Assembly: GCF_000092925.1 (NCBI RefSeq) | Contig: NC_014217.1 | Span: 2,170,001 to 2,234,000, forward strand | Direction of reading: 5' to 3' | Source: Ancylobacter novellus DSM 506 | GTDB taxonomy: Bacteria; Pseudomonadota; Alphaproteobacteria; Rhizobiales; Xanthobacteraceae | DNA: 64,000 nt | Shown: positions 1 through 64,000 of the stretch, piece after piece | Position numbering within the stretch: position 1 is the first letter of the stretch | Layout of the letters: the number at the start of each line of letters is the position of its first letter | Notes under the pieces: generated by a model | Told to the model about the DNA's origin: nothing | The model's database searches: none | The model's input: only the letters and a program-made list of their open reading frames with translations | Made by a program: the position numbers and the translations under genes

Positions 1-495
1 AGGCGATGCGGCGGCAAATGCACGCTGCTGCAAATCCGCAATGGATGCTGCCGGAACAGCCCCCTCATCCTCCTCTTCGATGAGGGCCTCGATTGGCCGC
101 AGTTCAAAGACAATTGCTTGGCGAAGCGAACCGCTCCGGTCCGGAGCAGGTTCGTAATGGAAGGCTTCGCAGACGTATTGGCCTTCAAAGCTAAGGCCTT
201 CACGAGTCTTGCGGAAGACCAGCAAGTCGCGTCCGTCGATGTGGTGGTTCCTGATCGCGGCATTCCCTCGAATGAAGCTCATGTCGCCAAGCTGCCCCTC
301 GCCGAAATACTCGAACACCCCATCGGGGCGCATCCGATCCGCGTAACCGTGAACCGTGCCGGCCTCTCCCGTAATCAAGATCACCACGGGATGCCGCCTA
401 GGCGTGACAATGCCGCCCCGCTCCTGGCCCTCGAAGCGGTCGTGGATGTCGCGGCGGCGATTGTAGCTGCGCCCTCGTTCAAAGCCCCAAACCAT
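1..495 (-). CDS. ScoMcrA-like SRA-domain endonuclease, N-terminal part (runs off the left edge)
   Basis: The first 165 residues are visible, reading leftward from an ATG at 495, and the frame is open to base 1. The opening WGFERGRSYNRRRDIHDRF, then GQERGGIVTP, YFGEGQLGDMSF, a GN-AIR-H segment and DLLVF are the pattern I know from the SRA-like domain of ScoMcrA-type HNH endonucleases. These are type IV-like restriction enzymes that read modified cytosine (ScoMcrA itself also reads phosphorothioate DNA). The HNH nuclease domain would normally lie downstream and is not in the window, so nuclease activity is inferred. The gene is divergent from the phage operon, with a 168-base intergenic stretch (496-663) in which I see no clear promoter. 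The opposing orientation suggests cargo rather than part of the morphogenesis operon. Confidence 0.65.
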   Translation of the reverse strand, partial: MVWGFERGRSYNRRRDIHDRFEGQERGGIVTPRRHPVVILITGEAGTVHGYADRMRPDGVFEYFGEGQLGDMSFIRGNAAIRNHHIDGRDLLVFRKTREGLSFEGQYVCEAFHYEPAPDRSGSLRQAIVFELRPIEALIEEEDEGAVPAASIADLQQRAFAAASP

Positions 496-663
496 CGAAT
501 CTCACTCACTAATCTCGCTTACCCAAGAACCCTACCCAAAATCCGGCGCAGGCACCCGGGGGTATTGCAGAACCTCCGCATAAAGCCGAGGGGACCGGCG
601 GGGGGAGGACTGCGCAACACACACCGAAAACAGAATTTTCACAGTAACAGGTTGTTTTAACTG

Positions 664-927
664 ATGCCTATCGTGAGCCTTGAAGAGGCCAAGCGTCATC
701 TCAGGATCGAAGGGAACGTCGACGACGCCTTGATTTTGGAGAACATCGCCGTCGCCGAAGGATACGTCGAGAGCTTCGTCGGAACCATCGGCGAGGTTGC
801 CGATTACGTGCCGGACACGCTTAAGAAAGCGGTCCTTTTCATGGCGGAATACTATTTCGACGGCAACAATAGCGCCAAAGAACGTGCCGATGAGCTGATC
901 TTGCCGTATCGGAAGTGGAGCTTCTGA
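664..927 (+). CDS. Phage head-tail connector protein (HK97 gp6-like)
   Basis: An 87-residue protein beginning with an SLEEAKRHLRIEG motif followed by short alpha-helical segments, typical of the gp6-like DNA-packaging/connector family. These proteins form a ring under the portal and join the head to the tail. The length matches the family (about 90-110 residues). The ATG at 664 has no good Shine-Dalgarno sequence close by, the nearest purine-rich run being around 600-607, so the start is somewhat uncertain. It is the first gene of a tightly packed operon and is separated from the next gene by one base. Its presence implies a portal partner, which is not encoded to its right. Confidence 0.75.
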   Translation: MPIVSLEEAKRHLRIEGNVDDALILENIAVAEGYVESFVGTIGEVADYVPDTLKKAVLFMAEYYFDGNNSAKERADELILPYRKWSF

Positions 928-928
928 C

Positions 929-1333
929 ATGGCGGACCAGCTCACGAAGCTCCAAAAGCGCTTCGCCGCGATCCCGCGCGAGGTGAAGCAGGCGGTTCAA
1001 CCTGCGCTCCAGCGCTCCGGTGAAGAGCTTGTCGCCACGATGCGCCAGCTCGCGCCGGAGGATACCGGTGCGCTGAAAGAGTCTATCGTCGCCACGCCTG
1101 CCGGACAGTCGACCCCCGTCTATTCCCAGCCCGGCGGCGCAACCGTGGTGCCCGAGAATGCCGTCGCCGTGACGGCGGGCAACACTGACGTCCGCTATGC
1201 GCACCTCGTCGAGTACGGCACCGCCGAGGCGCCCGAACAGCCGTTCTTCTGGCCCGCCGTGCGCCTCACCCGGAAGCGGATCACCAGTCGCATCAAGCGC
1301 GCCGTTTCCAAGGCCGTGAAGGACGCGCGCTGA
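929..1333 (+). CDS. HK97 gp10-family phage protein (tail completion/neck)
   Basis: This 134-residue protein starts with a helix-rich LTKLQKRFAAIPREV segment and contains an APEDTGALKESI motif, which is the recognisable signature of HK97 gp10-like proteins. The family acts in the neck or tail terminator region of siphophages. A segment near residues 85-110 (VRYAHLVEYGTAEAPEQPFFWPA) also matches the family's usual YA-LVEYGT and QPFF-PA pattern. The stop codon TGA at 1331-1333 shares its last base with the ATG of the next gene, which indicates translational coupling. Nothing suggests decay. Confidence 0.75.
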   Translation: MADQLTKLQKRFAAIPREVKQAVQPALQRSGEELVATMRQLAPEDTGALKESIVATPAGQSTPVYSQPGGATVVPENAVAVTAGNTDVRYAHLVEYGTAEAPEQPFFWPAVRLTRKRITSRIKRAVSKAVKDAR

Positions 1334-1740
1334 TGGAACCGACGCTTGATCTTCAGACCGCGATCCGCACCCGGCTGATCAATGATCCGACCGTGACGGC
1401 CCTCGTGCCGGCGGCGGCGATCCTCGACCGCCACACCCGGCCCGAGCTGGAACGCATGATCATTCTCGGCGAGGGACAGCACGTCGCGGCGGACAGCTAC
1501 AGCAGCTTCCACGAGCGCGTTTTCCTGACGCTGCACGTTTGGGTCCGTGCCGACGATTTCGTGCTTTGCAAGACCATCGCCGACGCGGTGCGCAGGGCGC
1601 TTCGCGGTGCACCTTGGATCGCGAGCGGGCACGTAGTGCATGGCGCCACGATCAGCACCCGCTATTTGCGCGATCCCGGCGGCGAGTACGCGCACGGCGT
1701 CATCAGCATCGATGCCGTGATGCAGGGGCTTGCGGCATGA
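1333..1740 (+). CDS. DUF3168 family phage tail completion protein
   Basis: A 135-residue protein with the layout of DUF3168 (gp17-like) tail terminator proteins: an N-terminal LQTAIRTRLINDPTVTALV segment, a beta-rich middle with HERVFLTLHVWVR, and a C-terminal beta strand. The family caps the tail tube and binds the head completion ring. It overlaps the preceding gene by one base and the following gene by an ATGA junction, so it sits inside a coupled operon. Confidence 0.7.
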   Translation: MEPTLDLQTAIRTRLINDPTVTALVPAAAILDRHTRPELERMIILGEGQHVAADSYSSFHERVFLTLHVWVRADDFVLCKTIADAVRRALRGAPWIASGHVVHGATISTRYLRDPGGEYAHGVISIDAVMQGLAA

Positions 1741-2054
1741 AGCCCTCGGACCTGACGCACCTCGTGATTTTTGAGCGGAGTACCGAGGCTATCGCCCCCT
1801 CCGGCGGCGTGGATCGTGTTTGGGCAGAGATCGCCCGTGCTCGCGCCGAGCTTGTCGAGGGCGGTGCCACCGAGGAACAGAAGGACCGTGGCGCCGTCAG
1901 CGTCACCGCCCTCACCTTCCGGGCGCGGTATGTGCCCGGCATCACCTTGGCAGATCGCGTGATCCATGGCGGCAGCGCCTTCGACATCATCGGGCTTGCT
2001 GAGATCGGGCGGCGCGAGGCGCTGGAAATCCGCTTGCGGAGGACCGGGCCATGA
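1737..2054 (+). CDS. Phage head-tail joining (head closure) protein
   Basis: Translation from the ATG at 1737 gives 105 residues. The start forms an ATGA overlap with the stop of the DUF3168 gene. The features HLVIFERSTEA near the N-terminus, a central VWAEIARARAEL, and a TFRARYVPGITLADRVIHGGSAFDIIGL stretch match the head-tail joining protein family (phage_H_T_join, SPP1 gp16-like), which plugs the portal channel after packaging. In canonical siphophages this gene precedes gp10; here it follows DUF3168. It ends in another ATGA overlap with terS. Confidence 0.75.
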   Translation: MKPSDLTHLVIFERSTEAIAPSGGVDRVWAEIARARAELVEGGATEEQKDRGAVSVTALTFRARYVPGITLADRVIHGGSAFDIIGLAEIGRREALEIRLRRTGP

Positions 2055-2464
2055 GGGGACGTCGCCCTGCCACTATCACCATCGGCTCGTCGCCTGTGAC
2101 GTGCCTGCCCAAGCCGCCGGCCTTTCTGGCGAAGGACGGCAAGGCAGAATGGCGCCGCGTCGCGCCGATCCTGATTGAGGAACGCAAGACGCTCACGGTT
2201 GCGGACCTCGCCACGCTCGCGAGCTACTGCGTTGCCGTTGGTACTGTTGCCGAATCCAGCCGCACTATCGCTCGTGAAGGCATGACCTTCATGAGCACGA
2301 CTGGTCCGAAAAAACACCCTGCCGTCGCGATCCGCAATGACGCCATGACACAAGCTCGCCTTCTCGCTGGCGAGCTTGGCCTGACGCCCGTTGCGCGCTC
2401 GCGTGCCGCCGTGCGCGAGGATGCCGAGAACGATGACGCCGACAACCCGCTGAAGGTGCCGTAG
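2051..2464 (+). CDS. Phage terminase small subunit, P27 family
   Basis: A 137-residue protein with an N-terminal basic GRRP start, a PPAFLAKDGKAEWRRVAPIL segment and a helical core, as in P27-family small terminases. The family recognises the phage packaging site and regulates the large subunit. The segment GPKKHPAVAIRNDAMTQARLLAGELGLTPVARSR near residues 78-115 is a typical P27 signature. The start overlaps the stop of the joining protein (ATGA) and the stop overlaps the GTG of terL (TAGTG). Finding terS downstream of the head-tail genes is unusual, as it normally opens the packaging module. Confidence 0.8.
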   Translation: MRGRRPATITIGSSPVTCLPKPPAFLAKDGKAEWRRVAPILIEERKTLTVADLATLASYCVAVGTVAESSRTIAREGMTFMSTTGPKKHPAVAIRNDAMTQARLLAGELGLTPVARSRAAVREDAENDDADNPLKVP

Positions 2465-4083
2465 TGGCGAGCACCTTCCCGGCATGGGTTTTCGACGAGA
2501 GCGAAATTCCCGATCCGCTTGGCTATGGCGAGCGGGCCGTCGAGTTCCTGCGTCGCCTTAAGCACCCTTTGAGCACCGAGCCGGGATTTCGATTCCAGCT
2601 CCCGAGGTGGCTAGAGCGCATCGTCCGCCGCATTTATGGCCCGCGTGATGAAGATGGCGAGCGCATCGTGCGCGAAGTCTTCCTCTTCCTTCCCCGTGGA
2701 AATCGAAAGACCAGCATCGCCGCCGCGCTGGCCCTGCTGCACCTGCTAGGACCGGAGCGCGTTCCAGGCGGACAGATCATCTTCGCCGCGTCGGATCGTG
2801 AGCAAGCCGGCATCGGATTTCGCGAGGCCGCCGGCATAGTCGAGATGGACAAGCGCCTGGGATTCGCCACCCGCATCTATGAGCCGCATGCCGGAATTCG
2901 CACCATCAAGAGCAAGCTCGACGGCTCAACCCTTCGGGCCGTGTCGTCGGATGGTAGGGCACAGCACGGCACCACCCCGACCTTCGTGCTCGCCGACGAG
3001 ATCCACTCATGGCAGCGCCGCGACCTCTGGGAAGCGCTGCAATCCGGCATGGCCAAGCGCCGTGGCGGGCTGACCATCGTCGCCACAACGGCGGGCCGTG
3101 GCAATGAGGGGCTGGCCGCAGAGCGCTATAACTACGCGCGTCGGGTTGCCCTCGGCGAAATCGAGAATCCTGCCTTCCTGCCGATCATGTTCGAAATCGC
3201 TGCTGATGAGGATTGGCAGGATGAAGCCATTTGGCACCGCTGCAATCCTGGCCTCGCCTACGGCTTTCACGACATCAAGAAATTCCGCTCGGACGCGGAG
3301 GAAGCGCGCGCCAATCCCTCGAAAGCCTTTGAGTTTCAGCAATTCAAGCTCAATCGCTGGTTCGGCAACAGCCGCGATCCGCTCTTCGATATGCGGACTT
3401 ACGATGCGGGCATCGATCCGGACTTCGATCTAGCCGGGCTGGAGAGGCTGCCCTGCTTCCTCGGCGTGGACATGAGCGTCAACGGCGACTTAACCGCCAT
3501 TGTTGGTGCATGGCGACATGACGACGGGCGGATTTCCATCCACCCATGGTTCTTTGTACCGGGCGACGATCTTCGCATTCGTGCCGACGTTGACGGCGTG
3601 CCCTATGAGCGCTGGCGCGATGAGGGACTGATCAACGCGGTTGCAGGGGCGATCATCCGTCCCGAGGCTATCGAGGCGCATATTCGCGAGCTGTACGAGC
3701 GCTTCGCAGTCGAGGAGATCGCGTTCGATCCACACCTCGCAGCGACCATCATGCAGCGGCTTTTCGAAGACGGTCTCCCCGTGGTGGGAATGCGCCAAGG
3801 TCCGCTCACCATGGCTCCGGCGATTGGCGCTCTGGAGCGCACCGTCAACGGCCGCCTGCTGCACCACAGTGGACACCCCATCCTCCGGCATCACTTCGAC
3901 TCCGTTGTCGCCAGCCGAAACGACACTGGTCTCGTGCGTATGCACAAGGGCAAGCGCACCGACCGTATCGACGGTGCCGTTGCTGCCGCCATGGCGGTAG
4001 GCCGCGCCAGCCAAGGCGAGAAGCCTAAGAGCATCTTCGAATCCGACGATTTCGACCCCTCTAGCGTTGTGTTGAGTTTCTAA
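2464..4083 (+). CDS. Phage terminase large subunit
   Basis: A 539-residue ATPase-nuclease that translocates and cuts phage DNA at the portal. The Walker A-like PRGNRKTS lies near residues 77-84 and the Walker B VLADEIHSW near 174-182. A nuclease-domain start, GVDMSVNGDLTAI, lies near 334, and the last acidic motif RIDGAVAAAMA near 501. Both domains are full length and intact. The start is GTG, overlapping the terS stop, and the stop TAA overlaps the ATG of the tape-measure gene. The large subunit normally docks on its cognate portal, which is not seen here. Confidence 0.9.
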   Translation: MASTFPAWVFDESEIPDPLGYGERAVEFLRRLKHPLSTEPGFRFQLPRWLERIVRRIYGPRDEDGERIVREVFLFLPRGNRKTSIAAALALLHLLGPERVPGGQIIFAASDREQAGIGFREAAGIVEMDKRLGFATRIYEPHAGIRTIKSKLDGSTLRAVSSDGRAQHGTTPTFVLADEIHSWQRRDLWEALQSGMAKRRGGLTIVATTAGRGNEGLAAERYNYARRVALGEIENPAFLPIMFEIAADEDWQDEAIWHRCNPGLAYGFHDIKKFRSDAEEARANPSKAFEFQQFKLNRWFGNSRDPLFDMRTYDAGIDPDFDLAGLERLPCFLGVDMSVNGDLTAIVGAWRHDDGRISIHPWFFVPGDDLRIRADVDGVPYERWRDEGLINAVAGAIIRPEAIEAHIRELYERFAVEEIAFDPHLAATIMQRLFEDGLPVVGMRQGPLTMAPAIGALERTVNGRLLHHSGHPILRHHFDSVVASRNDTGLVRMHKGKRTDRIDGAVAAAMAVGRASQGEKPKSIFESDDFDPSSVVLSF

Positions 4084-6032
4084 TGGCGATCGATGACCCC
4101 CAGCTCGTCGTAATGCTCGAAGCGCGCATCCGCGATTTCGAGCGCAATTTTCAGCGCGCTAGCCGCACCGCCGGCACGAACTTTCGCCAGATAGAGCGGC
4201 AGGCCAGCAACAGCGCCACGCGCCTGCAGAACACCTTCGCCGGGATCGGGCGCGGCATGAGCACCGCGTTCGGTGCCGTAGCTGGCGCCGCCGGCATCGG
4301 CGGCCTTGGTGCCGCTGGGCTCTTCGCCGGTGCCCGTACCGCAGCGGCGGACCTTGCGAACCTTTCGGCAGAGGCGCAGCGCGCCGGCCTCGGCGTCGAG
4401 GCGTTTCAAGAGCTGGGATACGCGGCGCAGCAGTCCCGCGTGAACATCGATGCCCTCACGGACGGCATCAAGGAAATGCAGCTCCGCGCCGATGAGTTTA
4501 TCACCACGGGCGCAGGCGGCGGCGCCGAGGCCCTTCAGCGTCTCGGCTATTCCGCCGAAGAGTTGAAGGTGAAGCTCGCCGATCCGGCCGCGCTCTTCGA
4601 AGAGATCATCGAACGGCTAGGCCAGCTCGACACGGCGGCGCAAATCCGCATCGCCGACGAGATATTCGGCGGCACCGGCGGCGAACAGTTTGTGCGGCTG
4701 CTTCAGCAGGGCAACGGCTATATCGGCCGGATGCGGCATGAGGCCCGCGACACCGGCAACGTCATAGACGCCGAGCTGGTGCAGCGTGCTGTCGAGATCG
4801 ACAGGGCATTCGCCCGCATCAGCGCCACCATCGGGACGAACCTGAAGGGTGCGCTCGTCGGCGTCGTCAGCCTCATACGCGACTTCGCGGACATGCTTCA
4901 CGCCACGGAAAACCAGAGCGCCAGCACCCTTCAGCGGCGTATCGAGCTGATCAACGCCGCCGTCGAGAATGCCCGCAAGTCGAGCCTCGCGTTCCTGGCT
5001 ATCGGTGGCGACACCGGCATTGCTTCCCGGCTCGCCGAGCGTGACGAGCTTCAGAGCCAACTCGACAGTCGCCCCGCCACGTCCATAACCGTGACCAAGC
5101 CCGGCGGCATGGGCGATCTATCAAAGATCACCACGCCTGCGCAGAAGGCGGCGAACGATCTTGCGAAAGCGTACGACGGCATCATCGCCAGCGCACAGCA
5201 GCGTGTCGCCAGCCTCAACACCGAAACCGCCGCCCTCGGCATGACGACGCGGGAAGCCGAGCGCTTCCGCCTGGAACAGGAGCTGATCGCCGAGGCGCAG
5301 CGCGCTGGCATCACACTGACGGATGCGCAGCGGCAGGCCATTGCCGAGTTGGCATCGGCCTATGGCGATGCAGCGGCAGCGGCGGAAGCCGCCAGCACCC
5401 GCTTGCAGAATGCCGAGACCATGAAGGCGGCATTCGCTGACATAGGCGCCGAGGGCGTGCGCTCGTTCGTTGCCGACCTTCGGCAGGGCGTCAGCCTGAC
5501 GGGCGCCCTCTCGAATGCCCTTGCGCGCCTCGGCGACAGGCTGATGGACCTTGGCCTAGACCTCGCCCTCTCCCCGCTCTTGAACGTGCTGTCCGGCGGG
5601 CTGACGAGCGCCCTCGGCTTCTCCGGTGGCGGCGCCGTTCCCAAGTTCGCCAGCGGCGGGCATGTACGCGGCCCCGGCACTGGCACGTCGGATAGCATCC
5701 CGGCGATGCTCTCGAACGGCGAGTACGTCGTGAACGCGGCGGCGACGGCCCGGCACCGGGCCTTGCTCGACGCGATCAATGCCGGCGTCGCGCTCCCGGC
5801 CTTCGCTTCCGGCGGCATCGTCCGTTCGCCGGGAGCCGGTGGAAGGGGCGCGACCGTGCAGTCCATCAGCTTCGCGCCGACGATCAGCGTATCCGTCGAG
5901 GGCGGATCGCGTGGCCCCGCTGCCGATGAGGCCATGGGTGCGAGGATCGCCGAGCAGATCGAAGGCCAGATACGGCACTTCGTGGTCGACGAGCTAATGG
6001 TGCAGATGCGCCCCGGAAATATTTTGGGCTGA
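4083..6032 (+). CDS. Phage tail tape measure protein (short)
   Basis: A 649-residue protein with a long alpha-helical N-terminal half, an Ala/Gly-rich membrane-like stretch near residues 58-85 (GRGMSTAFGAVAGAAGIGGLG and following), and many repeated helical segments. The glycine-rich C-terminal part contains FASGGHVRGPGTGTSDSIPAMLS and GEYVVNAAATARH, the hallmark of tape-measure C-termini. Tape measures set tail length and are threaded inside the tail tube. The protein is short for the class, implying a short tail if used alone. No major tail protein, tail chaperone or tail-tip gene flanks it: terL is upstream and a small acidic ORF is downstream. It ends the coupled run that begins at 664. 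Confidence 0.75.
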   Translation: MAIDDPQLVVMLEARIRDFERNFQRASRTAGTNFRQIERQASNSATRLQNTFAGIGRGMSTAFGAVAGAAGIGGLGAAGLFAGARTAAADLANLSAEAQRAGLGVEAFQELGYAAQQSRVNIDALTDGIKEMQLRADEFITTGAGGGAEALQRLGYSAEELKVKLADPAALFEEIIERLGQLDTAAQIRIADEIFGGTGGEQFVRLLQQGNGYIGRMRHEARDTGNVIDAELVQRAVEIDRAFARISATIGTNLKGALVGVVSLIRDFADMLHATENQSASTLQRRIELINAAVENARKSSLAFLAIGGDTGIASRLAERDELQSQLDSRPATSITVTKPGGMGDLSKITTPAQKAANDLAKAYDGIIASAQQRVASLNTETAALGMTTREAERFRLEQELIAEAQRAGITLTDAQRQAIAELASAYGDAAAAAEAASTRLQNAETMKAAFADIGAEGVRSFVADLRQGVSLTGALSNALARLGDRLMDLGLDLALSPLLNVLSGGLTSALGFSGGGAVPKFASGGHVRGPGTGTSDSIPAMLSNGEYVVNAAATARHRALLDAINAGVALPAFASGGIVRSPGAGGRGATVQSISFAPTISVSVEGGSRGPAADEAMGARIAEQIEGQIRHFVVDELMVQMRPGNILG

Positions 6033-6105
6033 CGACGCGAGTCCGGCCCCGCGCCCGCTATAATTGGTGGACGCACATTCAGCACACGCTTGGGAACAAA
6101 AGAAA

Positions 6106-6133
6106 CCCGCCCGGAAGGAGAGAACCGGGCGGG
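6106..6133. terminator. Perfect 9-bp stem hairpin after the tape-measure gene
   Basis: CCCGCCCGG and CCGGGCGGG flank a 10-base loop 73 bases after the tape-measure stop. There is no U-tract on the plus strand, but a T-rich stretch follows the stem when read on the minus strand. It most likely ends or attenuates the morphogenesis transcript, separating it from the replication genes. Its strength as an intrinsic terminator is uncertain. Confidence 0.45.
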
Positions 6134-6190
6134 CTAGAGCGTTGAACTTAGTCTCGACGTATGAGCACCCCAATGCCGTGGAGCGATCAC

Positions 6191-6418
6191 ATGGATAAGT
6201 ATAGCAACTGTGCAGCCGATTGCACAGAAAAAGACGAAAATAATTCTGCCGACGACCTCGATTTATCTAGCCTCGATGAGCTGATTTACGAGCTAACGCA
6301 CATGAACGGGCGCGCCTGTGTTGCGCCGCCCAAGCGCGACGAGGCGGCAGAGCTTGCCGCGCTTGAAGCCGAGTTCGATGCGCTCACCGAGTTCGTCGCG
6401 GGGCTCGACGACGAATGA
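6191..6418 (+). CDS. Small acidic protein of unknown function, coupled to the HUH Rep gene
   Basis: From the ATG at 6191 the product has 75 residues. This start is preceded by GGAG about eight bases upstream. An in-frame ATG at 6161 would give 85 residues but has no ribosome-binding site. The protein is strongly acidic, with segments DDLDLSSLDELIYELTH and AAELAALEAEFDALTEFVAGLDDE that look like amphipathic helices. I do not recognise a family. Its stop overlaps the start of the Rep gene (ATGA at 6415), so the two are probably made together. A negatively charged partner that shields or regulates the basic N-terminus of Rep is a possible role, but this is speculation. Confidence 0.5.
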   Translation: MDKYSNCAADCTEKDENNSADDLDLSSLDELIYELTHMNGRACVAPPKRDEAAELAALEAEFDALTEFVAGLDDE

Positions 6419-7236
6419 GCGGCGAGCCGATAGGGGCGACGAAACCAGCCCGAAAGTCATGTTCAAAAACGGAACGCCAGACCCGCCGCCGCGCGCGTAA
6501 GCGGGATGGCGATTTCCTTATGCGTTCAAGGATTTATGCGGCATCGGGCGTTCCGACCGCCGGGGAAGGTTCTTTAGGCGAACACTCACCTCACCCTTCT
6601 GCATCCCCCTCTCATTCCTCCTACACACCCCCGAGGAAGAACACTCGCACCCTAGACGCCCTCTTCACCAGATATAGAAAAACGCGCACGCCGCCGCGCT
6701 GGGATGAAGCTTCAGCTCTCGCCAAGGCCACCTTCTATCACCGGGAGGTTTCCAAACGCGGGGGCGTGTCCTTCACGCTCAACTTCGGCCCCGAGGTGGA
6801 GAAGGCCGCGCGCGCCGATCCTGCCTCTTTCACCGAGCACGTCCGGCGGCGTCTCAGGCGCTTTCTGAAAGCCGAGTTCGGCCGGACGGTGGATTACTGG
6901 TTTGGCGTGGACATCTCCGATGAGGGGCGCCCGCACCTTCACGGCGGCATCACCGTATCCGGCAACGAAGCCGAGGCTCTAGGACGCGCGCTCGCCCGTG
7001 CCGGCGGCAAATGGGGCTCTGTGCGCGGCGTGAAGCATCAGGCGCACGTCGGGGATCGCCTGGACGACGATTGGGCCTCCTACGCCACCAAGAAGATTAC
7101 CCGGTCCCGGCAGGAGGTGTTCGGCTCCATGCTTTCTGTAACCGATAGCATCCGGCGCGCGGCAAAGGATGCCTTTGAGCGAGAACGGAAGCTCGTTTTG
7201 TCGGTGACGAAAGAGGAGAATATTAGTCACTACTGA
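6415..7236 (+). CDS. HUH-type rolling-circle replication initiator/relaxase-like protein
   Basis: A 273-residue protein with the three HUH endonuclease motifs in order: motif 1 (VSFTLNFG) near residues 118-125, the metal-binding HLH at 174-176 within RPHLHGGI, and a catalytic tyrosine candidate Y223 in YATKK. Such enzymes nick one DNA strand and stay covalently attached to start rolling-circle replication. The first 90 or so residues are a basic, low-complexity extension with an RRRARKR run, which could bind DNA. A single tyrosine points to a Rep-type rather than a two-tyrosine P2 A-type enzyme. It is translationally coupled to the acidic ORF before it. An IS91/ISHP608-type transposase is less likely given size and context. 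Confidence is high for the HUH fold and moderate for replication. Confidence 0.7.
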   Translation: MSGEPIGATKPARKSCSKTERQTRRRARKRDGDFLMRSRIYAASGVPTAGEGSLGEHSPHPSASPSHSSYTPPRKNTRTLDALFTRYRKTRTPPRWDEASALAKATFYHREVSKRGGVSFTLNFGPEVEKAARADPASFTEHVRRRLRRFLKAEFGRTVDYWFGVDISDEGRPHLHGGITVSGNEAEALGRALARAGGKWGSVRGVKHQAHVGDRLDDDWASYATKKITRSRQEVFGSMLSVTDSIRRAAKDAFERERKLVLSVTKEENISHY

Positions 7237-7263
7237 CTAACGAAAATAAACTGTAGAATTATG

Positions 7264-7292
7264 TTGACCATCATCTCAGATTCAACGAATCT
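7264..7292 (+). promoter_or_regulatory. Putative promoter with an inverted repeat over its -10 box
   Basis: TTGACC at 7264-7269 and GAATCT at 7287-7292 are separated by 17 bases, a reasonable sigma-70 pair. AGATTC-AAC-GAATCT (7278-7292) is a perfect 15-base inverted repeat that covers the -10 box, so a repressor could bind there. It lies 30 bases before the small gene at 7322. This is inferred from sequence only. Confidence 0.35.
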
Positions 7293-7321
7293 TCGGCAGC
7301 TAACCCTTCGGAGTACCTCTC

Positions 7322-7555
7322 TTGAAATCTTCTGTGCTGAAAGCCGCCGGCGGCACCGCCCCGGCATACGATGAACTGTGCGCGTCTCTTGCCGCCGAGC
7401 TTCTGGCGACCGTCGAGTCCTTCGCGGCCCGCCATGGGCTTGGCCCGCTCCACAGTGACGGGCTTCGACAGATGTCCGTGAAGCTCCCGGACGCCGCCGC
7501 CGAACTGATGATGTTCGGGTTCAATGTGTGGCCGGACGATCTGCCGGCCCAATGA
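7322..7555 (+). CDS. Hypothetical protein, 77 residues
   Basis: The start is TTG at 7322, with a GGAG about ten bases upstream. The product is helical in its first half (YDELCASLAAELLATVESFAARHG) and has no family I recognise, no signal peptide and no membrane segment. It sits alone between the Rep gene and the next promoter. GC content and codon use look like those of the neighbouring element genes, and the reading frame is well maintained. Function unknown. Confidence 0.45.
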   Translation: MKSSVLKAAGGTAPAYDELCASLAAELLATVESFAARHGLGPLHSDGLRQMSVKLPDAAAELMMFGFNVWPDDLPAQ

Positions 7556-7563
7556 TACGACGC

Positions 7564-7606
7564 TTGCGTTCACTACCGTTGCGTTTTATACAGAACGCAA
7601 CGCAAC
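7564..7606 (+). promoter_or_regulatory. Promoter embedded in nested TTGCGTT/AACGCAA repeats
   Basis: TTGCGT (7564-7569) and TTATAC (7586-7591) form a -35/-10 pair with a 16-base spacer. The -10 box lies in the loop of a perfect inverted repeat, GTTGCGTT (7578-7585) and AACGCAAC (7594-7601). Another TTGCGTT copy is at 7564-7570 and an extra AACGCAAC overlaps at 7599-7606, so several half-sites of one operator cover the whole promoter. A strong GGAGGG ribosome-binding site follows, and the gene starts at 7617. The layout predicts tight repression, perhaps by the gene's own product. Confidence 0.5.
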
Positions 7607-7616
7607 GGAGGGATCA

Positions 7617-8126
7617 ATGGCGAAGTCTGCAACTGAGCGCTCTCGTGAATTCCGCGAACGGCAGCTCCAGCGTACCAAAGCCAAGCTGAAAGCGGCTCCA
7701 GCGCGCCCGGCTTACCTCGCCGGTTCATTCGCGGACTTCATGAGAGGTCGGCACTTGGACCTGTACGAAAACCTCGACGCCTTCGGCGTGTTCATCAACG
7801 GCAGCTCGTTCGATGAAGACCAGCAAACGTTCCAGTCGCAGGTGCACCGGGACGAACCGCTAGACTCGCTTCAGCGCGCAACGGCGTTGGTCGAAGTGTT
7901 CACGGATGCCGCTAGCGAGCTGGCGTGCGCCATCAATGAATACAAGCTGGCTGAGGTTCAACGCGCGATCGATGCGGCATTTGCTAGGGCAGCTGCGCTG
8001 CCGCCCGGCAACGTCGAAGCTCTGAAAGCCGAATGGGCAGAAGCTGAGCGCCTTAAGGCCCTGCAAGCTGGCCTGCGCACGCCCAAGCGCCACACCTTTC
8101 CCGGCATCACGACAAAGGGGGAGTGA
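7617..8126 (+). CDS. Hypothetical protein with SATERSREFRERQ N-terminus
   Basis: The start at 7617 was chosen because GGAGGG lies six bases upstream and the nested operator is immediately before it; the product has 169 residues. The N-terminal ATERSREFRERQLQRTKAKLK is a charged helix of a type often seen at the start of small phage and plasmid proteins that bind nucleic acid. The rest is helical with no recognised domain. Given the promoter architecture, autoregulation is possible, but I see no helix-turn-helix or ribbon-helix-helix that I would stand behind. Function unknown. Confidence 0.55.
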   Translation: MAKSATERSREFRERQLQRTKAKLKAAPARPAYLAGSFADFMRGRHLDLYENLDAFGVFINGSSFDEDQQTFQSQVHRDEPLDSLQRATALVEVFTDAASELACAINEYKLAEVQRAIDAAFARAAALPPGNVEALKAEWAEAERLKALQAGLRTPKRHTFPGITTKGE

Positions 8127-8150
8127 GAACAGCACAGGCACAAACGCGAA

Positions 8151-8220
8151 CGGCGCGACCAAGGCCGCGCCGCTGAAGTCCGCTAGAACTTCCACCAGCC
8201 GGAGTCTGGAACACTCCGGC
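8151..8220 (+). other. Two strong hairpins in the 8127-8240 leader
   Basis: CGGCGCG (8151-8157) pairs with CGCGCCG (8166-8172), and GCCGGAGT (8198-8205) pairs perfectly with ACTCCGGC (8213-8220) around a 7-base loop. They sit between two unknown genes, 21 bases before the next start. No U-tract follows either stem, so RNA processing, attenuation or protein binding are as likely as termination. Confidence 0.4.
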
Positions 8221-8240
8221 CAGCAGAAAAGAACTTAGAC

Positions 8241-8783
8241 ATGAACGACGGGATTTCCAACGTCAGGCTCACTCAGAAGGGCCTGTTCGACCTCTTTCTT
8301 CGCCTGCGAATGGAGCCGCACGACCGCTTTGGTAGGGGCAGCGGATGCCCTCATACCCCACTGGATCAGTTGGACGGATCGACCGCAGATTCCTACGGCT
8401 TCGGTGCGGAGCTGGCGTTTGGCGTTAAAGAGCGCGTGGCCAACAGTGACACTCCGCAGGACGACCTTGATTGCCTTTGCCGGGACGCAGAAGCCTATGC
8501 CCACGAACTGTGCGCCATGGCCGAGGACTTCCTCGTGGTGATTGAGCGCTGCGCTATCGAGCCCTCGGATGTTGCGCCATCTGATCCCGGCGAACGCGCG
8601 GCATGGGAGCAGGCGTGGGAAGAATACGCACAGAACCCCCTCTATTCGCTCGAGCGGTTTCTTGCGCTTCCGAATGTCCCTGATGAGGTAAGGGCGATCT
8701 TCTCTCCGTCGCGCCGCCTTAGCTCACTCCAGAAGTTCCGGCTCTTTCACGCGGCACCGAGCCTCAATGAGGAGGCCGCCTGA
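8241..8783 (+). CDS. Hypothetical protein, 180 residues
   Basis: The product has 180 residues, is acidic, and lacks a signal peptide or membrane segments. The middle contains a helical DDLDCLCRDAEAYAHELCAMAEDFL stretch and the C-terminal third a FLALPNVPDEVRAIFSP segment. I do not recognise a family. It is coupled to the next gene: its TGA at 8781-8783 shares a base with the following ATG. The pair lies between the hairpin leader and a strong terminator and so forms a two-gene unit. Element-specific accessory function is all that can be said. Confidence 0.5.
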   Translation: MNDGISNVRLTQKGLFDLFLRLRMEPHDRFGRGSGCPHTPLDQLDGSTADSYGFGAELAFGVKERVANSDTPQDDLDCLCRDAEAYAHELCAMAEDFLVVIERCAIEPSDVAPSDPGERAAWEQAWEEYAQNPLYSLERFLALPNVPDEVRAIFSPSRRLSSLQKFRLFHAAPSLNEEAA

Positions 8784-9079
8784 TGGCAAAAGCCTCCTAT
8801 GTGATTGAGCCCATCACCCAGGCAGAGCACGATGATATCCGTGGCCGCCTGCGGAGCCGTCGCAATGCCGCCGGCTCATTCAATGTGACGAAAAAGGTGG
8901 ATGAGGCAACCGGCGCGGTTTCCTACCTCAAAGATTGGCAGCCCGGATTCGACATGCCCTTTGGCGGCATCGAAGGCACCCTAGACGGCCAAAATGTCGT
9001 GCTGCTTTCCGATGGCTCGAGCGCAGGTTTTTACCGGCTCCGGTATCTGCGGCCGCCACCGATCGGCATTTCGATATAG
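8783..9079 (+). CDS. Hypothetical protein, 98 residues
   Basis: A 98-residue product starting in a TGATG overlap with the gene before it. It has a basic helix near the start (HDDIRGRLRSRRNAAGSF) followed by beta-rich sequence with LDGQNVVLLSDGSSAGFYRLRYL. No family recognised. It is the last gene of its unit: a strong intrinsic terminator begins 14 bases after its stop. A role with its upstream partner is implied only by the coupling. Confidence 0.5.
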   Translation: MAKASYVIEPITQAEHDDIRGRLRSRRNAAGSFNVTKKVDEATGAVSYLKDWQPGFDMPFGGIEGTLDGQNVVLLSDGSSAGFYRLRYLRPPPIGISI

Positions 9080-9092
9080 GAAACGCGAAATC

Positions 9093-9121
9093 GGGCGCCG
9101 GCTATGCTGGCGCCCTTTTTT
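9093..9121 (+). terminator. Intrinsic terminator
   Basis: GGGCGCC (9093-9099) and GGCGCCC (9109-9115) form a perfect stem that can be extended with one mismatch, followed directly by six T residues (9116-9121). It closes the two-gene unit ending at 9079 and insulates the FRG gene downstream. Confidence 0.85.
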
Positions 9122-9257
9122 GTTGAGGCATCCCGGCATCGTGTAGCGATCCACCAGCCATGGGACGTCGATTGCATAAAGTTAGCGAGCGCCGGGCGTG
9201 ACCAGAGTCAATATTTCAGTCTAAATACGCTGTCCGAATGCATAGAGTATTGATTCT

Positions 9258-10472
9258 ATGGTTATTGCTCGCGCCCAATCCATAACCGAGCAGCAGTTTG
9301 GCACAGTCGAGGTTAACGACTTGGAGCTCGACGTTATGCTGTGCGTGGACCATGATGATCCCGATACAGCATTTGTCTACGTTTGGTCAGAAACAGTACC
9401 TCCTAAGGGAATGTTAGCTAACATTGATCTTATCGACGATAAAAAACTCTCATTACGCTGTCGCTATCTATTTTTAACCGACGACTCTGGGAATTTCATA
9501 CCAGACCAGACTGCAAACAGCTCTCAAGAAACTCTGAGCCAAATCTATATCCTATTGCATAGGCGTGGGCGAGGATTCAGAGGCATATGGCGTGGGCCGA
9601 AAGGATCAGGGGCGATCAGGCTCAGACCCAAGACGTCACAGGGCCGCAAGGTCGCAGATCTCTGCAATAATTGGGATGACTTTAAGCAATGGGCCTCACG
9701 AAGCCGAAATGTAAATGATATCGCCTGCTATCGAGGACATGGTGATAGCAACTTCAAAGTAAGTACATCCTTTCATCGAGATGGAAAGCAGAGAATAGAT
9801 AGATTCGTTTACGGAAACCTCGCAACATTCCATGATCACGCACAAACATTTCTGAATAGAGGCATAAACCTAAAAGATGGGAGCGAGTACGCTACACTAT
9901 TAGCCCTAGCTCAACACCATGGACTTCCAACACCCATGTTGGATGCTACGCGATCCCCGTACATCGCGGCATTCTTTGCGTTTTCGGACTTTCTCGACAA
10001 CCGTTCACATCGAAAACCCACTCCGAAATATGTACGCGTATATGGATTCTCTAGATATTTTCTTGACCATCATACTCCGCCATCGGTCTCTATCCACTTT
10101 CCTAAGCCATACATAAGTCGACTTCGTGTGTCTGGTATACACAATCCTCGACTTAGTGCTCAGCAGGGAGAATTTCTTGTTACCAATATTGCTGATCTCG
10201 AAACGACAATTCAGGAAATGGAGACAGCCACAGGGAAAACATTTATGGTCGCAGCAGATATCCCGAGCTCTTTTGCTGCGGAGGCGTTAGAGGATCTGAG
10301 CTTTATGGGATTAACCGCAGCTAACATGTTTCCTGGATTAGATGGTATTTGTCGAATGCTGAGGCATCAGGCACATTTTGTTCGCCGGCAGATGGAGAAT
10401 TCGGTAGCCACCAGCGGCAAAGATATTCTTCCTACGAATGACTCATTGTGGGGAGAGCCAGAGCCCAAATAG
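9258..10472 (+). CDS. FRG-domain protein (candidate defence effector)
   Basis: A 404-residue protein. The FRG domain is recognisable from CYRGHGDSNFKVSTSF near residue 157 and LLALAQHHGLPTPMLDATRSPYIAAFFAFS near residues 215-243, matching the family's Y-RG, AQHHGLPT-LLD and SP--A-FFA motifs. FRG proteins are widespread in mobile elements and defence loci, and a toxic or DNA/nucleotide-directed role is suspected but not settled in general. The first 110 residues are beta-rich with no domain I recognise. Base composition is visibly more AT-rich than the flanks, with A/T-ending codons common, so this gene was probably acquired separately. It has its own leader after the terminator at 9121. The ATG at 9258 lacks a strong ribosome-binding site. 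Confidence 0.7.
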   Translation: MVIARAQSITEQQFGTVEVNDLELDVMLCVDHDDPDTAFVYVWSETVPPKGMLANIDLIDDKKLSLRCRYLFLTDDSGNFIPDQTANSSQETLSQIYILLHRRGRGFRGIWRGPKGSGAIRLRPKTSQGRKVADLCNNWDDFKQWASRSRNVNDIACYRGHGDSNFKVSTSFHRDGKQRIDRFVYGNLATFHDHAQTFLNRGINLKDGSEYATLLALAQHHGLPTPMLDATRSPYIAAFFAFSDFLDNRSHRKPTPKYVRVYGFSRYFLDHHTPPSVSIHFPKPYISRLRVSGIHNPRLSAQQGEFLVTNIADLETTIQEMETATGKTFMVAADIPSSFAAEALEDLSFMGLTAANMFPGLDGICRMLRHQAHFVRRQMENSVATSGKDILPTNDSLWGEPEPK

Positions 10473-10605
10473 GGCATGCCCGGTGGGACACACATCTCCC
10501 ACAACGATTCCCGGCACGAGCCTTCTTCCGATGCTCCAGCTTTAGCATCCCAGTTTCGACCCTCTCCATTAATCTTGCTACATAGATTCGCGGGAGGAGG
10601 GGCTT

Positions 10606-11106
10606 GTGGCTACCCCACGGCAGTTGCTTGGCACGTTTGGCGAGGAGCGAGTGACAAAGGAATGTTCCTGTCCCCGATGCAAACGAGCGCGTACTCTGGT
10701 GCGCTTGCCGCCCAACTTCAAATGCGCGGACGTGATCTGCGATTTTTGCGGCTATCTCGCTCAGGTTAAAGCGTCGACATCGGCGGACGTCGCGGTCTTG
10801 CCTAAGCAAATCCTTGGGGCGGCATGGGGGCCGCAAAAGCTGCGTATGGACGCGGGTATCTATTTCCCTTTGTTCCTCGTCCTCGCGAGCAAGAATTTGA
10901 TGCAGCACGCCATTTATTATCTGTCTGCCGATCTACAGGCGCCCGAACTCTTCAAGCCGCGCAAACCTCTCTCGGCCACGGCCCGTCGCGCCGGATGGAC
11001 AGGCTTCATTTATGATCTAAGCGCGGTGCACGACGCCATTGTTCGGCTACCTCCATTGCGACCCGCAGCTCCCGTAACTTCTCCCGAAATTTCTCCCGAA
11101 ACCTAG
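10606..11106 (+). CDS. DpnI-like (Dam-replacing family) restriction endonuclease, catalytic domain only
   Basis: A 166-residue protein starting at GTG, with GGGAGGAGGGG just upstream. It matches the DpnI catalytic domain: zinc pairs CPRC (22-25) and CDFC (45-48), a PD-(D/E)XK core with D42 and, eleven residues on, Q53-V-K55, and RKPLSATARRAGWTGFIYDLS near residues 118-139, very close to the DpnI signature. DpnI cuts methylated GATC. DpnI has glutamate where this protein has Q53, but QXK is used by other active nucleases such as Mrr. The DpnI C-terminal winged helix (last 70 or so residues) is absent. It is the last gene before the tRNA attachment site. Target specificity is inferred. Confidence 0.7.
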   Translation: MATPRQLLGTFGEERVTKECSCPRCKRARTLVRLPPNFKCADVICDFCGYLAQVKASTSADVAVLPKQILGAAWGPQKLRMDAGIYFPLFLVLASKNLMQHAIYYLSADLQAPELFKPRKPLSATARRAGWTGFIYDLSAVHDAIVRLPPLRPAAPVTSPEISPET

Positions 11107-11151
11107 TCGGAATACCAATGTAACTTGTTGATTTAAAAGGGTAATTTTTGC

Positions 11152-11237
11152 TGGTGCGGACGACGGGACTCGAACCCGTAAGCCTTGTGGGCGCAAGATT
11201 TTAAGTCTCGTGCGTCTACCAGTTTCGCCACGTCCGC
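11152..11237 (-). tRNA. tRNA-Leu(UAA)
   Basis: On the minus strand an 86-base cloverleaf runs from GCGGACG at 11237 to CGTCCGC, discriminator A and an encoded CCA at 11152. The anticodon loop reads CTTAAAA (anticodon TAA) and the T loop GGTTCGAGTCC. It has a long variable arm, as expected for leucine. Its 3' end faces the mobile element, the usual orientation for integration into a tRNA gene. I see no second copy of the 3' end within 1-11150. Confidence 0.95.
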
Positions 11238-11299
11238 GGCCGACCCCAGCTATAGGGTCGCAGGCTTTCTCTGGCAACGCGCCTGCGGGCGGTGCCCCC

Positions 11300-12994
11300 T
11301 CAGAACACCCCGCCGATGAAGCCGGTCTCGTCGACGAAGATGTCCTCCGCCGCCGGGCGCGAGGGCAGGCCCGGCATGGTCATCACCTCGCCAGCCAGCG
11401 CCACCACGAAACCGGCGCCGGCAGACAACCGCACTTCGCGGATCGGCAGGGTGAACCCCTCCGGCGCGCCGCGCTGGGCCGGGTCGGCGGAGAAGCTGTA
11501 CTGGGTCTTGGCCATGCAGATCGGCAGTTCGCCATAGCCCAGCGCCTCGAACTCGGCGAGCTTCTTCAGCGCGCCGGGCTCGATGGCGACCGCGCCGGCG
11601 CGGTAGATGCGCCTGGCGATGGTCTCGATCTTCTGCACCAGCGGCAGGCTGGTCTCGTAGAGCGGCCTGAAGGCGGAGGGGCGCGCGGCGAGCGCGATCA
11701 CCTCGCTCGCGAGGTCCACCGCCCCGGCCGAGCCCTCGGCCCAGTGCGAGCACAGATGCACGCTGGCGCCGACCGCGGCGCAGGCGGCCTTGATCGCCTC
11801 GATCTCGTCCGCCGTGTCGCTGGTGAAGCGGTTGATCGCCACCACCGCCGGCAGGCCGAACGCCTTCATGTTCTCGATATGGCGGACGAGGTTGGCGCAG
11901 CCCGCGCTCACCGCCGCGACATTCTCGGTGCCGAGCTCCTTCAGGCCGATCCCGCCATGCATCTTCAGCGCCCGCACCGTGGCGACGATCACCACGGCGG
12001 AAGGCGCGAGGCCCGCCTGCCGGCACTTGATGTCGAGGAACTTCTCCGCCCCGAGGTCGGCGCCGAAGCCGGCCTCCGTCACCACGAAATCGGCGAGGCC
12101 GAGCGCGGTGCGGGTCGCCATCACCGAGTTGCAGCCATGGGCGATGTTGGCGAAGGGGCCGCCATGCACCACGGCGGGCGTCGCCTCGAGGGTCTGCACG
12201 AGGTTGGGCTGGAAGGCGTCGCGCAGCAGCGCCGTCATGGCGCCCGTCACCTTGAGCTGGGCGGCGGTGATCGGCTGGCGGGCGCGGTTCTGCGCCACCA
12301 CCATGCGGCCCAGCCGCTCTTCCAGATCCTCCAGCGAGCGGGCGAGGCAGAAGATCGCCATCACCTCGCTGGCGACCGTGATGTCGAAGCCGTCCTCGCG
12401 CGGGAAGCCGTTGCCCGGCCCGCCGAGGCCGACGGTGACGCTGCGCAGCGCCCGGTCGTTGAGGTCGACGACGCGCCGCCAGTTGATGCGGCGCACGTCG
12501 ATGTCGAGCGCATTGCCCCAGTAGACGTGGTTGTCGATCGCGGCGGCGAGCAGGTTGTGCGCGGCGCTTATGGCGTGGAAGTCGCCGGTGAAATGCAGGT
12601 TGATGTCCTGCATCGGCACGATCTGCGAGCGCCCGCCGCCCGTCGCGCCGCCCTTGGCGCCGAACACCGGGCCGAGGCTCGGCTCGCGCAGGGCGATGGC
12701 GACGCGCTTGCCGGCGCGCGCCAGCGCGTCGCCGAGGCCGATGGTGGTGGTGGTCTTGCCCTCGCCCGCCGGGGTCGGGTTGATGGCGGTGACGAGGATG
12801 AGCTTGCCGTCGGCCTTCGCCTCCGCCGGGCGGGCGAAGTCGAGCGCGATCTTCGCCTTGGTGTGGCCGTAGCGATAGAGCGAGGCGGCGGGCACGCCGA
12901 GCTTCTCGCCGATCTCCTCGATGGGCCGCGGCGTCACCGAGGCCGCGATCGCCGCATCGCTGTTGGGATCGATCTTGCGCAGCGCGGTATTCAT
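11300..12994 (-). CDS. fhs: Formate-tetrahydrofolate ligase
   Basis: The product has 564 residues, the normal size for this enzyme, which makes 10-formyl-tetrahydrofolate from formate, THF and ATP in the cytosol. The P-loop [20 protein letters not shown], the [18 protein letters not shown] motif and [13 protein letters not shown] are family hallmarks. The start at 12994 was chosen because TTGGAGAACCCG places GGAG six bases before it; an in-frame TTG twelve bases upstream is the ribosome-binding site itself. It lies downstream of a doxX gene in the same orientation. Its presence fits a C1-metabolising alphaproteobacterium, but other methylotrophy genes are not in the window. Confidence 0.95.
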
Positions 12995-13021
12995 CGGGTT
13001 CTCCAAGGCTCTCTTCGCCGC

Positions 13022-13432
13022 TCAGGCCGCGCGCGTGCGCTCGGCGAGGATCGCGACCAGCATCATGCCGCCGATCACCGACAGGTGCTCGACCGCGAAA
13101 TAGAATTCGAGCTGCGCCATCGGCCCTTCCATGGACCAGAAATGGTGCGCGATCGGAATGGTCAGGACGGTAAAGATCGCCAGCGCGCCCGCCGCCAGCC
13201 AGGTGGCGCGGTTGAGGAGGATCAGCACGCCGCCGGTGAGCTGGGTGAGAATCGTCAGCACCGCGAACAGCCAGGGCGGGTTGAGCCCGAAGAAGGCCAT
13301 CTCGGCCTGCGCGCCCGTGAAGTCGACGATCTTCGAGATGCCGCTGCCGAGGAACATGAACACCAGAAGCAGCCGCGCGACGAAGGCCGTGACCGGCGAA
13401 CGCAGCAGGACGGAGATCGGCGCGGGCGTCAT
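13022..13432 (-). CDS. DoxX family membrane protein
   Basis: A 136-residue protein with four hydrophobic segments, starting with an arginine-bearing VARLLLVFMFLGSGISKIVDF helix, which is the DoxX signature. A conserved IPIAHHFWSM follows in the third segment. DoxX proteins are small inner-membrane proteins linked to redox or stress responses; the exact role is not known here. It lies between fhs and a conserved hypothetical gene, with gaps of 27 and 87 bases, so co-transcription with fhs is possible. Confidence 0.8.
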   Translation of the reverse strand: MTPAPISVLLRSPVTAFVARLLLVFMFLGSGISKIVDFTGAQAEMAFFGLNPPWLFAVLTILTQLTGGVLILLNRATWLAAGALAIFTVLTIPIAHHFWSMEGPMAQLEFYFAVEHLSVIGGMMLVAILAERTRAA

Positions 13433-13519
13433 GGAAGCTTCCTCAAGCGGCGTTCAGGGCCGCGCCACGGCATAGCGCAGCGCCCGCGGAAAGGCGAGCG
13501 GCGGCGCCATGCAACCTTC

Positions 13520-13906
13520 TTACGAGCGCGGAGCGTCGGGTTCGGCTTCGTCCTCGCCTTCCTCGCCCTCCTCCGCGTCGCGCGCGGCCTTGGCGTCGGC
13601 GATGAACTCGGCGGCGTGCTTCTTCGCCTCGCGCACGCTCTCGCCGAGCTCGCGGGTGTAGCGGTCGAGGTCGAGCCGCAGCCCGCCGATGGAGGGCTTC
13701 TCGGTCTCCGAGGCATAGGCGACCATGCGCAGCGACAGGCCGAGATCGGAGAGGAGCTGGGCCACGAAGCCGTCGCTCAGCTCCTCCTTGTCGGCATAGG
13801 CGATGAGCATGTCGTAGAGCGCCGTGCGGTGCGCCTCATAGGCGGCGTCATATTCCTCGTCGGTCTCGTCTTCCGGCCCGTCATAGCCGCCATATTCGCC
13901 CGCCAT
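13520..13906 (-). CDS. Conserved hypothetical protein, acidic C-terminus
   Basis: A 128-residue soluble protein. Its core, ALYDMLIAYADKEELSDGFVAQLLSDLGLSLRMVAYA, resembles an uncharacterised protein I recall from Hyphomicrobiales. A helical second half follows, and the last 20 residues are almost all acidic. It starts 10 bases after the stop of gpt, which suggests one transcript. No catalytic motif is visible. Confidence 0.65.
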   Translation of the reverse strand: MAGEYGGYDGPEDETDEEYDAAYEAHRTALYDMLIAYADKEELSDGFVAQLLSDLGLSLRMVAYASETEKPSIGGLRLDLDRYTRELGESVREAKKHAAEFIADAKAARDAEEGEEGEDEAEPDAPRS

Positions 13907-13916
13907 CGATCCCTCC

Positions 13917-14423
13917 TCACGCCACGCCGTCGCGGATCGGCGGCTGGAAGCTCAGCCCCATGTCCCACGGGAAATAGATCCAGGTGTCCTGGCTGACCTC
14001 GGTGATGAAGGTGTCGACCAGCGGCCGCCCGAGCGGCTTGGCATAGACGGTGGCGACATGCGCCTCGGGCAGCATCTCGCGCACCAGCCGCATGGTCTTG
14101 CCGGTGTCGACGAGGTCGTCGATGACGAGGAGCCCCTGCCCCTTCGCGCCGGCCGCGCCCTTCACCACATCGGCGATGGGTTTGAGCACCTCCATCTCGC
14201 CCTGCTTGGTGTAGTCGTGATAGCTGGCGATGCACACCGTCTCGATGAGGCGCACGCCGAGCTCGCGGGCGACGATGGCGGCGGGGACCAGCCCGCCGCG
14301 GGTGATGCAGACGATGCCGGCGAACGGCCCCGCCCCGGCGAGACGCCAGGCGAGCGCGCGGGCATCGCGGTGGAACTGGTCCCAGGAGACCGGAAAGGCC
14401 TTCTTCTGGCGGTCGTCGGACAT
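13917..14423 (-). CDS. gpt: Xanthine-guanine phosphoribosyltransferase
   Basis: A 168-residue type I phosphoribosyltransferase that converts guanine and xanthine to GMP and XMP with PRPP. The PRPP-binding motif is [12 protein letters not shown] near residues 97-108, and [18 protein letters not shown] gives the second loop. WIYFPWD near residue 148 matches the Gpt base-binding region. It is followed ten bases later by the acidic conserved hypothetical gene. Confidence 0.9.
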
Positions 14424-14526
14424 GGGCAGGAAATCCCGGACTTCGCATAGAACGTTGCCGAGATCATTAACGGCAGCGCGCCGCCTTCTCCAGTGGCCGA
14501 AGGGCGAAATCCCCGGTTGCGGCGGC

Positions 14527-15270
14527 TCAGCGCCGCCCCACCGTCTCCACCATGGCCTGCACCTCGGCCAGCGCGGCGGCGAGCTTCTCGGGGTCGCGCG
14601 CGCGCACCACGAGGTTGGTGTTCGGCCGGCCGTCCTCGCCCATGAAGGGATAGCTGCCGATGCTCACCTCCGGATGCCGCTCGGCGATCAGGCGCAGCGG
14701 GCCGCCGACATCGCCCTCGCGCGCGTCCGCCCGCACGGTCTCGGAGAGCATGCGCACGCCGGTGTTCAGCTTCGGCGCCACCTGGTCGAGCATCGCCTGC
14801 ATGATGGTCGGCACGCCGGCCATGACGATGACGTTGCCGATCCAGAAGCCCGGCGCCTTGGAGACCGGGTTCGGCACCAGTTCGGCGCCCGCCGGGATGC
14901 GCGCCATGCGCAGCCGGGCCTCGTTCAGGTCTTCGAGCTTGATGTGCTCGAGCAGCATGGCGCGCGCGCGGGGATCCACATCGATGCTCACCCCGAACGC
15001 CTTGGCGACGCAATCGGCGGTGATGTCGTCATGCGTCGGGCCGATGCCGCCGGTGGTGAAGAGGTAGGTGTAGCGCGCCCTGAGCGCGTTGACCGCGCCG
15101 ACGATCTCCTCCTCGACATCCGGCACCACGCGGACCTCCCGCACGTCGATGCCGATGGCGGTAAGATATTCAGCGATATAGCCGATGTTCCGGTCCTTGG
15201 TGCGGCCGGACAATATCTCGTCGCCGATGACCAGGATCGCCGCCGTCACGGGCTCGTTCGACGCCGCCAT
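14527..15270 (-). CDS. CinA-like molybdopterin-binding domain protein
   Basis: A 247-residue protein with the MoaB/Mog-like fold of the N-terminal CinA domain: [17 protein letters not shown] near residues 12-28, [22 protein letters not shown] near 92-113, and [24 protein letters not shown] near 137-160. It lacks the C-terminal nicotinamide-nucleotide amidase domain of full CinA, which is common in this class. The molecular role of the stand-alone form is not settled; ADP-ribose pyrophosphatase activity is known for some relatives. It is divergent from the ATP-grasp gene of the Anbu operon, across 204 bases in which I see no clear signal. Confidence 0.8.
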
Positions 15271-15474
15271 CTGATTCCTCCTCCCTCACGCAGCGGAATT
15301 TTTCACCATCCGCCGCAAATCCACGCATGCCACGCCGCAAGCAAGGGCAGAGCGCCCGCCAAATGGGCAAACCGCACCCAATCTTCCGATTATCGCGGTC
15401 CGGATTCTTCCGCCTCTTCCGCTGGCACGCGCTTTGTAGCTAACTTGCCTGAGTTGGGGAGTAGATTTGCACCA

Positions 15475-16896
15475 ATGACCGTCGCTTTCGACGAGATGAC
15501 CAATGCGGATGGCTCGATCCGCGCCGCCTACGCCACCCTCTCACGCTGGCTGAGCGACGTCCCGCCCGACGTGCTCGATTATCGCCGGAAGGAAGCCGAG
15601 TTCATCTTCCGCCGCATCGGCATCACCTTCGCCGTCTATGGCGACAGCGATGCGCAGGAGCGCCTCATCCCCTTCGACATCATCCCGCGCATCCTCACCG
15701 GGGGCGAGTGGCGGCGCATGTCGCGCGGGCTGGAACAGCGGGTGAAGGCGCTCAACCTCTATCTGCGCGACATCTATTCCCGCCGCGAGATCCTCAAGGC
15801 CGGCATCGTGCCGGAGGACCTCGTCTACCAGAACCCCGCCTTCCGGCCGGAGATGAACGGCCAGCGCGTGCCGCACGACCTCTATGTCCACATCGCCGGC
15901 ATCGACGTGGTGCGGGTGGATTCGGAGACCTTCTACGTCCTGGAAGACAATGCCCGCACGCCCTCCGGCGTCTCCTACATGCTGGAGAACCGCGAGATCA
16001 TGATGCGGCTGTTCCCGGAGCTGTTCGCCGACAACCGCGTGGCGCCGGTGGAGAACTACACCGACGAATTGCTGGCGACGCTGAAATCGCTGGCGCCGCA
16101 CACCGCGAGCAGCGATCCGGTGGTCGTGGTGCTCACCCCCGGCATCTACAACTCGGCCTATTACGAGCACTCCTTCCTCGCCGACAAGCTGGGCGTCGAA
16201 CTGGTGGAGGGGCGCGACCTCTTCGTGCGCAACGACGTCGTCTACATGCGCACCACCGAGGGCCCGCGCCGGGTCGACGTGATCTATCGCCGGCTCGACG
16301 ACGACTTCCTCGATCCCCTCGCCTTCCGGCCGGACAGCGCGCTCGGCGTGCCCGGGCTGATGAGCGCCTACAATGCCGGCAACGTCACGCTGACCAACGC
16401 GGTCGGCACCGGCGTCGCCGACGACAAGGCGGTCTACAGCTACATGCCGGACATCATCCGCTTCTATCTTGGCGAGGAACCGCTGCTGAAGAACGTGCCG
16501 ACCTGGCGCTGCCGCGAGGCCGAGCACCTGAAATACGTGCTCGACCACCTCGAGGAGCTGGTGGTGAAGGAGGTCCACGGCTCGGGCGGCTACGGCATGC
16601 TGATCGGCCCGCGCGCCGACAAGGCGCAGATCGAGCTGTTCCGCTCCAAGCTGAAGCAGGACCCGACCAATTTCATCGCCCAGCCGACGCTGGCGCTCTC
16701 GACCTGCCCGACCTTCGTCGACGAGGGCATCGCGCCGCGCCATGTCGACCTGCGCCCCTTCGTCCTCACCGGCTCCGACCGCGTCCGCATCGTGCCGGGC
16801 GGCCTCACCCGCGTGGCGCTGCAGGCCGGCTCGCTGGTGGTCAATTCGAGCCAGGGCGGAGGGACCAAGGACACCTGGGTGTTGGAGGAGAATTGA
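15475..16896 (+). CDS. Circularly permuted ATP-grasp protein of the Anbu operon
   Basis: A 473-residue member of the circularly permuted ATP-grasp (type 1) family. YVLEDNARTPSGVSYMLENRE, LTPGIYNSAYYEHSFLA and VVKEVHGSGGYGMLIGP (the ATP-binding lysine and glycine-rich loop) are family hallmarks. Comparative work (Iyer and colleagues) proposed that these enzymes make a peptide or amide modification together with alpha-E, transglutaminase-like and Anbu proteins. The start at 15475 has GGGGAG about 13 bases upstream. In most genomes the alpha-E gene follows directly; here two palindromic repeats and a LysE gene lie in between. Confidence 0.9.
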   Translation: MTVAFDEMTNADGSIRAAYATLSRWLSDVPPDVLDYRRKEAEFIFRRIGITFAVYGDSDAQERLIPFDIIPRILTGGEWRRMSRGLEQRVKALNLYLRDIYSRREILKAGIVPEDLVYQNPAFRPEMNGQRVPHDLYVHIAGIDVVRVDSETFYVLEDNARTPSGVSYMLENREIMMRLFPELFADNRVAPVENYTDELLATLKSLAPHTASSDPVVVVLTPGIYNSAYYEHSFLADKLGVELVEGRDLFVRNDVVYMRTTEGPRRVDVIYRRLDDDFLDPLAFRPDSALGVPGLMSAYNAGNVTLTNAVGTGVADDKAVYSYMPDIIRFYLGEEPLLKNVPTWRCREAEHLKYVLDHLEELVVKEVHGSGGYGMLIGPRADKAQIELFRSKLKQDPTNFIAQPTLALSTCPTFVDEGIAPRHVDLRPFVLTGSDRVRIVPGGLTRVALQAGSLVVNSSQGGGTKDTWVLEEN

Positions 16897-16920
16897 CGGA
16901 TCAGACCCGACGTGAAGCCA

Positions 16921-17017
16921 CGTCATCCTGAGGTGCCCGGCGTCAGCCGGGCCTCGAAGGATGGTCCTCTCGATGAACATCCTTCGAGGCTCGCCTTGCT
17001 CGCACCTCAGGATGACG
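16921..17017. repeat. A-family palindromic repeat (A1)
   Basis: The ends CGTCATCCTGAGGTGC (16921-16936) and GCACCTCAGGATGACG (17002-17017) are perfect inverted copies. Inner arms CCTCGAAGGATG (16952-16963) and CATCCTTCGAGG (16978-16989) are also perfectly paired. It follows the ATP-grasp stop by 24 bases. Other copies are near 26.7 kb and 27.2 kb. Confidence 0.85.
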
Positions 17018-17038
17018 TGGTTTCGGGTGGGGAATAAC

Positions 17039-17128
17039 CGTCATCCCGGACGGCCGCAGGCCGATCCGGGATCGTCGGCAGAACTGGTGAGCGATCCCGG
17101 CTCTCGCCTCGCGGCGGCCGGGATGACG
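17039..17128. repeat. B-family palindromic repeat (B1)
   Basis: This element starts CGTCATCCCGGACGGCCGCA and ends GGCGGCCGGGATGACG, with an inner GATCCGGGATCG / CGATCCCGG pairing. It ends 22 bases before the LysE start. Further copies are at 46879, 56341 and (partial) 63461. Confidence 0.8.
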
Positions 17129-17150
17129 TAAGAGTGGGGAGCGTAGAACG

Positions 17151-17774
17151 ATGAGCATCGAAACCTGGCTGGCCTTCGTCGCCGCCTCGGTGGTCCTTCT
17201 GGTGATACCCGGACCGACCATACTGCTCGTCGTCTCCTATGCGCTCGGCCAGGGGCGGAAGGTCGCCTTGCCCGTGGCGCTCGGCGTCGCGCTCGGCGAC
17301 TTCACCGCCATGACGCTCTCCATGCTCGGCCTCGGCGCGCTGCTGGCGACCTCCGCCACGCTGTTCACCGTGCTGAAATGGATCGGCGCCCTCTACCTGA
17401 TCTGGCTCGGCATCAAGCTCTGGCGCGCCGGGGGCGAAGCCGCGCTCACCGAGGAGCGCACGGTCGGCTCGCCCGCGCGCATGGTCGCCCATGCCTGGAT
17501 CGTCACCGCGCTGAACCCGAAGAGCATCACCTTCTTCGTCGCCTTCCTGCCGCAGTTCCTCGACCCCGCCGGCGACTGGCTCTCGCAGATGGCGATCTTC
17601 GAGAGCACCTTCCTGGCGCTGGCGGCGGCCAACGCCTTCGGCTACGCGCTGCTCGCCGGCCGCCTGCGCGGCGCCGTGCGCAATCCGCGCGTCGTCGCCG
17701 CCATCAACCGGGTCGGCGGCACCTTCCTGATCGGGGCGGGCGTCGCCACCCTCGCCTGGCGCAACGCCAAATAG
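17151..17774 (+). CDS. LysE/RhtB family amino-acid exporter
   Basis: A 207-residue membrane protein with about six hydrophobic segments. The opening LVIPGPTILLVVSYALGQGRKVALPVALGVALGDF is the LysE/RhtB signature, which moves amino acids or derivatives out of the cell. ALNPKSITFFVAFLPQFLD near residues 121-139 is the second conserved block. A good ribosome-binding site precedes ATG 17151. It is inserted between the ATP-grasp and alpha-E genes of the Anbu operon, with repeats A1 and B1 directly upstream. Its substrate is unknown; export of the operon's product is possible but is inference. Confidence 0.9.
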   Translation: MSIETWLAFVAASVVLLVIPGPTILLVVSYALGQGRKVALPVALGVALGDFTAMTLSMLGLGALLATSATLFTVLKWIGALYLIWLGIKLWRAGGEAALTEERTVGSPARMVAHAWIVTALNPKSITFFVAFLPQFLDPAGDWLSQMAIFESTFLALAAANAFGYALLAGRLRGAVRNPRVVAAINRVGGTFLIGAGVATLAWRNAK

Positions 17775-17786
17775 AACGCGGGTCCC

Positions 17787-18731
17787 ATGCTTTCACGCAC
17801 TGCCGACAACCTCTACTGGCTCTCCCGCTACATGGAGCGGGCGGACTGCCTCGCCCGCATCCTCGACGTCACCCAGCGCCTCGCCCAGCTTCCGGCGGCC
17901 TATGGCGGCTCGACCAATGAGTGGCGCTCCGCTTTGCTGACCGCCGGCTGCGCCGACCTGTTCAAGCAGTTCCACGGCGACGAGACCAACGAGCAGAACG
18001 TCGTCGGCTTCCTCGCCTTCGCGCCGGAGAACCCCTCCTCCATCCGCAACTGCTTCGAGATCGCCCGCACCAATGCCCGCTCGGTGCGCACCGCGCTCAC
18101 CATCGAGATGTGGGAGACCATCAACTCCGCCTGGCTGGAGCTGAAGCGCTATTCCACCAAGAGCATGACCCGCGAGGAGCTGGCGCGCTTCCTCTCCTTC
18201 GTGAAGGAGACCTCGCTGCGCTTCGACGGCGCCGCCTACCGCACCATGCTGCGCAACGACGCCTTCTGGTTTTCGCGCGTGGGCATGTATGTCGAGCGCG
18301 CCGACAACACCGCGCGCATCCTCGACGTGAAGTATCATGTGCTGCTGCCGGAATCCGAGCACATCGGCGGGCCGCTCGACTATTTCCAGTGGGCCTCGAT
18401 CCTGCGCTCGGTCTCGGCGCTGACCTCGTTCCACTGGGTCTACCGCGAGAGCGTGAAGCCGTGGCTGGTGGCGGACCTGCTCATCCTCAACGCGCAGATG
18501 CCGCGCTCGCTGACGAGCTGCTACCAGAACATCACCCGTCACCTCGACGACATCGCCGCCTATTACGGACGCCAGGGCAGCGCCCAGCGCATCGCCCGCT
18601 CGACCCTGACCAAGCTCGGCAACAGCCGGATGGAGGACATCTTCCAGACCGGGCTGCACGAGTACATTGATTCCTTCGTCACCGAGAACAACCGGCTCGG
18701 CTCGACCGTCACCGAGCAGTACCTGCTGTGA
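17787..18731 (+). CDS. Alpha-E domain protein of the Anbu operon
   Basis: A 314-residue all-helical protein. MLSRTADNLYWLSRYMERADCLARILDV at the N-terminus and FWFSRVGMYVERADNTARILDVKYHVLLP in the middle are the repeated alpha-E motif. The protein has no known catalytic activity and is thought to work with the ATP-grasp enzyme. It begins 12 bases after the LysE stop and ends 19 bases before the transglutaminase-like gene, so it is in the same operon. Confidence 0.9.
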   Translation: MLSRTADNLYWLSRYMERADCLARILDVTQRLAQLPAAYGGSTNEWRSALLTAGCADLFKQFHGDETNEQNVVGFLAFAPENPSSIRNCFEIARTNARSVRTALTIEMWETINSAWLELKRYSTKSMTREELARFLSFVKETSLRFDGAAYRTMLRNDAFWFSRVGMYVERADNTARILDVKYHVLLPESEHIGGPLDYFQWASILRSVSALTSFHWVYRESVKPWLVADLLILNAQMPRSLTSCYQNITRHLDDIAAYYGRQGSAQRIARSTLTKLGNSRMEDIFQTGLHEYIDSFVTENNRLGSTVTEQYLL

Positions 18732-18750
18732 TCCAACCGGCATTCGCGTC

Positions 18751-19587
18751 ATGCGTATCCATGTGAACCACGCCACCCTCTACAGCTACGATCCGCCGGC
18801 GCACGGCGCGATCCAGGCGCTGCGGCTGACCCCGCGCAACCATGACGGCCAGTACGTCGTCTCCTGGCGCATCGACGTGTCGGAAGGCTGCCGGCTGCGC
18901 GCGCATGAGGACGCCTTCGGCAACCTCACCCACACCTTCGCCATCGACGGCCCGATCGGCGAATTGCGCGTGCTGGTCGAGGGCGAGGTCGAGACGCAGG
19001 ACACCGCCGGCGTCATCCGCGGCATCGGCGAGCGCTTCCCGCCCTCGCTGTTCCTGCGCGCCACCGACCTCACCACGGCCGACGCCGATCTCGCCGGCTT
19101 CGCCGAGACCGCGACCGCCGGCGAGGCCGATCGCATTGCCAAGCTGCATCTCTTGATGGAGGCCGTCGCCGAGGCGATGACTTTCGATCCCGACCCGACC
19201 CATGCCTCGACCAGCGCGACGCAGGCCTTCGAGCTGAAGCGCGGCGTGTGCCAGGACTTCGCCCACATCTTCACCGCCGGGGCCCGCCATCTCGGCATCC
19301 CCGCCCGTTATGTCAGCGGCTATCTGGTCGGCGACGGCGCGGAGCCGGAGCAGCGCGCCGGCCATCAGGCCGGCCATGCCTGGGCGGAAGCGCATGTGGA
19401 GGGGCTCGGCTGGATCGGCTTCGACGCCGCCAACCGGCAATGCCCGACCGACGCCTATGTGCGGGTCGCCGTCGGCCTCGACTATCTCGGCGCCGCGCCG
19501 GTGCGCGGCAACCGCTATGGCGGCGGCGACGAGAACCTCACCGTCGCCCTCAAGGTCGACCAGTCGAGCCGGCAGATTCAGGGCTGA
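18751..19587 (+). CDS. Transglutaminase-like cysteine protease/amidase of the Anbu operon
   Basis: The ATG at 18751 gives 278 residues. An N-terminal beta-rich domain is followed by a papain-like transglutaminase core with the catalytic triad visible: Cys in GVCQDFAH (about residue 167), His in GHAWAEAHVEG (about 209) and Asp in GFDAANRQCPTD (about 224). In this operon family the enzyme probably cleaves or makes an amide bond on the unknown product. No signal peptide is present, so it acts in the cytosol. The gene is 103 bases upstream of Anbu. Confidence 0.9.
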   Translation: MRIHVNHATLYSYDPPAHGAIQALRLTPRNHDGQYVVSWRIDVSEGCRLRAHEDAFGNLTHTFAIDGPIGELRVLVEGEVETQDTAGVIRGIGERFPPSLFLRATDLTTADADLAGFAETATAGEADRIAKLHLLMEAVAEAMTFDPDPTHASTSATQAFELKRGVCQDFAHIFTAGARHLGIPARYVSGYLVGDGAEPEQRAGHQAGHAWAEAHVEGLGWIGFDAANRQCPTDAYVRVAVGLDYLGAAPVRGNRYGGGDENLTVALKVDQSSRQIQG

Positions 19588-19690
19588 ACACCGGGCCGAG
19601 GTTGCCCGTCAGGAAAGCGCCCCGCTATAAGGGCGCGGGAACAGCCGCCGGCCTCGCGCCGCCGCGGCGGGCCAGGGGAAAGCGCCGTTC

Positions 19691-20437
19691 ATGACCTATT
19701 GCTGTGGTATCCTGGTGCGTGACGGCCTCGTCATGATCGCCGACACCCGCACCAATGCGGGGCTCGACAACGTGTCGACCTTCCGCAAGCTCCACGTCTT
19801 CGAGGAGCCGGGCCGGCATGTTCTGGCGCTCGCCACCGCCGGCAACCTCTCCATCTCGCAGGCGGTCATCTCGACGCTGCAGGAGGGCCTGGAGAACACC
19901 GAGACCGGCGAGAGGGAGACGCTGACGAGCTGCACCAGCATGTTCCGCGCGACCCAGCTCGTCGGGCGCGCCGTGCGCCACGTCTACGAGCTCTACGGCG
20001 CCGCGCTGAAGGACGCCGATGTGCGCTTCGACGTCTCCTTCCTGTTCGGCGGCCAGGTCAATGGCGGCCGGCTGCGGCTGTTCATGATCTACTCGGCCGG
20101 CAACTTCATCGAATGCACCGCCGACACGCCCTTCCTGCAGATCGGCGAGCACAAATACGGCAAGCCGGTGCTGGACCGCTCCATCGCCTTCGACATGGAC
20201 ATCTACGACGCGCTGAAGTCGGGCCTGATCTCGATGGACTCGACCATGCGCTCCAATCTCGGGGTCGGCATGCCGATCGACATCCTCGTCGCGCGCCGCG
20301 ACGCCGGCCAATCCGAGCTCAGCTACCGGATCGAGCCGGGCGAGCCCTATTTCCACGATCTGCGCGAGCGTTGGTCGGCAGCCCTGCGGGCTGCGCATAA
20401 CTCCATTCCCCGGCCGCCCTACGGCCGCCAGCGCTGA
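19691..20437 (+). CDS. Anbu, proteasome/HslV-related peptidase
   Basis: A 248-residue protein with the Ntn-hydrolase fold. After Met, the sequence TYCCGILVRDGLVMIADTRTNAGLDNVSTFRKLHVF places a threonine at position 2, the likely nucleophile once Met is removed. The proteasome-like SLQADTR-type motif (MIADTRTNAG) and DSTMRSNLGVGMPIDI are as in Anbu. Anbu assembles into an open helical ring and is found in this four-gene context in many proteobacteria. It is the last gene of the operon. Its substrate is unknown. Confidence 0.9.
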   Translation: MTYCCGILVRDGLVMIADTRTNAGLDNVSTFRKLHVFEEPGRHVLALATAGNLSISQAVISTLQEGLENTETGERETLTSCTSMFRATQLVGRAVRHVYELYGAALKDADVRFDVSFLFGGQVNGGRLRLFMIYSAGNFIECTADTPFLQIGEHKYGKPVLDRSIAFDMDIYDALKSGLISMDSTMRSNLGVGMPIDILVARRDAGQSELSYRIEPGEPYFHDLRERWSAALRAAHNSIPRPPYGRQR

Positions 20438-20462
20438 GCCGAAACGACTCGTGAAACGACAT

Positions 20463-20493
20463 GGGCCGGCCATGTCGTTCACATGGCCGGCCC
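20463..20493. terminator. 13-bp perfect hairpin after Anbu
   Basis: GGGCCGGCCATGT and ACATGGCCGGCCC pair fully around a 5-base loop, 26 bases after the Anbu stop. No T-tract follows on either strand. It lies between convergent genes and probably ends both transcripts or stabilises their 3' ends. Confidence 0.5.
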
Positions 20494-20544
20494 GTAGCTT
20501 CATCGGCTCCGCCGGGTCGTCCGGCGGCGCTCACCTCATCACCG

Positions 20545-20616
20545 TCAGGTGAGGAGGTAGAGCAGGATGATGATCGGAATCGGAATACCGATAAGCCACA
20601 TCAGAATAGCGGGCAT
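20545..20616 (-). CDS. 23-residue single-helix membrane peptide
   Basis: A short reading frame, MPAILMWLIGIPIPIIILLYLLT, starts at ATG 20616 with GGGAGG nine bases upstream and ends with TGA at 20545. Apart from Met and the terminal Thr it is almost all hydrophobic, with a Gly-Ile-Pro-Ile-Pro hinge in the middle. That ribosome-binding site, with a coding sequence consisting of one clean transmembrane helix, makes it a credible gene. I recall similar tiny proteins in other Hyphomicrobiales, but cannot name a family. It is divergent from the SDR gene at 20784. Confidence 0.6.
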   Translation of the reverse strand: MPAILMWLIGIPIPIIILLYLLT

Positions 20617-20783
20617 GTGGTTCGCCTCCCGTTCGAATGACTTGTCTGCCGCCTCGATAACGCGGACAAGTCTTCGAGGTTCCTTATTGCGGTGCGTTCC
20701 CGTCGCATTTCGGCGCAGCCCCGGCGCGATCTTGCCCGTGCGGCGCCTCTCGTCCATCTTCGCCGGCCCTGGGAGGAACCATC

Positions 20784-21530
20784 ATGAACGCCAATCGCAT
20801 CGCCCTCGTCACCGGCGCCGGTAGCGGCATCGGTAAGGCCGCCGCGCTCGCCCTCGGCGAGGCCGGCTTCACCGTCGTGCTCACCGGCCGGCGCGCCGAG
20901 CCGCTGGAGACGGTGGCGGCAGCGATGGATGGACGCGGGCATGCCGTGACCTCGGACGTCGCCGACCCCGCCTCCGTCGCCGCACTGTTCGAGGCGGTGA
21001 AGCAGCGCTTCGGCCGGCTCGACGTGCTGTTCAACAATGCCGGCGGCTGGTCGCCGGGCATGCCGATCGAGGACGTCCCGCTGGAGGACTGGCAGCGCGT
21101 GGTGAGCGTCAACCTCACCGGCGTGTTCCTGTGCACGCAGGCCGCCATCCGGCTGATGAAGGCGCAGGACCCCAAGGGCGGGCGCATCATCAACAACGGC
21201 TCGCTCTCCGCCCACACGCCGCGCCCGTTCACCGGCCCCTACACGGCGACCAAGCACGCCGTCACCGGCCTGACCAAGCAGGTCGCGCTGGAAGGCCGCG
21301 CCCACAACATCGCCTGCGGCCAGATCGACATCGGCAATGCCGATACCGACATGGCGGTGAAGATGAAGACGGGCATCCTTCAGCCGAACGGCCAGCTCAT
21401 GGTCGAGCCGACCTTCGATCCCGTCCATGCCGGCCGGGCGGTCGCCCACATGGCCGGCCTGCCGCTAGACGCCAACGTCCTCTTCATGACCCTCATGGCG
21501 ACGGCCGCCCCCTTCGTCGGGCGGGCCTGA
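20784..21530 (+). CDS. SDR family NAD(P)-dependent oxidoreductase
   Basis: A 248-residue short-chain dehydrogenase/reductase. It has the cofactor motif TGAGSGIG near residues 11-18, NNAGG near 86-90, and the catalytic tyrosine and lysine in YTATK (about 153-157). A GGGAGGAACC ribosome-binding site precedes ATG 20784. The substrate cannot be told from the sequence. Its 3' end overlaps the 3' end of the convergent DUF2235 gene by 66 bases. Confidence 0.9.
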
Positions 21531-22859
21531 CGGCGCGGGGGCCGCGCTCGCGGCCCATGCCGTCCGCGCCCTGTCCAGCGGATCGAGATATTCGGAAGGC
21601 AGCGCGGCGGAGAGCTCGTTGGCATCGTCCTCGTCGGCGATCCAGTCGAGCGGGTTGCCGTTCTCCCCGACAAAGCCGAGACGAACGGTCGGCCGCTTCA
21701 GTGCCACATGGTCCGACGAGAACAGCTGATCGAGGGCGTAGCGCAAGTTGAGCGGATCGTAGCCCTGCCCCTTCCGACCGCTCTTGCAATGCAACTGGGC
21801 GAGCGCGGAAACATGCACGAACTCACCGATCGGGCGGGCATGAGGAGGCAAGGCAGCAAGCCTGAACATGGCGGAGCCATTCCTCACCGGGCGCTGCTGC
21901 GAGATGATGCGGATCGTCGGCAAACTATTGCTGATGATTGATTTCCAGCTGCGCGATTCATGAATGGCGATGGGGCTCGCCTGCCTGGGGATGCTCGGTT
22001 CTCCGTCGCGGTAGACGAGGGAAGGACGCCCCTCCTTCGTGTTGAGCGCATCTATGCGGTCAAGCATCCACTTCAAGGTCAAGGCACCGATGCCACCCGC
22101 TCCATAGCCGCCGCCAATGTCGGCGTGCACGCCGGGAAACCAGACCTGCTCGACCGTCCGGTAATTGGCGTGCTGCGGCACCTGCCATAGGGAGGGTGGG
22201 AAGAATCGCCTCTTCTCGTCGATGGCCACAGCGTGGAGCGAATGGTCGATGATCGAGGAAAGCGTCGTGTCGTGGAATTGGAAGCGCCTGTCGCGGAAGG
22301 TCGCCACACTGAGCGGAATGCCAAGCGAACCCACGGTGTCGAACACGCCGAGCACCCGGATGCGCACCCCCGCATGGCATAGGCCACCGAGCCTGAGCCC
22401 TTCGGTAGGATAACGGTCCTTGGCGTCGGTGCGATAATAGGCCCAGGCTGCATCCTCGTTCACCGGGTTACAGCTGTCCTGCCGCAACAGTCCGCTGGCG
22501 CCGATATAGCCGGCGAGGCTGCGGGCGGTGAAGGCGCCCCGCGAAAAGCCGAAGATGTAGATTTCGTCTCCGGGCGCGTAGAACTGGCTGAGGAAGCGGT
22601 AGGCCTGGCGGACATTGACATCGAGACCCTTGCCAACGCCGCCTCCGATATACTTGTCGAAGCCGCCGAGCGTACCGACGCCCTCGTCGTAATAGATGCG
22701 CTGCTCGATGCCGTCGGCGGTCCCCGGCTGCAGCATGTCGCGCAGCCGGACGATGTTGGTGATCTCGTCGCCGTCCGCCGTGTTCCATGTGCCGTCGAGG
22801 CACAGGATCAGCCGCTTGCGTGGATTAGGGGCAGCAGCCCCGCTCGTCTTCGATGCCAT
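21465..22859 (-). CDS. DUF2235 alpha/beta-hydrolase (Tle1-like phospholipase family)
   Basis: A 464-residue protein from ATG 22859, which has a purine-rich GGGGGCGGGG before it; an in-frame GTG lies twelve bases upstream. [24 protein letters not shown] opens the DUF2235 domain and [20 protein letters not shown] holds the GxSxG nucleophile elbow. [10 protein letters not shown] and [14 protein letters not shown] follow, with the Asp and His region. DUF2235 includes type VI secretion lipase effectors, but no vgrG, PAAR or immunity gene is nearby, so a housekeeping hydrolase is also possible. The C-terminus overlaps the SDR gene antisense. Confidence 0.8.
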
Positions 22860-23040
22860 CCCCGCCCCCACACGATCGATTGTGCCCAGACAGCGGTAGC
22901 ATCCTATGGTTGCATATGCGGAAATACAACTCTTGATTTATGAGCCTTCCAGTCCCCTCGAGGTCCTCCCGTAGGACCGATCGTCGTCCCGAGAGCCTGA
23001 CCCGCAATTCAGTTTGGCTCTGCAATTCCTAACCTCTGGC

Positions 23041-23129
23041 CCTCATGGCCGGGCTTGACCCGGCCACCCAGGCTGTCCGCCTGGCGCTGACCTAAGGGCT
23101 GGGTCCCCGGGTCAAGCCCGGGGATGAGG
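23041..23129. repeat. C-family palindromic repeat (C1)
   Basis: It runs from CCTCATGGCCGGGCTTGACC to GGTCAAGCCCGGGGATGAGG. The arms are near-complementary, with an inner CACCCAGG / CTGGGT pairing. It occupies part of the 339-base gap (22860-23198) between DUF2235 and ExoD. I see nothing else in that gap. Confidence 0.85.
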
Positions 23130-23198
23130 GAAGGTGGGATTACGTGGCGGACTCTGAGGTGCGAGCGCCCCGGGATGAGGTTCTTCCGGAAGTCTTCG

Positions 23199-23801
23199 TC
23201 AGATGACGGCCAGCGCGCCCTGGAACAGCATCCAGCTCAAAAGGCCCATCACGCCGAGGCTGACCAGCGTGGCGACGACGCCGGCGAAGATGAAGGCGCC
23301 GTCGCGCTCCACCAGCCCGAGGCCGAGGATCGCCACGGCGATGCCCGGCGGCAGGTTGCCGAAGATCGGGATCGGCAGCAGCAGAAGAAGGCCGAGCACC
23401 ACCACCAGCCCGCCCAGCACGAAGCGCGCCGAGGGCGAGGAGAAATAGTGCAGGCGGGGGCGCGAATAGCTCTCGAAGCGGCGGATCCACTTCAGCGAAC
23501 CGTTGACGATGCGCTCCAGCAGCGCGCGCGAGATGGTGCGGTTGGCGAGCCAACGCGGCAGCCACAGTTCGTCGCGCCCCACCACCATCTGCCCGCCGAC
23601 GAGGCAGAGCAATATGCCGCAGATCACCGGCAGGCCGGGCGGCATGGGCAGGCAGTTCGGCAGGCCGAGCAGCAGGATCGACAGGCCGAAGGCGCGGTTG
23701 CGCAGCGCGTGCACCACCTCGCCGACGCCGATGCGCTCGGCCGAATGGGCGGTCACGATGGCGGAGAGCAACTCCGACGTGCGCGGCGAGCGGTGATCCA
23801 C
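23199..23801 (-). CDS. ExoD family exopolysaccharide-related membrane protein
   Basis: A 200-residue protein starting at GTG 23801. AFGLSILLLGLPNCLPMPPGLPVICGILLCLVGGQMVVG near residues 37-75 is the ExoD motif, with three to four hydrophobic segments following. ExoD was first linked to exopolysaccharide production and alkali tolerance in Sinorhizobium; the mechanism is unknown. It stands alone, with repeat C1 downstream of its stop. Confidence 0.85.
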   Translation of the reverse strand: MDHRSPRTSELLSAIVTAHSAERIGVGEVVHALRNRAFGLSILLLGLPNCLPMPPGLPVICGILLCLVGGQMVVGRDELWLPRWLANRTISRALLERIVNGSLKWIRRFESYSRPRLHYFSSPSARFVLGGLVVVLGLLLLLPIPIFGNLPPGIAVAILGLGLVERDGAFIFAGVVATLVSLGVMGLLSWMLFQGALAVI

Positions 23802-23939
23802 GGGCCTGACCAGGTGCCTTCATCTCGACTTGGGACGCCGGGTCGGCACCCATTTCGCCGCCCTCATAGCACGTCGAAGGCGGCAAGGTGAGGGCAGTGC
23901 GGTCAAATGGCCGGTGGAAGCGGCAAGGCGCGGCGCTTC

Positions 23940-24254
23940 TCAGTTCAGGCTGAAAACCCCGTCGACGCTGCGCAACTCGGCCGGCCCGATCAGCCGCGCA
24001 TGCGCCACCGTCACCGAGTGCAGCGGGCCTTCCAGCTCCCGTTTCCAGAAGTCGAGGAAGCGGTTGAGCTCGGGAAAATGCGGGCAGAGATCGTAATGCT
24101 GCCAGAGATAGGTTTGCAGGATCGCCGGGTGGTCCGGCATGCGGTAGAGGATGCGGGCCGTGGTCAGCCCGTAGCCGGCGAGCTGCCGGCGGAAATCCTC
24201 CGACACCGTCGTCGCCGGCCCCACGCCCTTAGACGATACCCCATGAACTCCCAT
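23940..24254 (-). CDS. usg: Usg family protein
   Basis: A 104-residue protein carrying GYGLTTARILYRMPDHPAILQTYLWQHYDLCPHFPELNRFLDFWKRE, which is the Usg family (TPR- and tryptophan-operon-linked protein of alphaproteobacteria). Its role is uncharacterised. It is divergent from groESL across 306 bases (24255-24560), which hold the CIRCE element and the heat-shock promoter region. Confidence 0.8.
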   Translation of the reverse strand: MGVHGVSSKGVGPATTVSEDFRRQLAGYGLTTARILYRMPDHPAILQTYLWQHYDLCPHFPELNRFLDFWKRELEGPLHSVTVAHARLIGPAELRSVDGVFSLN

Positions 24255-24392
24255 GCGGAACCTCCTGTCGCGATGAGTCGAATTGTGCGGTCGGACAATC
24301 CGCGCGACAAGGCCAAAGTTTCATTTTCGCGTGCAAAATCAATGCACTGGCAGCATATACGACGGAGTGCTGACAGGCCTGTGTGACAAGCG

Positions 24393-24419
24393 CTGGCACT
24401 CACTAACCGCGACTGCTAA
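24393..24419 (+). promoter_or_regulatory. CIRCE element (HrcA operator) for groESL
   Basis: CTGGCACTC-N9-GACTGCTAA matches the CIRCE consensus TTAGCACTC-N9-GAGTGCTAA with two differences in the left arm and one in the right, and the exact nine-base spacer. It lies 142 bases before groES. HrcA would bind here and repress groESL at normal temperature. The arms' departure from consensus suggests moderate affinity. Confidence 0.8.
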
Positions 24420-24560
24420 TTTTTTGCCGCCGCGCCCTTGCGCGCCTTTGCGCCGCCGCCTAGATGTCCCCGCGGCAGCGTAGCGGGTGCGATGGCCTTC
24501 ACGGCGTCGTCCCGGCGCTTGCCGGATCAAACGATCGTCCAGGATTTGTGGAGAGAACCG

Positions 24561-24875
24561 ATGAAGTTCCGTCCCCTGCATGACCGGGTTGTGGTCAAGC
24601 GCATCGACGCGGAGGAGAAGTCCGCGGGCGGCATCATCATCCCCGACAGCGCCAAGGAAAAGCCCTCGCAGGGCGAAGTCGTCGCCGTCGGCCCCGGCGC
24701 GCGCGACGAGGCCGGCAAGCTGGTCCCGCTCGACGTCAAGGCCGGTGACCGCGTGCTGTTCGGCAAGTGGTCGGGCACCGAGGTCAAGATCGACGGCACC
24801 GACTACCTCATCATGAAGGAAGCCGACATCCTCGGCGTGCTGGAAGCCACCACCTCGGCCAAGAAGGCCGCGTGA
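24561..24875 (+). CDS. groES: Co-chaperonin GroES
   Basis: A 104-residue Cpn10 protein with [34 protein letters not shown], including the mobile loop that contacts GroEL. ATG 24561 follows a GGAGAG site. It caps the GroEL ring and encloses folding clients. It is 45 bases upstream of groEL and under the CIRCE element. Confidence 0.98.
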
Positions 24876-26558
<1,683 letters not shown>

Positions 26559-26587
26559 TCGAAGTCCAACCGCTTCTCAATACGGAA

Positions 26588-26619
26588 GGGCGCGGCGAAA
26601 GCCGCGCCCTTTTTCTTTT
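26588..26619 (+). terminator. Intrinsic terminator of groESL
   Basis: GGGCGCGGC-GAAA-GCCGCGCCC is a perfect 9-bp stem with a stable GAAA tetraloop, followed by TTTTTCTTTT. It starts 29 bases after the groEL stop. Confidence 0.95.
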
Positions 26620-26635
26620 GGGGCTCTAAACCGGC

Positions 26636-26767
26636 CATCCTTCGAGGCTCGCTGCGCTCGCACCTCAGGATGACGGCGTACGGGATGGGAGCGCAGAGAC
26701 CCTGTTGCCCATGATCCCCAGCAACGTCATCCTGAGGTGCCCGGCCACAGCCGGGCCTCGAAGGATG
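26636..26767. repeat. A-family repeat as two halves in swapped order (A2, A3)
   Basis: The half CATCCTTCGAGG...CCTCAGGATGACG occupies 26636-26675 and the half CGTCATCCTGAGG...CCTCGAAGGATG occupies 26725-26767. The outer motifs of A1 and A4 are here inside, and the inner motifs outside. The second half ends 17 bases before the GIY-YIG start. Confidence 0.75.
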
Positions 26768-26784
26768 CTCATCCGGGAGCGATC

Positions 26785-27096
26785 ATGGGCGCTTTCGTCT
26801 ACATGCTCCGCTGTGACGATGGCTCCTACTACGTCGGTTCGGCCACCGGCCAGACGCTCGATAAGCGCATCGCCGAGCATCAGAGCGGAGCGTTTCCCGG
26901 CTACACCTTCAAGCGCCGTCCGGTGACGCTCGTTTGGTCCGACTATTTCGAGCGCGTCACGGACGCTATCGCGGCCGAACAGCAGTTGAAGGGATGGAGC
27001 CGCGCCAAGAAGGAAGCTTTGGCACGCGGCGAATGGAGCGCGGTGAGTTCTCACGCGCGCCGCCCCTCGGCGCGGCGGAAGATGGCGAAGGAATGA
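26785..27096 (+). CDS. GIY-YIG domain protein (stand-alone nuclease-like)
   Basis: From ATG 26785, with GGGAGC upstream, the product has 103 residues. FVYMLRCDDGSYYVGSATG is the GIY-YIG variant core, followed by LDKRIAEHQSG with the catalytic-region Arg and a later E-x-x-L-K-G-W-S-R-x-K-K segment. It belongs to the single-domain YhbQ/UPF0213-like group, often found in repeat-rich gaps. Longer in-frame starts would read through the A repeat and were rejected. Biological role unknown; a DNA structure-directed function is usual for the fold. Confidence 0.8.
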   Translation: MGAFVYMLRCDDGSYYVGSATGQTLDKRIAEHQSGAFPGYTFKRRPVTLVWSDYFERVTDAIAAEQQLKGWSRAKKEALARGEWSAVSSHARRPSARRKMAKE

Positions 27097-27130
27097 ACTC
27101 CTAGGAGACCGTCATCCAGACCCTCCGCAC

Positions 27131-27233
27131 CGTCATCCTGAGGTGCGAGCGCAGCGAGCCTCGAAGGATGGCACCGTGCACCCGGACGAGCATCCTTCGA
27201 GGCTTGGCTTTCGCCGGGCACCTCAGGATGACG
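27131..27233. repeat. A-family palindromic repeat (A4)
   Basis: It runs from CGTCATCCTGAGGTGCGAGC to GGCACCTCAGGATGACG, with inner CCTCGAAGGATG and CATCCTTCGAGG arms. It lies between the convergent GIY-YIG and lipoprotein genes. Confidence 0.8.
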
Positions 27234-27298
27234 TTGCTTCGTGGAAGTGATCGAGGCGAGCCCAGCTCGTATCTCACTTCAAAAACCCGCGCTAAGCC

Positions 27299-27970
27299 TC
27301 AGAAACGACTCGAGGCCCAGCGCACGATCTCGATGAACACCTGGTCCGAGGCGGCGTCCAGCGCCTGGGTGGCCTGCGGGCCGCTGGTCGAGGCGGCGGG
27401 GGCGCTCGCCTTGAACACCTGCGCCGCGGCGATGCGGCCCGAGGTGGCGCCGACGATCTTCGCGGAGACCTCGACCACCGCCACTGGTCCGCCGTCGGAG
27501 GTCTGCAGGCCGAAGCTGCGCAGGTCGGTCAGCAGCGTGTAGTCGGCGGTGAGCCCGTCGCCGGCGCGCCCCACCGAGCGGGCGCGGTTGCCGTTCTCGA
27601 AGGATTCGATCAGCCGCGCCTGGAACAGCGCCGGCAGCCGGTCGCTCCACTGCGCGCCGCTGAGATAGGTGATCTGGCCGGGCGCCGGCTCTACCACGAT
27701 GCGCTCGGTGTCGAGCACCGCCAGCGCCGTCGGCGGGCCGACGACCAGCAGCCCCGTCCCGCGCCGCGGCGCGTTGAAGTCGCTCGGCGCGGTCAGGTCG
27801 AAGGTCGGCACGGACTTGTCGCCGCCAGCGAGGATGGCGCCGCAGCCGCCCAGCGTCAGGGCGACAGCGAGGGTGCCCGCGCAGCCGGCCAGCCTGCGGC
27901 CGAGCCCGCGACCTCTCTTCCCGAATTCCACGCGAACGCCCCTGCCCCCGAAACTTTCCCGGATCCCCAT
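27299..27970 (-). CDS. ABC transport auxiliary lipoprotein (Mla/PqiC-like)
   Basis: A 223-residue protein with an N-terminal basic stretch, a hydrophobic segment and a lipobox TLGGCG, so it is probably a lipoprotein. The ABC_trans_aux-type motifs FDLTAPSDF, LDTERIVVEP, YLSGAQWSDRLPALFQARLIESFEN and DYTLLTDLRSF are visible. This family accompanies MCE-type transporters and probably sits at the outer membrane. The ATG at 27970 lies one base after the stop of the mlaD gene, so it is the last gene of the operon. Confidence 0.85.
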   Translation of the reverse strand: MGIRESFGGRGVRVEFGKRGRGLGRRLAGCAGTLAVALTLGGCGAILAGGDKSVPTFDLTAPSDFNAPRRGTGLLVVGPPTALAVLDTERIVVEPAPGQITYLSGAQWSDRLPALFQARLIESFENGNRARSVGRAGDGLTADYTLLTDLRSFGLQTSDGGPVAVVEVSAKIVGATSGRIAAAQVFKASAPAASTSGPQATQALDAASDQVFIEIVRWASSRF

Positions 27971-27971
27971 C

Positions 27972-29018
27972 CTAGCGTCCACTGTAATTGGGAATATTCG
28001 ACCCGCCAAAGAGGAACTGGCGCGGGTTACGCTCGAATTTTCGGAACACGCGGTCGATCTCCGCCAGCGTCTTGCGTCCATCGGCGGCCAGTGCCTCGTA
28101 CTGGCGCAGGCCCGGGCCGGTGAACTGGTTCAGGTTGGTGGAAAGCTCGGCCGTGCGCTTGTCGAGATTGACCGCCAGCTTGCGGATCTCGGTCGCCGCG
28201 CTGCTGATCTCGTTGAACATGCCCTTGCCTTCCTCGCTCGTGGTCATGGAGTTCACGTTGTCGAGGATGGTGTTGAACTTCATCGCCATGCCGTCGAGCT
28301 GCTGGGTGAAGCGGTTCACGTCGTCGATCGTGTCGCCGACCTTGTTCGGGTCGAAGGAGGTAACGACCTTGTCGAGGTTGTTGGCGAGCGTGCTGATGCG
28401 GTCCGCCGCGCCGCCGACCTGCCTGAGGAAGGCATCGATGTTCTGGGCGTTGTCGCCCAGCGCCTTGCTGAACTTGTCGACGTTGTCGATCACCGAGGCG
28501 ATCTTGGAATCGTTGGCGCGCAGCAGGTCGTCGATGCGGGTGGCGATGTCGTCGACCCGCCCCAGCACCTCGCGCGCCGAGCGCATCAGGTCCTGCACCG
28601 CGGAAGTGTTGGCGTCGATCCGCGGCAGCTCGCCCTCCGGCGGGGGCGGCAGCGGCGCCGCGTCGGTCGAGCCACCGACAAGGCCGACGGAGGACAGCCC
28701 GGTCAGCAGCGTCGAATCGAGATTGGCGCGGGTGTCGGACTTCACCGGCGTGTTCGGCTGCACCGCGATGGTGGCGACGACCTTGCGCGGGTCCTGCGCG
28801 TCGAGCCTGAGCCCCGTCACCTCGCCGACCGGGATGCCGTTGAACGTGACCGCCGAGCCGGTCTGCAGCCCGCTCACCACGCCGCTGAACACGACGTCGT
28901 AGGAGGTGCGCGGCCCGCGATTGTTCAATCCGGTGAACCACCAGACGAAGAAGAAGCCGGCGGCGACCACGGCGAGGGTGAACAGGCCGATGATGGTGTA
29001 GTTGGCGCGTGTTTCCAT
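27972..29018 (-). CDS. mlaD: MlaD family (MCE domain) lipid-transport protein
   Basis: A 348-residue protein. One N-terminal membrane helix (YTIIGLFTLAVVAAGFFFVWW) anchors it in the inner membrane. The MCE domain follows with SYDVVFSGVVSGLQTGSAVTFNGIPVGEVTGLRLD near residues 39-73. The C-terminal half is a long helical region with many Asn/Asp and LDxMxxxF-type repeats. MlaD rings carry lipids between inner and outer membrane. It is longer than E. coli MlaD because of the helical tail, which is common in this class. Confidence 0.92.
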   Translation of the reverse strand: METRANYTIIGLFTLAVVAAGFFFVWWFTGLNNRGPRTSYDVVFSGVVSGLQTGSAVTFNGIPVGEVTGLRLDAQDPRKVVATIAVQPNTPVKSDTRANLDSTLLTGLSSVGLVGGSTDAAPLPPPPEGELPRIDANTSAVQDLMRSAREVLGRVDDIATRIDDLLRANDSKIASVIDNVDKFSKALGDNAQNIDAFLRQVGGAADRISTLANNLDKVVTSFDPNKVGDTIDDVNRFTQQLDGMAMKFNTILDNVNSMTTSEEGKGMFNEISSAATEIRKLAVNLDKRTAELSTNLNQFTGPGLRQYEALAADGRKTLAEIDRVFRKFERNPRQFLFGGSNIPNYSGR

Positions 29019-29027
29019 GTCCTGGCC

Positions 29028-29876
29028 TCAGCGCCCCCCGTCCTGCACGAAGCCGGCCGCGCGCGCGCGCTTGCCGTGGAAATAGGCGGAAACCCACGGA
29101 TGATCCGACGCCAGCATGGTCTCGATAGGCCCGACTGCGATTACCTTGCCTTCGGCGAGTGCCGCGATGCGATCGCAGACGGTATGAAGGCTGTCCAGAT
29201 CGTGGGTTACCATGAATACGGTGAGCCCCAAAGTCTGCTGCAGGGTGGCGATGAGGTCGTCGAATTCGCCCGCGCCGATGGGGTCGAGACCCGATGTCGG
29301 CTCGTCGAGGAACAGGATTTCCGGGTCGAGCGAGAGCGCGCGTGCGAGCGCCACGCGCTTGATCATGCCGCCGGAAAGTTCGGACGGCGCCTTCTCCGCC
29401 GTGTCCGCCGGCAGGCCGACCATCTCCAGCTTGGCGACGACGAGTTCGTCCATCAGCCGCGGCGACAGGTCGAGATATTCGCGCATGGGGAACTGGATGT
29501 TCTGCCGCACGGTCAGCGAGGAGAACAGCGCCCCCTGCTGGAACAGCACGCCCCAGCGCTGCTCCAGCAGCCGCCGCTCGCCATAGCTCAGCGTGTCCAG
29601 GTCCTCGCCGAACACCTCGACCGTGCCCGAGCGCTTCGGCACCAGCCCGAGGATGGTGCGGGTGAGCACCGACTTGCCGCCGCCCGAGGCGCCGACGAAG
29701 CCTAGGATCTCGCCGCGCATCACGTCGAGCGACAGGCCCTTGAGCACGACGCGCTCGCCGAAGCCGACGACGAGGTCGCGCACGCGGATGATCGGCTCGC
29801 CCGGCGCCACGATGTGGGGCGTGCCCGGCGTCGCCGCCGTGCCGTCATGCTGTGCGGGATCGGTCTGAGGATGCAC
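29028..29876 (-). CDS. mlaF: MlaF-like ABC transporter ATP-binding protein
   Basis: The start is taken as GTG 29876, with GAGG upstream; the product has 282 residues. The Walker A is GASGGGKS, the signature LSGGMIKRVALARAL and the Walker B ILFLDEPTSGLDP. It powers the MCE lipid transporter with the MlaE permease. It begins 8 bases after the mlaE stop. An upstream in-frame start within mlaE is possible but less likely. Confidence 0.9.
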   Translation of the reverse strand: MHPQTDPAQHDGTAATPGTPHIVAPGEPIIRVRDLVVGFGERVVLKGLSLDVMRGEILGFVGASGGGKSVLTRTILGLVPKRSGTVEVFGEDLDTLSYGERRLLEQRWGVLFQQGALFSSLTVRQNIQFPMREYLDLSPRLMDELVVAKLEMVGLPADTAEKAPSELSGGMIKRVALARALSLDPEILFLDEPTSGLDPIGAGEFDDLIATLQQTLGLTVFMVTHDLDSLHTVCDRIAALAEGKVIAVGPIETMLASDHPWVSAYFHGKRARAAGFVQDGGR

Positions 29877-29884
29877 CGGGCGCC

Positions 29885-31093
29885 TCACATGTCGATCGCG
29901 GCGAAGAACATGGCGAACAGGCCGTCCACCACGATGACGAGGAAGATCGCCTTCACCACCGCGGCGGTGGTGTGGGCACCGAGCGATTCGGCGCTGCCGC
30001 CGACCCGCATGCCTTCCATGCAGGCGATGAGGCCGACGATGGCGGCCATGAACGGCGCCTTGATCATGCCGACCTCGAAGGTGTTCAGCGCGATCGCTTC
30101 CTGCAGCCGGTTGAGGAAGATCTCCGGCGAGATGCCGCCATAGAGCCAGGCCACCAGCCCGCCGCCGAACAGCGCGCACATGTTGCCGATGAAGGTGAGC
30201 AGCGGCACGGCGATGATCAGCGCGACGAGGCGCGGCAGCACCAGCACCTCGTTCGGGTCGAAGCCCATGACGCGCAGCGCGTCGACTTCCTCGCGCATGC
30301 GCATCGAGCCGAGCTCGGCGGTGAAGGCGCTGCCCGAGCGGCCGGCGACCATGATCGAGACGATGAGCACGCCGAGCTCGCGCAGGGTGAGGATGCCCAC
30401 CATGTCGACGACATAGGTGGTCGCGCCGAACTTGCGGAAATGGAAAATGCCCTGCTGGGCGATGATGCAGCCGATGAGGAAGGTGATCAGCGCGATGATC
30501 GGCACCGCGCGCAGCCCGGTGCGCTCCAGGTGATAGACCATCGAGGTGCCGCGGAAGGTCTGCGGACGCACGATCACCCGCAGCAGCGCGGCGACCACCG
30601 CGCCGATGAAGGAAAGGAACACCAGGCTGTCGCGGCCGGTGTTGACCACCGTCTGGCCGACGAGCTGGATGCCGCCGATCACCGCGTTGACGTGGTGCCG
30701 GCGCGGCGGCACGTCGTGGCTGCCCTTGACGATCTCGTCGAGCAGCGGGCGGAAGCGGCGCTCCAGCCCGACGATCTGGAAGCGCACCCCGGCAACCTCG
30801 AGCGCGCGGAGCAGCCGGTCGACCATCACCGCGCCGACCGTGTCGAAGCCGCGCACGCCGGAAAGGTCGAGCCGGGCGGTCTCCACCGCGCCGACCTTCA
30901 GCTCGGCGAGCGCCGTGTCGACGCCGCCTTCCAGCGCCCGGCCCTGCCCCGCGACCCAGCGGCCATTGCCCACGAAAACGAGTTCGCGGCCATGCCGGGC
31001 GGTGGCCAGAAGCGGTGCCTCAGCGGCTCCCAAGAGCGGCTCTCCTGATGGGCTGAGACGCGCGCCGGACGATCCTCGCCCGGCATGCGCCAT
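29885..31093 (-). CDS. mlaE: STAS-MlaE fusion, MCE transporter permease
   Basis: A 402-residue protein. Residues 30-125 resemble a STAS domain (LDLSGVRGFDTVGAVMVDRLLRALEVAGVRFQIVGLERRFRPLLDEI), which in E. coli is the separate protein MlaB. The remainder is the MlaE permease with five to six membrane helices and FGATTYVVDMVGILTLRELGVLIVSIMVAGRSGSAFTAELGSM. The fusion is usual for this class of bacteria. It heads the four-gene lipid-transport operon. The start is uncertain because the first 30 residues show no conserved features. Confidence 0.88.
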   Translation of the reverse strand: MAHAGRGSSGARLSPSGEPLLGAAEAPLLATARHGRELVFVGNGRWVAGQGRALEGGVDTALAELKVGAVETARLDLSGVRGFDTVGAVMVDRLLRALEVAGVRFQIVGLERRFRPLLDEIVKGSHDVPPRRHHVNAVIGGIQLVGQTVVNTGRDSLVFLSFIGAVVAALLRVIVRPQTFRGTSMVYHLERTGLRAVPIIALITFLIGCIIAQQGIFHFRKFGATTYVVDMVGILTLRELGVLIVSIMVAGRSGSAFTAELGSMRMREEVDALRVMGFDPNEVLVLPRLVALIIAVPLLTFIGNMCALFGGGLVAWLYGGISPEIFLNRLQEAIALNTFEVGMIKAPFMAAIVGLIACMEGMRVGGSAESLGAHTTAAVVKAIFLVIVVDGLFAMFFAAIDM

Positions 31094-31265
31094 TCGCCAG
31101 ATTCCCCATGAGTTTCTTAGCCGTAGGCCCGGAGGCCGTCGAGGCGTCGGCTGTCATATTCGATTTCATCTTGGAAATAGGACACTTAATCGCCACGACT
31201 GTGCCTTTCGAGCGACGCCATCGCCTTGCTGCGGCGCATTATGCTCATCGGACGGCCACTGATTC

Positions 31266-32273
31266 GTGACCGACGCCCCTGCTCATGTCGGTGCCATGGC
31301 CCAGCTTGTCGTCACGCCTGAACGCTTTCCCATCCGCGGCAGCTTCACCATCGCCCGCGGCTCGAAGAGCGAGGCTGCCGTGGTCCTTGTGGAGCTGCAC
31401 GAGGACGGCCTCGTCGGCCGCGGCGAATGCGTGCCCTATGCGCGCTACGGTGAGAGCGTGGAGGATGTCGCCGCGGCGCTGACCGCCCTCGCCGCCCCGG
31501 TCGCCGCCGGCATGGGGCGCGAGAAGCTGTCCTCGCTCCTGCCGCCCGGCGCCGCACGCAACGCCATCGACTGCGCCTTCTGGGACCTCGAGGCGAAACG
31601 CACGGGCACGCCGGCCTATGAGCTCGCCGGCCTGCCGGCGCCGCAGCCCGCCATCACCGCCTTCACCATCAGCCTCGACACGCCGGAAGCCATGGCCGAG
31701 GCGGCCCGCGCCTCCGGTCACGAACTGCTCAAGCTGAAGCTCGGCACGGACGGCGATCCCGAACGCATCGCCGCGGTGCGGGCGGCGACGCCGGGCACGC
31801 GCCTCATCGTCGATGCCAATGAGGGCTGGACGGCCGCGAACCTCGCTTCGAACCTCGCCGCCTGCGCCGATGCCGGCATCGAATTGGTCGAGCAGCCGCT
31901 GCCGGCGGCCGAGGACGCGCTTCTCGCCTACACCGCGCGGCCGGTGCCGGTCTGCGCCGACGAGAGCGCGCACGGGCTCGACAGCCTGCCGCAGCTCGTC
32001 GGCCGCTACGACGCGCTCAACATCAAGCTCGACAAGACCGGCGGCCTGACCGAGGCGCTGGCGCTCGCCCGCGCCGCCCGCGCCGCCGGGCTCGACATCA
32101 TGGTCGGCTGCATGGTGGCGACCTCGCTGGCCATGGCGCCGGCCATGCTGCTCGCCCCCCTTGCCCGCTTCGTCGACCTCGACGGCCCGCTTCTGCTGGC
32201 GCGGGACCGCGAGCCCTCGCTGCGCTACGAGGGCAGCGTGGTCTATCCGCCCGAGCCGGCGCTCTGGGGCTGA
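31266..32273 (+). CDS. Dipeptide epimerase (enolase superfamily, L-Ala-D/L-Glu type)
   Basis: A 335-residue enolase-superfamily protein. It has the lysine pair in LKLKLGTD (about residues 154-161), metal ligands in VDANEGW (181-187), VEQPLP and CADES, and the opposite-face lysine in NIKLDKTGG. These fit the dipeptide epimerases that recycle murein peptides (AE epimerase). The start is GTG 31266; an internal ATG at 31296 is an alternative. The 3' end overlaps the MFS gene by 31 bases, convergently. Confidence 0.85.
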   Translation: MTDAPAHVGAMAQLVVTPERFPIRGSFTIARGSKSEAAVVLVELHEDGLVGRGECVPYARYGESVEDVAAALTALAAPVAAGMGREKLSSLLPPGAARNAIDCAFWDLEAKRTGTPAYELAGLPAPQPAITAFTISLDTPEAMAEAARASGHELLKLKLGTDGDPERIAAVRAATPGTRLIVDANEGWTAANLASNLAACADAGIELVEQPLPAAEDALLAYTARPVPVCADESAHGLDSLPQLVGRYDALNIKLDKTGGLTEALALARAARAAGLDIMVGCMVATSLAMAPAMLLAPLARFVDLDGPLLLARDREPSLRYEGSVVYPPEPALWG

Positions 32274-33427
32274 GCCGTCCGCATCAGCCCGGCGACCACG
32301 GCGAGCACGGCGCCGCCGGCGGCGAGCAGCGCCGAGGCGAGGAAGGAAAGCGCGCCGAAAGCCTCCCACAGCGGCCCGGCCGCAAGCGTCGCCGCCGTCA
32401 TAGCGATGGCGGTCGCCCAGGCGGCCATCGCCTGCACGCTCGCCCCACGCCCGGCCGGCGCATGGCGGGCGACGAGTTCCACCGTGCCGAGATAGGTGCA
32501 GCCGAAGGTCGCCGCATGCAGCGGCTGCAAGGCGAGGAGCAGCAGCGGCGGCGGGCCGAGCGCCATGATGCCGAAGCGCACGACGCCGGCGAGGCCGCCG
32601 AGCAGCAGCAGCTTCTCCGCCCCGAGCCGCCGCGTCACCCGCGTGCCGGAATGGAACAGCACCACCTCGGCAATCACCCCGAGCGCCCAGAGCAGGCCGA
32701 TCGTCGTGTCCGACAGCCCTTCCCCGTGCCAGTGGATCGAGGCGAAGGTGTAGAGCACCGCATGCGAGGCCTGGATCAGCGCCGCCGCGCCGATGCCGAC
32801 CAGCAGGACCGGGGCCAGGCCGACGAGACCCCGGCCGGCCGCCTCCTTCTGCGCCCGCTGAGCCGGCTTCGCTTCGTCGAGCAGCAGTGCGGCTGCGGCA
32901 GCACCAACGCTGCCGGCGACGATGAGCCAGATCACCGTGTCGTGCGGCAGGGCGGCAACGAGCGTCCCGCCGAGCAGCAGGCCGGCCAGCAGGTTGCCGC
33001 CGATGAAGGACAGCGAGCCCCACAGCCGCACCCGTCCATAGTCGAGCACGCCCTCCGCCCGCCGCGCGACCGCATAGGCGTCGAGCACCGGCAGGCTCGG
33101 CTGCCAGAAGCTGGCCGCGAGCCCCAGCCCGACCAGGATCAGCACGGCGTTGGGCGCGAGAGCGATGCCGGCGAAGCACAGCGCCGTCATCAGCGCGTAG
33201 AAGACGAGCGTCGCGCGCGGCCGCCCGCTGCGGTCGGCGAGGATGCCGCCGAGCGGCGTGGTGAACAGGCGTACCGACATCGGCAGCGCCAGCGCGAAGG
33301 CGATCAGCGCCGGGTCGAAGCCGCGCCCGGCGAGCCAGACCGGAAAGAACGGCATGTAGACGCCGATGCCGAAGAACAGCCCGGCATAGACGGCGGCGAT
33401 GGCGTGGCGCGGGGCGAGGACGGGCAA
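32243..33427 (-). CDS. MFS transporter (HcaT/PPP-like)
   Basis: From TTG 33427, which follows AAGGCGAG, the product has 394 residues and about twelve membrane segments. YAGLFFGIGVYMPFFPVWLAGRGFDP and LFTTPLGGILADRSGRPR are typical of the 3-phenylpropionate/HcaT-like or lactose permease-related MFS group. Substrate unknown. A longer in-frame version with 59 extra residues would read through the D repeat; those residues look like translated repeat and were rejected. Confidence 0.85.
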   Translation of the reverse strand: MPVLAPRHAIAAVYAGLFFGIGVYMPFFPVWLAGRGFDPALIAFALALPMSVRLFTTPLGGILADRSGRPRATLVFYALMTALCFAGIALAPNAVLILVGLGLAASFWQPSLPVLDAYAVARRAEGVLDYGRVRLWGSLSFIGGNLLAGLLLGGTLVAALPHDTVIWLIVAGSVGAAAAALLLDEAKPAQRAQKEAAGRGLVGLAPVLLVGIGAAALIQASHAVLYTFASIHWHGEGLSDTTIGLLWALGVIAEVVLFHSGTRVTRRLGAEKLLLLGGLAGVVRFGIMALGPPPLLLLALQPLHAATFGCTYLGTVELVARHAPAGRGASVQAMAAWATAIAMTAATLAAGPLWEAFGALSFLASALLAAGGAVLAVVAGLMRTAQPQSAGSGG

Positions 33428-33513
33428 AGGAATCTCGCCTTGAGGACTCGCGGATGATCGCGGCCTCGATAGCAGCCGGCAGCCGGCCTTGCGAGCACGG
33501 ATTGCGCCGGTCC

Positions 33514-33630
33514 TGTCACCGGTGGCGTTGCCACCATCGCGCCGATGCCACCAATGGTCGCCAAATGCCACCGGTGGCGTCGCAAATGTCACCATTTTCG
33601 CCACTGGTGACAGATGGTGGCGTCACCACC
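33514..33630. repeat. D-family repeat (D1), overlapping the thiD stop codon
   Basis: A cluster of TGTCACC, CACCGGTGGC, TGCCACC and GGTGGCGTCACC-like short inverted units. The core at 33584-33604 is, on the minus strand, identical over 21 bases to the copy at 54941-54961. The right end runs into the last codons of thiD (stop at 33623). It is in the gap between the MFS and thiD genes. Confidence 0.7.
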
Positions 33631-34429
33631 AGGCGTGGAAGTGGTGCACCGGGCCGTGGCCGTGGCCGATCTCCAGCTCCTCCGAGCGGGCGAGCGCGCG
33701 GGTGAGGTAGTCTTTCGCCGCCTCGACCGCCGGCCGCAGCGCCATCCCCCTGGCGAGGCCGGCGGCGATGGCGGAGGAGAGCGTGCAGCCGGTGCCGTGG
33801 GTGTTGCGGGTGACGACGCGCGGCGCACTGAGCTCCAGGAAACCATCCTCGTCGAGCAGCACGTCGATGCTGTCCGGCCCCTCGCCGTGCCCGCCCTTGA
33901 TCAGCACCGCGCGCGGCCCCAGGACGAGGAGGCGCTCGGCCTGCCGGCGCACCGCCTCGATATCCTGCGCCGACTGCTCGTCCAGCAGCGCCGCCGCCTC
34001 GGGCAGGTTCGGGGTGATGAGGAACGCGCGGGGAAGCAGCAGCGAACGCAGCGATTCCACCGCTTCCGGCACCAGCAGCCGGTCGCCGGAGGCCGCGATC
34101 ATCACCGGATCGAGCACGGCGGTCGCCGGGCCGTGGCTGTCGAGCCCCTTCGCCACGGCCTCGATGGCTTCGGGCCGCGAGAGCATGCCGATCTTCACCG
34201 CGTCCACCGCGAGATCGGAGAACACGGCGTCGATCTGCGCGGTGATGAAGGCCGGCGGCACGTCGTGGATGCCGGTGACGCCCAGAGTGTTCTGGGCGGT
34301 GAGCGCGGTGATCACGCTGGCGCCGTAGACGCCCAGCGCCGAGAAGGTCTTGAGGTCCGCCTGGATGCCGGCGCCGCCGCCCGAATCCGAGCCCGCGATC
34401 GTGACCGCGATAGGTGTGGAACCGCCCAT
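33623..34429 (-). CDS. thiD: Hydroxymethylpyrimidine/phosphomethylpyrimidine kinase
   Basis: A 268-residue kinase for thiamine pyrimidine synthesis. [38 protein letters not shown] opens the protein, DPVMIAASG lies in the middle and [20 protein letters not shown] holds the catalytic Asp-like GTGC motif. The ATG at 34429 has AGGAGG nine bases upstream. It lies behind a TPP riboswitch. The terminal Trp-Trp codons lie within repeat D1. Confidence 0.95.
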
Positions 34430-34502
34430 GACTACGCCTCCTCGCCGGCTTCGGATGGAGGCGTCGCCGGCGCGGAGACCCGCCGCGGGCGTGCGCGATC
34501 CG

Positions 34503-34577
34503 TTTCCTCCGCCGGCATGACCCGGATCAGGTTCGTGGGTTGGCTCACCGCCTCTCAGCCCATAAGGGCACCCCAAC
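34503..34577 (-). ncRNA. TPP riboswitch (THI element) controlling thiD
   Basis: Read on the minus strand: GGGGTGCCC, GGCTGAGAGG, ACCCACGAACCTGATCCGGG and GTCATGCCGGCGGAGGAAA are the conserved blocks of the THI element in order. About 74 bases separate it from the thiD start, with GC-rich pairing (CCCGCCGCGGGC) that could serve as the expression platform. Thiamine pyrophosphate binding would lower thiD expression. Confidence 0.95.
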
Positions 34578-34609
34578 GCGATCGTTTCCGCGAGATAGGC
34601 GAAGCCGCC

Positions 34610-34625
34610 TGCGCTTGCAAGCGCA
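34610..34625. promoter_or_regulatory. 16-bp perfect palindrome between the riboswitch and the Lrp-like gene
   Basis: TGCGCTTGCAAGCGCA lies in the divergent region between the thiD leader and the stand-alone Lrp-type gene (34712). It might be an operator for either transcript. There is no further support. Confidence 0.3.
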
Positions 34626-34711
34626 ACGCGCGAGGCGCGGTCGAAGGGGTTGCGCGCGCCTGCGGCTTCTGATCCTTATCGGCCTCCCGACAAGCAGCCG
34701 GAACGCCCGAG

Positions 34712-34948
34712 ATGGTCCCCTTCTTCATGCAGATCAAATGTCACCTCGGCCGCTCCTACGAGGTGGCGAACGCCATCGCCGACGCCGAGATCGCCTCGGA
34801 GATCTACTCCACCGCCGGCGAATTCGACCTGCTGGTGAAGTTCTACGTGCCGGATGACGCCGACATCGGCCATTTCGTCAACGAGAAGGTGCAGCTCTTC
34901 CCGGGCATCCAGGACACGCGCACCATCATCACCTTCAAGGCCTTCTGA
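34712..34948 (+). CDS. Stand-alone Lrp/AsnC ligand-binding (RAM) domain protein
   Basis: A 78-residue protein with IKCHLGRSYEVANAIADAEIASEIYSTAGEFDLLVKFYV and GIQDTRTIITFKAF, the RAM fold of Lrp/AsnC regulators, but with no helix-turn-helix. Such proteins can bind amino acids and may modify full-length Lrp proteins. Its partner is unknown. It is monocistronic. Confidence 0.9.
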   Translation: MVPFFMQIKCHLGRSYEVANAIADAEIASEIYSTAGEFDLLVKFYVPDDADIGHFVNEKVQLFPGIQDTRTIITFKAF

Positions 34949-34994
34949 AGTTTCAGAGTCTGACTCGTAAACGCGACCGGGGTGCTTGGAGGCT

Positions 34995-35087
34995 CGTCAT
35001 GGCCGGGCTTGGCCCGGCCATCCACGACTTCGGTTCGTCTCGGCGCCCGGCAAGTCGTGGATCCCCGGGCCAAGCCCGGGGATGACG
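34995..35087. repeat. C-family palindromic repeat (C2)
   Basis: It starts CGTCATGGCCGGGCTTGGCC and ends CCAAGCCCGGGGATGACG, with inner CATCCACGACTT / AAGTCGTGGATC arms. It lies between the convergent Lrp-like and DMT transporter genes. Confidence 0.85.
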
Positions 35088-35136
35088 GTCCAAGGGCGGC
35101 ACCCGCCGCCCCGCAGCGCGACTACGAGGCAGGCTC

Positions 35137-36057
35137 TCAAGCTTCCGGCGCTCCCGGCGGCGGGGCCGGTATGTCCTCGCGCCGCGCGCCGGGGCGGCGC
35201 TCGCGCCAGATCACATACATGCCGGCGCCGATGACCACGCCGGCGCCGACGACTACCAGCACCGGCGGCACCTCGGCGAACAGCACGAAGCCGAGCAGCA
35301 GCGACCACAGCATCGCCGAATAGGCGAAGGGCGCGACCACCGAGGCCGGCGCATAGCGGTAGCTCTCGGTAAGCAATATCTGCCCGACACCGCCGAGCAG
35401 GCCGATGGTCAGCAGCAGCACCGCGTCCCAGAACCCCGGAATCACCCAGCCCCAGCCCGCCGTGGCGAGGCCCGCCACCGCGCCCAGCGCCTGGAAATAG
35501 AACACGATGGCCGGCGTCGTCTCGGTCTCGGTCAGGCGCCGCACCTGGATCATCGCGCCCGCCGTGAAGCCGGCGGCAAACAGCGCCAGGACCGCGCCGA
35601 GCACATGGTCGGTGGTGTCGAACTCGCCGGACATGTGCGGCCAGAGCATCAGCACCACGCCGCACAGGCCGACCGACACCGCCGCCCAGCGATAGGTCTG
35701 CACATGCTCGCGCAGCACCAGCGCCGCCAGAACCACGGTCAGCAGCGGCGCGGTGAAGCTGATGGCCGTCGCGTCCGCCAGCGGGATCAGCGCCAGGGCG
35801 GAGAAGCCGAGACTCATCGAAGTGACGCCGATGGTACCGCGCAGGATATGCCCGAACGGATGGGCGGTACGCACCGCGGCGCTGATCTCGTTGCGCCAGG
35901 CCAGCATCGCCAGCAGCGGGAACAGCGCGAAGAACGAGCGCGAGAACACCACTTCGCCGGTCGGAATCCGTTCCGAGACGATACGCACCAGCGCCTGCAT
36001 GATGGTGAAGAGGAACGTCGCGCCGATCTGCAGCGCGATGCCCTTGAGCGCATTCAT
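35137..36057 (-). CDS. DMT superfamily (EamA) transporter
   Basis: A 306-residue protein with ten hydrophobic segments in two EamA halves: MQALVRIVSERIPTGEVVFSRSFFALFPLL early on, and FSALALIPLADATAISFTAPLLTVVLAALVLREHV as the conserved fourth and fifth helices. The substrate cannot be told. The start is taken at ATG 36057, with AAGGCG upstream; GTG 36075 is an alternative. The protein ends in a Pro/Ala-rich tail. Confidence 0.88.
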   Translation of the reverse strand: MNALKGIALQIGATFLFTIMQALVRIVSERIPTGEVVFSRSFFALFPLLAMLAWRNEISAAVRTAHPFGHILRGTIGVTSMSLGFSALALIPLADATAISFTAPLLTVVLAALVLREHVQTYRWAAVSVGLCGVVLMLWPHMSGEFDTTDHVLGAVLALFAAGFTAGAMIQVRRLTETETTPAIVFYFQALGAVAGLATAGWGWVIPGFWDAVLLLTIGLLGGVGQILLTESYRYAPASVVAPFAYSAMLWSLLLGFVLFAEVPPVLVVVGAGVVIGAGMYVIWRERRPGARREDIPAPPPGAPEA

Positions 36058-36123
36058 GATGGCGCCTTGGAGCACGAGTCTTGACCGGCTCGCAAGCGCA
36101 AAACGCTGGTATTTCAGGCTTTT

Positions 36124-36828
36124 TCAGGGAAAGGGATCGCCCCCGGCGAGCGCGATGCCGCCGAACACCACTACGATGGCGACGACGAGGCAGGCGAGCG
36201 CCCACGCGACCGAGCCCGGCGTCGCCGGCACGGGGTCGGCATAGGTGCCGGCCCGCTTGCGGCCGCTGACCATGGCGCGGATCAGATTGTCCCGCCCGAA
36301 CAGCGAATAGACGAAGTTCACTAGGACATGCAGGCCGAGCAGCGCCAGCAGATACACATAGATCCGCTGGTGCCAGGCCGAGGCGGCCGCGATGGTCTCG
36401 TCGCTCGCCACCGGCGTCATCGGCCCGTAGACGATGATGTCGTCGGAGGCGAACAGCCCGGTGAGCGCTTGCGTCCCCACCAGCGCCAGCAAGGCCAGCG
36501 TCGCCCAGCCGCCGAGCGGGCTATGGCCGAGGAAGTGCTGCGGCCGGCCGCGCAGCAGGCTCGTCACATAGGAGACGGCGGCGCCCGGCCCACGCAGGAA
36601 GTCGGCAAAGCGCGCGGTCGAGCCGCCGACGAAGCCCCACAGCAGGCGGAACACCAGCACCACGAGGATGGCGAGGCCATTCCACTGGTGCCAAACGAGG
36701 CCGACATCGCCGAAATACTTGCTGGCGAAGGCGAGCCCGACCAGCGTGGCGAGCAGCCATTTGGCGATGCGGGTCGGCAGGTCCCACGCCAGCACGACCG
36801 CCGGCGCGGGAGAATCGATCGCGCTCAC
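36124..36828 (-). CDS. Cytochrome b561-type di-heme membrane protein
   Basis: A 234-residue protein of four main membrane helices. VVLAWDLPTRIAKWLLATLVGLAF and VWHQWNGLAILVVLVFRLLWGF hold typical histidine or helix positions, and SAWHQRIYVYLLALLGLHVLVNFVYS supplies the later heme-ligand histidines. It is of the Ni/Fe-hydrogenase b-type or b561 type used for membrane electron transfer. It starts one base after the stop of the cytochrome c' gene, suggesting the pair works together between the membrane and the periplasm. Confidence 0.85.
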   Translation of the reverse strand: MSAIDSPAPAVVLAWDLPTRIAKWLLATLVGLAFASKYFGDVGLVWHQWNGLAILVVLVFRLLWGFVGGSTARFADFLRGPGAAVSYVTSLLRGRPQHFLGHSPLGGWATLALLALVGTQALTGLFASDDIIVYGPMTPVASDETIAAASAWHQRIYVYLLALLGLHVLVNFVYSLFGRDNLIRAMVSGRKRAGTYADPVPATPGSVAWALACLVVAIVVVFGGIALAGGDPFP

Positions 36829-36829
36829 C

Positions 36830-37279
36830 TCAGTTCTTCTTCAGCCGGTAGGTGTCGTGGCAGGCGCCGCAATTGCGCACTACCGCCGGGAAATTCGCCT
36901 TGAAGCTCGCCTCGTCGGTGATGGCCGCGCGGGCGGCGGCGGCATCCGCACCGAGCTTGGCGAAGCGCGCGTCGAAATCGGCCTTGTTCTGCCAGATCGT
37001 CGCCAGCGCCTCGGTGTCCGGGCCCGGGCCGGAACCCTCGGGGAACAGGGTCGGCAGCAGCTTAGCGTTCTTGATGTAGGTGTCGAGCGCCGTCTGCACG
37101 GTGGCGAGGTCGAAGGGCGTCCCCCCGCGCAGCATGCCGCCAACCGGGCGGGTCGCCGTGCCGAACTCCTTCAGGAGGGTCTGACGTTCCTTGACGACAT
37201 CGGACTGGGCGACGACGGCGGTAGCCGCGACAGCGGCGAACGAGGCGGCGGCGACAGCGACCGCCAGGCGACGAAACAT
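36830..37279 (-). CDS. Cytochrome c' (class II c-type cytochrome)
   Basis: A 149-residue protein with a signal peptide (MFRRLAVAVAAASFAAVAATAVVAQ) and a CGACH heme site near residues 137-141 at the C-terminal end, the arrangement of class II cytochromes. A four-helix-bundle pattern fits the rest. It would sit in the periplasm and be oxidised or reduced by the cytochrome b partner, one base downstream. About 230 bases before it (37280-37509) separate it from the divergent stress gene; no clear promoter could be named there. Confidence 0.88.
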   Translation of the reverse strand: MFRRLAVAVAAASFAAVAATAVVAQSDVVKERQTLLKEFGTATRPVGGMLRGGTPFDLATVQTALDTYIKNAKLLPTLFPEGSGPGPDTEALATIWQNKADFDARFAKLGADAAAARAAITDEASFKANFPAVVRNCGACHDTYRLKKN

Positions 37280-37509
37280 GAAATACTCCCCTCATGACGT
37301 GCTGCGACGCAACACGCCCGCCACCTTATTGGCGCTCCAAACAATGACAACCGCCCGGCACCTTCGTTCGCGCGCTCGTGAAGCGCGGCGGCGAGCGCGG
37401 CATAAAAAATACCTACTGGCTCTTGCGGATCGTGGTTTTCCGAATTTCCATCGGCGCGGTCTGACCTTAGGTTAGATTCAACAAATGTCGCCACCGGAGA
37501 GAAGCGCCT

Positions 37510-38325
37510 ATGTCCATCCGCACCGTCCTGCTGCATGCCGCGCCCGATTCGGGTTTCAACGACCGCCTCGCCTTCGCGGTGGCGCTCGCCCGCCAGTCCG
37601 GCGCCGCGATCAAAGGGTTGTACACGCTCTATCCCGCCGGCGTGCCGCGGGTCGGCCGTGCTTTGTCGATCTACGTCAACGAGTTGGTGCGTGAGGCCAA
37701 AGAAAAGGAAGGCGGCCTGAAGGCTCAGTTCGAGCAGGCGACCGCCGCCGCCGGGCTCGCAGCCAGCTGGGAGACGATCGAGGGCGAGGTTGCTTCCTCG
37801 CTGCGCGAGGCCGTGGCCTTCGCCGACATCACCGTCGTCAGCGAGACCCCCTACGGCACGGTCGACGACCAGCTCGCCGCCACCCTGCCCGAGCATCTGG
37901 CGATGGCCTGCAACGGCCCGGTGGCCGTGGTGCCGACCGGCAAGCCGGTGCCGGCGCGAATCGGCAAGGTACTCATCGCCTGGAAGCCCTCGCGTGAGGC
38001 TGGCCATGCCGTGCGCTTCGCCCTGCCGGTCCTCGCCGCCGCGGACGAGGTCGAGGTGTTCACCGTCGAGGAAGGCGACACCACCACCGCCGATTCCGGC
38101 GCCAAGCTCGCCGCCTGGCTCGCCACCCACGGCGTCAACGCCAAGCACCGCCACGTCGCCGAGGGCAATGCCGGCCACGCCATCACCAACGAGGTGCAGA
38201 AATTCGGCGCCGACCTGCTGGTGATGGGCGCCTATAGCCGCTCGCGCTTCGCCGAGATGGTGCTCGGCGGCGTCACCGCCTCGCTGCTGGTAGATCCGCC
38301 GGTGGCGCTGCTCATCGCCCACTGA
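37510..38325 (+). CDS. Universal stress protein, tandem-domain
   Basis: A 271-residue protein with two UspA-like halves. The N-terminal half begins RTVLLHAAPDSGFNDRLAFAVALARQSGAAIKGLYTL. The C-terminal half has VLIAWKPSREAGHAVRFALPVLAAADEVEVFTVEEG and ends with LLVMGAYSRSRFAEMVLGGVTASLL, the G-2X-G-9X-type nucleotide site. GGAGAG precedes the start. A terminator follows. Its stimulus is unknown. Confidence 0.9.
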   Translation: MSIRTVLLHAAPDSGFNDRLAFAVALARQSGAAIKGLYTLYPAGVPRVGRALSIYVNELVREAKEKEGGLKAQFEQATAAAGLAASWETIEGEVASSLREAVAFADITVVSETPYGTVDDQLAATLPEHLAMACNGPVAVVPTGKPVPARIGKVLIAWKPSREAGHAVRFALPVLAAADEVEVFTVEEGDTTTADSGAKLAAWLATHGVNAKHRHVAEGNAGHAITNEVQKFGADLLVMGAYSRSRFAEMVLGGVTASLLVDPPVALLIAH

Positions 38326-38351
38326 GCGATACCCTTATCGCCGCTTGCGGG

Positions 38352-38392
38352 ATGCCGTCGGCCTGGAAACGGGCCGGCGGCATTGTTGTTTG
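38352..38392 (+). terminator. Intrinsic terminator after the universal stress gene
   Basis: ATGCCGTCGGCC (38352-38363) pairs with GGCCGGCGGCAT (38372-38383), with one G-T wobble, around an 8-base loop. A T/G-rich run, TGTTGTTTGG, follows. Confidence 0.75.
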
Positions 38393-38443
38393 GCGGTTTC
38401 GGGTTGCGCGGCGCAAAGCGGCGGCCTAGCTGTGTCGGGCACG

Positions 38444-38460
38444 TGTCAGCATGACTGACA
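38444..38460 (+). promoter_or_regulatory. 17-bp inverted repeat upstream of the second LysE gene
   Basis: TGTCAG-CATGA-CTGACA is a perfect inverted repeat ending 15 bases before the GTG start. The position would block initiation if bound. The cognate regulator is unknown and no regulator gene is adjacent. Confidence 0.35.
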
Positions 38461-38475
38461 TATCTGGAGTGCCCG

Positions 38476-39072
38476 GTGTCCAACCAGCTGCTGCCGCTGT
38501 TCCTGTTCGCGCTCGCCGGCGCGATCACGCCGGGCCCCAACAACATGATCTCCGCGGGCTCGGGCGCCGCCTTCGGCTTCCGCCGCACCCTGCCGCAGAT
38601 CTGGGGCGTGACGTTCGGCTTCTTCGTCATGCTGATGGCGATCGGCATGGGGCTGGGGACGCTGTTCATGGCGATCCCCTATATGCACGTCACGCTGAAG
38701 GTCGTCGGCTCGGCCTATCTGCTCTTCCTCGCCTGGAAGATCGCCAATGCCGACGGGCCGGGCGGCGGCACCGCCGTCGAGCAGCCGATGACGGTGCTGC
38801 AATCGGCATTGTTCCAGTGGGTGAATCCCAAGGGTTGGGCCTTCGCGCTCAGCCTTATCCCGGCCTTCACCACGGTCGGCGGCGAGCATCTCTTCGCCGA
38901 GGTTCTGCTGCTCGGCCTCGTCACCGGGCTGGTGACCTTCCCCTCGCTGTGCCTGTGGGCCGGCTTCGGAGTGTTGCTCGCACGCTTCATGTCGTCGCCA
39001 CGACAGCGACGCATGGTCAACTATGCGATGGCGGCACTGGTGGCGGGCAGCGTCTTGATGCTATTTGTGTGA
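38476..39072 (+). CDS. LysE/RhtB family amino-acid exporter
   Basis: A 198-residue membrane protein starting at GTG 38476, with GGAG eight bases before. FALAGAITPGPNNMISAGSGAAFGFRRTLPQIWGVTFGF is the family signature. About six membrane segments are present, and QWVNPKGWAFALSLIPAF is the second conserved block. It is distinct in sequence from the LysE at 17151. Substrate unknown. Confidence 0.9.
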   Translation: MSNQLLPLFLFALAGAITPGPNNMISAGSGAAFGFRRTLPQIWGVTFGFFVMLMAIGMGLGTLFMAIPYMHVTLKVVGSAYLLFLAWKIANADGPGGGTAVEQPMTVLQSALFQWVNPKGWAFALSLIPAFTTVGGEHLFAEVLLLGLVTGLVTFPSLCLWAGFGVLLARFMSSPRQRRMVNYAMAALVAGSVLMLFV

Positions 39073-39089
39073 ACGCTGCGATGCAGCAT

Positions 39090-39107
39090 CCGTCATAAAA
39101 GCGTGAT
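39090..39107 (+). promoter_or_regulatory. Pho-box-like site upstream of plcP-agt
   Basis: CCGTCAT-AAAA-GCGTGAT resembles the PhoB box (two CTGTCAT-like heptamers four bases apart): six of seven positions match in the first heptamer and four of seven in the second. It ends 23 bases before ATG 39131. The match in the second half is weak, so the site is a candidate. Confidence 0.45.
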
Positions 39108-39130
39108 GCGAGTCGGGCTTATGTGCCTGC

Positions 39131-39991
39131 ATGAATCGAACGCTGAACCCATTCGAGGGCTTGACCGAGGAGGCTTCCGAGGTGAGCGACGCGCCCGAGG
39201 GCCATCGTTACCGCAGCCTGTTCCTGTCCGATGTTCATCTCGGCACCAAGGGCTGCCAGGCGGATCTCCTGCTCGATTTCCTCCGCTATCACGAGGCCGA
39301 CACCATTTATCTCGTCGGCGACATCGTCGACGGCTGGCGCCTGCGGGCCGGCTGGTACTGGCCGCAATCGCATAACGACGTGGTGCAGAAGCTGCTGCGC
39401 AAGGGCCGCAAGGGCGCGCGCATCGTCTACCTGCCCGGCAATCACGACGAGTTCCTGCGCGACTATTACGGCAATCACTTCGGCGGCATCGAGGTGATGG
39501 AGACGGCGATCCACGAGGCCGCCGACGGCAAGCGTTACCTCGTCATCCACGGCGACGTGTTCGACGTCGTGGTGCGCCACGCCAAATGGCTCGCCTTCCT
39601 CGGCGACGGCGCCTACACCGCCGCGCTCGGCATCAACACCTATCTCAATTGGGGCCGGCGCAAGATTGGCTTCCCCTACTGGTCGCTGAGCCAGTGGGCC
39701 AAGCTGAAGGTGAAGAACGCGGTCAACTTCATCGGCCGCTTCGAGGAGGCCGTGGCCACCGAGGCCCGGCGCCACAAGGTGGACGGCGTGATCTGCGGCC
39801 ATATCCACCACGCCACCATCCATGGCAGTTTCGGCGTCGAGTATCTCAATTGCGGCGATTGGGTCGAGAGCTGCACGGCGATCGTCGAGCACGAGGACGG
39901 CCGCTTCGAACTGATAGACTGGGCCCGTACCGCCCGCGCGCGGGTGAAGGAACCGCTCCTGCTCGAACAACGGCCGAAGGTCGCCGCCTGA
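39131..39991 (+). CDS. plcP: PlcP-like metallophosphoesterase (phospholipase C for lipid remodelling)
   Basis: A 286-residue calcineurin-like phosphoesterase with the metal motifs FLSDVHLG, YLVGDIVDGW, LPGNHDEF, VIHGDVFD and CGHIHHATI in order. Proteins of this type are often labelled UDP-2,3-diacylglucosamine hydrolases. Next to a glycosyltransferase like the one that follows, the known equivalent is Sinorhizobium PlcP, which removes the headgroup from phosphatidylcholine and related lipids when phosphate is scarce. The ATG at 39131 has no ribosome-binding site; a GTG at 39182 (residue 18) with GGAGG upstream may be the true start. The next gene begins two bases after the stop. Confidence 0.8.
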   Translation: MNRTLNPFEGLTEEASEVSDAPEGHRYRSLFLSDVHLGTKGCQADLLLDFLRYHEADTIYLVGDIVDGWRLRAGWYWPQSHNDVVQKLLRKGRKGARIVYLPGNHDEFLRDYYGNHFGGIEVMETAIHEAADGKRYLVIHGDVFDVVVRHAKWLAFLGDGAYTAALGINTYLNWGRRKIGFPYWSLSQWAKLKVKNAVNFIGRFEEAVATEARRHKVDGVICGHIHHATIHGSFGVEYLNCGDWVESCTAIVEHEDGRFELIDWARTARARVKEPLLLEQRPKVAA

Positions 39992-39992
39992 C

Positions 39993-41048
39993 ATGCGCAT
40001 ACTGATCGCGACGGACGCCTGGCTGCCGCAGGTGAACGGCGTCGTGCGCTCGTTGCAGAGTACCGTCGCCGAAGCGGAGAAGCTCGGCGCCCGTATCGAT
40101 CTGCTGACGCCGGCCGATTTCCGCACCGTGCCGATGCCGACCTATCCGGAGATCCGCCTCGCCCTCGCCACCCCTTCGCGGGTTGCGAAGCGCATGGACC
40201 AGATCGGCGCGCATTTCGTGCACATCGCCACCGAGGGGCCGATCGGCCTGATGGCGCGCCGCGTCTGCCTCAACCGCGGCCACAGCTTCTCGACCAGCTA
40301 CCACACCCGCTTCCCGGAATATCTGTCGGCCCGCGCGCCGGTTCCCGAGCGGCTGTCCTATGCGTGGCTGCGCCGCTTCCACAATGCCGGCGCCGGCGTG
40401 ATGGTGTCGACGGCGACGCTGGAGACGGAGCTGCGCGCCCGCGGCTTCCGCAACATCATGCGCTGGTCGCGCGGGGTGGATGCCGAGCTTTTCCGCCCGC
40501 GTCCCACCGAGGAGCTCGACGCCTTCGTCGCCGGGCTGCCGCGCCCGATCTTGCTGTCGGTCGGCCGCGTCGCGGTGGAGAAGAACATCTCCGCCTTCCT
40601 CGACCTCGACCTGCCCGGCAGCAAGGTGGTCGTGGGCGAAGGCCCGGCCCGTGCGGAGCTGGAAGCCAAGCATCCCGAGGTGCATTTCCTCGGCCTGAAG
40701 GAAGGCGAGGCGCTCGCCCGCATCTATGCGGCGGCCGATGTCTTCGTCTTCCCGAGCCTCACCGACACTTTCGGCATCGTGCTGCTGGAAGCGCTGGCGA
40801 GCGGCGTACCGGTCGCCGCCTTCCCCGTCACCGGGCCGCTGGACGTGCTCGGCGAGGCCCCGGCCGACGCGCCGGTCGGCGTGCTGAGCAACGATCTACG
40901 CGAGGCTTCCCTCGCCGCGCTTGCCATCGACCGGAAGCGCGCCCGCGACTTCGCGCTGCGCTTCTCCTGGCGTGCCTGCACCGAGCAGTTCCTGCACAAC
41001 ATCGACGCGGCGGTGGCGCTGAGCCTCGCGACTGCGGCCGCGAGCTGA
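39993..41048 (+). CDS. Agt-like glycosyltransferase (GT4) for glycolipid synthesis
   Basis: A 351-residue GT4-family glycosyltransferase. RILIATDAWLPQVNGVVRSLQ opens it, ILLSVGRVAVEKNISAFLD begins the second Rossmann domain, and VFVFPSLTDTFGIVLLEALASGVPVAAFPVTGP contains the E-x7-E sugar-nucleotide motif. In Agrobacterium and Sinorhizobium, Agt adds sugars to the diacylglycerol released by PlcP. The two genes are nearly fused (one base apart), which supports that pathway here. The sugar used cannot be told. Confidence 0.82.
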   Translation: MRILIATDAWLPQVNGVVRSLQSTVAEAEKLGARIDLLTPADFRTVPMPTYPEIRLALATPSRVAKRMDQIGAHFVHIATEGPIGLMARRVCLNRGHSFSTSYHTRFPEYLSARAPVPERLSYAWLRRFHNAGAGVMVSTATLETELRARGFRNIMRWSRGVDAELFRPRPTEELDAFVAGLPRPILLSVGRVAVEKNISAFLDLDLPGSKVVVGEGPARAELEAKHPEVHFLGLKEGEALARIYAAADVFVFPSLTDTFGIVLLEALASGVPVAAFPVTGPLDVLGEAPADAPVGVLSNDLREASLAALAIDRKRARDFALRFSWRACTEQFLHNIDAAVALSLATAAAS

Positions 41049-41101
41049 TCGGCAGAACCTATCCGTATCCGCAATCTTCGGCCGGAAGCGCTTGGAACTG
41101 T

Positions 41102-41191
41102 GTCATGGCCGGGCTTGGCCCGGCCATCCACGTCTTCGGTTCAACTTGGCGTCCGGCAAGTCGTGGATCCCCGGGCCAAGCCCGGGATGAC
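41102..41191. repeat. C-family palindromic repeat (C3)
   Basis: It begins GTCATGGCCGGGCTTGGCC and ends GGCCAAGCCCGGGATGAC, with an inner GTCTTCGG / CCGGCAAGTCGTGGATC section close to C2. It lies between agt and the convergent threonine dehydratase gene. Confidence 0.85.
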
Positions 41192-41219
41192 GGTCAGAGG
41201 ACGGTAGAAAGCGACGTCA

Positions 41220-42209
41220 TTACGCCGCCGCGAGGCAGCGGGCGAACAGTTCGCCGTCGACATTGCCGCCGGACAGCACGATGGCGGCGACCTTGCCCTT
41301 GAGGTCGAGCTTGCCGGCCAGCACGGCCGCGAGCGCTACCGCCCCGCCCGGCTCCACCACGATCTTCAGTTCCTCGAAGGCGAAGGCGACGGCGCGCGCC
41401 ACCTCCTCGTCAGTGGCGGAGACGCCCTCGCCAACGATGCGCGAGGAAATCTCGAAGGTGAGCCGTCCCGGCGTCGCCGCCAGCAGCGCGTCGCAGATCG
41501 AGCCGGTGGCGCGCTCATTGCGCTCGCGCCCGCCGGAGCGGAAGGAGCGCGCATGGTCGTCGAAACCGGCCGGCTCGGCCGTCATCACCCGCGCCTCGGG
41601 GAAAGAGTGCTTCACCGCCAGCGCGATGCCGGAGACGAGCCCGCCGCCGGAGGCGTTGGCGACCACCACATCGGGAGCGAGGCCACGCGCGGAAAAATCC
41701 TCGGCGATCTCCAGCCCGACCGTGCCCTGCCCGGCGATGATGTAGAAGTCGTCATAGGGCGGCACGAAGACGGCGCCGCGCTCGGCGGCGATGCTGCCGG
41801 CGATGGCGTCGCGGTCGTCATGCTCGCGGTCGTACTGCACCACCTCGCCGCCGAAGGCGATGGTGCGGTTGCGCTTCATCGCCGGCGCGTCCTTCGGCAT
41901 GACGATCACCGAGCGCATGCCCATCAGCGTCGCCGCCGCCGCCACGCCCTGCGCGTGGTTGCCTGACGAGCACGCCACCACGCCGCCGGCGCGCTGGTCC
42001 TCGGGAATGCGGGAGATGCGGTTATAGGCGCCGCGGAACTTGAACGAGCCGGTGCGCTGCAGCGGCTCGGGCTTGAGGAAGATGCGCCCGCCGGTGATCT
42101 CGTCCAGCCTCTGGTTGGAGATCAGCGGGGTGCGCACGGCGACGCCGGCGAGCCGCTCGGCCGCCGATTGCACGTCGTCGATGGTGGGAAGGGCGTTGCT
42201 CTGCATCAT
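41220..42209 (-). CDS. Threonine/serine dehydratase (PLP enzyme)
   Basis: A 329-residue fold-type II PLP enzyme. The PLP lysine is in TGSFKFRGAYN near residues 50-60, SSGNHAQGVA binds the substrate carboxylate and SGGGLVSGIA the phosphate. The protein lacks the C-terminal ACT-like regulatory domain of biosynthetic IlvA and so is of the catabolic or racemase-like kind. It is divergent from an XRE-cupin regulator, suggesting control by it. Exact substrate is not certain. Confidence 0.85.
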   Translation of the reverse strand: MMQSNALPTIDDVQSAAERLAGVAVRTPLISNQRLDEITGGRIFLKPEPLQRTGSFKFRGAYNRISRIPEDQRAGGVVACSSGNHAQGVAAAATLMGMRSVIVMPKDAPAMKRNRTIAFGGEVVQYDREHDDRDAIAGSIAAERGAVFVPPYDDFYIIAGQGTVGLEIAEDFSARGLAPDVVVANASGGGLVSGIALAVKHSFPEARVMTAEPAGFDDHARSFRSGGRERNERATGSICDALLAATPGRLTFEISSRIVGEGVSATDEEVARAVAFAFEELKIVVEPGGAVALAAVLAGKLDLKGKVAAIVLSGGNVDGELFARCLAAA

Positions 42210-42240
42210 GGCGCGAGCTTAGTCGCGACATCGCGGCCGC

Positions 42241-42259
42241 GCATCTGAATTTGAGATGC
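42241..42259. promoter_or_regulatory. Inverted repeat in the dehydratase/regulator divergent region
   Basis: GCATCT-N7-AGATGC is a perfect 6-base inverted repeat in the 136-base divergent region, followed by TGCAACTTTGCA, a near-palindrome. They are reasonable binding sites for the XRE-cupin regulator encoded at 42346. Confidence 0.35.
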
Positions 42260-42345
42260 AACTTTGCAGCACCCGCGCGCCGCGCTTGCGTCGCCATGGC
42301 CCGCCAACCTAAATGGATGATGCACAACGGCAAACAGGAGCGGGC

Positions 42346-42966
42346 ATGTCGGGCCGCACGCGCAGTCTCGATCGGGGCGACATGGACGCCGGCGCACAGG
42401 CCATCACCGGCCAGCTCGGACGCACCATCCAGCGGCTGCGTAAGGCTTACAACCTCTCGCTTTCCGAGCTGTCGGAGCAGTCCGGCGTCGCCAAGTCGAT
42501 CATCAGCCAGATCGAGCGCAACGAGACCAACCCGACGCTCGCCACGGTCTGGCGCCTGTCGCAGGCGCTCGACGTCTCCATCGACCGCTTCATGGCGGCG
42601 ACCGACGACGAGCCCTTTGTCGAGCACCTCACCCGTGCCGACACGCCGATCCTGCTCTCCGAGGACGGCAAGTGCCGCCTGACCATCACCGGCTGGATCA
42701 AGACGGTGGAATGGCTGCAATGGTTCGACTTCGTCGCCGAGCCGGGCGGGGAACTGGTCTCCGACGGCCACCAGCGCGGCTCGGTGGAGTGCCTCTCGGT
42801 GCTGTCGGGCGAATTGCAGGTCGAATGCGGCGATGTCTTCGAGACCGCCCGCGCCGGCGAGACGCTGCGCTACCGCTGCGACCGCCGCCACGTCATCCGC
42901 AATCTCGGTTCCGAGCCGGCGCACGCCACCATGGTGTGCCTGCTCAAGGCCGCCGTTCTCGACTGA
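42346..42966 (+). CDS. XRE-family transcriptional regulator with cupin domain
   Basis: A 206-residue regulator. An N-terminal helix-turn-helix (LGRTIQRLRKAYNLSLSELSEQSGVAKSIISQIERNETNPTLATVWRLSQAL) is followed by a C-terminal cupin beta-barrel with GSVECLSVLSGELQVECGD. Such proteins sense small molecules, often amino acids or derivatives. ATG 42346 has GGAG before it. It is divergent from the dehydratase and probably regulates it. Confidence 0.9.
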   Translation: MSGRTRSLDRGDMDAGAQAITGQLGRTIQRLRKAYNLSLSELSEQSGVAKSIISQIERNETNPTLATVWRLSQALDVSIDRFMAATDDEPFVEHLTRADTPILLSEDGKCRLTITGWIKTVEWLQWFDFVAEPGGELVSDGHQRGSVECLSVLSGELQVECGDVFETARAGETLRYRCDRRHVIRNLGSEPAHATMVCLLKAAVLD

Positions 42967-42985
42967 GCCGACGCCCCTCTCCTTC

Positions 42986-43070
42986 CCTCATCCCCGGGCT
43001 TGACCCGGGGACCCAGACTGCCCATGCGCGGGCCGGCCCCTGGGTGGCCGGGTCAAGCCCGGCCATGAGG
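42986..43070. repeat. C-family palindromic repeat (C4)
   Basis: It runs from CCTCATCCCCGGGCTTGACC to GGTCAAGCCCGGCCATGAGG. Compared with C1 the two arms are exchanged, so it reads as C1 in the opposite direction. It occupies, with C5, most of the 272-base gap to the phytase-like gene. Confidence 0.85.
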
Positions 43071-43113
43071 GTGAGCGAGGGCGCCCGTTCCGTAGTCATT
43101 CCCATCCGAACAA

Positions 43114-43197
43114 CGTCATGCCCGGGCTTGACCCGGGCATCCACGTCTTGGCCGATAAAGGAAGGCGTGGCTCCCCGGCTCAAAGCCGGGGATGACG
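43114..43197. repeat. C-family palindromic repeat (C5)
   Basis: It runs from CGTCATGCCCGGGCTTGACC to CTCAAAGCCGGGGATGACG. Its right arm has accumulated differences from C2. It is in the convergent gap between the XRE-cupin and phytase-like genes. Confidence 0.8.
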
Positions 43198-43238
43198 GTC
43201 GATCTTGTGTATCGCCCGCCTTCTCGCCAACCCTCGGC

Positions 43239-45452
43239 TCAGTCGAGCTTGCCGAGCGAGATGAACTGCGTCTCGCCGGAGGAGTCGTCGACGCCGTCAT
43301 TGTCGGTGACGATGAAGGCGTTGCCGGCCGCGTCGATGGCGAAGCTCTCGACCTTGTCGAGCACGTAGCCGTGCGGCGCCTTCAGCAGCGGCAGCAGGTC
43401 CTTGACCTCGGTCTTGGCCAATACTGGCGGCTGCACCTCGCTGCCGAGCGTCGCCGGGGTCATGCCCTTGAGCGAGACATAGGCGAGCTTCTTCAGCTTG
43501 GCTTCCGGCCCGATCAGGCTGTCGCGCTCGATGACGATGAAGCCGTCCTTGTAAGGGGTGATCTCGGACAGGCCGACCCAGCCCTTCTCCGTCTTGTCGA
43601 GCGGGTAGCGCACATAGCCCCAGCTCTTGTCGGACGGCTTGTAGGCGAGGATCTTGGCGAAGCCCTTCGGGTCGTCCTTCCATTCGCGCTGCACGGCGAT
43701 CCACACGGTCTCATCGGCGCCAGAGCCGGTCACCGCGACTCCCTCGAAGCCGAAGCGGGTCGCCTGGGCCGCGAGCGCTTCCGGCAGCGCGATCTCCTGC
43801 GCGATGGAGCCGTCGGCGTTCACCTGCAGCAGCAGGTTCTGCGTCGCGTTCTCCTTCTTCTCGACGGCGCCTTCCGACACCGCCCAGAAGCCGCCCTCGG
43901 GCCGCACCGCGATGCCCTCGAGGTCGAGGCCCGTGGCCGGCTTGCCGTCCTTGGTGAGCACGGTCGCGGCGGTGATCTTGGCCGGGGTGGCGGTGGCGTC
44001 GACGGTCAGGATGCGGCCCTGGCTGTAGGCGCTGTCGGTCACCGCATAGAGCTTGCCCGCCTCCTTGGGATCGGCGGCAAAGCCCGAGAGCGCCGACCAC
44101 CAGATCGGCAGGCCGTCCGGACCGTTCGCCGACTCGATGGTCGGATAGGCCGGCTTGGCGCCGGGCTGGCGCTGGTAGATGGTGACAATACCGCCGATGC
44201 CGCCATCCTCGCGCAGGTCGGTTTCCGCTGCAGTGACAAAGAGATCGCGGCCGGGGATGGCGATCAGCCCCTCCGGCCCGATGCCACCCGGCAGCACCTG
44301 CAGGAACTCGGGAGCCTCGCTGCCACCCTTGTCGCGGTAGACGAAGACGATCGAGCCGCGCTCGGAAGCGACGAAGATCAGGCGATCATTGCCGAAGGTC
44401 GCGACTTCCGCGCCCTCCATCTCGATGCCCTTCTTGTTGCGCTTGTCGGGATAATGGCCGAGGCGCACGGCGATGTGCTCCGGCGCCGGGCCGGATTCGA
44501 ACAGCGCCTTGCCGGTCTTGTCGAAGATGGTGAAGCCGCGCGAGCCGCCCTTCCAGTCGCCTTCATTGGCGGTGACGAAGCGGTTGTCGTCGATCCACTG
44601 CACGGTATCGGGCTCGCGCGGAACCGCCTTCATCGAGCCGGACAGGTCGATGACGCGGTCCTTCTTGGTGTCGATGTGGTCGAGGTCGACGGTGCCGGCC
44701 GGGAAGTTCGCCGTCACCTTGCCGGTGGGCAGGTCGATGATGACGATGTGGTTGTTCTCCTGCAGCGTGACGACCGCTTCGTTGCGGGAGTTGATGTCGA
44801 GATATTCCGGCTCCGGGTCGGTCGGCGCCACGGCGGCGAGGCCGGTCAGGTCGACCACCTTCTTGGAATCGTCGACGACGCGGCCATTCTTCACCTCGAA
44901 ATAGGTGAAGTTGCCGGGCGGCATCTGCGGGATGACGCCGTCATTCACGTCCTCGTCGCGCTCATTCTCGATGGCGACGCCGAGATAGCTGCCGTCCGGG
45001 CTCTTGGCGATCGAATCGGGCTGCCCGCCGAGGTCGACCTTGTCCTCGACCTTCTTCGAGGCGAGGTCGACCACCGCCAGGTGGCCCGACGGCTTGGACT
45101 TCTTCTCGGAGGTGACGACGCCGACATAGGCCTTGCCACCGATCACCACGGTGGTGGTCGGCTCGCCGTCGAGGGCGACGGTGCCCGCGGGCTTGGGCGC
45201 GGCCGGATCGGTGATGTCGATGAAGCCGATGCGCTTGCCGGGGCTGTCGCTGTAGATCAGCGTCTTGCCGTCCTCGGTGAAGGTGATGATCTCCGACACC
45301 GTCTCCTTGGCCGGATCGGCGCCGGCCGGCAGGTTGTCAATCACGTTAAAGGTGGCAATGCGGTTGAATGCGGAATTCGTCGTCTGAGCCGAGGCGGTGA
45401 CGGCAAGGCCGAGAACGGCCGCCGACACGCCGGCGAGAAGAATTTTGCGCAT
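43239..45452 (-). CDS. Secreted phytase-family esterase-like protein, probably phosphate-starvation induced
   Basis: A 737-residue protein with a signal peptide (MRKILLAGVSAAVLGLAVTASAQ) and so exported. The first 400 residues are a beta-propeller-like choice-of-anchor region (repeats such as DITDPAAPKPAGTVALDGEPTTTVVIGGKAYVGVV). The C-terminal 330 carry the phytase-like esterase signature, with LEGIAVRPEGGFWAVSEGA and FGFEGVAVTGSGADETVWIAVQREW. A phosphomonoesterase role is likely given a Pho-box-like site upstream (45516-45533). The start at 45452 is fixed by the signal peptide; an N-terminal extension was rejected. Confidence 0.85.
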   Translation of the reverse strand: MRKILLAGVSAAVLGLAVTASAQTTNSAFNRIATFNVIDNLPAGADPAKETVSEIITFTEDGKTLIYSDSPGKRIGFIDITDPAAPKPAGTVALDGEPTTTVVIGGKAYVGVVTSEKKSKPSGHLAVVDLASKKVEDKVDLGGQPDSIAKSPDGSYLGVAIENERDEDVNDGVIPQMPPGNFTYFEVKNGRVVDDSKKVVDLTGLAAVAPTDPEPEYLDINSRNEAVVTLQENNHIVIIDLPTGKVTANFPAGTVDLDHIDTKKDRVIDLSGSMKAVPREPDTVQWIDDNRFVTANEGDWKGGSRGFTIFDKTGKALFESGPAPEHIAVRLGHYPDKRNKKGIEMEGAEVATFGNDRLIFVASERGSIVFVYRDKGGSEAPEFLQVLPGGIGPEGLIAIPGRDLFVTAAETDLREDGGIGGIVTIYQRQPGAKPAYPTIESANGPDGLPIWWSALSGFAADPKEAGKLYAVTDSAYSQGRILTVDATATPAKITAATVLTKDGKPATGLDLEGIAVRPEGGFWAVSEGAVEKKENATQNLLLQVNADGSIAQEIALPEALAAQATRFGFEGVAVTGSGADETVWIAVQREWKDDPKGFAKILAYKPSDKSWGYVRYPLDKTEKGWVGLSEITPYKDGFIVIERDSLIGPEAKLKKLAYVSLKGMTPATLGSEVQPPVLAKTEVKDLLPLLKAPHGYVLDKVESFAIDAAGNAFIVTDNDGVDDSSGETQFISLGKLD

Positions 45453-45515
45453 GGAATTGATCCCCGTCAGAGGGCGGGTCAAACGCCCGCCCTGACGCCG
45501 TTCAATTCCCTGCGA

Positions 45516-45533
45516 ATGACAGCCGGATGACGA
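45516..45533 (-). promoter_or_regulatory. Pho-box-like site upstream of the phytase-like gene
   Basis: On the minus strand TCGTCAT-CCGG-CTGTCAT matches the PhoB box: the second heptamer is exact and the first matches at five of seven positions, with the right four-base spacing. It is 64 bases upstream of ATG 45452. It is a stronger candidate than the plcP site. The rest of the gap 45453-45723 shows nothing else. Confidence 0.6.
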
Positions 45534-45723
45534 AATCACCGCGGAACGGCGCGAATTCGGCGCAACGTTCGACTTTGGTAGGAGCCGTTTTACCGTAAAG
45601 CCGAGAATTTGGGCTTGCACTTGCCGTTTGGGCATCGTCTCCTTGCGATATCGGGACAAGGCGCACCAAGCGCCGCCCGGCGGGCACGCGCCCGCACAGG
45701 AAACGCCACAGGAGGAACCGCCC

Positions 45724-46863
45724 ATGACCGAAACGTCAGGGAAGAGCACGGACGCGCATCACGACGTCCGCACCAGCCGCCGCCGCTTCATTGCCACCGC
45801 CGCGGCCGTTGCCGGCGCAACCGCCGTTGCCGCGCCCGCCGTGCATGCGCAGGCGCCGATCAAGCTGAAATTCCAGTCGACCTGGCCGAACAAGGACATC
45901 TTCCACGAGTTCGCCGGCGACTACGTCAAGCGCGTCAACGCCATGACCGGCGGGCGCGTCGAACTCGAGCTGCTGCCCGCCGGCTCGGTGGTGCCCGCCT
46001 TCCAAATGGCCGACGCGGTATCGTCGGGCATTCTCGACGGCGGCCATGGCGTCGCCGCCTACTGGTACGGCAAGAACAAGGCCTTCTCGCTGTTCGGCAC
46101 CGCCCCGGCCTTCGGCTGGGACGCCGACGAGCTTCTCGGCTGGATCCGCTATGGCGGTGGCCAGGAGCTCTATGACGACCTCATCACCAACGTGCTGAAG
46201 CTCAATCTCGTCGGCATGCTCTACGGGCCGATGCCGACCCAGCCGCTCGGCTGGTTCAAGAAGGAGATCACCAGCGCGGACGACTTCAAGGGGCTGAAGT
46301 ACCGCACGGTCGGTCTCGGCGCGGACCTGAACAAGGAGCTCGGCGCGGCCGTCACCATCATCGCCGGCGGCGAGATCGTGCCCGCCATCGACCGCGGCCT
46401 GCTGGACGGCGCCGAGTTCAACAACCCGTCCTCCGACCTCGTGCTCGGCTTCCCGGACGTCTCGAAGATCTACATGCTCCAGAGCTACCATCAGGCGCTG
46501 GAGTGCTTCGAGATCCTGTTCAACAAGAACAAGTTCCAGGGCCTGCCGCAGGACGTGCAGGCGATCCTCAAGTCGGCCGCCGATGCCTCCTCCTCCGACA
46601 TGATGTGGAAGGCGCAGGACCGCTACTCGAAGGATCTCGAGGCCATCAAGGCGCGCGGCGTGAAGGTGCTGCCCACCCCGAAGCCGGTCCTCGACGCTCA
46701 GCTGGCGGCCTGGGACAAGGTGATCGCCAACCTGTCCGCCGACCCGTTCTTCAAGAAGGTGATCGACAGCCAGAAGGCCTGGGCGCAGCGCGTCGTCGGC
46801 TTCCGCCTCCAGTACGAGGCGGATTCGAAGACCGCCTACGACCATTTCTTCGGCAAGGCGTGA
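45724..46863 (+). CDS. TRAP transporter substrate-binding protein (TakP-like)
   Basis: A 379-residue periplasmic receptor with a twin-arginine signal (RTSRRRFIATAAAVAGATAVAAPA) near residues 17-40. FQSTWPNKDIFHEFAGDYVKRVNAMTGGRVELELLPAGSVVPAFQM begins the DctP fold; GLKYRTVGLGADLNKELGAAVTIIAGGEIVPAIDRGLLDGAEF gives the binding-site region. It resembles the TakP 2-oxo-acid type. AGGAGG precedes the ATG. It is separated from the permease genes by a large hairpin (B2). Confidence 0.9.
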   Translation: MTETSGKSTDAHHDVRTSRRRFIATAAAVAGATAVAAPAVHAQAPIKLKFQSTWPNKDIFHEFAGDYVKRVNAMTGGRVELELLPAGSVVPAFQMADAVSSGILDGGHGVAAYWYGKNKAFSLFGTAPAFGWDADELLGWIRYGGGQELYDDLITNVLKLNLVGMLYGPMPTQPLGWFKKEITSADDFKGLKYRTVGLGADLNKELGAAVTIIAGGEIVPAIDRGLLDGAEFNNPSSDLVLGFPDVSKIYMLQSYHQALECFEILFNKNKFQGLPQDVQAILKSAADASSSDMMWKAQDRYSKDLEAIKARGVKVLPTPKPVLDAQLAAWDKVIANLSADPFFKKVIDSQKAWAQRVVGFRLQYEADSKTAYDHFFGKA

Positions 46864-46878
46864 TCGCAGCCTGACAAG

Positions 46879-46991
46879 CGTCATCCCGGACGGCCGCAAG
46901 GCCGATCCGGGATCGTCGGCCGCATCGTTCTGTATCCGGTACATGATCCCGGCTCTGCGCGGGCCTGTCACCCGCTCCGGCCGGGATGACG
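46879..46991. repeat. B-family palindromic repeat (B2), inside the TRAP operon
   Basis: It starts CGTCATCCCGGACGGCCGCA and ends CTCCGGCCGGGATGACG. It is inside the operon, 15 bases after the receptor stop and 33 bases before the small-permease start. A stable stem here could act as a transcript stabiliser or attenuator, giving more receptor than permease. Confidence 0.8.
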
Positions 46992-47024
46992 TGTCTTATA
47001 GACCCTCTTCCGAGGCTATTTCCC

Positions 47025-47651
47025 ATGCAATCCGTCCTGCTCGGCGTAGACCGGCTGAACGCCTTCATTGGCAAGCTATTCGCCTGGTGCATCGTCATCC
47101 TCACGCTGGCCATCAGCTATGAGGTCTTCCGGCGCTACGTGCTCCACGACCCGACCACCTGGGCCTATGACGTCAGCCTGATGCTGTACGGCGCCCTGTT
47201 CATGATGGCCGGGGCCTACACGCTCTCGCGCAACGGCCATGTGCGCGGCGACTTCATCTACCGCAAATGGGCGCCGGCGACGCAGGCCAAGGTCGACCTG
47301 GTTCTCTACTTCCTGTTCTACTTCCCCGGCATCCTGGCGCTGATCTATTCCGGCTGGAACTATTTCTATCTCTCCTACCTGCTCAACGAGCATTCCTCCT
47401 TCAGCCCGGAAGGCCCGGTGATCTGGCCGTTCAAGGCGCTGATCCCCATCACCGGCGTGATGATGCTCCTGCAGGGCGTGGTCGAAGTGGTGCGCTGTGT
47501 CATCTGCATCCGCACCGGTGACTGGCCGCAGCGCCTGCACGACGTGGAGGAGATGGAGAAGATCATCCTCGATGAGGCCGCCAGCAAGGACAATCCGGAA
47601 GAGGTGCTCAATGTGATCGAGCGCGACTCCACCACCCGAGGGTCTCTGTGA
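47025..47651 (+). CDS. TRAP transporter small permease (DctQ)
   Basis: A 208-residue protein with four membrane helices. FIGKLFAWCIVILTLAISYEVFRRYVLHDPTTWAYDVSLMLYGALFMMAGAYTLSRNGHVRGDFIYRK is the DctQ signature. The start at ATG 47025 has GAGG upstream. The stop overlaps the large permease start. The acidic C-terminus (EEMEKIILDEAASKDN) is cytoplasmic. Confidence 0.9.
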   Translation: MQSVLLGVDRLNAFIGKLFAWCIVILTLAISYEVFRRYVLHDPTTWAYDVSLMLYGALFMMAGAYTLSRNGHVRGDFIYRKWAPATQAKVDLVLYFLFYFPGILALIYSGWNYFYLSYLLNEHSSFSPEGPVIWPFKALIPITGVMMLLQGVVEVVRCVICIRTGDWPQRLHDVEEMEKIILDEAASKDNPEEVLNVIERDSTTRGSL

Positions 47652-48979
47652 TGTTTCTTTCCGATCCCGCCCTCGGCATCCTGATGCTGGTGCTGTTCCT
47701 TGTCTTCCTGATGCTCGGATTCCCGATCGCCTTCACGCTGATGGCGCTCGGTGTCGGCTTCGGCTACTTCACGCAAGGCGACAGCATCTTCCAGCTTTTC
47801 GTGCAGCGCACCTATTCGGTGATGTCGAACGACGTGTTGATCTCGATCCCGCTGTTCCTGTTCATGGGCTACGTGATCGAGCGCGCCAACATCCTCGATC
47901 GGCTGTTCCGCTCCATCCAGCTCGCCGCCGGCTGGCTGCCCGGCTCGCTCGCCGTGGCGACGCTCATCACCTGCGCGCTATTCGCCACCGCCACCGGCAT
48001 CGTCGGCGCGGTGGTCACGCTGATGGGCCTGCTCGCCTTCCCGGCCATGCTGCGTGCCGGCTACGATACCCGCATCGCCTCGGGCGTGGTCTGCGCCGGC
48101 GGCTGCCTGGGCATCCTCATTCCACCCAGCGTGATGCTCATCCTCTACGGCGCCACCGCCGGCGTCTCGGTGGTGAAGCTTTACGCCGCCGCCTTCATCC
48201 CGGGCCTCGCTTTGGCGGGCATGTACATTCTCTACGTCATCGTCCGGGTGATGATGAATCCCTCGCTCGCCCCCAAGCTGCCGGCCGAGGAACGCAACGT
48301 CCCTGCCCTCACCATCATCTTAGCGCTGCTGACCTCCTTCTTCCCGCTGGTGACTCTGATCGTCGCGGTGCTGGGCTGTATCATCTTCGGCCTCGCCACC
48401 CCCTCGGAGGCGGCCGCCATCGGCGCCCTGGGCGCGGTGCTACTGGCGCTGGCCTATCGCTCATTCAGCCTCGACAAGATGAAGGACTCGGTGTTCCTCA
48501 CCGCCCGCGCCTCGGCGATGGTGTGCTGGCTGTTCGTCGGCTCGGCGGTGTTCTCCGCCGTCTTCGCCCTGCTCGGCGGACAGCGGGTGGTCGAAGAGTT
48601 CATCATGGGGCTGAACCTCGGCCCGGTCGGCTTCCTGATCCTGACCCAGATCATCATCTTCGTGCTGGGCTGGCCGCTGGAATGGACGGAGATCATCGTC
48701 ATCTTCCTGCCGATCTTCCTGCCGCTGCTCGACCATTTCGGCATCGACCCGATCTTCTTCGGGGTGCTGGTGGCGCTGAACCTGCAGACCTCGTTCCTGT
48801 CGCCACCCGTGGCGATGGCGCCATTCTACTTGAAAGGCGTGGCACCGAAGCACGTCTCCATCGACGAGATATTCTCCGGCGTGATGCCCTTCATCTTCAT
48901 CGTCGTCTTCGCGATGATACTGCTCTACACATGGCCAGGTTTCGCGCTCTGGCTGCCGAGCTACCTCTACGGCGGCTGA
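47651..48979 (+). CDS. TRAP transporter large permease (DctM)
   Basis: A 442-residue membrane protein of about twelve helices. LLVLFLVFLMLGFPIAFTLMALGVGFGYF at the start, GVVCAGGCLGILIPPSVMLILYG and FGLATPSEAAAIGALGAV are the DctM blocks. ATG 47651 overlaps the stop of the small permease (TGATG); GTG 47648 is possible. It drives secondary uptake of the substrate bound by the receptor. Confidence 0.93.
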   Translation: MFLSDPALGILMLVLFLVFLMLGFPIAFTLMALGVGFGYFTQGDSIFQLFVQRTYSVMSNDVLISIPLFLFMGYVIERANILDRLFRSIQLAAGWLPGSLAVATLITCALFATATGIVGAVVTLMGLLAFPAMLRAGYDTRIASGVVCAGGCLGILIPPSVMLILYGATAGVSVVKLYAAAFIPGLALAGMYILYVIVRVMMNPSLAPKLPAEERNVPALTIILALLTSFFPLVTLIVAVLGCIIFGLATPSEAAAIGALGAVLLALAYRSFSLDKMKDSVFLTARASAMVCWLFVGSAVFSAVFALLGGQRVVEEFIMGLNLGPVGFLILTQIIIFVLGWPLEWTEIIVIFLPIFLPLLDHFGIDPIFFGVLVALNLQTSFLSPPVAMAPFYLKGVAPKHVSIDEIFSGVMPFIFIVVFAMILLYTWPGFALWLPSYLYGG

Positions 48980-49005
48980 CCGCGCACAGCGCCACGACAA
49001 ACGCA

Positions 49006-49027
49006 AACGGGCCCGAAAGGGCCCGTT
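49006..49027. terminator. Bidirectional hairpin between TRAP operon and HerA-like gene
   Basis: AACGGGCCC-GAAA-GGGCCCGTT is a perfect 9-bp stem with a GAAA loop, between two convergent stops (48979 and 49052). The T-tracts on each side are weak, but a bidirectional terminator is the likely role. Confidence 0.75.
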
Positions 49028-49051
49028 CTGCTTTGTGGCGGATGGGAATGA

Positions 49052-50527
49052 TCAGGCGGTGAGCGCCTTGGGATCGCCCGGCGCGGTCTTCCAGCCGAGC
49101 GCGGGGAAGCGCACCACGCGCCGCCCGCGGAAATCGGCCTCGCAGACGAGGTGCCCGCGCTCCTCCATATAAGTCAGCAGCCAGCGCCCGCGCGAGGGCG
49201 AGCGGCTGCCATAGGCGCGCGCCAGTGCCTCGTCGGCCGGGGAAGGCGCGCCCTCCATGCCGGCGCGGGCGAGCAACAGGAACACGCCCTGCATCTCGTC
49301 CGGCAGGCCGGCCGCCTGCTCCACCGCGCGCTGCCAGCCCTCGTCCTCCGACCGGGCGTCGAGCCCGGCGCGGGCGATGGCGAGGCGGCGGGTGAAGTCC
49401 GAGAGGTCCGGCACCTTCGAGCCTACCCGCCGCACACGGCAATGCACCAGGAAATCGGGGTAGAGCGATGCGGCGGAGCGGAACGGCGCGTCACCGTCCG
49501 AGACGAACTGGCGCACGATCTCCTCGATCAGCGCCTCGCGCTCGGCCTCGAAGGCCGCGGCGACCTCCGGATCGACCGGCGCGGCCGCCATCTCCGGCGC
49601 GTCCTCCAGCGTCTCCAGCACCTCGTCCAGCGCCCGCGGCCGCGGACGCGGCGGCGGGGCGGGCAGCGGCTCGCCACCGAGATCGTCGAAGATCAGGTCC
49701 TGTATCTCGGCGGTGCCGAGCTCCGGCGGCGGCAACAGCGAGGGCCGGCCGTTGCGGCTGGCGGTGGTGACATCGCCGATCTTCACCGGCAGCGGCCGGC
49801 GCGACAATGCCGGACCGAGCGCCACGAAGGAGCCGGTGTTGAGATCGCGGAAACTCTCCGCCTGCCGCTTTTCCATGCCGAGGAGGTCGGCCGCGCGGGC
49901 CATGTCGATGTCGAGGAAGGTACGGCCCATCAGGAAGTTGGAGGCTTCCGCCGCCACGTTCTTGGCGAGCTTGGCGAGGCGCTGGGTGGCGATGACGCCA
50001 GCGAGCCCGCGCTTGCGGCCGCGGCACATCAGATTGGTCATGGCCGAGAGCGAGACCCGCCGCGCCTCGTCCGAAATCTCGCCGGCGCCCGAAGGCGCGA
50101 AGAGCTGCGCCTCGTCAACGATGACCAGCATCGGGAACCAGTATTCGCGATCGGCGTCGAACAGGCCGTTCAGGAGGGCCGCGGCCGAGCGCATCTGCGC
50201 GTCGGCGTCGAGCCCTTCGAGATTGAAAACCACCGAGGCCCGATGCTTGCGGATGCGGGCGGCGATGCGCCCGATCTCGCCGGCGGTGCGCTCGGCGTCG
50301 ATCACCACATGGCCGTAGCGCTCGGCGAGGCCGACGAAATCGCCTTCCGGGTCGATGATCGCCTGCTGCACATGGCCGGCGCTCTGCTCCAGCAGGCGGC
50401 GCAGGAGATGCGACTTGCCGGAGCCGGAATTGCCCTGCACCAGCAGGCGCGTCGACAGGAGCTCCTCCAGGTCGAGCCGCACCGGCTGGCCGGCGTTGCT
50501 GCTCCCGAGCTCGATACCGATCTTCAT
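49052..50527 (-). CDS. HerA/FtsK-like DUF87 ATPase
   Basis: A 491-residue P-loop ATPase. RLLVQGNSGSGKSHLLRRLLEQS (Walker A, near residues 28-50), MLVIVDEAQLFAP (Walker B, near 132-144) and RGRKRGLAGVIATQRLAKLAKNVAAEASNFLMGRTF are HerA-like. The C-terminal third is Arg/Pro-rich, then helical. No nurA nuclease is adjacent, so a HerA-NurA resection role is not supported by context. It is monocistronic. Confidence 0.85.
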   Translation of the reverse strand: MKIGIELGSSNAGQPVRLDLEELLSTRLLVQGNSGSGKSHLLRRLLEQSAGHVQQAIIDPEGDFVGLAERYGHVVIDAERTAGEIGRIAARIRKHRASVVFNLEGLDADAQMRSAAALLNGLFDADREYWFPMLVIVDEAQLFAPSGAGEISDEARRVSLSAMTNLMCRGRKRGLAGVIATQRLAKLAKNVAAEASNFLMGRTFLDIDMARAADLLGMEKRQAESFRDLNTGSFVALGPALSRRPLPVKIGDVTTASRNGRPSLLPPPELGTAEIQDLIFDDLGGEPLPAPPPRPRPRALDEVLETLEDAPEMAAAPVDPEVAAAFEAEREALIEEIVRQFVSDGDAPFRSAASLYPDFLVHCRVRRVGSKVPDLSDFTRRLAIARAGLDARSEDEGWQRAVEQAAGLPDEMQGVFLLLARAGMEGAPSPADEALARAYGSRSPSRGRWLLTYMEERGHLVCEADFRGRRVVRFPALGWKTAPGDPKALTA

Positions 50528-50654
50528 GCTGCCTTCAAATCCCGCGTTCGGCCCTGACTAGCACGCGCGCGCGAGCCGCTCAGGGAGTTGACCGTAGAAC
50601 TCCACAGATTCGGAGCGGCTCGACAAGGGCGCGCGGCATGTCCATCTTGCCCGC

Positions 50655-51116
50655 ATGGCAAAACACCCGCCCCTCTTCACCATCGGCTACGAGCAGGTCT
50701 CCTCCGCCGCCGTGCTCGACACGCTGAGCGCGGCGGGAGTCGATCTGCTGGTCGACGTGCGGGCGGTGGCCGCCTCGCGCCGGGCGGGCTTCTCCAAGAG
50801 CCTGCTGGCGGCCGGCGTGTCCGAGCGCGGCATCGGTTACCTGCATCTGCGCGGCCTCGGCACGCCGACGGAGGGCCGGCAGGCGGCGCGCAGTGGTCAC
50901 CATGACGAGCTGTGGCGCATCTACGGCGCGCATCTCGCCACCCCGACCGCGCAGGAGCAGCTCGACGAACTGACCGCGCTGGTGAAGGCCGGCCGGCGCG
51001 TCTGCCTGCTGTGCTATGAGCGCCATCCCGAGCACTGCCACCGGCAGATGATCGCCGATCTCATCTGCGAGCGCGTCGGGGTCAGAGCCGAGCACCTCGC
51101 CGCTCCGCCGGTGTAA
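50655..51116 (+). CDS. DUF488 family protein
   Basis: A 153-residue protein with LFTIGYEQVSSAAVLDTLSAAGVDLLVDVRAVAASRRAGFSK near residues 6-47 and VCLLCYERHPEHCHRQMIADLI near 113-134. The Cys-rich CYE-x4-CHR motif is conserved in DUF488, whose function is unknown. It is monocistronic. Confidence 0.88.
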   Translation: MAKHPPLFTIGYEQVSSAAVLDTLSAAGVDLLVDVRAVAASRRAGFSKSLLAAGVSERGIGYLHLRGLGTPTEGRQAARSGHHDELWRIYGAHLATPTAQEQLDELTALVKAGRRVCLLCYERHPEHCHRQMIADLICERVGVRAEHLAAPPV

Positions 51117-51168
51117 CGCCGCCTGCGACATAATATCGCATTCCCTGTGCGCGAATCATCTTCGTCGT

Positions 51169-51183
51169 TCAATCGAAGATTGA
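51169..51183 (+). promoter_or_regulatory. 15-bp inverted repeat upstream of the BcsS-like gene
   Basis: TCAATC-GAA-GATTGA is a perfect inverted repeat 78 bases upstream of ATG 51262. It may be an operator. The support is weak. Confidence 0.3.
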
Positions 51184-51261
51184 TTGAGCGCGATCGCTCC
51201 CGATGCTCGTATCGGTTGCACGGTAATTTAATCCGGCAACTCTCAAACCCCGAGCGCGGCG

Positions 51262-52005
51262 ATGATTCCTTCGCCAGTGCATGGCTGCGCATGCCTTCTG
51301 GCAGCGGCCGCGTTCCCTGCCTGCCTCGGTCTCGCCGGGGCGGAGGAGGCGCCGTCGAATCAGCTCGAGGACAGGTTGTATTTCTACTCCGGCATCGATG
51401 TCGCCCGCGACAATGCCTATGGCTGGGGTGGCATGGCCTGGGCGCCCTTCGCGCCAATGGACAAGGAAGGGCTGCGCGTGCGCACCCAGACCGGCGGCGG
51501 GCGCTACGAGTACCGCACCCAGGCCGTGCCCGGCGGATGGAACATCGGCAACAAGATGGAGGGCGAGCTGCTGGTCGGCTGGCAGCTCATCCGCGGCCGG
51601 CATGCTCTGGCGATCTATGGCGGCGTCAACGTCGTCGACAACCGGCTCGACCGGCCCGATCCCGGCAATCGCGACCAGGGCACGCAATTTGGCGCCAAGG
51701 CAGTGGCGGAATGGTTCTACCGGCTGGACGAGCGCTGGGTGCTGACCGCCGCGCTCGGCGGCTCCACCGCCGATGGCACCGTCACCGGCCGCGCCACCGC
51801 CGGCTGGCAGGCCTTTGACTGGCTCGATGTGGGCATGGAAGTTGGCGCCACCACGGACTGGCTGGACGAGAGCGCCCGGATCGGCCTGTTCATCGCCACG
51901 CCACTGGCAGCCGGGCGTGAGCTGCGCGTGGCCGGCGGCTGGCGCTGGAGCAGCGACAGCAACGACAGCCCCTATGGCACGCTATCGATCTTCCTGCCGT
52001 TCTGA
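51262..52005 (+). CDS. BcsS-like (cellulose biosynthesis-associated) secreted beta-barrel-like protein
   Basis: A 247-residue protein with a signal peptide (MIPSPVHGCACLLAAAAFPACLGLAGA). Alternating hydrophobic beta strands rich in Gly/Trp and a terminal aromatic (LSIFLPF) suggest an outer-membrane barrel or periplasmic beta protein. RLYFYSGIDVARDNAYGWGGMAWAPF and GLRVRTQTGGGRYEYRTQ resemble the BcsS family of Hyphomicrobiales. No other cellulose gene lies near, so a link to cellulose is uncertain. Start codon is plausible but has only a weak ribosome-binding site. Confidence 0.65.
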   Translation: MIPSPVHGCACLLAAAAFPACLGLAGAEEAPSNQLEDRLYFYSGIDVARDNAYGWGGMAWAPFAPMDKEGLRVRTQTGGGRYEYRTQAVPGGWNIGNKMEGELLVGWQLIRGRHALAIYGGVNVVDNRLDRPDPGNRDQGTQFGAKAVAEWFYRLDERWVLTAALGGSTADGTVTGRATAGWQAFDWLDVGMEVGATTDWLDESARIGLFIATPLAAGRELRVAGGWRWSSDSNDSPYGTLSIFLPF

Positions 52006-52014
52006 CCGACGCGC

Positions 52015-52731
52015 TTACGCGTCCTCAGCCTTCATCCCATCCAGCGCCGCGCGGGCGTCGACATCGGCGCGTTCGGCGATCTCGTGGATCTCCAGCGCCT
52101 CCAGATCGTCGCGGGTGTCGATGTCGAGGAACGCCCCCTCGCCTTCGACCGGCACTTCGGCGACCAGTTCGGGCTCGTCAGTGATAAGTGCGCGCGCGCC
52201 AACATCGCCCTCGATTGCCATCAGCGCCGGGAACAGAAGCCGCGCCCAGGCGACCGGATTGCCACGCCGCGGTTGAACCGTCCCTTGCGCCACCGGCACG
52301 GCGATCAGCCGGCCGGCTGCCGGGTCGATGGCCGCGGCGAGCCGATCGATCAGCGCCGGCTCGACCTTGGGCATGTCGCCGAGCAGTACCACCGCGCGGT
52401 CGGCCTCCTCCGGCACGGCCGCGATGCCGGCTTTCAGCGACGTCGAAAGCCCTTCAGCGAAATCGGGATTGTCGACGAAGACGACATCGAGGACGGCCAA
52501 CGCCGCGCGCACCTTCTCGCCCTCATGGCCGGTGACGACGATGACTGGCCGCGCCTGTGACGCCAGCGCAGCCGTCACCGCCCGCCTCACCAGCGGCTCG
52601 CCATTTAGCGGCGCGGTGAGCTTATGCGCGTACGGCATGCGCGTGCCCCGCCCGGCCGCCAGCACCACGGCGGCGGCGCGGCCGACGCTCGGCGCGCCCT
52701 CGCCTGGCTGTTGAGAAGCAGTGTTCTCCAT
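52015..52731 (-). CDS. MocA-like molybdenum cofactor nucleotidyltransferase
   Basis: A 238-residue NTP transferase with VVLAAGRGTRMPYAHKLTAPLNGEPLVRRA (nucleotide-binding LAAG-x-GTRM-x11-K), VLLGDMPKVEP and RRGNPVAW. It matches the MobA/MocA family, which links CMP or GMP to molybdopterin. It lies two bases... downstream of the split xdhC genes (one-base gap to the XdhC C-terminal-domain gene), forming a cofactor-maturation cluster. No molybdoenzyme is visible. Confidence 0.85.
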   Translation of the reverse strand: MENTASQQPGEGAPSVGRAAAVVLAAGRGTRMPYAHKLTAPLNGEPLVRRAVTAALASQARPVIVVTGHEGEKVRAALAVLDVVFVDNPDFAEGLSTSLKAGIAAVPEEADRAVVLLGDMPKVEPALIDRLAAAIDPAAGRLIAVPVAQGTVQPRRGNPVAWARLLFPALMAIEGDVGARALITDEPELVAEVPVEGEGAFLDIDTRDDLEALEIHEIAERADVDARAALDGMKAEDA

Positions 52732-52732
52732 C

Positions 52733-53434
52733 TTAAGCAGCGCGCTCGCGCGCGGCGGGGCGGCGGCGCAGCTCGGCGATCACCTCGGCGAGGATGGAGA
52801 CGGCGATCTCCGCCGGGCTCGCCGCGCCGATGTCGAGACCGATCGGCGCGTGGATCGTAGCAAGCGCCTCGCGTGAGAGCCCTCCCGCCGCCAGCCGTTC
52901 CAGCCTTGCGCCATGCGTCTTTCGCGAGCCGAGGGCGCCGACATAGAAGCAGCTCGCCGCCAGCGCCTCCGCCAGCGCCGGATCGTCGATCTTCGGATCG
53001 TGGGTCAGCGCGGCGACGGCGGTGAACGGGTCGAGCCCGATCTTCGGCAGCGCCACGTCCGGCCATTCGGCGCGAAGGTCGACGCCGGGAAAGCGTTCGG
53101 GCGTGGCGAAGGCAGTGCGCGGGTCGACGACGATCACGTCGAAACCGGCCGCGCTCGCCATCGGCGCCAACGCCTGCGAGACATGCACCGCCCCGGTGAT
53201 GACGAGACGCGGCGCCGGCACCTCGACGGTGAGGAAGACCCGCTCATTGCCGGTCTCGACCAGCCGGCTGCGGCCCGTGCGCAGCGCCTCGCCGAGCGCC
53301 TCCGCCAGCGGGTCGGCCGCGATCTCGGCGGATTTCACCAGCCGCTGCCGGCCGCTGCCAAGCTCGGTGACGAGGATGGCGGCACGGCGGGCGGCGTGCT
53401 CGGCGTTCAGCGCTTCGAGGATAGCGAGCTGCAT
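52733..53434 (-). CDS. XdhC/CoxI family protein, Rossmann-type C-terminal part
   Basis: A 233-residue protein with LVITGAVHVSQALAPMASAAGFDVIVVDPRTAFATPERFPG and ASCFYVGALGSRKTHGARLERL, which is the XdhC C-terminal Rossmann domain, preceded by a short N-terminal helix region. XdhC proteins deliver sulfurated molybdenum cofactor to xanthine dehydrogenase-type enzymes. In many bacteria this is one gene with the N-terminal part; here the N-terminal half is the adjacent upstream gene. The ATG abuts its stop with no gap. Confidence 0.88.
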   Translation of the reverse strand: MQLAILEALNAEHAARRAAILVTELGSGRQRLVKSAEIAADPLAEALGEALRTGRSRLVETGNERVFLTVEVPAPRLVITGAVHVSQALAPMASAAGFDVIVVDPRTAFATPERFPGVDLRAEWPDVALPKIGLDPFTAVAALTHDPKIDDPALAEALAASCFYVGALGSRKTHGARLERLAAGGLSREALATIHAPIGLDIGAASPAEIAVSILAEVIAELRRRPAARERAA

Positions 53435-53758
53435 TCAGGCGACCTTCTCGACATAGACGGCGATGCGGCCGCCGCAGGAAAGGCCGACATTCCACGCGGT
53501 CTCGTCGGTGACACCGAATTCGAGCAGACGCGGCTGGCCGTCGGCGATCACCTCCGCGGCCTCGGCCACGACGGCGCCCTCGACGCAGCCACCGGAGACC
53601 GAGCCGAGGAAGTTGCCCTCCTCGTCTATGGCAAGGTGGCTGCCCACCGGGCGCGGGGCCGAACCCCAGGTCTCGACCACGGTGGCGACGGCAACGCCGC
53701 GCCCCTCGCGCCGCCAGCTCGCCGCGGCGGCCAGCACGTCATCCTCGCGCGTGAACAT
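53435..53758 (-). CDS. XdhC/CoxI family protein, N-terminal domain only
   Basis: A 107-residue protein starting at ATG 53758 with GAGGAGG upstream. VATVVETWGSAPRPVGSHLAIDEEGNFLGSVSGGCVEGAVVAEA is the XdhC_CoxI N-terminal signature. It ends exactly where the C-terminal-domain gene begins. Two separate coupled cistrons with good start sites argue for a genuine split rather than a frameshift. An upstream in-frame start (53800) was rejected for lack of a ribosome-binding site. Confidence 0.88.
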   Translation of the reverse strand: MFTREDDVLAAAASWRREGRGVAVATVVETWGSAPRPVGSHLAIDEEGNFLGSVSGGCVEGAVVAEAAEVIADGQPRLLEFGVTDETAWNVGLSCGGRIAVYVEKVA

Positions 53759-53850
53759 TCGGCGCCTCCTCGTCACATCGCATGGAGCATGGGCCACCAT
53801 AGCGCAGCCCCGCCTTGCCGGCGCGGCAGGAACGTATCACAAAGCCGCGC

Positions 53851-55008
53851 ATGAACCGCCCGCTCCGCTCGTCCGCGCCCCTCGCGAAGCTTCCCCGCAC
53901 CCTGCGCCGCCTCGACGAACTCGTTGAGGCTAGCCTCGTTGCGCCCGATCCGCGCCTCGACGCGGTCGCCGCGCGCTATGCCGTCGCCGTCACGCCGACG
54001 CTTGCCGGCCTGATCGATCCAGCCGACCCGGCCGATCCGATCGCCCGGCAATTCGTGCCCGATGCGCGTGAAATTGAGACGCTGCCGGAAGAACTTGAGG
54101 ACCCGATCGGGGACGAGGCGCACAGCCCGGTGGCGGGCATCGTCCACCGCTATCCCGACCGCGTGCTGCTGAAGCTAGTCGGCGTCTGCGCCGTCTATTG
54201 CCGTTTCTGCTTTCGCCGCGAGATGGTCGGGCCGGGCGCCGAGACGAGCCTGTCGGAGGAGGCGCTGGAGGCGGCGCTGGCCTATGTCGCGGCGCATCCC
54301 GAGGTCTGGGAAGTGGTCGTCACCGGCGGCGATCCGCTCGTCGCCGCGCCCCGCCGGCTCGCCGATCTGATGCGCCGCCTCGCCGCCATCGACCATGTGA
54401 AAATCGTGCGTTTCCATACGCGTGTGCCGATTGCTTCACCTGAGCGCGTAACGCCGGCGCTGGTCGATTCTCTCCGCGCGGCGGGGCTGACGACCTATGC
54501 CGCCGTCCACGCCAACCACGCCCGCGAGCTCGGTCCCGAAGCCCGCGCCGCGCTGGCGCGGCTGGCCGATGCCGGCATCGCTCTGGTCGGTCAGAGCGTG
54601 CTGCTGGCCGGGGTAAACGACGACGCCGACACGCTTTCTGCCCTGTTCCGGGCACTCGTCGAGAACCGGGTAAAGCCCTATTATCTGCACCATCCCGACC
54701 TCGCGCCGGGCACGGCGCATTTCCGCCTGACCATAGAGCGCGGGCAGGAGCTGATGCGGGCTTTGCGCGGGCGCGTCTCCGGCCTTGCCATCCCGACCTA
54801 TGTGCTTGATATCCCCGGAGGTTTCGGCAAGGTGCCGGTCGGGCCGGGCTATCTGGAGCCGACGCCGGAAGGCTGGCGCGTCACCGATTATTGCGGCGGC
54901 GTGCATGCCTATGGCGAGGCCGTCGCCGGGTATCCTGCTGGTGGCGAAAATGGTGACATTTTGCCCGCCACCGGTGGCAATGCCGCTGCCACTGGTGACA
55001 TGGGGTGA
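53851..55008 (+). CDS. KamA/EpmB-like radical SAM lysine 2,3-aminomutase family protein
   Basis: A 385-residue protein with the radical-SAM cluster motif in GVCAVYCRFCFRREM (Cys-x3-Cys-x2-Cys, near residues 113-120), VVTGGDPLVAAP and KPYYLHHPDLAPGTAHFRLTIERG with PLP-binding-type residues. Related proteins are EpmB, which acts on lysine before EF-P modification, and lysine 2,3-aminomutase. No epmA or efp is in the window. The last 25 residues (from about GGENGDILP) are encoded by repeat D2 and are not conserved-looking. Confidence 0.87.
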   Translation: MNRPLRSSAPLAKLPRTLRRLDELVEASLVAPDPRLDAVAARYAVAVTPTLAGLIDPADPADPIARQFVPDAREIETLPEELEDPIGDEAHSPVAGIVHRYPDRVLLKLVGVCAVYCRFCFRREMVGPGAETSLSEEALEAALAYVAAHPEVWEVVVTGGDPLVAAPRRLADLMRRLAAIDHVKIVRFHTRVPIASPERVTPALVDSLRAAGLTTYAAVHANHARELGPEARAALARLADAGIALVGQSVLLAGVNDDADTLSALFRALVENRVKPYYLHHPDLAPGTAHFRLTIERGQELMRALRGRVSGLAIPTYVLDIPGGFGKVPVGPGYLEPTPEGWRVTDYCGGVHAYGEAVAGYPAGGENGDILPATGGNAAATGDMG

Positions 55009-55010
55009 CA
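54939..55010. repeat. D-family repeat (D2), inside the 3' end of the KamA-like gene
   Basis: It contains GTGGCGAAAATGGTGACA (54941-54958), CCGCCACCGGTGGC and GCCACTGGTGACA. The 21-base core is identical to the reverse complement at 33584-33604. The repeat supplies the stop codon (55006-55008) and the last codons of the gene. Confidence 0.75.
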
Positions 55011-55022
55011 TCCGCCGCACGC

Positions 55023-56192
55023 ATGGACGTCGTCGTCATCGGCGCTGGCGCGGCCGGGATGATGTGCGCCATCGAGGCCGGCCGGCGCGGGCGGCGAGTC
55101 GTCGTCATCGACCATGCCCGCGCGCCGGGCGAGAAGATCCGCATCTCCGGCGGCGGGCGCTGCAACTTCACCAATCGCGATGCCGGCCCGCGCAACTTCC
55201 TCACCAGTAATCCGGGGTTCCCGATCTCGGCGCTGAAGCGCTTCAGCGCGCAGGACTTCATCCGCCGGATCGAGGCGCGGGGCATCGCGTATCACGAGAA
55301 GACGCTGGGCCAGTTGTTCTGCGACGGCTCCTCGCGGCAGGTGGTCGACATGCTCACCGAGGGCTTGCGCGAGGCCGGCGCCGAGCTGCGCCTCGCCACT
55401 TCCGTCATCGGCATCGACAGAACCGCGGACGGATTCGAACTCGCGACCACGAACGGCGCCCTCGCCTGCTCCTCGCTGGTCATTGCCACCGGCGGAAAGT
55501 CGATCCCGAAGATGGGCGCCACCGGCTTCGGCTACGAGATCGCCGAACGGTTCGGGCTCAAGGTGCAGCCGACCCGTCCCGGCCTCGTGCCGCTGACGCT
55601 GGAGCCCGGCCTGCTCACACGGCTCGCCCCGCTCGCCGGCGTCTCGGTCGAGGCCCGCGTGCGCCACGGCAAGACCAGCTTCGATGAGGGGCTGCTCTTC
55701 ACCCATCGCGGCCTGTCGGGTCCGGCGATCCTGCAGATCTCCTCCTATTGGCGCGAGGGCGAGGAGATCGAGATCGCCATGGCGCCGGGCACCGACGTCT
55801 TCGCCCAGTTGCGCGCCGCCCGCGCCGCCAATGGCCGGCAGGCGCCGAGCACATTGCTCGCCGGCATCCTGCCGAAGCGGCTGGCGCAGGCCATCGCCGA
55901 GCAGGAGGCCGATGGGAGGAACCTCGCGGACCTCTCCGACAAGGCGCTGCGGCGCATCGAGGCGGCGGTGAATGGCTGGCGCATAAAGCCTGTGGGGTCC
56001 GAGGGCTACCGCACGGCGGAAGTCACGCTCGGCGGCGTCGACACGACCGGACTCGATTCGCGCAGCATGCAGGCGCGCGACGTGCCCGGTCTCTATTTCA
56101 TCGGCGAGGTCGTCGACGTCACCGGCTGGCTCGGCGGCTACAACTTCCAGTGGGCATGGTCGTCCGGCTGGGCCGCGGGACAGGCGGTCTAG
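55023..56192 (+). CDS. HI0933/YhiN-family FAD-dependent oxidoreductase
   Basis: A 389-residue flavoprotein. DVVVIGAGAAGMMCAIEAGRRGRRVVVIDHA is the FAD dinucleotide motif; RISGGGRCNFTNRD is the family's cluster-like loop, and VIDG-type ELATTNGALACSSLVIATGGKSIPKMGATG follows, with GLYFIGEVVDVTGWLGGYNFQWAWSSG at the C-terminus. Function is not firmly known; some are annotated as aminoacetone oxidases. The start is ATG 55023; GTG 55005, overlapping the KamA-like stop, is an alternative. Confidence 0.87.
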   Translation: MDVVVIGAGAAGMMCAIEAGRRGRRVVVIDHARAPGEKIRISGGGRCNFTNRDAGPRNFLTSNPGFPISALKRFSAQDFIRRIEARGIAYHEKTLGQLFCDGSSRQVVDMLTEGLREAGAELRLATSVIGIDRTADGFELATTNGALACSSLVIATGGKSIPKMGATGFGYEIAERFGLKVQPTRPGLVPLTLEPGLLTRLAPLAGVSVEARVRHGKTSFDEGLLFTHRGLSGPAILQISSYWREGEEIEIAMAPGTDVFAQLRAARAANGRQAPSTLLAGILPKRLAQAIAEQEADGRNLADLSDKALRRIEAAVNGWRIKPVGSEGYRTAEVTLGGVDTTGLDSRSMQARDVPGLYFIGEVVDVTGWLGGYNFQWAWSSGWAAGQAV

Positions 56193-56213
56193 TCCCGGGA
56201 CAACACTTCTTCC

Positions 56214-56298
56214 CTCATGGCCGGGCTTGACCCGGCCACCCAGGGGACCGGGTGCAGGCGGAAAGGCTGGGTCCCCGGGTCAAGCCCGGGGATGAGGG
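56214..56298. repeat. C-family palindromic repeat (C6)
   Basis: It runs from CCTCATGGCCGGGCTTGACC to GGTCAAGCCCGGGGATGAGG, with an inner CACCCAGG / CTGGGTCC pair. It starts 22 bases after the flavoprotein stop. Confidence 0.87.
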
Positions 56299-56340
56299 CG
56301 AATTTGTTGGGAAGTTCATCCTCTTCCATCGCCCCCTCAC

Positions 56341-56436
56341 CGTCATCCCGGCCGGAGCGCCGCAGGCGCGCAGAGCCGGGATCGCTCTCCGTTCTGCACA
56401 CGATCCCGGATCGGCCTTCGGCCGTCCGGGGTGACG
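56341..56436. repeat. B-family palindromic repeat (B3)
   Basis: It starts CGTCATCCCGGCCGGAGCGC and ends CCGTCCGGGGTGACG, with inner GCCGGGATCG / CGATCCCGGATCGG sections; it reads as B1 in the opposite direction. It lies 23 bases before the stop of the convergent flavin reductase gene. Confidence 0.8.
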
Positions 56437-56459
56437 GCTGAATCTCCCGCGGGAACGCC

Positions 56460-56978
56460 CTACACCACCTTATAGCCCCGCCCGACATAGGCGAGCTTCT
56501 CGCGGTCCGGGCCGAGCGTCACCGCCTCGACGCGGCCGACCAGCACGTCATGGGTGGCGATGGTGCGGCTCTCGATCAGCGCGCATTCGAACACGGCGAC
56601 GGCACCTTCCAGGCACGGCACGCCCAGCGTGCCCTCGCGCCAGTGGCCGACCGAGAAACGCTGCTCGCCGGCGAGCGACAGCCGGCCGCCGAAGCTCTCC
56701 GCCACCGCCTGCTGCTCGCCGCTGAGCAGGTTCACCGCGAAGCTGCCGGACTGGCGGAAGGCGCCAGCGGAACGGATGCGGCGGTTGAGGCAGACCAGCA
56801 GGGTCGGCGGGCTGTCCGATACCGAGGCGACCGCCGTGGCAGTGAAGCCGGCACGCCCGGCCGGGCCCTGCGTCGTCACCACATGGACCGCCGCGACCAG
56901 CCGGCTCATCGCCTCGCGATAGAGGCCCGGCTCGACCAGCCGCTCCACCCCGTGTGCCCTCACCTCGTCCAAGATCAC
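56460..56978 (-). CDS. Flavin reductase-like domain protein (HpaC/RutF type)
   Basis: A 172-residue protein. AMSRLVAAVHVVTTQGPAGRAGFTATAVASVSDSPPTLLVCLNRRIRSAGAFRQSGSFAVNLLS is the flavin reductase domain and binds FMN. The start is taken as GTG 56978. The partner oxygenase is not in the window. It is divergent from the liv operon across 386 bases. Confidence 0.87.
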   Translation of the reverse strand: MILDEVRAHGVERLVEPGLYREAMSRLVAAVHVVTTQGPAGRAGFTATAVASVSDSPPTLLVCLNRRIRSAGAFRQSGSFAVNLLSGEQQAVAESFGGRLSLAGEQRFSVGHWREGTLGVPCLEGAVAVFECALIESRTIATHDVLVGRVEAVTLGPDREKLAYVGRGYKVV

Positions 56979-57187
56979 CTCGTCGTCCTGCCGCGCCGGC
57001 GCGCTTCTCCGACCGGGAGGCGCGGGCTCTTGTGCATAACTCGCTCAGGCGGAATTTGGAAACGGCGCCGCTACGGCAGCTTCGATGGCCAAACTGTGAC
57101 GAAAAGGTGAAGGCCGGCGACGAGCGCGTTGCATGCAGCACGCGGATAAACGTCTGACGTGCAAGGGATTTCGGCATTTTGGTATTT

Positions 57188-57239
57188 TGATACCTTGGTA
57201 TCACGTCTTTCGATCGATTGCATTTCGTCTTTCGATCGA
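57188..57239 (+). promoter_or_regulatory. Palindrome plus 22-bp-spaced direct repeats upstream of livH
   Basis: TGATACC-TT-GGTATCA (57188-57203) is a perfect 16-base palindrome. CGTCTTTCGATCGA then occurs twice, at 57204-57217 and 57226-57239, exactly 22 bases apart, which is two helical turns. They lie about 125-180 bases before livH in the 386-base gap (56979-57364). The arrangement suggests cooperative binding by a dimeric regulator. Its identity is not known; a GntR-type protein is a guess from the palindrome. Confidence 0.5.
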
Positions 57240-57364
57240 ATTGTATCGGAGCGCGGACAACGCTAAGAGTCAGAGACGCACATGTTCAGGGCACGAACAG
57301 AATATATGCAAAAGCCCGACGCGCGCGTCTTCCGCACAACGGCTGAGGGGAGCCGGACGAAAGC

Positions 57365-58282
57365 ATGGAAATCTTTGTTCAGCAGCTCATCAACGGGCTG
57401 ACGCTCGGCTCTATCTATGGGCTGATCGCCATCGGCTATACGATGGTCTTCGGCATCATCGGCATGGTGAACTTCGCCCATGGCGACGTGTTCATGGTCT
57501 CGGCCTTCATCGCCCTGATCTGCTTCCTTCTGCTCACCACGGTACTTGGAATCACCTCGATCTTCCTGGCGCTCGCCATCGTGCTGGTCGTGGCGATGTT
57601 CTTCACCTCGCTGCTGAGCTGGGCGATCGAGCGGGTGGCCTACCGGCCCTTGCGCGGCTCCTTCCGCCTGGCGCCGATGATCTCGGCGATCGGCATGTCG
57701 ATCCTGCTCGCCAATTTCGTCCAGGTCTCCCAGGGCCCGCGCAACAAGCCGATCCCGCCGATGATCACCGACGTGATCACGCTGATGGACAGCGGCACCT
57801 ACCAGGTCACGCTGGCCTGGAAGCAGATCATCATCATGGTGATCACCTCGGCGCTGCTGGCCGGCTTCTGGTATCTGGTGCAGAAGACCTCGCTCGGCCG
57901 GGCGCAGCGCGCCTGCGAGCAGGACCGCAAGATGGCGGCGCTGCTCGGCATCAATGTCGACCACACCATCTCGCTGACCTTCGTCATCGGCGCCGCGCTC
58001 GCCGCCGTCGCCGGCGTGATGTACCTCATGTATTACGGCGTCGCGAACTTCGCCGACGGCTTCGTGCCGGGCGTGAAGGCCTTCACCGCGGCGGTGCTGG
58101 GCGGCATCGGCTCGCTGCCGGGCGCGGTGCTCGGCGGGCTGCTGATCGGCCTGATCGAGACCTTCTGGTCGGCCTATTTCTCCATCGAATACAAGGACGT
58201 GGCGGCGTTCTCGATCCTCGCCATCACGCTCATCTTCATGCCGCAGGGCCTGCTCGGCCGGCCCGAGGTCGAGAAGGTCTGA
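57365..58282 (+). CDS. livH: Branched-chain amino acid ABC transporter permease LivH
   Basis: A 305-residue permease of about eight helices. [39 protein letters not shown] is the LivH signature, and [20 protein letters not shown] the conserved cytoplasmic loop that contacts the ATPase. It imports leucine, isoleucine, valine or related substrates with the LivM, G, F and K products. It heads the operon. Confidence 0.95.
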
Positions 58283-58293
58283 GGTCGCACGTC

Positions 58294-59738
<1,445 letters not shown>

Positions 59739-59739
<1 letters not shown>

Positions 59740-60707
59740 TGGCGACCTCACCCCAGAATTGGGACGTCGATCCCATCCTTTCGGTCGAACACCTGTTCAT
59801 GCGCTTCGGCGGCCTGATCGCGGTCAACGACCTGTCCTTCAAGGTCGGGCGCGGCGACATCACCGCGCTGATCGGCCCCAACGGCGCCGGCAAGACCACG
59901 GTGTTCAACTGCATCACCGGCTTCTACAAGCCGAGCGAGGGCCGCCTCGTTCTGGCGCATGGCCGTGCGCCGACGGAGGACGAGGTCACCGAGGTCACCC
60001 GCATCGGCGAGCGCTCGCTCGCCGTCGCAGGCGCCGGCGTGTACCTGCTGGAGCGCCTGCCCGACTACCGCGTCTCCGGCGAGGCTAAGGTCGCGCGCAC
60101 CTTCCAGAACATCCGCCTGTTCACCGGCATGACCGTGCTGGAGAACCTGATGGTCGCCCAGCACAACGCGCTGATGGCCGCCTCCGGCTTCTCCATCAAG
60201 GGCCTGCTCGGCCTGCCGGGCTGGGCCGCCGCGCAGCGTGCCGCCACCGAGAAGGCCAAGTTCTGGCTCGACAAGGTCAATCTGATGGACCGCGCCGACG
60301 ATCCCGCCGGCGACCTGCCCTATGGCGCCCAGCGCCGGCTTGAGATCGCCCGCGCCATGTGCTCGGAGCCCATCCTGCTCTGCCTCGACGAGCCGGCCGC
60401 CGGCCTCAACCCGCGCGAGAGCCTGGAGCTGAACGCGCTGCTGCGCTCCATCCGCGCCGAGCACGGCACCTCGATCCTCTTGATCGAGCACGACATGAGC
60501 GTCGTCATGGAGATATCCGACCACGTCGTCGTGCTCGACTACGGCACCAAGATCGCCGACGGCACGCCCGCGGCGGTGAAGAACGACCCGCGCGTCATCG
60601 CCGCCTATCTCGGCGTCGACGAGGACGCAGTGCAGGAGGTCGAGGCCGAGATCCACCAGATCGAAGCCCAGGCCACCGATACTTCCACGACGGGAGCCGG
60701 CTCGTGA
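59739..60707 (+). CDS. livG: Branched-chain amino acid ABC transporter ATP-binding protein LivG
   Basis: A 322-residue ATPase: Walker A IGPNGAGKTTVFNCITGFY, Q-loop region VARTFQNIRLF, signature LPYGAQRRLEIARAM and Walker B LLCLDEPAAGLNP. An insertion near residues 75-110 (LAHGRAPTEDEVTEVTRIGER) makes it longer than E. coli LivG. ATG 59739 overlaps the livM stop (TGATG). Confidence 0.95.
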
Positions 60708-61480
60708 GCGACACCCTCGCCGCCCCCGCCCCGGCCGCGGCGGTTCCCGCCCGCGCCGACGCGCCCATGCTGTCGGTGCGCGGGGTCAAGACCTTCTATG
60801 GGAACATCATGGCGCTGAAGGGCGTCGACGTGGACGTCCACAAGGGCGAGATCGTCACCCTCATCGGCTCCAACGGCGCCGGCAAGTCGACGCTGATGAT
60901 GACCATCTTCGGCCAGCCGCGCGCCCGCGAGGGCTCCATCGTCTATGAGGGCCGCGACATCACGCAGATGCCGACCCACGAGATCGCGCAGCTCAAGATC
61001 GCGCAGTCGCCGGAAGGCCGGCGCATCTTCCCGCGCATGACCGTGTTCGAGAACCTGCAGATGGGCGCCTCGGTCGACGGCTTCGCGCATTTCGACGAGG
61101 ACCTCCTCAAGGTCTTCACCCTGTTCCCGCGGCTGAAGGAGCGCATCAACCAGCGCGGCGGCACGCTGTCGGGCGGCGAGCAGCAGATGCTCGCCATCGG
61201 CCGCGCGCTGATGAGCCGGCCGCGCCTCCTGATGCTCGACGAGCCCTCGCTCGGCCTCGCCCCGCTGATCGTGCGGCAGATCTTCGACGCCATACGCGAG
61301 CTCAACCGCTCGGAAGGGCTCACGGTCTTCCTCGTCGAGCAGAACGCCTTCCACGCGCTCAAGCTCGCCCATCGCGGCTACGTGCTGGTCAACGGCCTCG
61401 TCACCATGTCCGGCGAGGGCAAGGAACTGCTGGAGCGTCCCGAAGTGCGGGCCGCCTATCTCGAGGGAGGGGCGCACTGA
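60704..61480 (+). CDS. livF: Branched-chain amino acid ABC transporter ATP-binding protein LivF
   Basis: A 258-residue ATPase starting at GTG 60704, which overlaps the livG stop. VKTFYGNIMALKGVDVDVHKGEIVTLIGSNGAGKSTLMMTIFG gives the Walker A, LSGGEQQMLAIGRALM the signature and LLMLDEPSLGLAP the Walker B. The stop overlaps the next ATG (TGATG). Confidence 0.95.
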   Translation: MSDTLAAPAPAAAVPARADAPMLSVRGVKTFYGNIMALKGVDVDVHKGEIVTLIGSNGAGKSTLMMTIFGQPRAREGSIVYEGRDITQMPTHEIAQLKIAQSPEGRRIFPRMTVFENLQMGASVDGFAHFDEDLLKVFTLFPRLKERINQRGGTLSGGEQQMLAIGRALMSRPRLLMLDEPSLGLAPLIVRQIFDAIRELNRSEGLTVFLVEQNAFHALKLAHRGYVLVNGLVTMSGEGKELLERPEVRAAYLEGGAH

Positions 61481-61956
61481 TGGCCATCCGCACCGGAACC
61501 CTCATCGCCCAGGGCGCGCCGGCGAGCCCCGCCGTGCTGGTGCCCGGCCTCGTCGTGCTGCTCATGGTGCTGTCCTTCCTGTTCCTGCCATGGGCTGTGG
61601 TCGAGGTCTCGCGCGGCGACTTCCTGCTCGTCACCATCTTCCTCGGCGGCGGCGCGGCCTGGCTCACCGGCCGCTCCATCGCCGGCACCTGGCGCAGCTA
61701 CCGGCAGGCGGTGATCTACGCCGTTCTGCTCGGCTGCGTGGTGCGCTTCTTCCACTACGCGCTGTTCGAGGGGACGCTGCTGTCGTGGCACTATTTCCTC
61801 ACCGACACGGCGTTCCTGCTGGCGGTCACGACGCTCGGCTTCCGCGCCGAGCGCGCCAAGCAGATGGGCACGCGCTATGGCTGGCTCTATCGGCAGGCCG
61901 GTCCGTTCGGCTGGACCGAAGGCGTCCCATCGGCAACCCACGGAGATACCGCGTGA
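61480..61956 (+). CDS. DUF6867-like membrane protein in the liv operon
   Basis: A 158-residue protein with four hydrophobic segments (VLVPGLVVLLMVLSFLFLPW, FLLVTIFLGGGAAWLTG, VIYAVLLGCVVRFFHY and FLTDTAFLLAVTTLGF). I recall this protein type in the liv operons of Hyphomicrobiales as DUF6867. It starts in a TGATG overlap with livF, so it is part of the transporter operon. Function unknown; a membrane accessory to uptake is likely. Confidence 0.75.
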   Translation: MAIRTGTLIAQGAPASPAVLVPGLVVLLMVLSFLFLPWAVVEVSRGDFLLVTIFLGGGAAWLTGRSIAGTWRSYRQAVIYAVLLGCVVRFFHYALFEGTLLSWHYFLTDTAFLLAVTTLGFRAERAKQMGTRYGWLYRQAGPFGWTEGVPSATHGDTA

Positions 61957-62086
61957 GCGTCTCCGCAACCTTTCGCTTCGTCATCGACACGGACACGGAA
62001 AAGGGCATGATATCGGCCCGAGGCGAGTGTCACCGGGCCGACGAGGCAGCGAGATCAACTCCCTTCCAGAACCAGGAGAGAAGTTC

Positions 62087-63187
62087 ATGAAGAAGCTTCT
62101 GTTTGCCGGTATCGCGCTCGGCGCCATGGCGGCTCTCGCCGCCCCGGCCTCGGCGCAGGTCAAGGTCGGCGTGGGCGGCCCGATGACCGGCGCCAACGCG
62201 ACCTTCGGCGCGCAGCTCAAGAACGGCGCCGAGCAGTGGGTCGCCGACGTCAACGCCAAGGGCGGCATCCTCGGCCAGAAGGTCGAGCTCTTCGTCGGCG
62301 ACGACGCGGCCAAGCCCGAGCAGGGCGTGTCGGTGGCGAACAAGTTCATCGCCGACGGCGTGAAGTTCGTGATCGGCCACTTCAACTCGGGCGTGTCGAT
62401 CCCGGCCTCCGAGCAGTATGCCGAAGCCGGCGTGCTCGCCATCTCCCCGGCCTCGACCAACCCGAAGCTGACCGAGCGCGGCCTCAAGGAAGTCTTCCGC
62501 ACCTGCGGCCGTGACGACCAGCAGGGCGCCGTGGCGGCCGAGTACATCGTCAAGAACCTGAAGGGCAAGAAGGTCGCGATCGTTCACGACAAGACCCCCT
62601 ACGGCAAGGGTCTGGCGGACGAGACGCAGAAGGCGATGAAGGCCGCCGGCGTCAAGGAAGTGCTCTACGAAGGCATCAACCCGGGTGAGAAGGACTACTC
62701 GGCCCTCGTCTCCAAGCTGAAGGCCGCGGGCACCGAGATCCTCTACTACGGCGGCCTGCACACCGAGGCCGGCCTGCTGGTCCGCCAGATGCGCGACCAG
62801 GGCATGAACACCGTGCTCTTCTCGGGCGACGGCATCACCGACAAGGAGTTCTGGACCATCGCCGGTCCGGGCGCCGCCGGCACGCTGATGACCTTCGGTC
62901 CGGACCCGCGCAAGAACCCCGCCGCCGCCGCGGTCGTCGAGGAGTTCAAGAAGAAGGGCATCGATCCGGAAGGCTACGTGCTCTACTCCTACGCCGCCGG
63001 CCAGGTGATCCAGCAGGCTGCGGAAGCCACCAAGTCGACCGACCCCAAGAAGGTCGCCGAGTACATCCACTCGGGCAAGCCGTTCGACACCGTCCTCGGC
63101 AAGCTGATGTTCGACAAGAAGGGCGACCGCACCAACCTCGACTACGTGGTCTACGTCTGGAAGGACGGCGGCTACACCGAGCTCTGA
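62087..63187 (+). CDS. livK: Branched-chain amino acid ABC transporter substrate-binding protein LivK
   Basis: A 366-residue periplasmic receptor with a signal peptide (MKKLLFAGIALGAMAALAAPASA). VKVGVGGPMTGANATFGAQLKNGAEQWVADVNAKGGILGQKVELFVGDDAAKPEQGVSVANKFI is the Leu/Ile/Val-binding fold. CAGGAGAG precedes ATG 62087. It is 130 bases after DUF6867, in which no clear promoter is seen, and is followed by a strong terminator. Confidence 0.95.
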   Translation: MKKLLFAGIALGAMAALAAPASAQVKVGVGGPMTGANATFGAQLKNGAEQWVADVNAKGGILGQKVELFVGDDAAKPEQGVSVANKFIADGVKFVIGHFNSGVSIPASEQYAEAGVLAISPASTNPKLTERGLKEVFRTCGRDDQQGAVAAEYIVKNLKGKKVAIVHDKTPYGKGLADETQKAMKAAGVKEVLYEGINPGEKDYSALVSKLKAAGTEILYYGGLHTEAGLLVRQMRDQGMNTVLFSGDGITDKEFWTIAGPGAAGTLMTFGPDPRKNPAAAAVVEEFKKKGIDPEGYVLYSYAAGQVIQQAAEATKSTDPKKVAEYIHSGKPFDTVLGKLMFDKKGDRTNLDYVVYVWKDGGYTEL

Positions 63188-63244
63188 GCCGGCGCGCCCG
63201 AAAGGGACGCCCTCTCGGCGCACCCTCGGACCTGATACGACACG

Positions 63245-63276
63245 ACCCGCCGGAGCGATCCGGCGGGTTTTGTTTT
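63245..63276 (+). terminator. Intrinsic terminator of the liv operon
   Basis: ACCCGCCGG-AGCGAT-CCGGCGGGT is a perfect 9-bp stem followed by TTTGTTTT, 57 bases after the livK stop. Confidence 0.93.
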
Positions 63277-63292
63277 GGGTCGATGGTTCGGG

Positions 63293-63444
63293 CGTCATCC
63301 CCGGGCTTGACCCGGGGATCCACGACTTGTCCGGCTCACCCTGGAAGAAAGACGTGGATGGCCAGAACTCGGGCCTGCCCGAGTTCTGTTTCAAGCAAAC
63401 CGCCATCGGCAAATGCCGACGGCGGGCCAAGCCCGGGCATGACG
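63293..63444. repeat. C-family repeat with an insert (C7)
   Basis: It starts CGTCATCCCCGGGCTTGACC and ends GGGCCAAGCCCGGGCATGACG. The normal 90-base element is lengthened to 152 bases by a segment holding CAGAACTCGGGC-CT-GCCCGAGTTCTG (63363-63388), a perfect 12-bp hairpin, and a second near-perfect one (about 63403-63423). Confidence 0.78.
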
Positions 63445-63460
63445 TCGAGATTGTTTACGC

Positions 63461-63495
63461 GATCCCGGATCGGCCTGCGGCCGTCCGGGTTGACG
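63461..63495. repeat. Partial B-family repeat (B4)
   Basis: GATCCCGGATCGGCCTGCGG through CCGTCCGGGTTGACG is the right half of a B repeat, in the orientation of B3. The other half is absent. Confidence 0.7.
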
Positions 63496-63509
63496 CGCGG
63501 AGAGAGGAA

Positions 63510-63551
63510 CGTCATCCCCGGGCCTGGCCGGGGATCCACGACTTGTCCGGC
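63510..63551. repeat. Partial C-family repeat (C8)
   Basis: CGTCATCCCCGGGCCTGGCC through GATCCACGACTTGTCCGGCT is one half of a C repeat, close to the left half of C7. It ends immediately next to the stop of ccdA (63552). Together the region 63188-63551 is wholly repeat plus terminator. Confidence 0.7.
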
Positions 63552-64000
63552 TCAGCCGAAGCGCGACAGGGCCGGGAAGGTCTCCAGCAGCCAGAAGCTC
63601 GCCGTGGCCATCCAGCCGGACAGGAAACCGATGCCGGTGAGCACGAGCAGCGCGCCCATCACCTTCTCCACCATCGGCAGATAGCGCCGCGCATGGCCGA
63701 GCAGGCCGAGCGCCGGACGCGCCATCGCCGCCACGGCGAGGAAGGGCACGCCGAGCCCGGCGGAATAGATGGCCAGCAGCCCCGCGCCGCGCGTCAGCGT
63801 CTGCTCGCTCGCCGCCACCGCGAGAATCGCCGCCAGCACCGGCCCGATGCAGGGCGTCCAGCCGAAGGCGAAGGCGAGGCCCATCGCATAGGCGCCGACG
63901 AGGGTAGTCGGCGCGTCGACATGCACGCGCTTGGTCTGGGTGAGCCACCCGAAGCGCAATATGCCCAGGAAGTGCAGCCCCATCAGCAGGATGGCCACGC
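63552..64000 (-). CDS. ccdA: Cytochrome c biogenesis protein CcdA, C-terminal part (runs off the right edge)
   Basis: At least 149 residues are visible and the frame stays open to the window edge, so the N-terminal part is outside. Hydrophobic helices alternate with FGWTPCIGPVLAAILAVA, the conserved cysteine motif of the second half of CcdA. CcdA moves electrons from cytoplasmic thioredoxin to the periplasm for cytochrome c maturation or thiol reduction. The stop is adjacent to repeat C8. Confidence 0.88.
   Translation of the reverse strand, partial: VAILLMGLHFLGILRFGWLTQTKRVHVDAPTTLVGAYAMGLAFAFGWTPCIGPVLAAILAVAASEQTLTRGAGLLAIYSAGLGVPFLAVAAMARPALGLLGHARRYLPMVEKVMGALLVLTGIGFLSGWMATASFWLLETFPALSRFG

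Follow-up and report, generated by a model that had tools for sequence, protein, structure and literature searches.

A probable capsid-forming phage satellite with its own tape measure gene in Ancylobacter novellus, and its relatives in Alphaproteobacteria

PICIs, which helper phages induce and mobilise, carry an AlpA/Stl regulator together with primase-replication genes, and the capsid-forming type, the cf-PICIs, whose capsids fall into published clades, was reportedly described by Alqurainy et al. in 2023. By the definition given in PMC10690885, a cf-PICI encodes its own major capsid protein, protease, portal, connectors, HNH, TerS and TerL, and Extended Data Fig. 10b of PMC12987554 includes cf-PICIs with putative tmp genes. 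The latter paper also describes PLE particles, which carry the PLE TMP and BhuB in chimeric tails, and calls the tape-measure substitution by Vibrio PLEs (2026) the first known satellite-encoded case (PMC12987554). Here, we describe a locus with its own head, packaging and tape measure genes that lies partly in a 64,000-nucleotide stretch of the Ancylobacter novellus DSM 506 genome (the window) and extends beyond its left edge; positions left of its first base carry a minus sign.

Gene content and boundaries of the element

The operon at 664–7236 consists of nine ORFs on the + strand, all of them open, with zero internal stops. It begins with the genes for a gp6-like head-tail connector (664–927; PF05135) and an HK97 gp10-like neck/tail completion protein (929–1333; PF04883, phrog_5), followed by those for a PF11367 (DUF3168) tail completion or terminator protein (1333–1740; Pfam/PHROGs, with a weak match to SPP1 gp17, E 0.06), a head completion (joining) protein (1737–2054; PF05521), the terminase small subunit, TerS (2051–2464; PF05119), the terminase large subunit, TerL, with a GTG start (2464–4083; PF03354, PF20441, phrog_9) and a tape measure protein of 649 aa (4083–6032; phrog_10574, E 2e-112). 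The first two genes are separated by a one-base gap at 928 and the five later junctions overlap by 1–4 bases; thus, the gene order and the intact reading frames reported in the initial annotation are as claimed. Beyond a gap at 6033–6160 lie a small ORF without a family match in Pfam or PHROGs (6161–6418) and a gene for a putative HUH-type replication protein (Rep; 6415–7236), in which the motif HLHG is followed by YATK. Within the Rep family, HxHG is kept in 28 of 30 members and the later YxxK in 25 of 30, the window element included in both counts. The motifs speak for the HUH Rep that had been proposed to follow the tape measure, while its only Pfam match, PF23343, stays below threshold (E 0.0015). 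A comparison with NCBIfam gave no names for the Rep, the tape measure, the PF11367 protein or the chaperone-like proteins.

The operon belongs to the right half of an element of 17.7 kb that is complete, integrated at a tRNA gene and bounded by a 19-bp repeat, GCTGGTGCGGACGACGGGA, at a tRNA-Leu. The left copy (attL) lies outside the window at −6561 to −6543 and the right copy (attR) at 11150–11168, by the tRNA-Leu (TAA) gene that is the integration target (11152–11237, − strand). Left of base 1 we found genes for an integrase, portal, TAC_11, protease, major capsid protein, phrog_7493 and HNH. The integrase is a tyrosine integrase, and integration is read from the sequence, the element having its own att repeat at tRNA-Leu. 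The portal, protease and capsid genes occupy −4595 to −1231, the capsid module being of HK97 type and the element's own, and TAC_11 and phrog_7493 are the two chaperone-like genes of the left half (phrog_7493/PF11836). The absence of portal, capsid and protease, noted initially from the window, therefore proved to be an artefact of the window edge, since the capsid block sits just left of base 1. The suggested extension to the other attachment site did reach attL, and it crossed a head block, so that the element has its own capsid. On the same grounds we reject the idea of a satellite packaged into the capsid of a helper, while the proposed own terminase and neck (TerS, TerL, connector, gp10 and joining families) and own tape measure are supported.

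The remaining genes appear to be cargo or have no assigned function. Between the HNH nuclease and the connector sits a cargo gene whose HNH protein product is similar to type IV restriction enzymes (−302 to 495, of which 1–495 in the window; − strand; phrog_15103, PADLOC mREase_IV). The right arm of about 5 kb holds, on the + strand, Rep, four small ORFs without function (7322–7555, 7524–8126, 8241–8783 and 8783–9079), the family of the second of which is also present in relatives, a candidate defence cargo gene for an FRG-domain protein (9258–10472; PF08867, PADLOC PDC-S15) and one for a DpnI-like restriction protein (10606–11106; PF06044, PADLOC mREase_II). No PICI regulator (AlpA/Stl) or primase was recognised by Pfam or PHROGs in this arm.

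Missing tail genes and a satellite model

Searches with Pfam, PHROGs and two tube HMMs detected no tail tube, tip, fibre or lysis genes in the whole element, which extends the initial observation that a major tail protein and tail tip are lacking. We considered whether phrog_7493 might be an unrecognised major tail protein and rejected this: the family occupies the chaperone position in two loci (G055 and G004_C3_232140), is annotated as tail assembly chaperone in pMPOP02 and matches p43 of phage phi2LM21 rather than p41, the tube protein of that phage. When phrog_7493 and TAC_11 were searched by sequence against the PDB, no phage proteins were returned.

In our judgement, the element is probably a cf-PICI-like satellite that forms its own capsids and contributes a tape measure and chaperone of its own to chimeric tails; its satellite nature, proposed from the outset, is supported by a head, packaging and neck set unaccompanied by any tube, tip or lysis family. 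After induction, the integrase would excise the element and the HUH Rep, judging by its motifs, would replicate it. Going by family membership, its own protease and major capsid protein would build the head, TerS, TerL and HNH would package DNA through its own portal, and its neck proteins would close the head. The tape measure and the element's own chaperone(s) would then nucleate on the tail-tip complex of a helper siphophage, and the tape measure would recruit the helper tube protein and set tail length, with the satellite's own terminator presumably capping the tail. The resulting particle would combine the head, neck and ruler of the satellite with the tube and host-recognition tip of the helper. 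The genome also contains a siphophage-like prophage (at about 1–33 kb of C1) that is a candidate for the helper. The tape measure of the element matches that of this prophage only over residues 363–607, at 28%, so that the two are not close relatives.

It seems unlikely that the element is a small siphophage able to propagate by itself, with tube, tip and lysis proteins that have diverged beyond recognition. The chaperone-like genes, tape measure and terminator-like protein would fit such a phage, as would the tail-tube-like gene in 8 and the gpM-like minor tail gene in 7 of 24 relatives within the order. Yet, tail-tip, fibre, holin and endolysin families were found neither among the right-arm ORFs of the window element nor in 49 non-core ORFs of nine relatives, in which the sole tail family match was phrog_14/PF05939 (in 2). 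Moreover, the filled right arm leaves little space for hub and receptor-binding genes, and neither of the two tube HMMs matched in any of 80 IMG/VR loci. For a satellite with chimeric tails, the tube-like and gpM-like genes of some relatives imply that the borrowed share of the tail varies.

Tape measure, host genus and relatives

In 397 genomes of the order, the tape measure directly follows TerL in 24 of 31 close TerL places. The other seven comprise four loci without a long ORF after TerL, one with an unmatched 561-aa ORF and two with the tape measure before the portal; thus, a tape measure directly after TerL is not obligatory there. Among IMG/VR relatives, 78 of the 80 kept have the tape measure directly after TerL and 61 of 64 loci with the full core show the identical core order, a conservation beyond chance that supports the initial view of an order that is not scrambled. 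A class-wide search gave 12 TerL matches, the tape measure having been inspected in the window element and one further genome (G117), both belonging to the order set. Relatives' genes were called by HMM and a simple codon score. Repeats at tRNA genes (Leu, Ser, Pro, Gln, Thr) delimit 9 of the 13 elements examined for ends, at 17.69 ± 0.51 kb, and the other 4 gave no att repeat. The 68 IMG/VR loci available at full length, of the 80, show no terminal repeat of 10–300 bases. Circular replicons with related gene sets also exist, the relatives being plasmids of 16–23 kb; one Paracoccus and two Methylorubrum plasmids have tape-measure matches and the same TerL family as the window element. We found no prior description of this alphaproteobacterial family among the matches listed for the open literature (subscription papers, most preprints and supplements lie outside this scope); new are the conserved family itself, its plasmid relatives and the finding that similarity among tape measures tracks the host genus, whatever the element type.

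The suggested search for the same order around TerL and the tape measure thus showed it to be widespread and shared by relatives, with no complete phage of this order seen among those fetched (the right-arm family scan covers the window element and nine relatives). According to the initial annotation, a portal-protease-capsid block with tail genes just left of the window would point to an ordinary, if rearranged, prophage. The head block is there, but no tube, tip or lysis gene was found with it, and because of this and of the lack of a complete phage with this order among the relatives fetched, the element is not an ordinary rearranged prophage.

The TerL tree, built on 30 of the 31 close TerL places (G064, with a split TerL, was left out), places the satellites apart from the nine ordinary prophages included (support 100/99), while a quick tree intermixes the tape measures of both. 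Across element types, tape-measure similarity follows host genus (0 of 2000 permutations), as judged on loci found via the tape measure itself (phrog_10574) or via TerL. Seven of 40 stitched loci were left out, namely G336, G217, G370_C23, G370_C17, G358_C58, G367_C21 and G347_C1_1605187. Element types (A, B, C and phage) were assigned by hand from gene maps, the phage label of G010, G219, G323, G183, G055 and G004_C3_232140 reflecting map and ORF sizes instead of family scans. The signal stems largely from g63 and g39 (41 of 2000 without both). It reached 6 of 2000 on TerL-matched loci, against 1530 for TerL itself, 5 on portal-matched loci, against 935 for the portal itself, and 32 on gp10-matched loci; on PF11367 loci it was not significant (248 of 2000).

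The ruler gene appears to behave as a module open to exchange, fitted either to the tails found in the local host genus or to the envelope of that genus. A tentative extension is an old alphaproteobacterial satellite packaging lineage that passes on head and terminase by descent and has repeatedly swapped its tape measure with same-genus phages and unrelated satellites, as a plug-in adaptor to the helper tail or envelope; we rate it slightly lower than at first because the genus signal is weaker on matched loci. Under such swapping, satellites would range from those with a ruler only, through ruler and chaperone, to ruler, chaperone, tube and gpM. Some satellites are plasmids, and no host-recognition tip has so far been seen across satellites of any gene content.

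The genus signal would also suit a capsid-forming satellite in which the main role of the tape measure is DNA entry through the host envelope, the tail being otherwise wholly the helper's. We consider this quite unlikely, even though the tape measure of one relative bears the annotation D-Ala-D-Ala carboxypeptidase family protein and tape measures have host inner-membrane partners. They also facilitate DNA transit (PMC5099701). Against it, the tape measure is accompanied by conserved chaperone-like genes and a terminator-like protein, which fits assembly, and the tails of PLE11 particles are shorter when they contain the PLE tape measure (PMC12987554).

The nine core proteins tested are under purifying selection. 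In 27 disjoint IMG/VR pairs, kept only if dS < 1, median dN/dS was 0.17 for the tape measure (14 pairs), 0.07 for TerL (19 pairs), 0.20 for PF11367 (15 pairs), 0.29 for phrog_7493 (15 pairs) and 0.30 for TAC_11 (12 pairs). A decaying prophage remnant that has lost its tail genes would account for their absence and for the genes split in a few relatives (TerL in G064; portal in L135; integrase, portal and protease in L159), but it is very unlikely given this selection, the intact core ORFs of the window, the fact that dozens of divergent elements share this reduced set of genes in the same order, and the different tRNAs and narrow size range where ends were found. A scrambled or decayed prophage is rejected on conserved order and purifying selection, and a domesticated gene transfer agent on the repeats at a tRNA, integrase, HNH and TerS.

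Comparison with known systems

The element resembles cf-PICIs, as described in PMC10690885 and further citing papers, in being an integrated island with its own capsid, protease, portal, connectors, HNH, TerS and TerL and an incomplete tail module. Where cf-PICIs are described as having no tail genes and as relying wholly on the tails of helpers, tape measure, chaperone-like and terminator-like genes are present in the element, in which no tube, tip or fibre gene was found. Unlike cf-PICIs as so described, it keeps the tape measure, two chaperone-like genes and the PF11367 terminator-like gene with the packaging genes, and it also differs in its HUH Rep, in the lack of a recognised primase or AlpA/Stl and in its alphaproteobacterial hosts. 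With the cf-PISP satellite-plasmids (Vibrio TG54, PMC13230959) the family shares small circular replicons, capsid and packaging genes and an incomplete tail; the Paracoccus and Methylorubrum plasmids have tape-measure matches, whereas 'tape measure' does not occur in the main text of PMC13230959.

Sinorhizobium phage phi2LM21, a lambda-like siphophage, has a homologous tape measure directly preceded by a matching tail assembly chaperone. In contrast to the element, this phage of 46.6 kb encodes a tube, fibres and lysis functions, and its genes run TerL-joining-portal-protease-capsid-tube-chaperone-tape measure; the tube, tip, receptor-binding and lysis genes typical of an ordinary siphophage prophage were not found in the element.

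The Vibrio cholerae PLEs likewise encode a tape measure and a tail chaperone, whose counterparts here, judging by the genes, would insert into a helper-derived tail. PLEs depend on a helper with a contractile tail and take their capsid proteins from it, unlike the window element with its own head and neck and siphophage-like tail genes. In its tail the element may thus work like a PLE, but it is not a PLE. Our findings suggest that the satellite tape-measure trick is common in a second bacterial class and under purifying selection there, in satellites with their own heads. Since host genus is tracked by the ruler but not by TerL or the portal, the family could show directly whether a tape measure has to fit the tail tip of the helper or the envelope of the host. 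Both the siphophage-like prophage of this genome and the plasmid relatives bring such a test within reach in harmless laboratory strains.

Gene content of the integrated element

The gene run at 664–7236 proved to be as the initial annotation had described it: all nine ORFs are intact, the junction at 928 has its one-base gap, the other junctions listed there do overlap, and the identities of the connector, gp10, PF11367 (DUF3168), head completion, TerS, TerL and tape measure genes agree with Pfam and PHROGs. The HUH Rep call is supported by its motifs, H-x-H-G being present in 28 and a downstream Y-x-x-K in 25 of 30 family members, but not by a significant Pfam match (PF23343, E 0.0015, short of the cut-off). 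The satellite reading is likewise supported. What did not stand was the absence of a capsid, and with it the use of a helper capsid, as the head genes lie just left of the window (G000:C1:2170001-2234000, in a genome of one contig). This left part of the element was covered by extending the sequence leftwards on the same strand, with negative coordinates continuing the window numbering.

The element opens with a 19-bp attL repeat (-6561..-6543), followed on the operon strand by genes for a tyrosine integrase (-6436..-4745; PF00589), portal (-4595..-3351; PF04860, E 1e-93), TAC_11/GTA-gp10 (-3358..-2984; PF11836, E 1e-15), prohead protease (-2887..-2381; PF04586), HK97 major capsid (-2370..-1231; PF05065, E 8e-77), a phrog_7493 product, putatively a two-part tail chaperone (-1227..-652), and a packaging-type HNH protein (-655..-305; PF01844, phrog_144). 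The second repeat copy lies at 11150, where tRNA-Leu has its 3' end, which gives the element a length of 17.7 kb. Rep is encoded in the right arm, along with small ORFs of unknown function and genes for an FRG-domain (PADLOC PDC-S15) and a DpnI-like protein. One satellite carries three cargo genes that are candidates for anti-phage defence: the HNH/type IV-restriction-like nuclease gene, located in reverse orientation between the HNH and connector genes (-302..495), and the FRG-domain (9258–10472) and DpnI-like (10606–11106) genes.

Pfam/PHROGs family scans found no tube, tip, fibre or lysis families in the element, and neither a PICI regulator nor a primase was recognised in it. Since it encodes its own head, packaging, neck, chaperone, ruler and terminator functions without tube or tip, its tails are predicted to be chimeric: the satellite would supply the ruler and neck, and the helper the tube and host-recognition tip.

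Conservation of the family and its plasmid relatives

Among 397 genomes of the order, the tape-measure search (E <= 1e-10) matched 87 and an independent TerL search 50. The TerL matches are split by a gap, with 31 places at E < 1e-100 (39–57% identity, own apart) versus a remainder at 28–35%, except for a 230-residue fragment in genome G326 (48%). An HMM-matched tape measure lies immediately 3' of TerL in 24 of the 31 close places; in two of the other seven it precedes the portal, one has an unmatched 561-aa ORF after TerL and four have no ORF >300 aa there. Loci G095_C30_280468 and G245_C4_205990 show a permuted layout, the tape measure preceding the portal and TerL lying at the far end. Both chaperone-like genes occur in 19 of the 24 loci. 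Two HMMs, one seeded with a phrog_158 and one with a phrog_14 protein, picked out a tail-tube-like gene in eight and a gpM-like minor tail gene in seven, respectively. The lack of a tape measure in a minority of close relatives, the tube-like gene present in some, and the failure to recognise a PICI regulator or primase in the element count against the proposed reading.

IMG/VR contributed at least 526 relatives confirmed by the TerL profile. In the 80 kept, the tape measure follows TerL in 78 (one of the other two is cut at the contig end, one lacks it), a gpM-like gene is present in 14, and none matches either of two tube HMMs; 61 of the 64 loci whose core is complete share the same core gene order. 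A class-wide sample yielded TerL matches (E <= 1e-100) in 12 of 385 genomes, own included.

The family behaves like an active element in its att repeats, narrow size range and dN/dS. A repeat at a tRNA gene (Leu, Ser, Pro, Gln or Thr) gives both ends in nine of 13 elements examined, which measure 16.9–18.3 kb (mean 17.69, s.d. 0.51); no att repeat was found in the other four. Median dN/dS over disjoint IMG/VR pairs with dS < 1 was 0.17 for the tape measure (14 pairs), 0.07 for TerL (19), 0.29 for phrog_7493 (15), 0.30 for TAC_11 (12) and 0.20 for PF11367 (15). Among 49 selected non-core ORFs of nine relatives, the sole tail-family match was phrog_14/PF05939, in two, and no lysis family was matched.

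Related satellite gene sets are also carried by circular alphaproteobacterial plasmids of 16–23 kb (L213, NZ_CP157016; L214, NZ_CP088250; L216, NC_010721; L215, CP099479). Such plasmids, with the same TerL family, are recorded for Paracoccus marcusii (17,494 bp, 64% TerL identity), Methylorubrum sp. (16,127 bp, 42%), M. populi (pMPOP02, 23,392 bp, 46%) and Roseomonas mucosa (16,883 bp, 40%); the first three have a tape measure HMM match, the R. mucosa record none. Plasmid pMPOP02 additionally bears genes for a tail tube, a chaperone and a gpM-like protein, and has a Tn3 insertion. An integrated copy of the layout resides on Sinorhizobium meliloti pSymB, where the tape measure (L217:13644-16361) bears the annotation D-alanyl-D-alanine carboxypeptidase and is also labelled a predicted vanY resistance gene, at 30.7% identity; this resistance label is probably spurious, because position and HMM make the gene a tape measure.

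Trees and host-genus signal of TerL and the tape measure

In the TerL tree (51 rows), all satellite rows are split from nine ordinary prophages by a 100/99 branch, while in a quick tape-measure tree (54 rows) satellites and phages are mixed, supported branches forcing at least seven changes. Across the element types that we assigned from gene maps, the mean normalised tape-measure score was 0.229 within the same host genus versus 0.103 between genera (33 pairs), a level reached in 0 of 2000 label permutations. The signal is absent, with only 9–14 same-genus pairs each, in TerL (1503/2000), portal (962), PF11367 (839) and gp10 (788). On matched loci the tape measure gave 6/2000 versus 1530 for TerL, 5 versus 935 for portal, 32 versus 835 for gp10 and, not significantly, 248 versus 813 for PF11367. 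The full-set signal survives dropping single genera (four tried; 0–2/2000), weakens to 41/2000 without genera g63 and g39 together, and stands at 1/2000 for satellite A versus phage only; it leans on two genera and fades on the smallest matched set. It could reflect matching to the host envelope rather than to the helper tail.

The G004 satellite tape measure is closest, among those of other element types, to the one from a prophage-like locus in its own genome (40% identity); two G245 satellites of different types have tape measures that share 72% identity. Three smaller satellite-like loci (G245_C4_581730, G193_C1_1238888 and G100_C1_342510) combine an integrase and a tape measure without a full head set, and are possible PICI-like satellites with a ruler. 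The first (tape measure at C4:581730-584066) is 14.6 kb long with a 49-bp repeat at tRNA-Asn; in the last (tape measure at C1:342510-343310), a TerS-like gene lies directly 5' of the tape measure.

Candidate helper and known satellites

A siphophage-like prophage in the same genome (C1, about 1–33 kb; L095, L096) is a candidate helper. It has HMM matches for HNH, TerL, portal, capsid, neck, tube-like and TAC_11-like genes and a 668-aa tape measure, whose similarity to that of the satellite is confined to residues 363–607 (28%); large tail-like and lysozyme-like ORFs downstream were read by eye only.

This kind of satellite is already known from reported precedents. Elements of the cf-PICI type are defined by their own capsid and packaging, only tails coming from the helper (PMC10690885), and cf-PISPs are satellite-plasmids (PMC13230959). 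In PLE11, which also encodes a TAC, TMP and BhuB are substituted in the particles, tails are about 10 nm shorter, and efficient transfer requires tmp; the legend of Extended Data Fig. 10 assigns putative tmp genes to cf-PICIs and to PLE-like elements (PMC12987554). The window element is best read as a variant of capsid-forming satellites. No earlier description of this alphaproteobacterial family was found among the matches listed from the open-access literature; new here are its large size and conservation, the constant order in which its neck, terminase and ruler genes stand, its relatives on plasmids and the way its ruler patterns with host genus.
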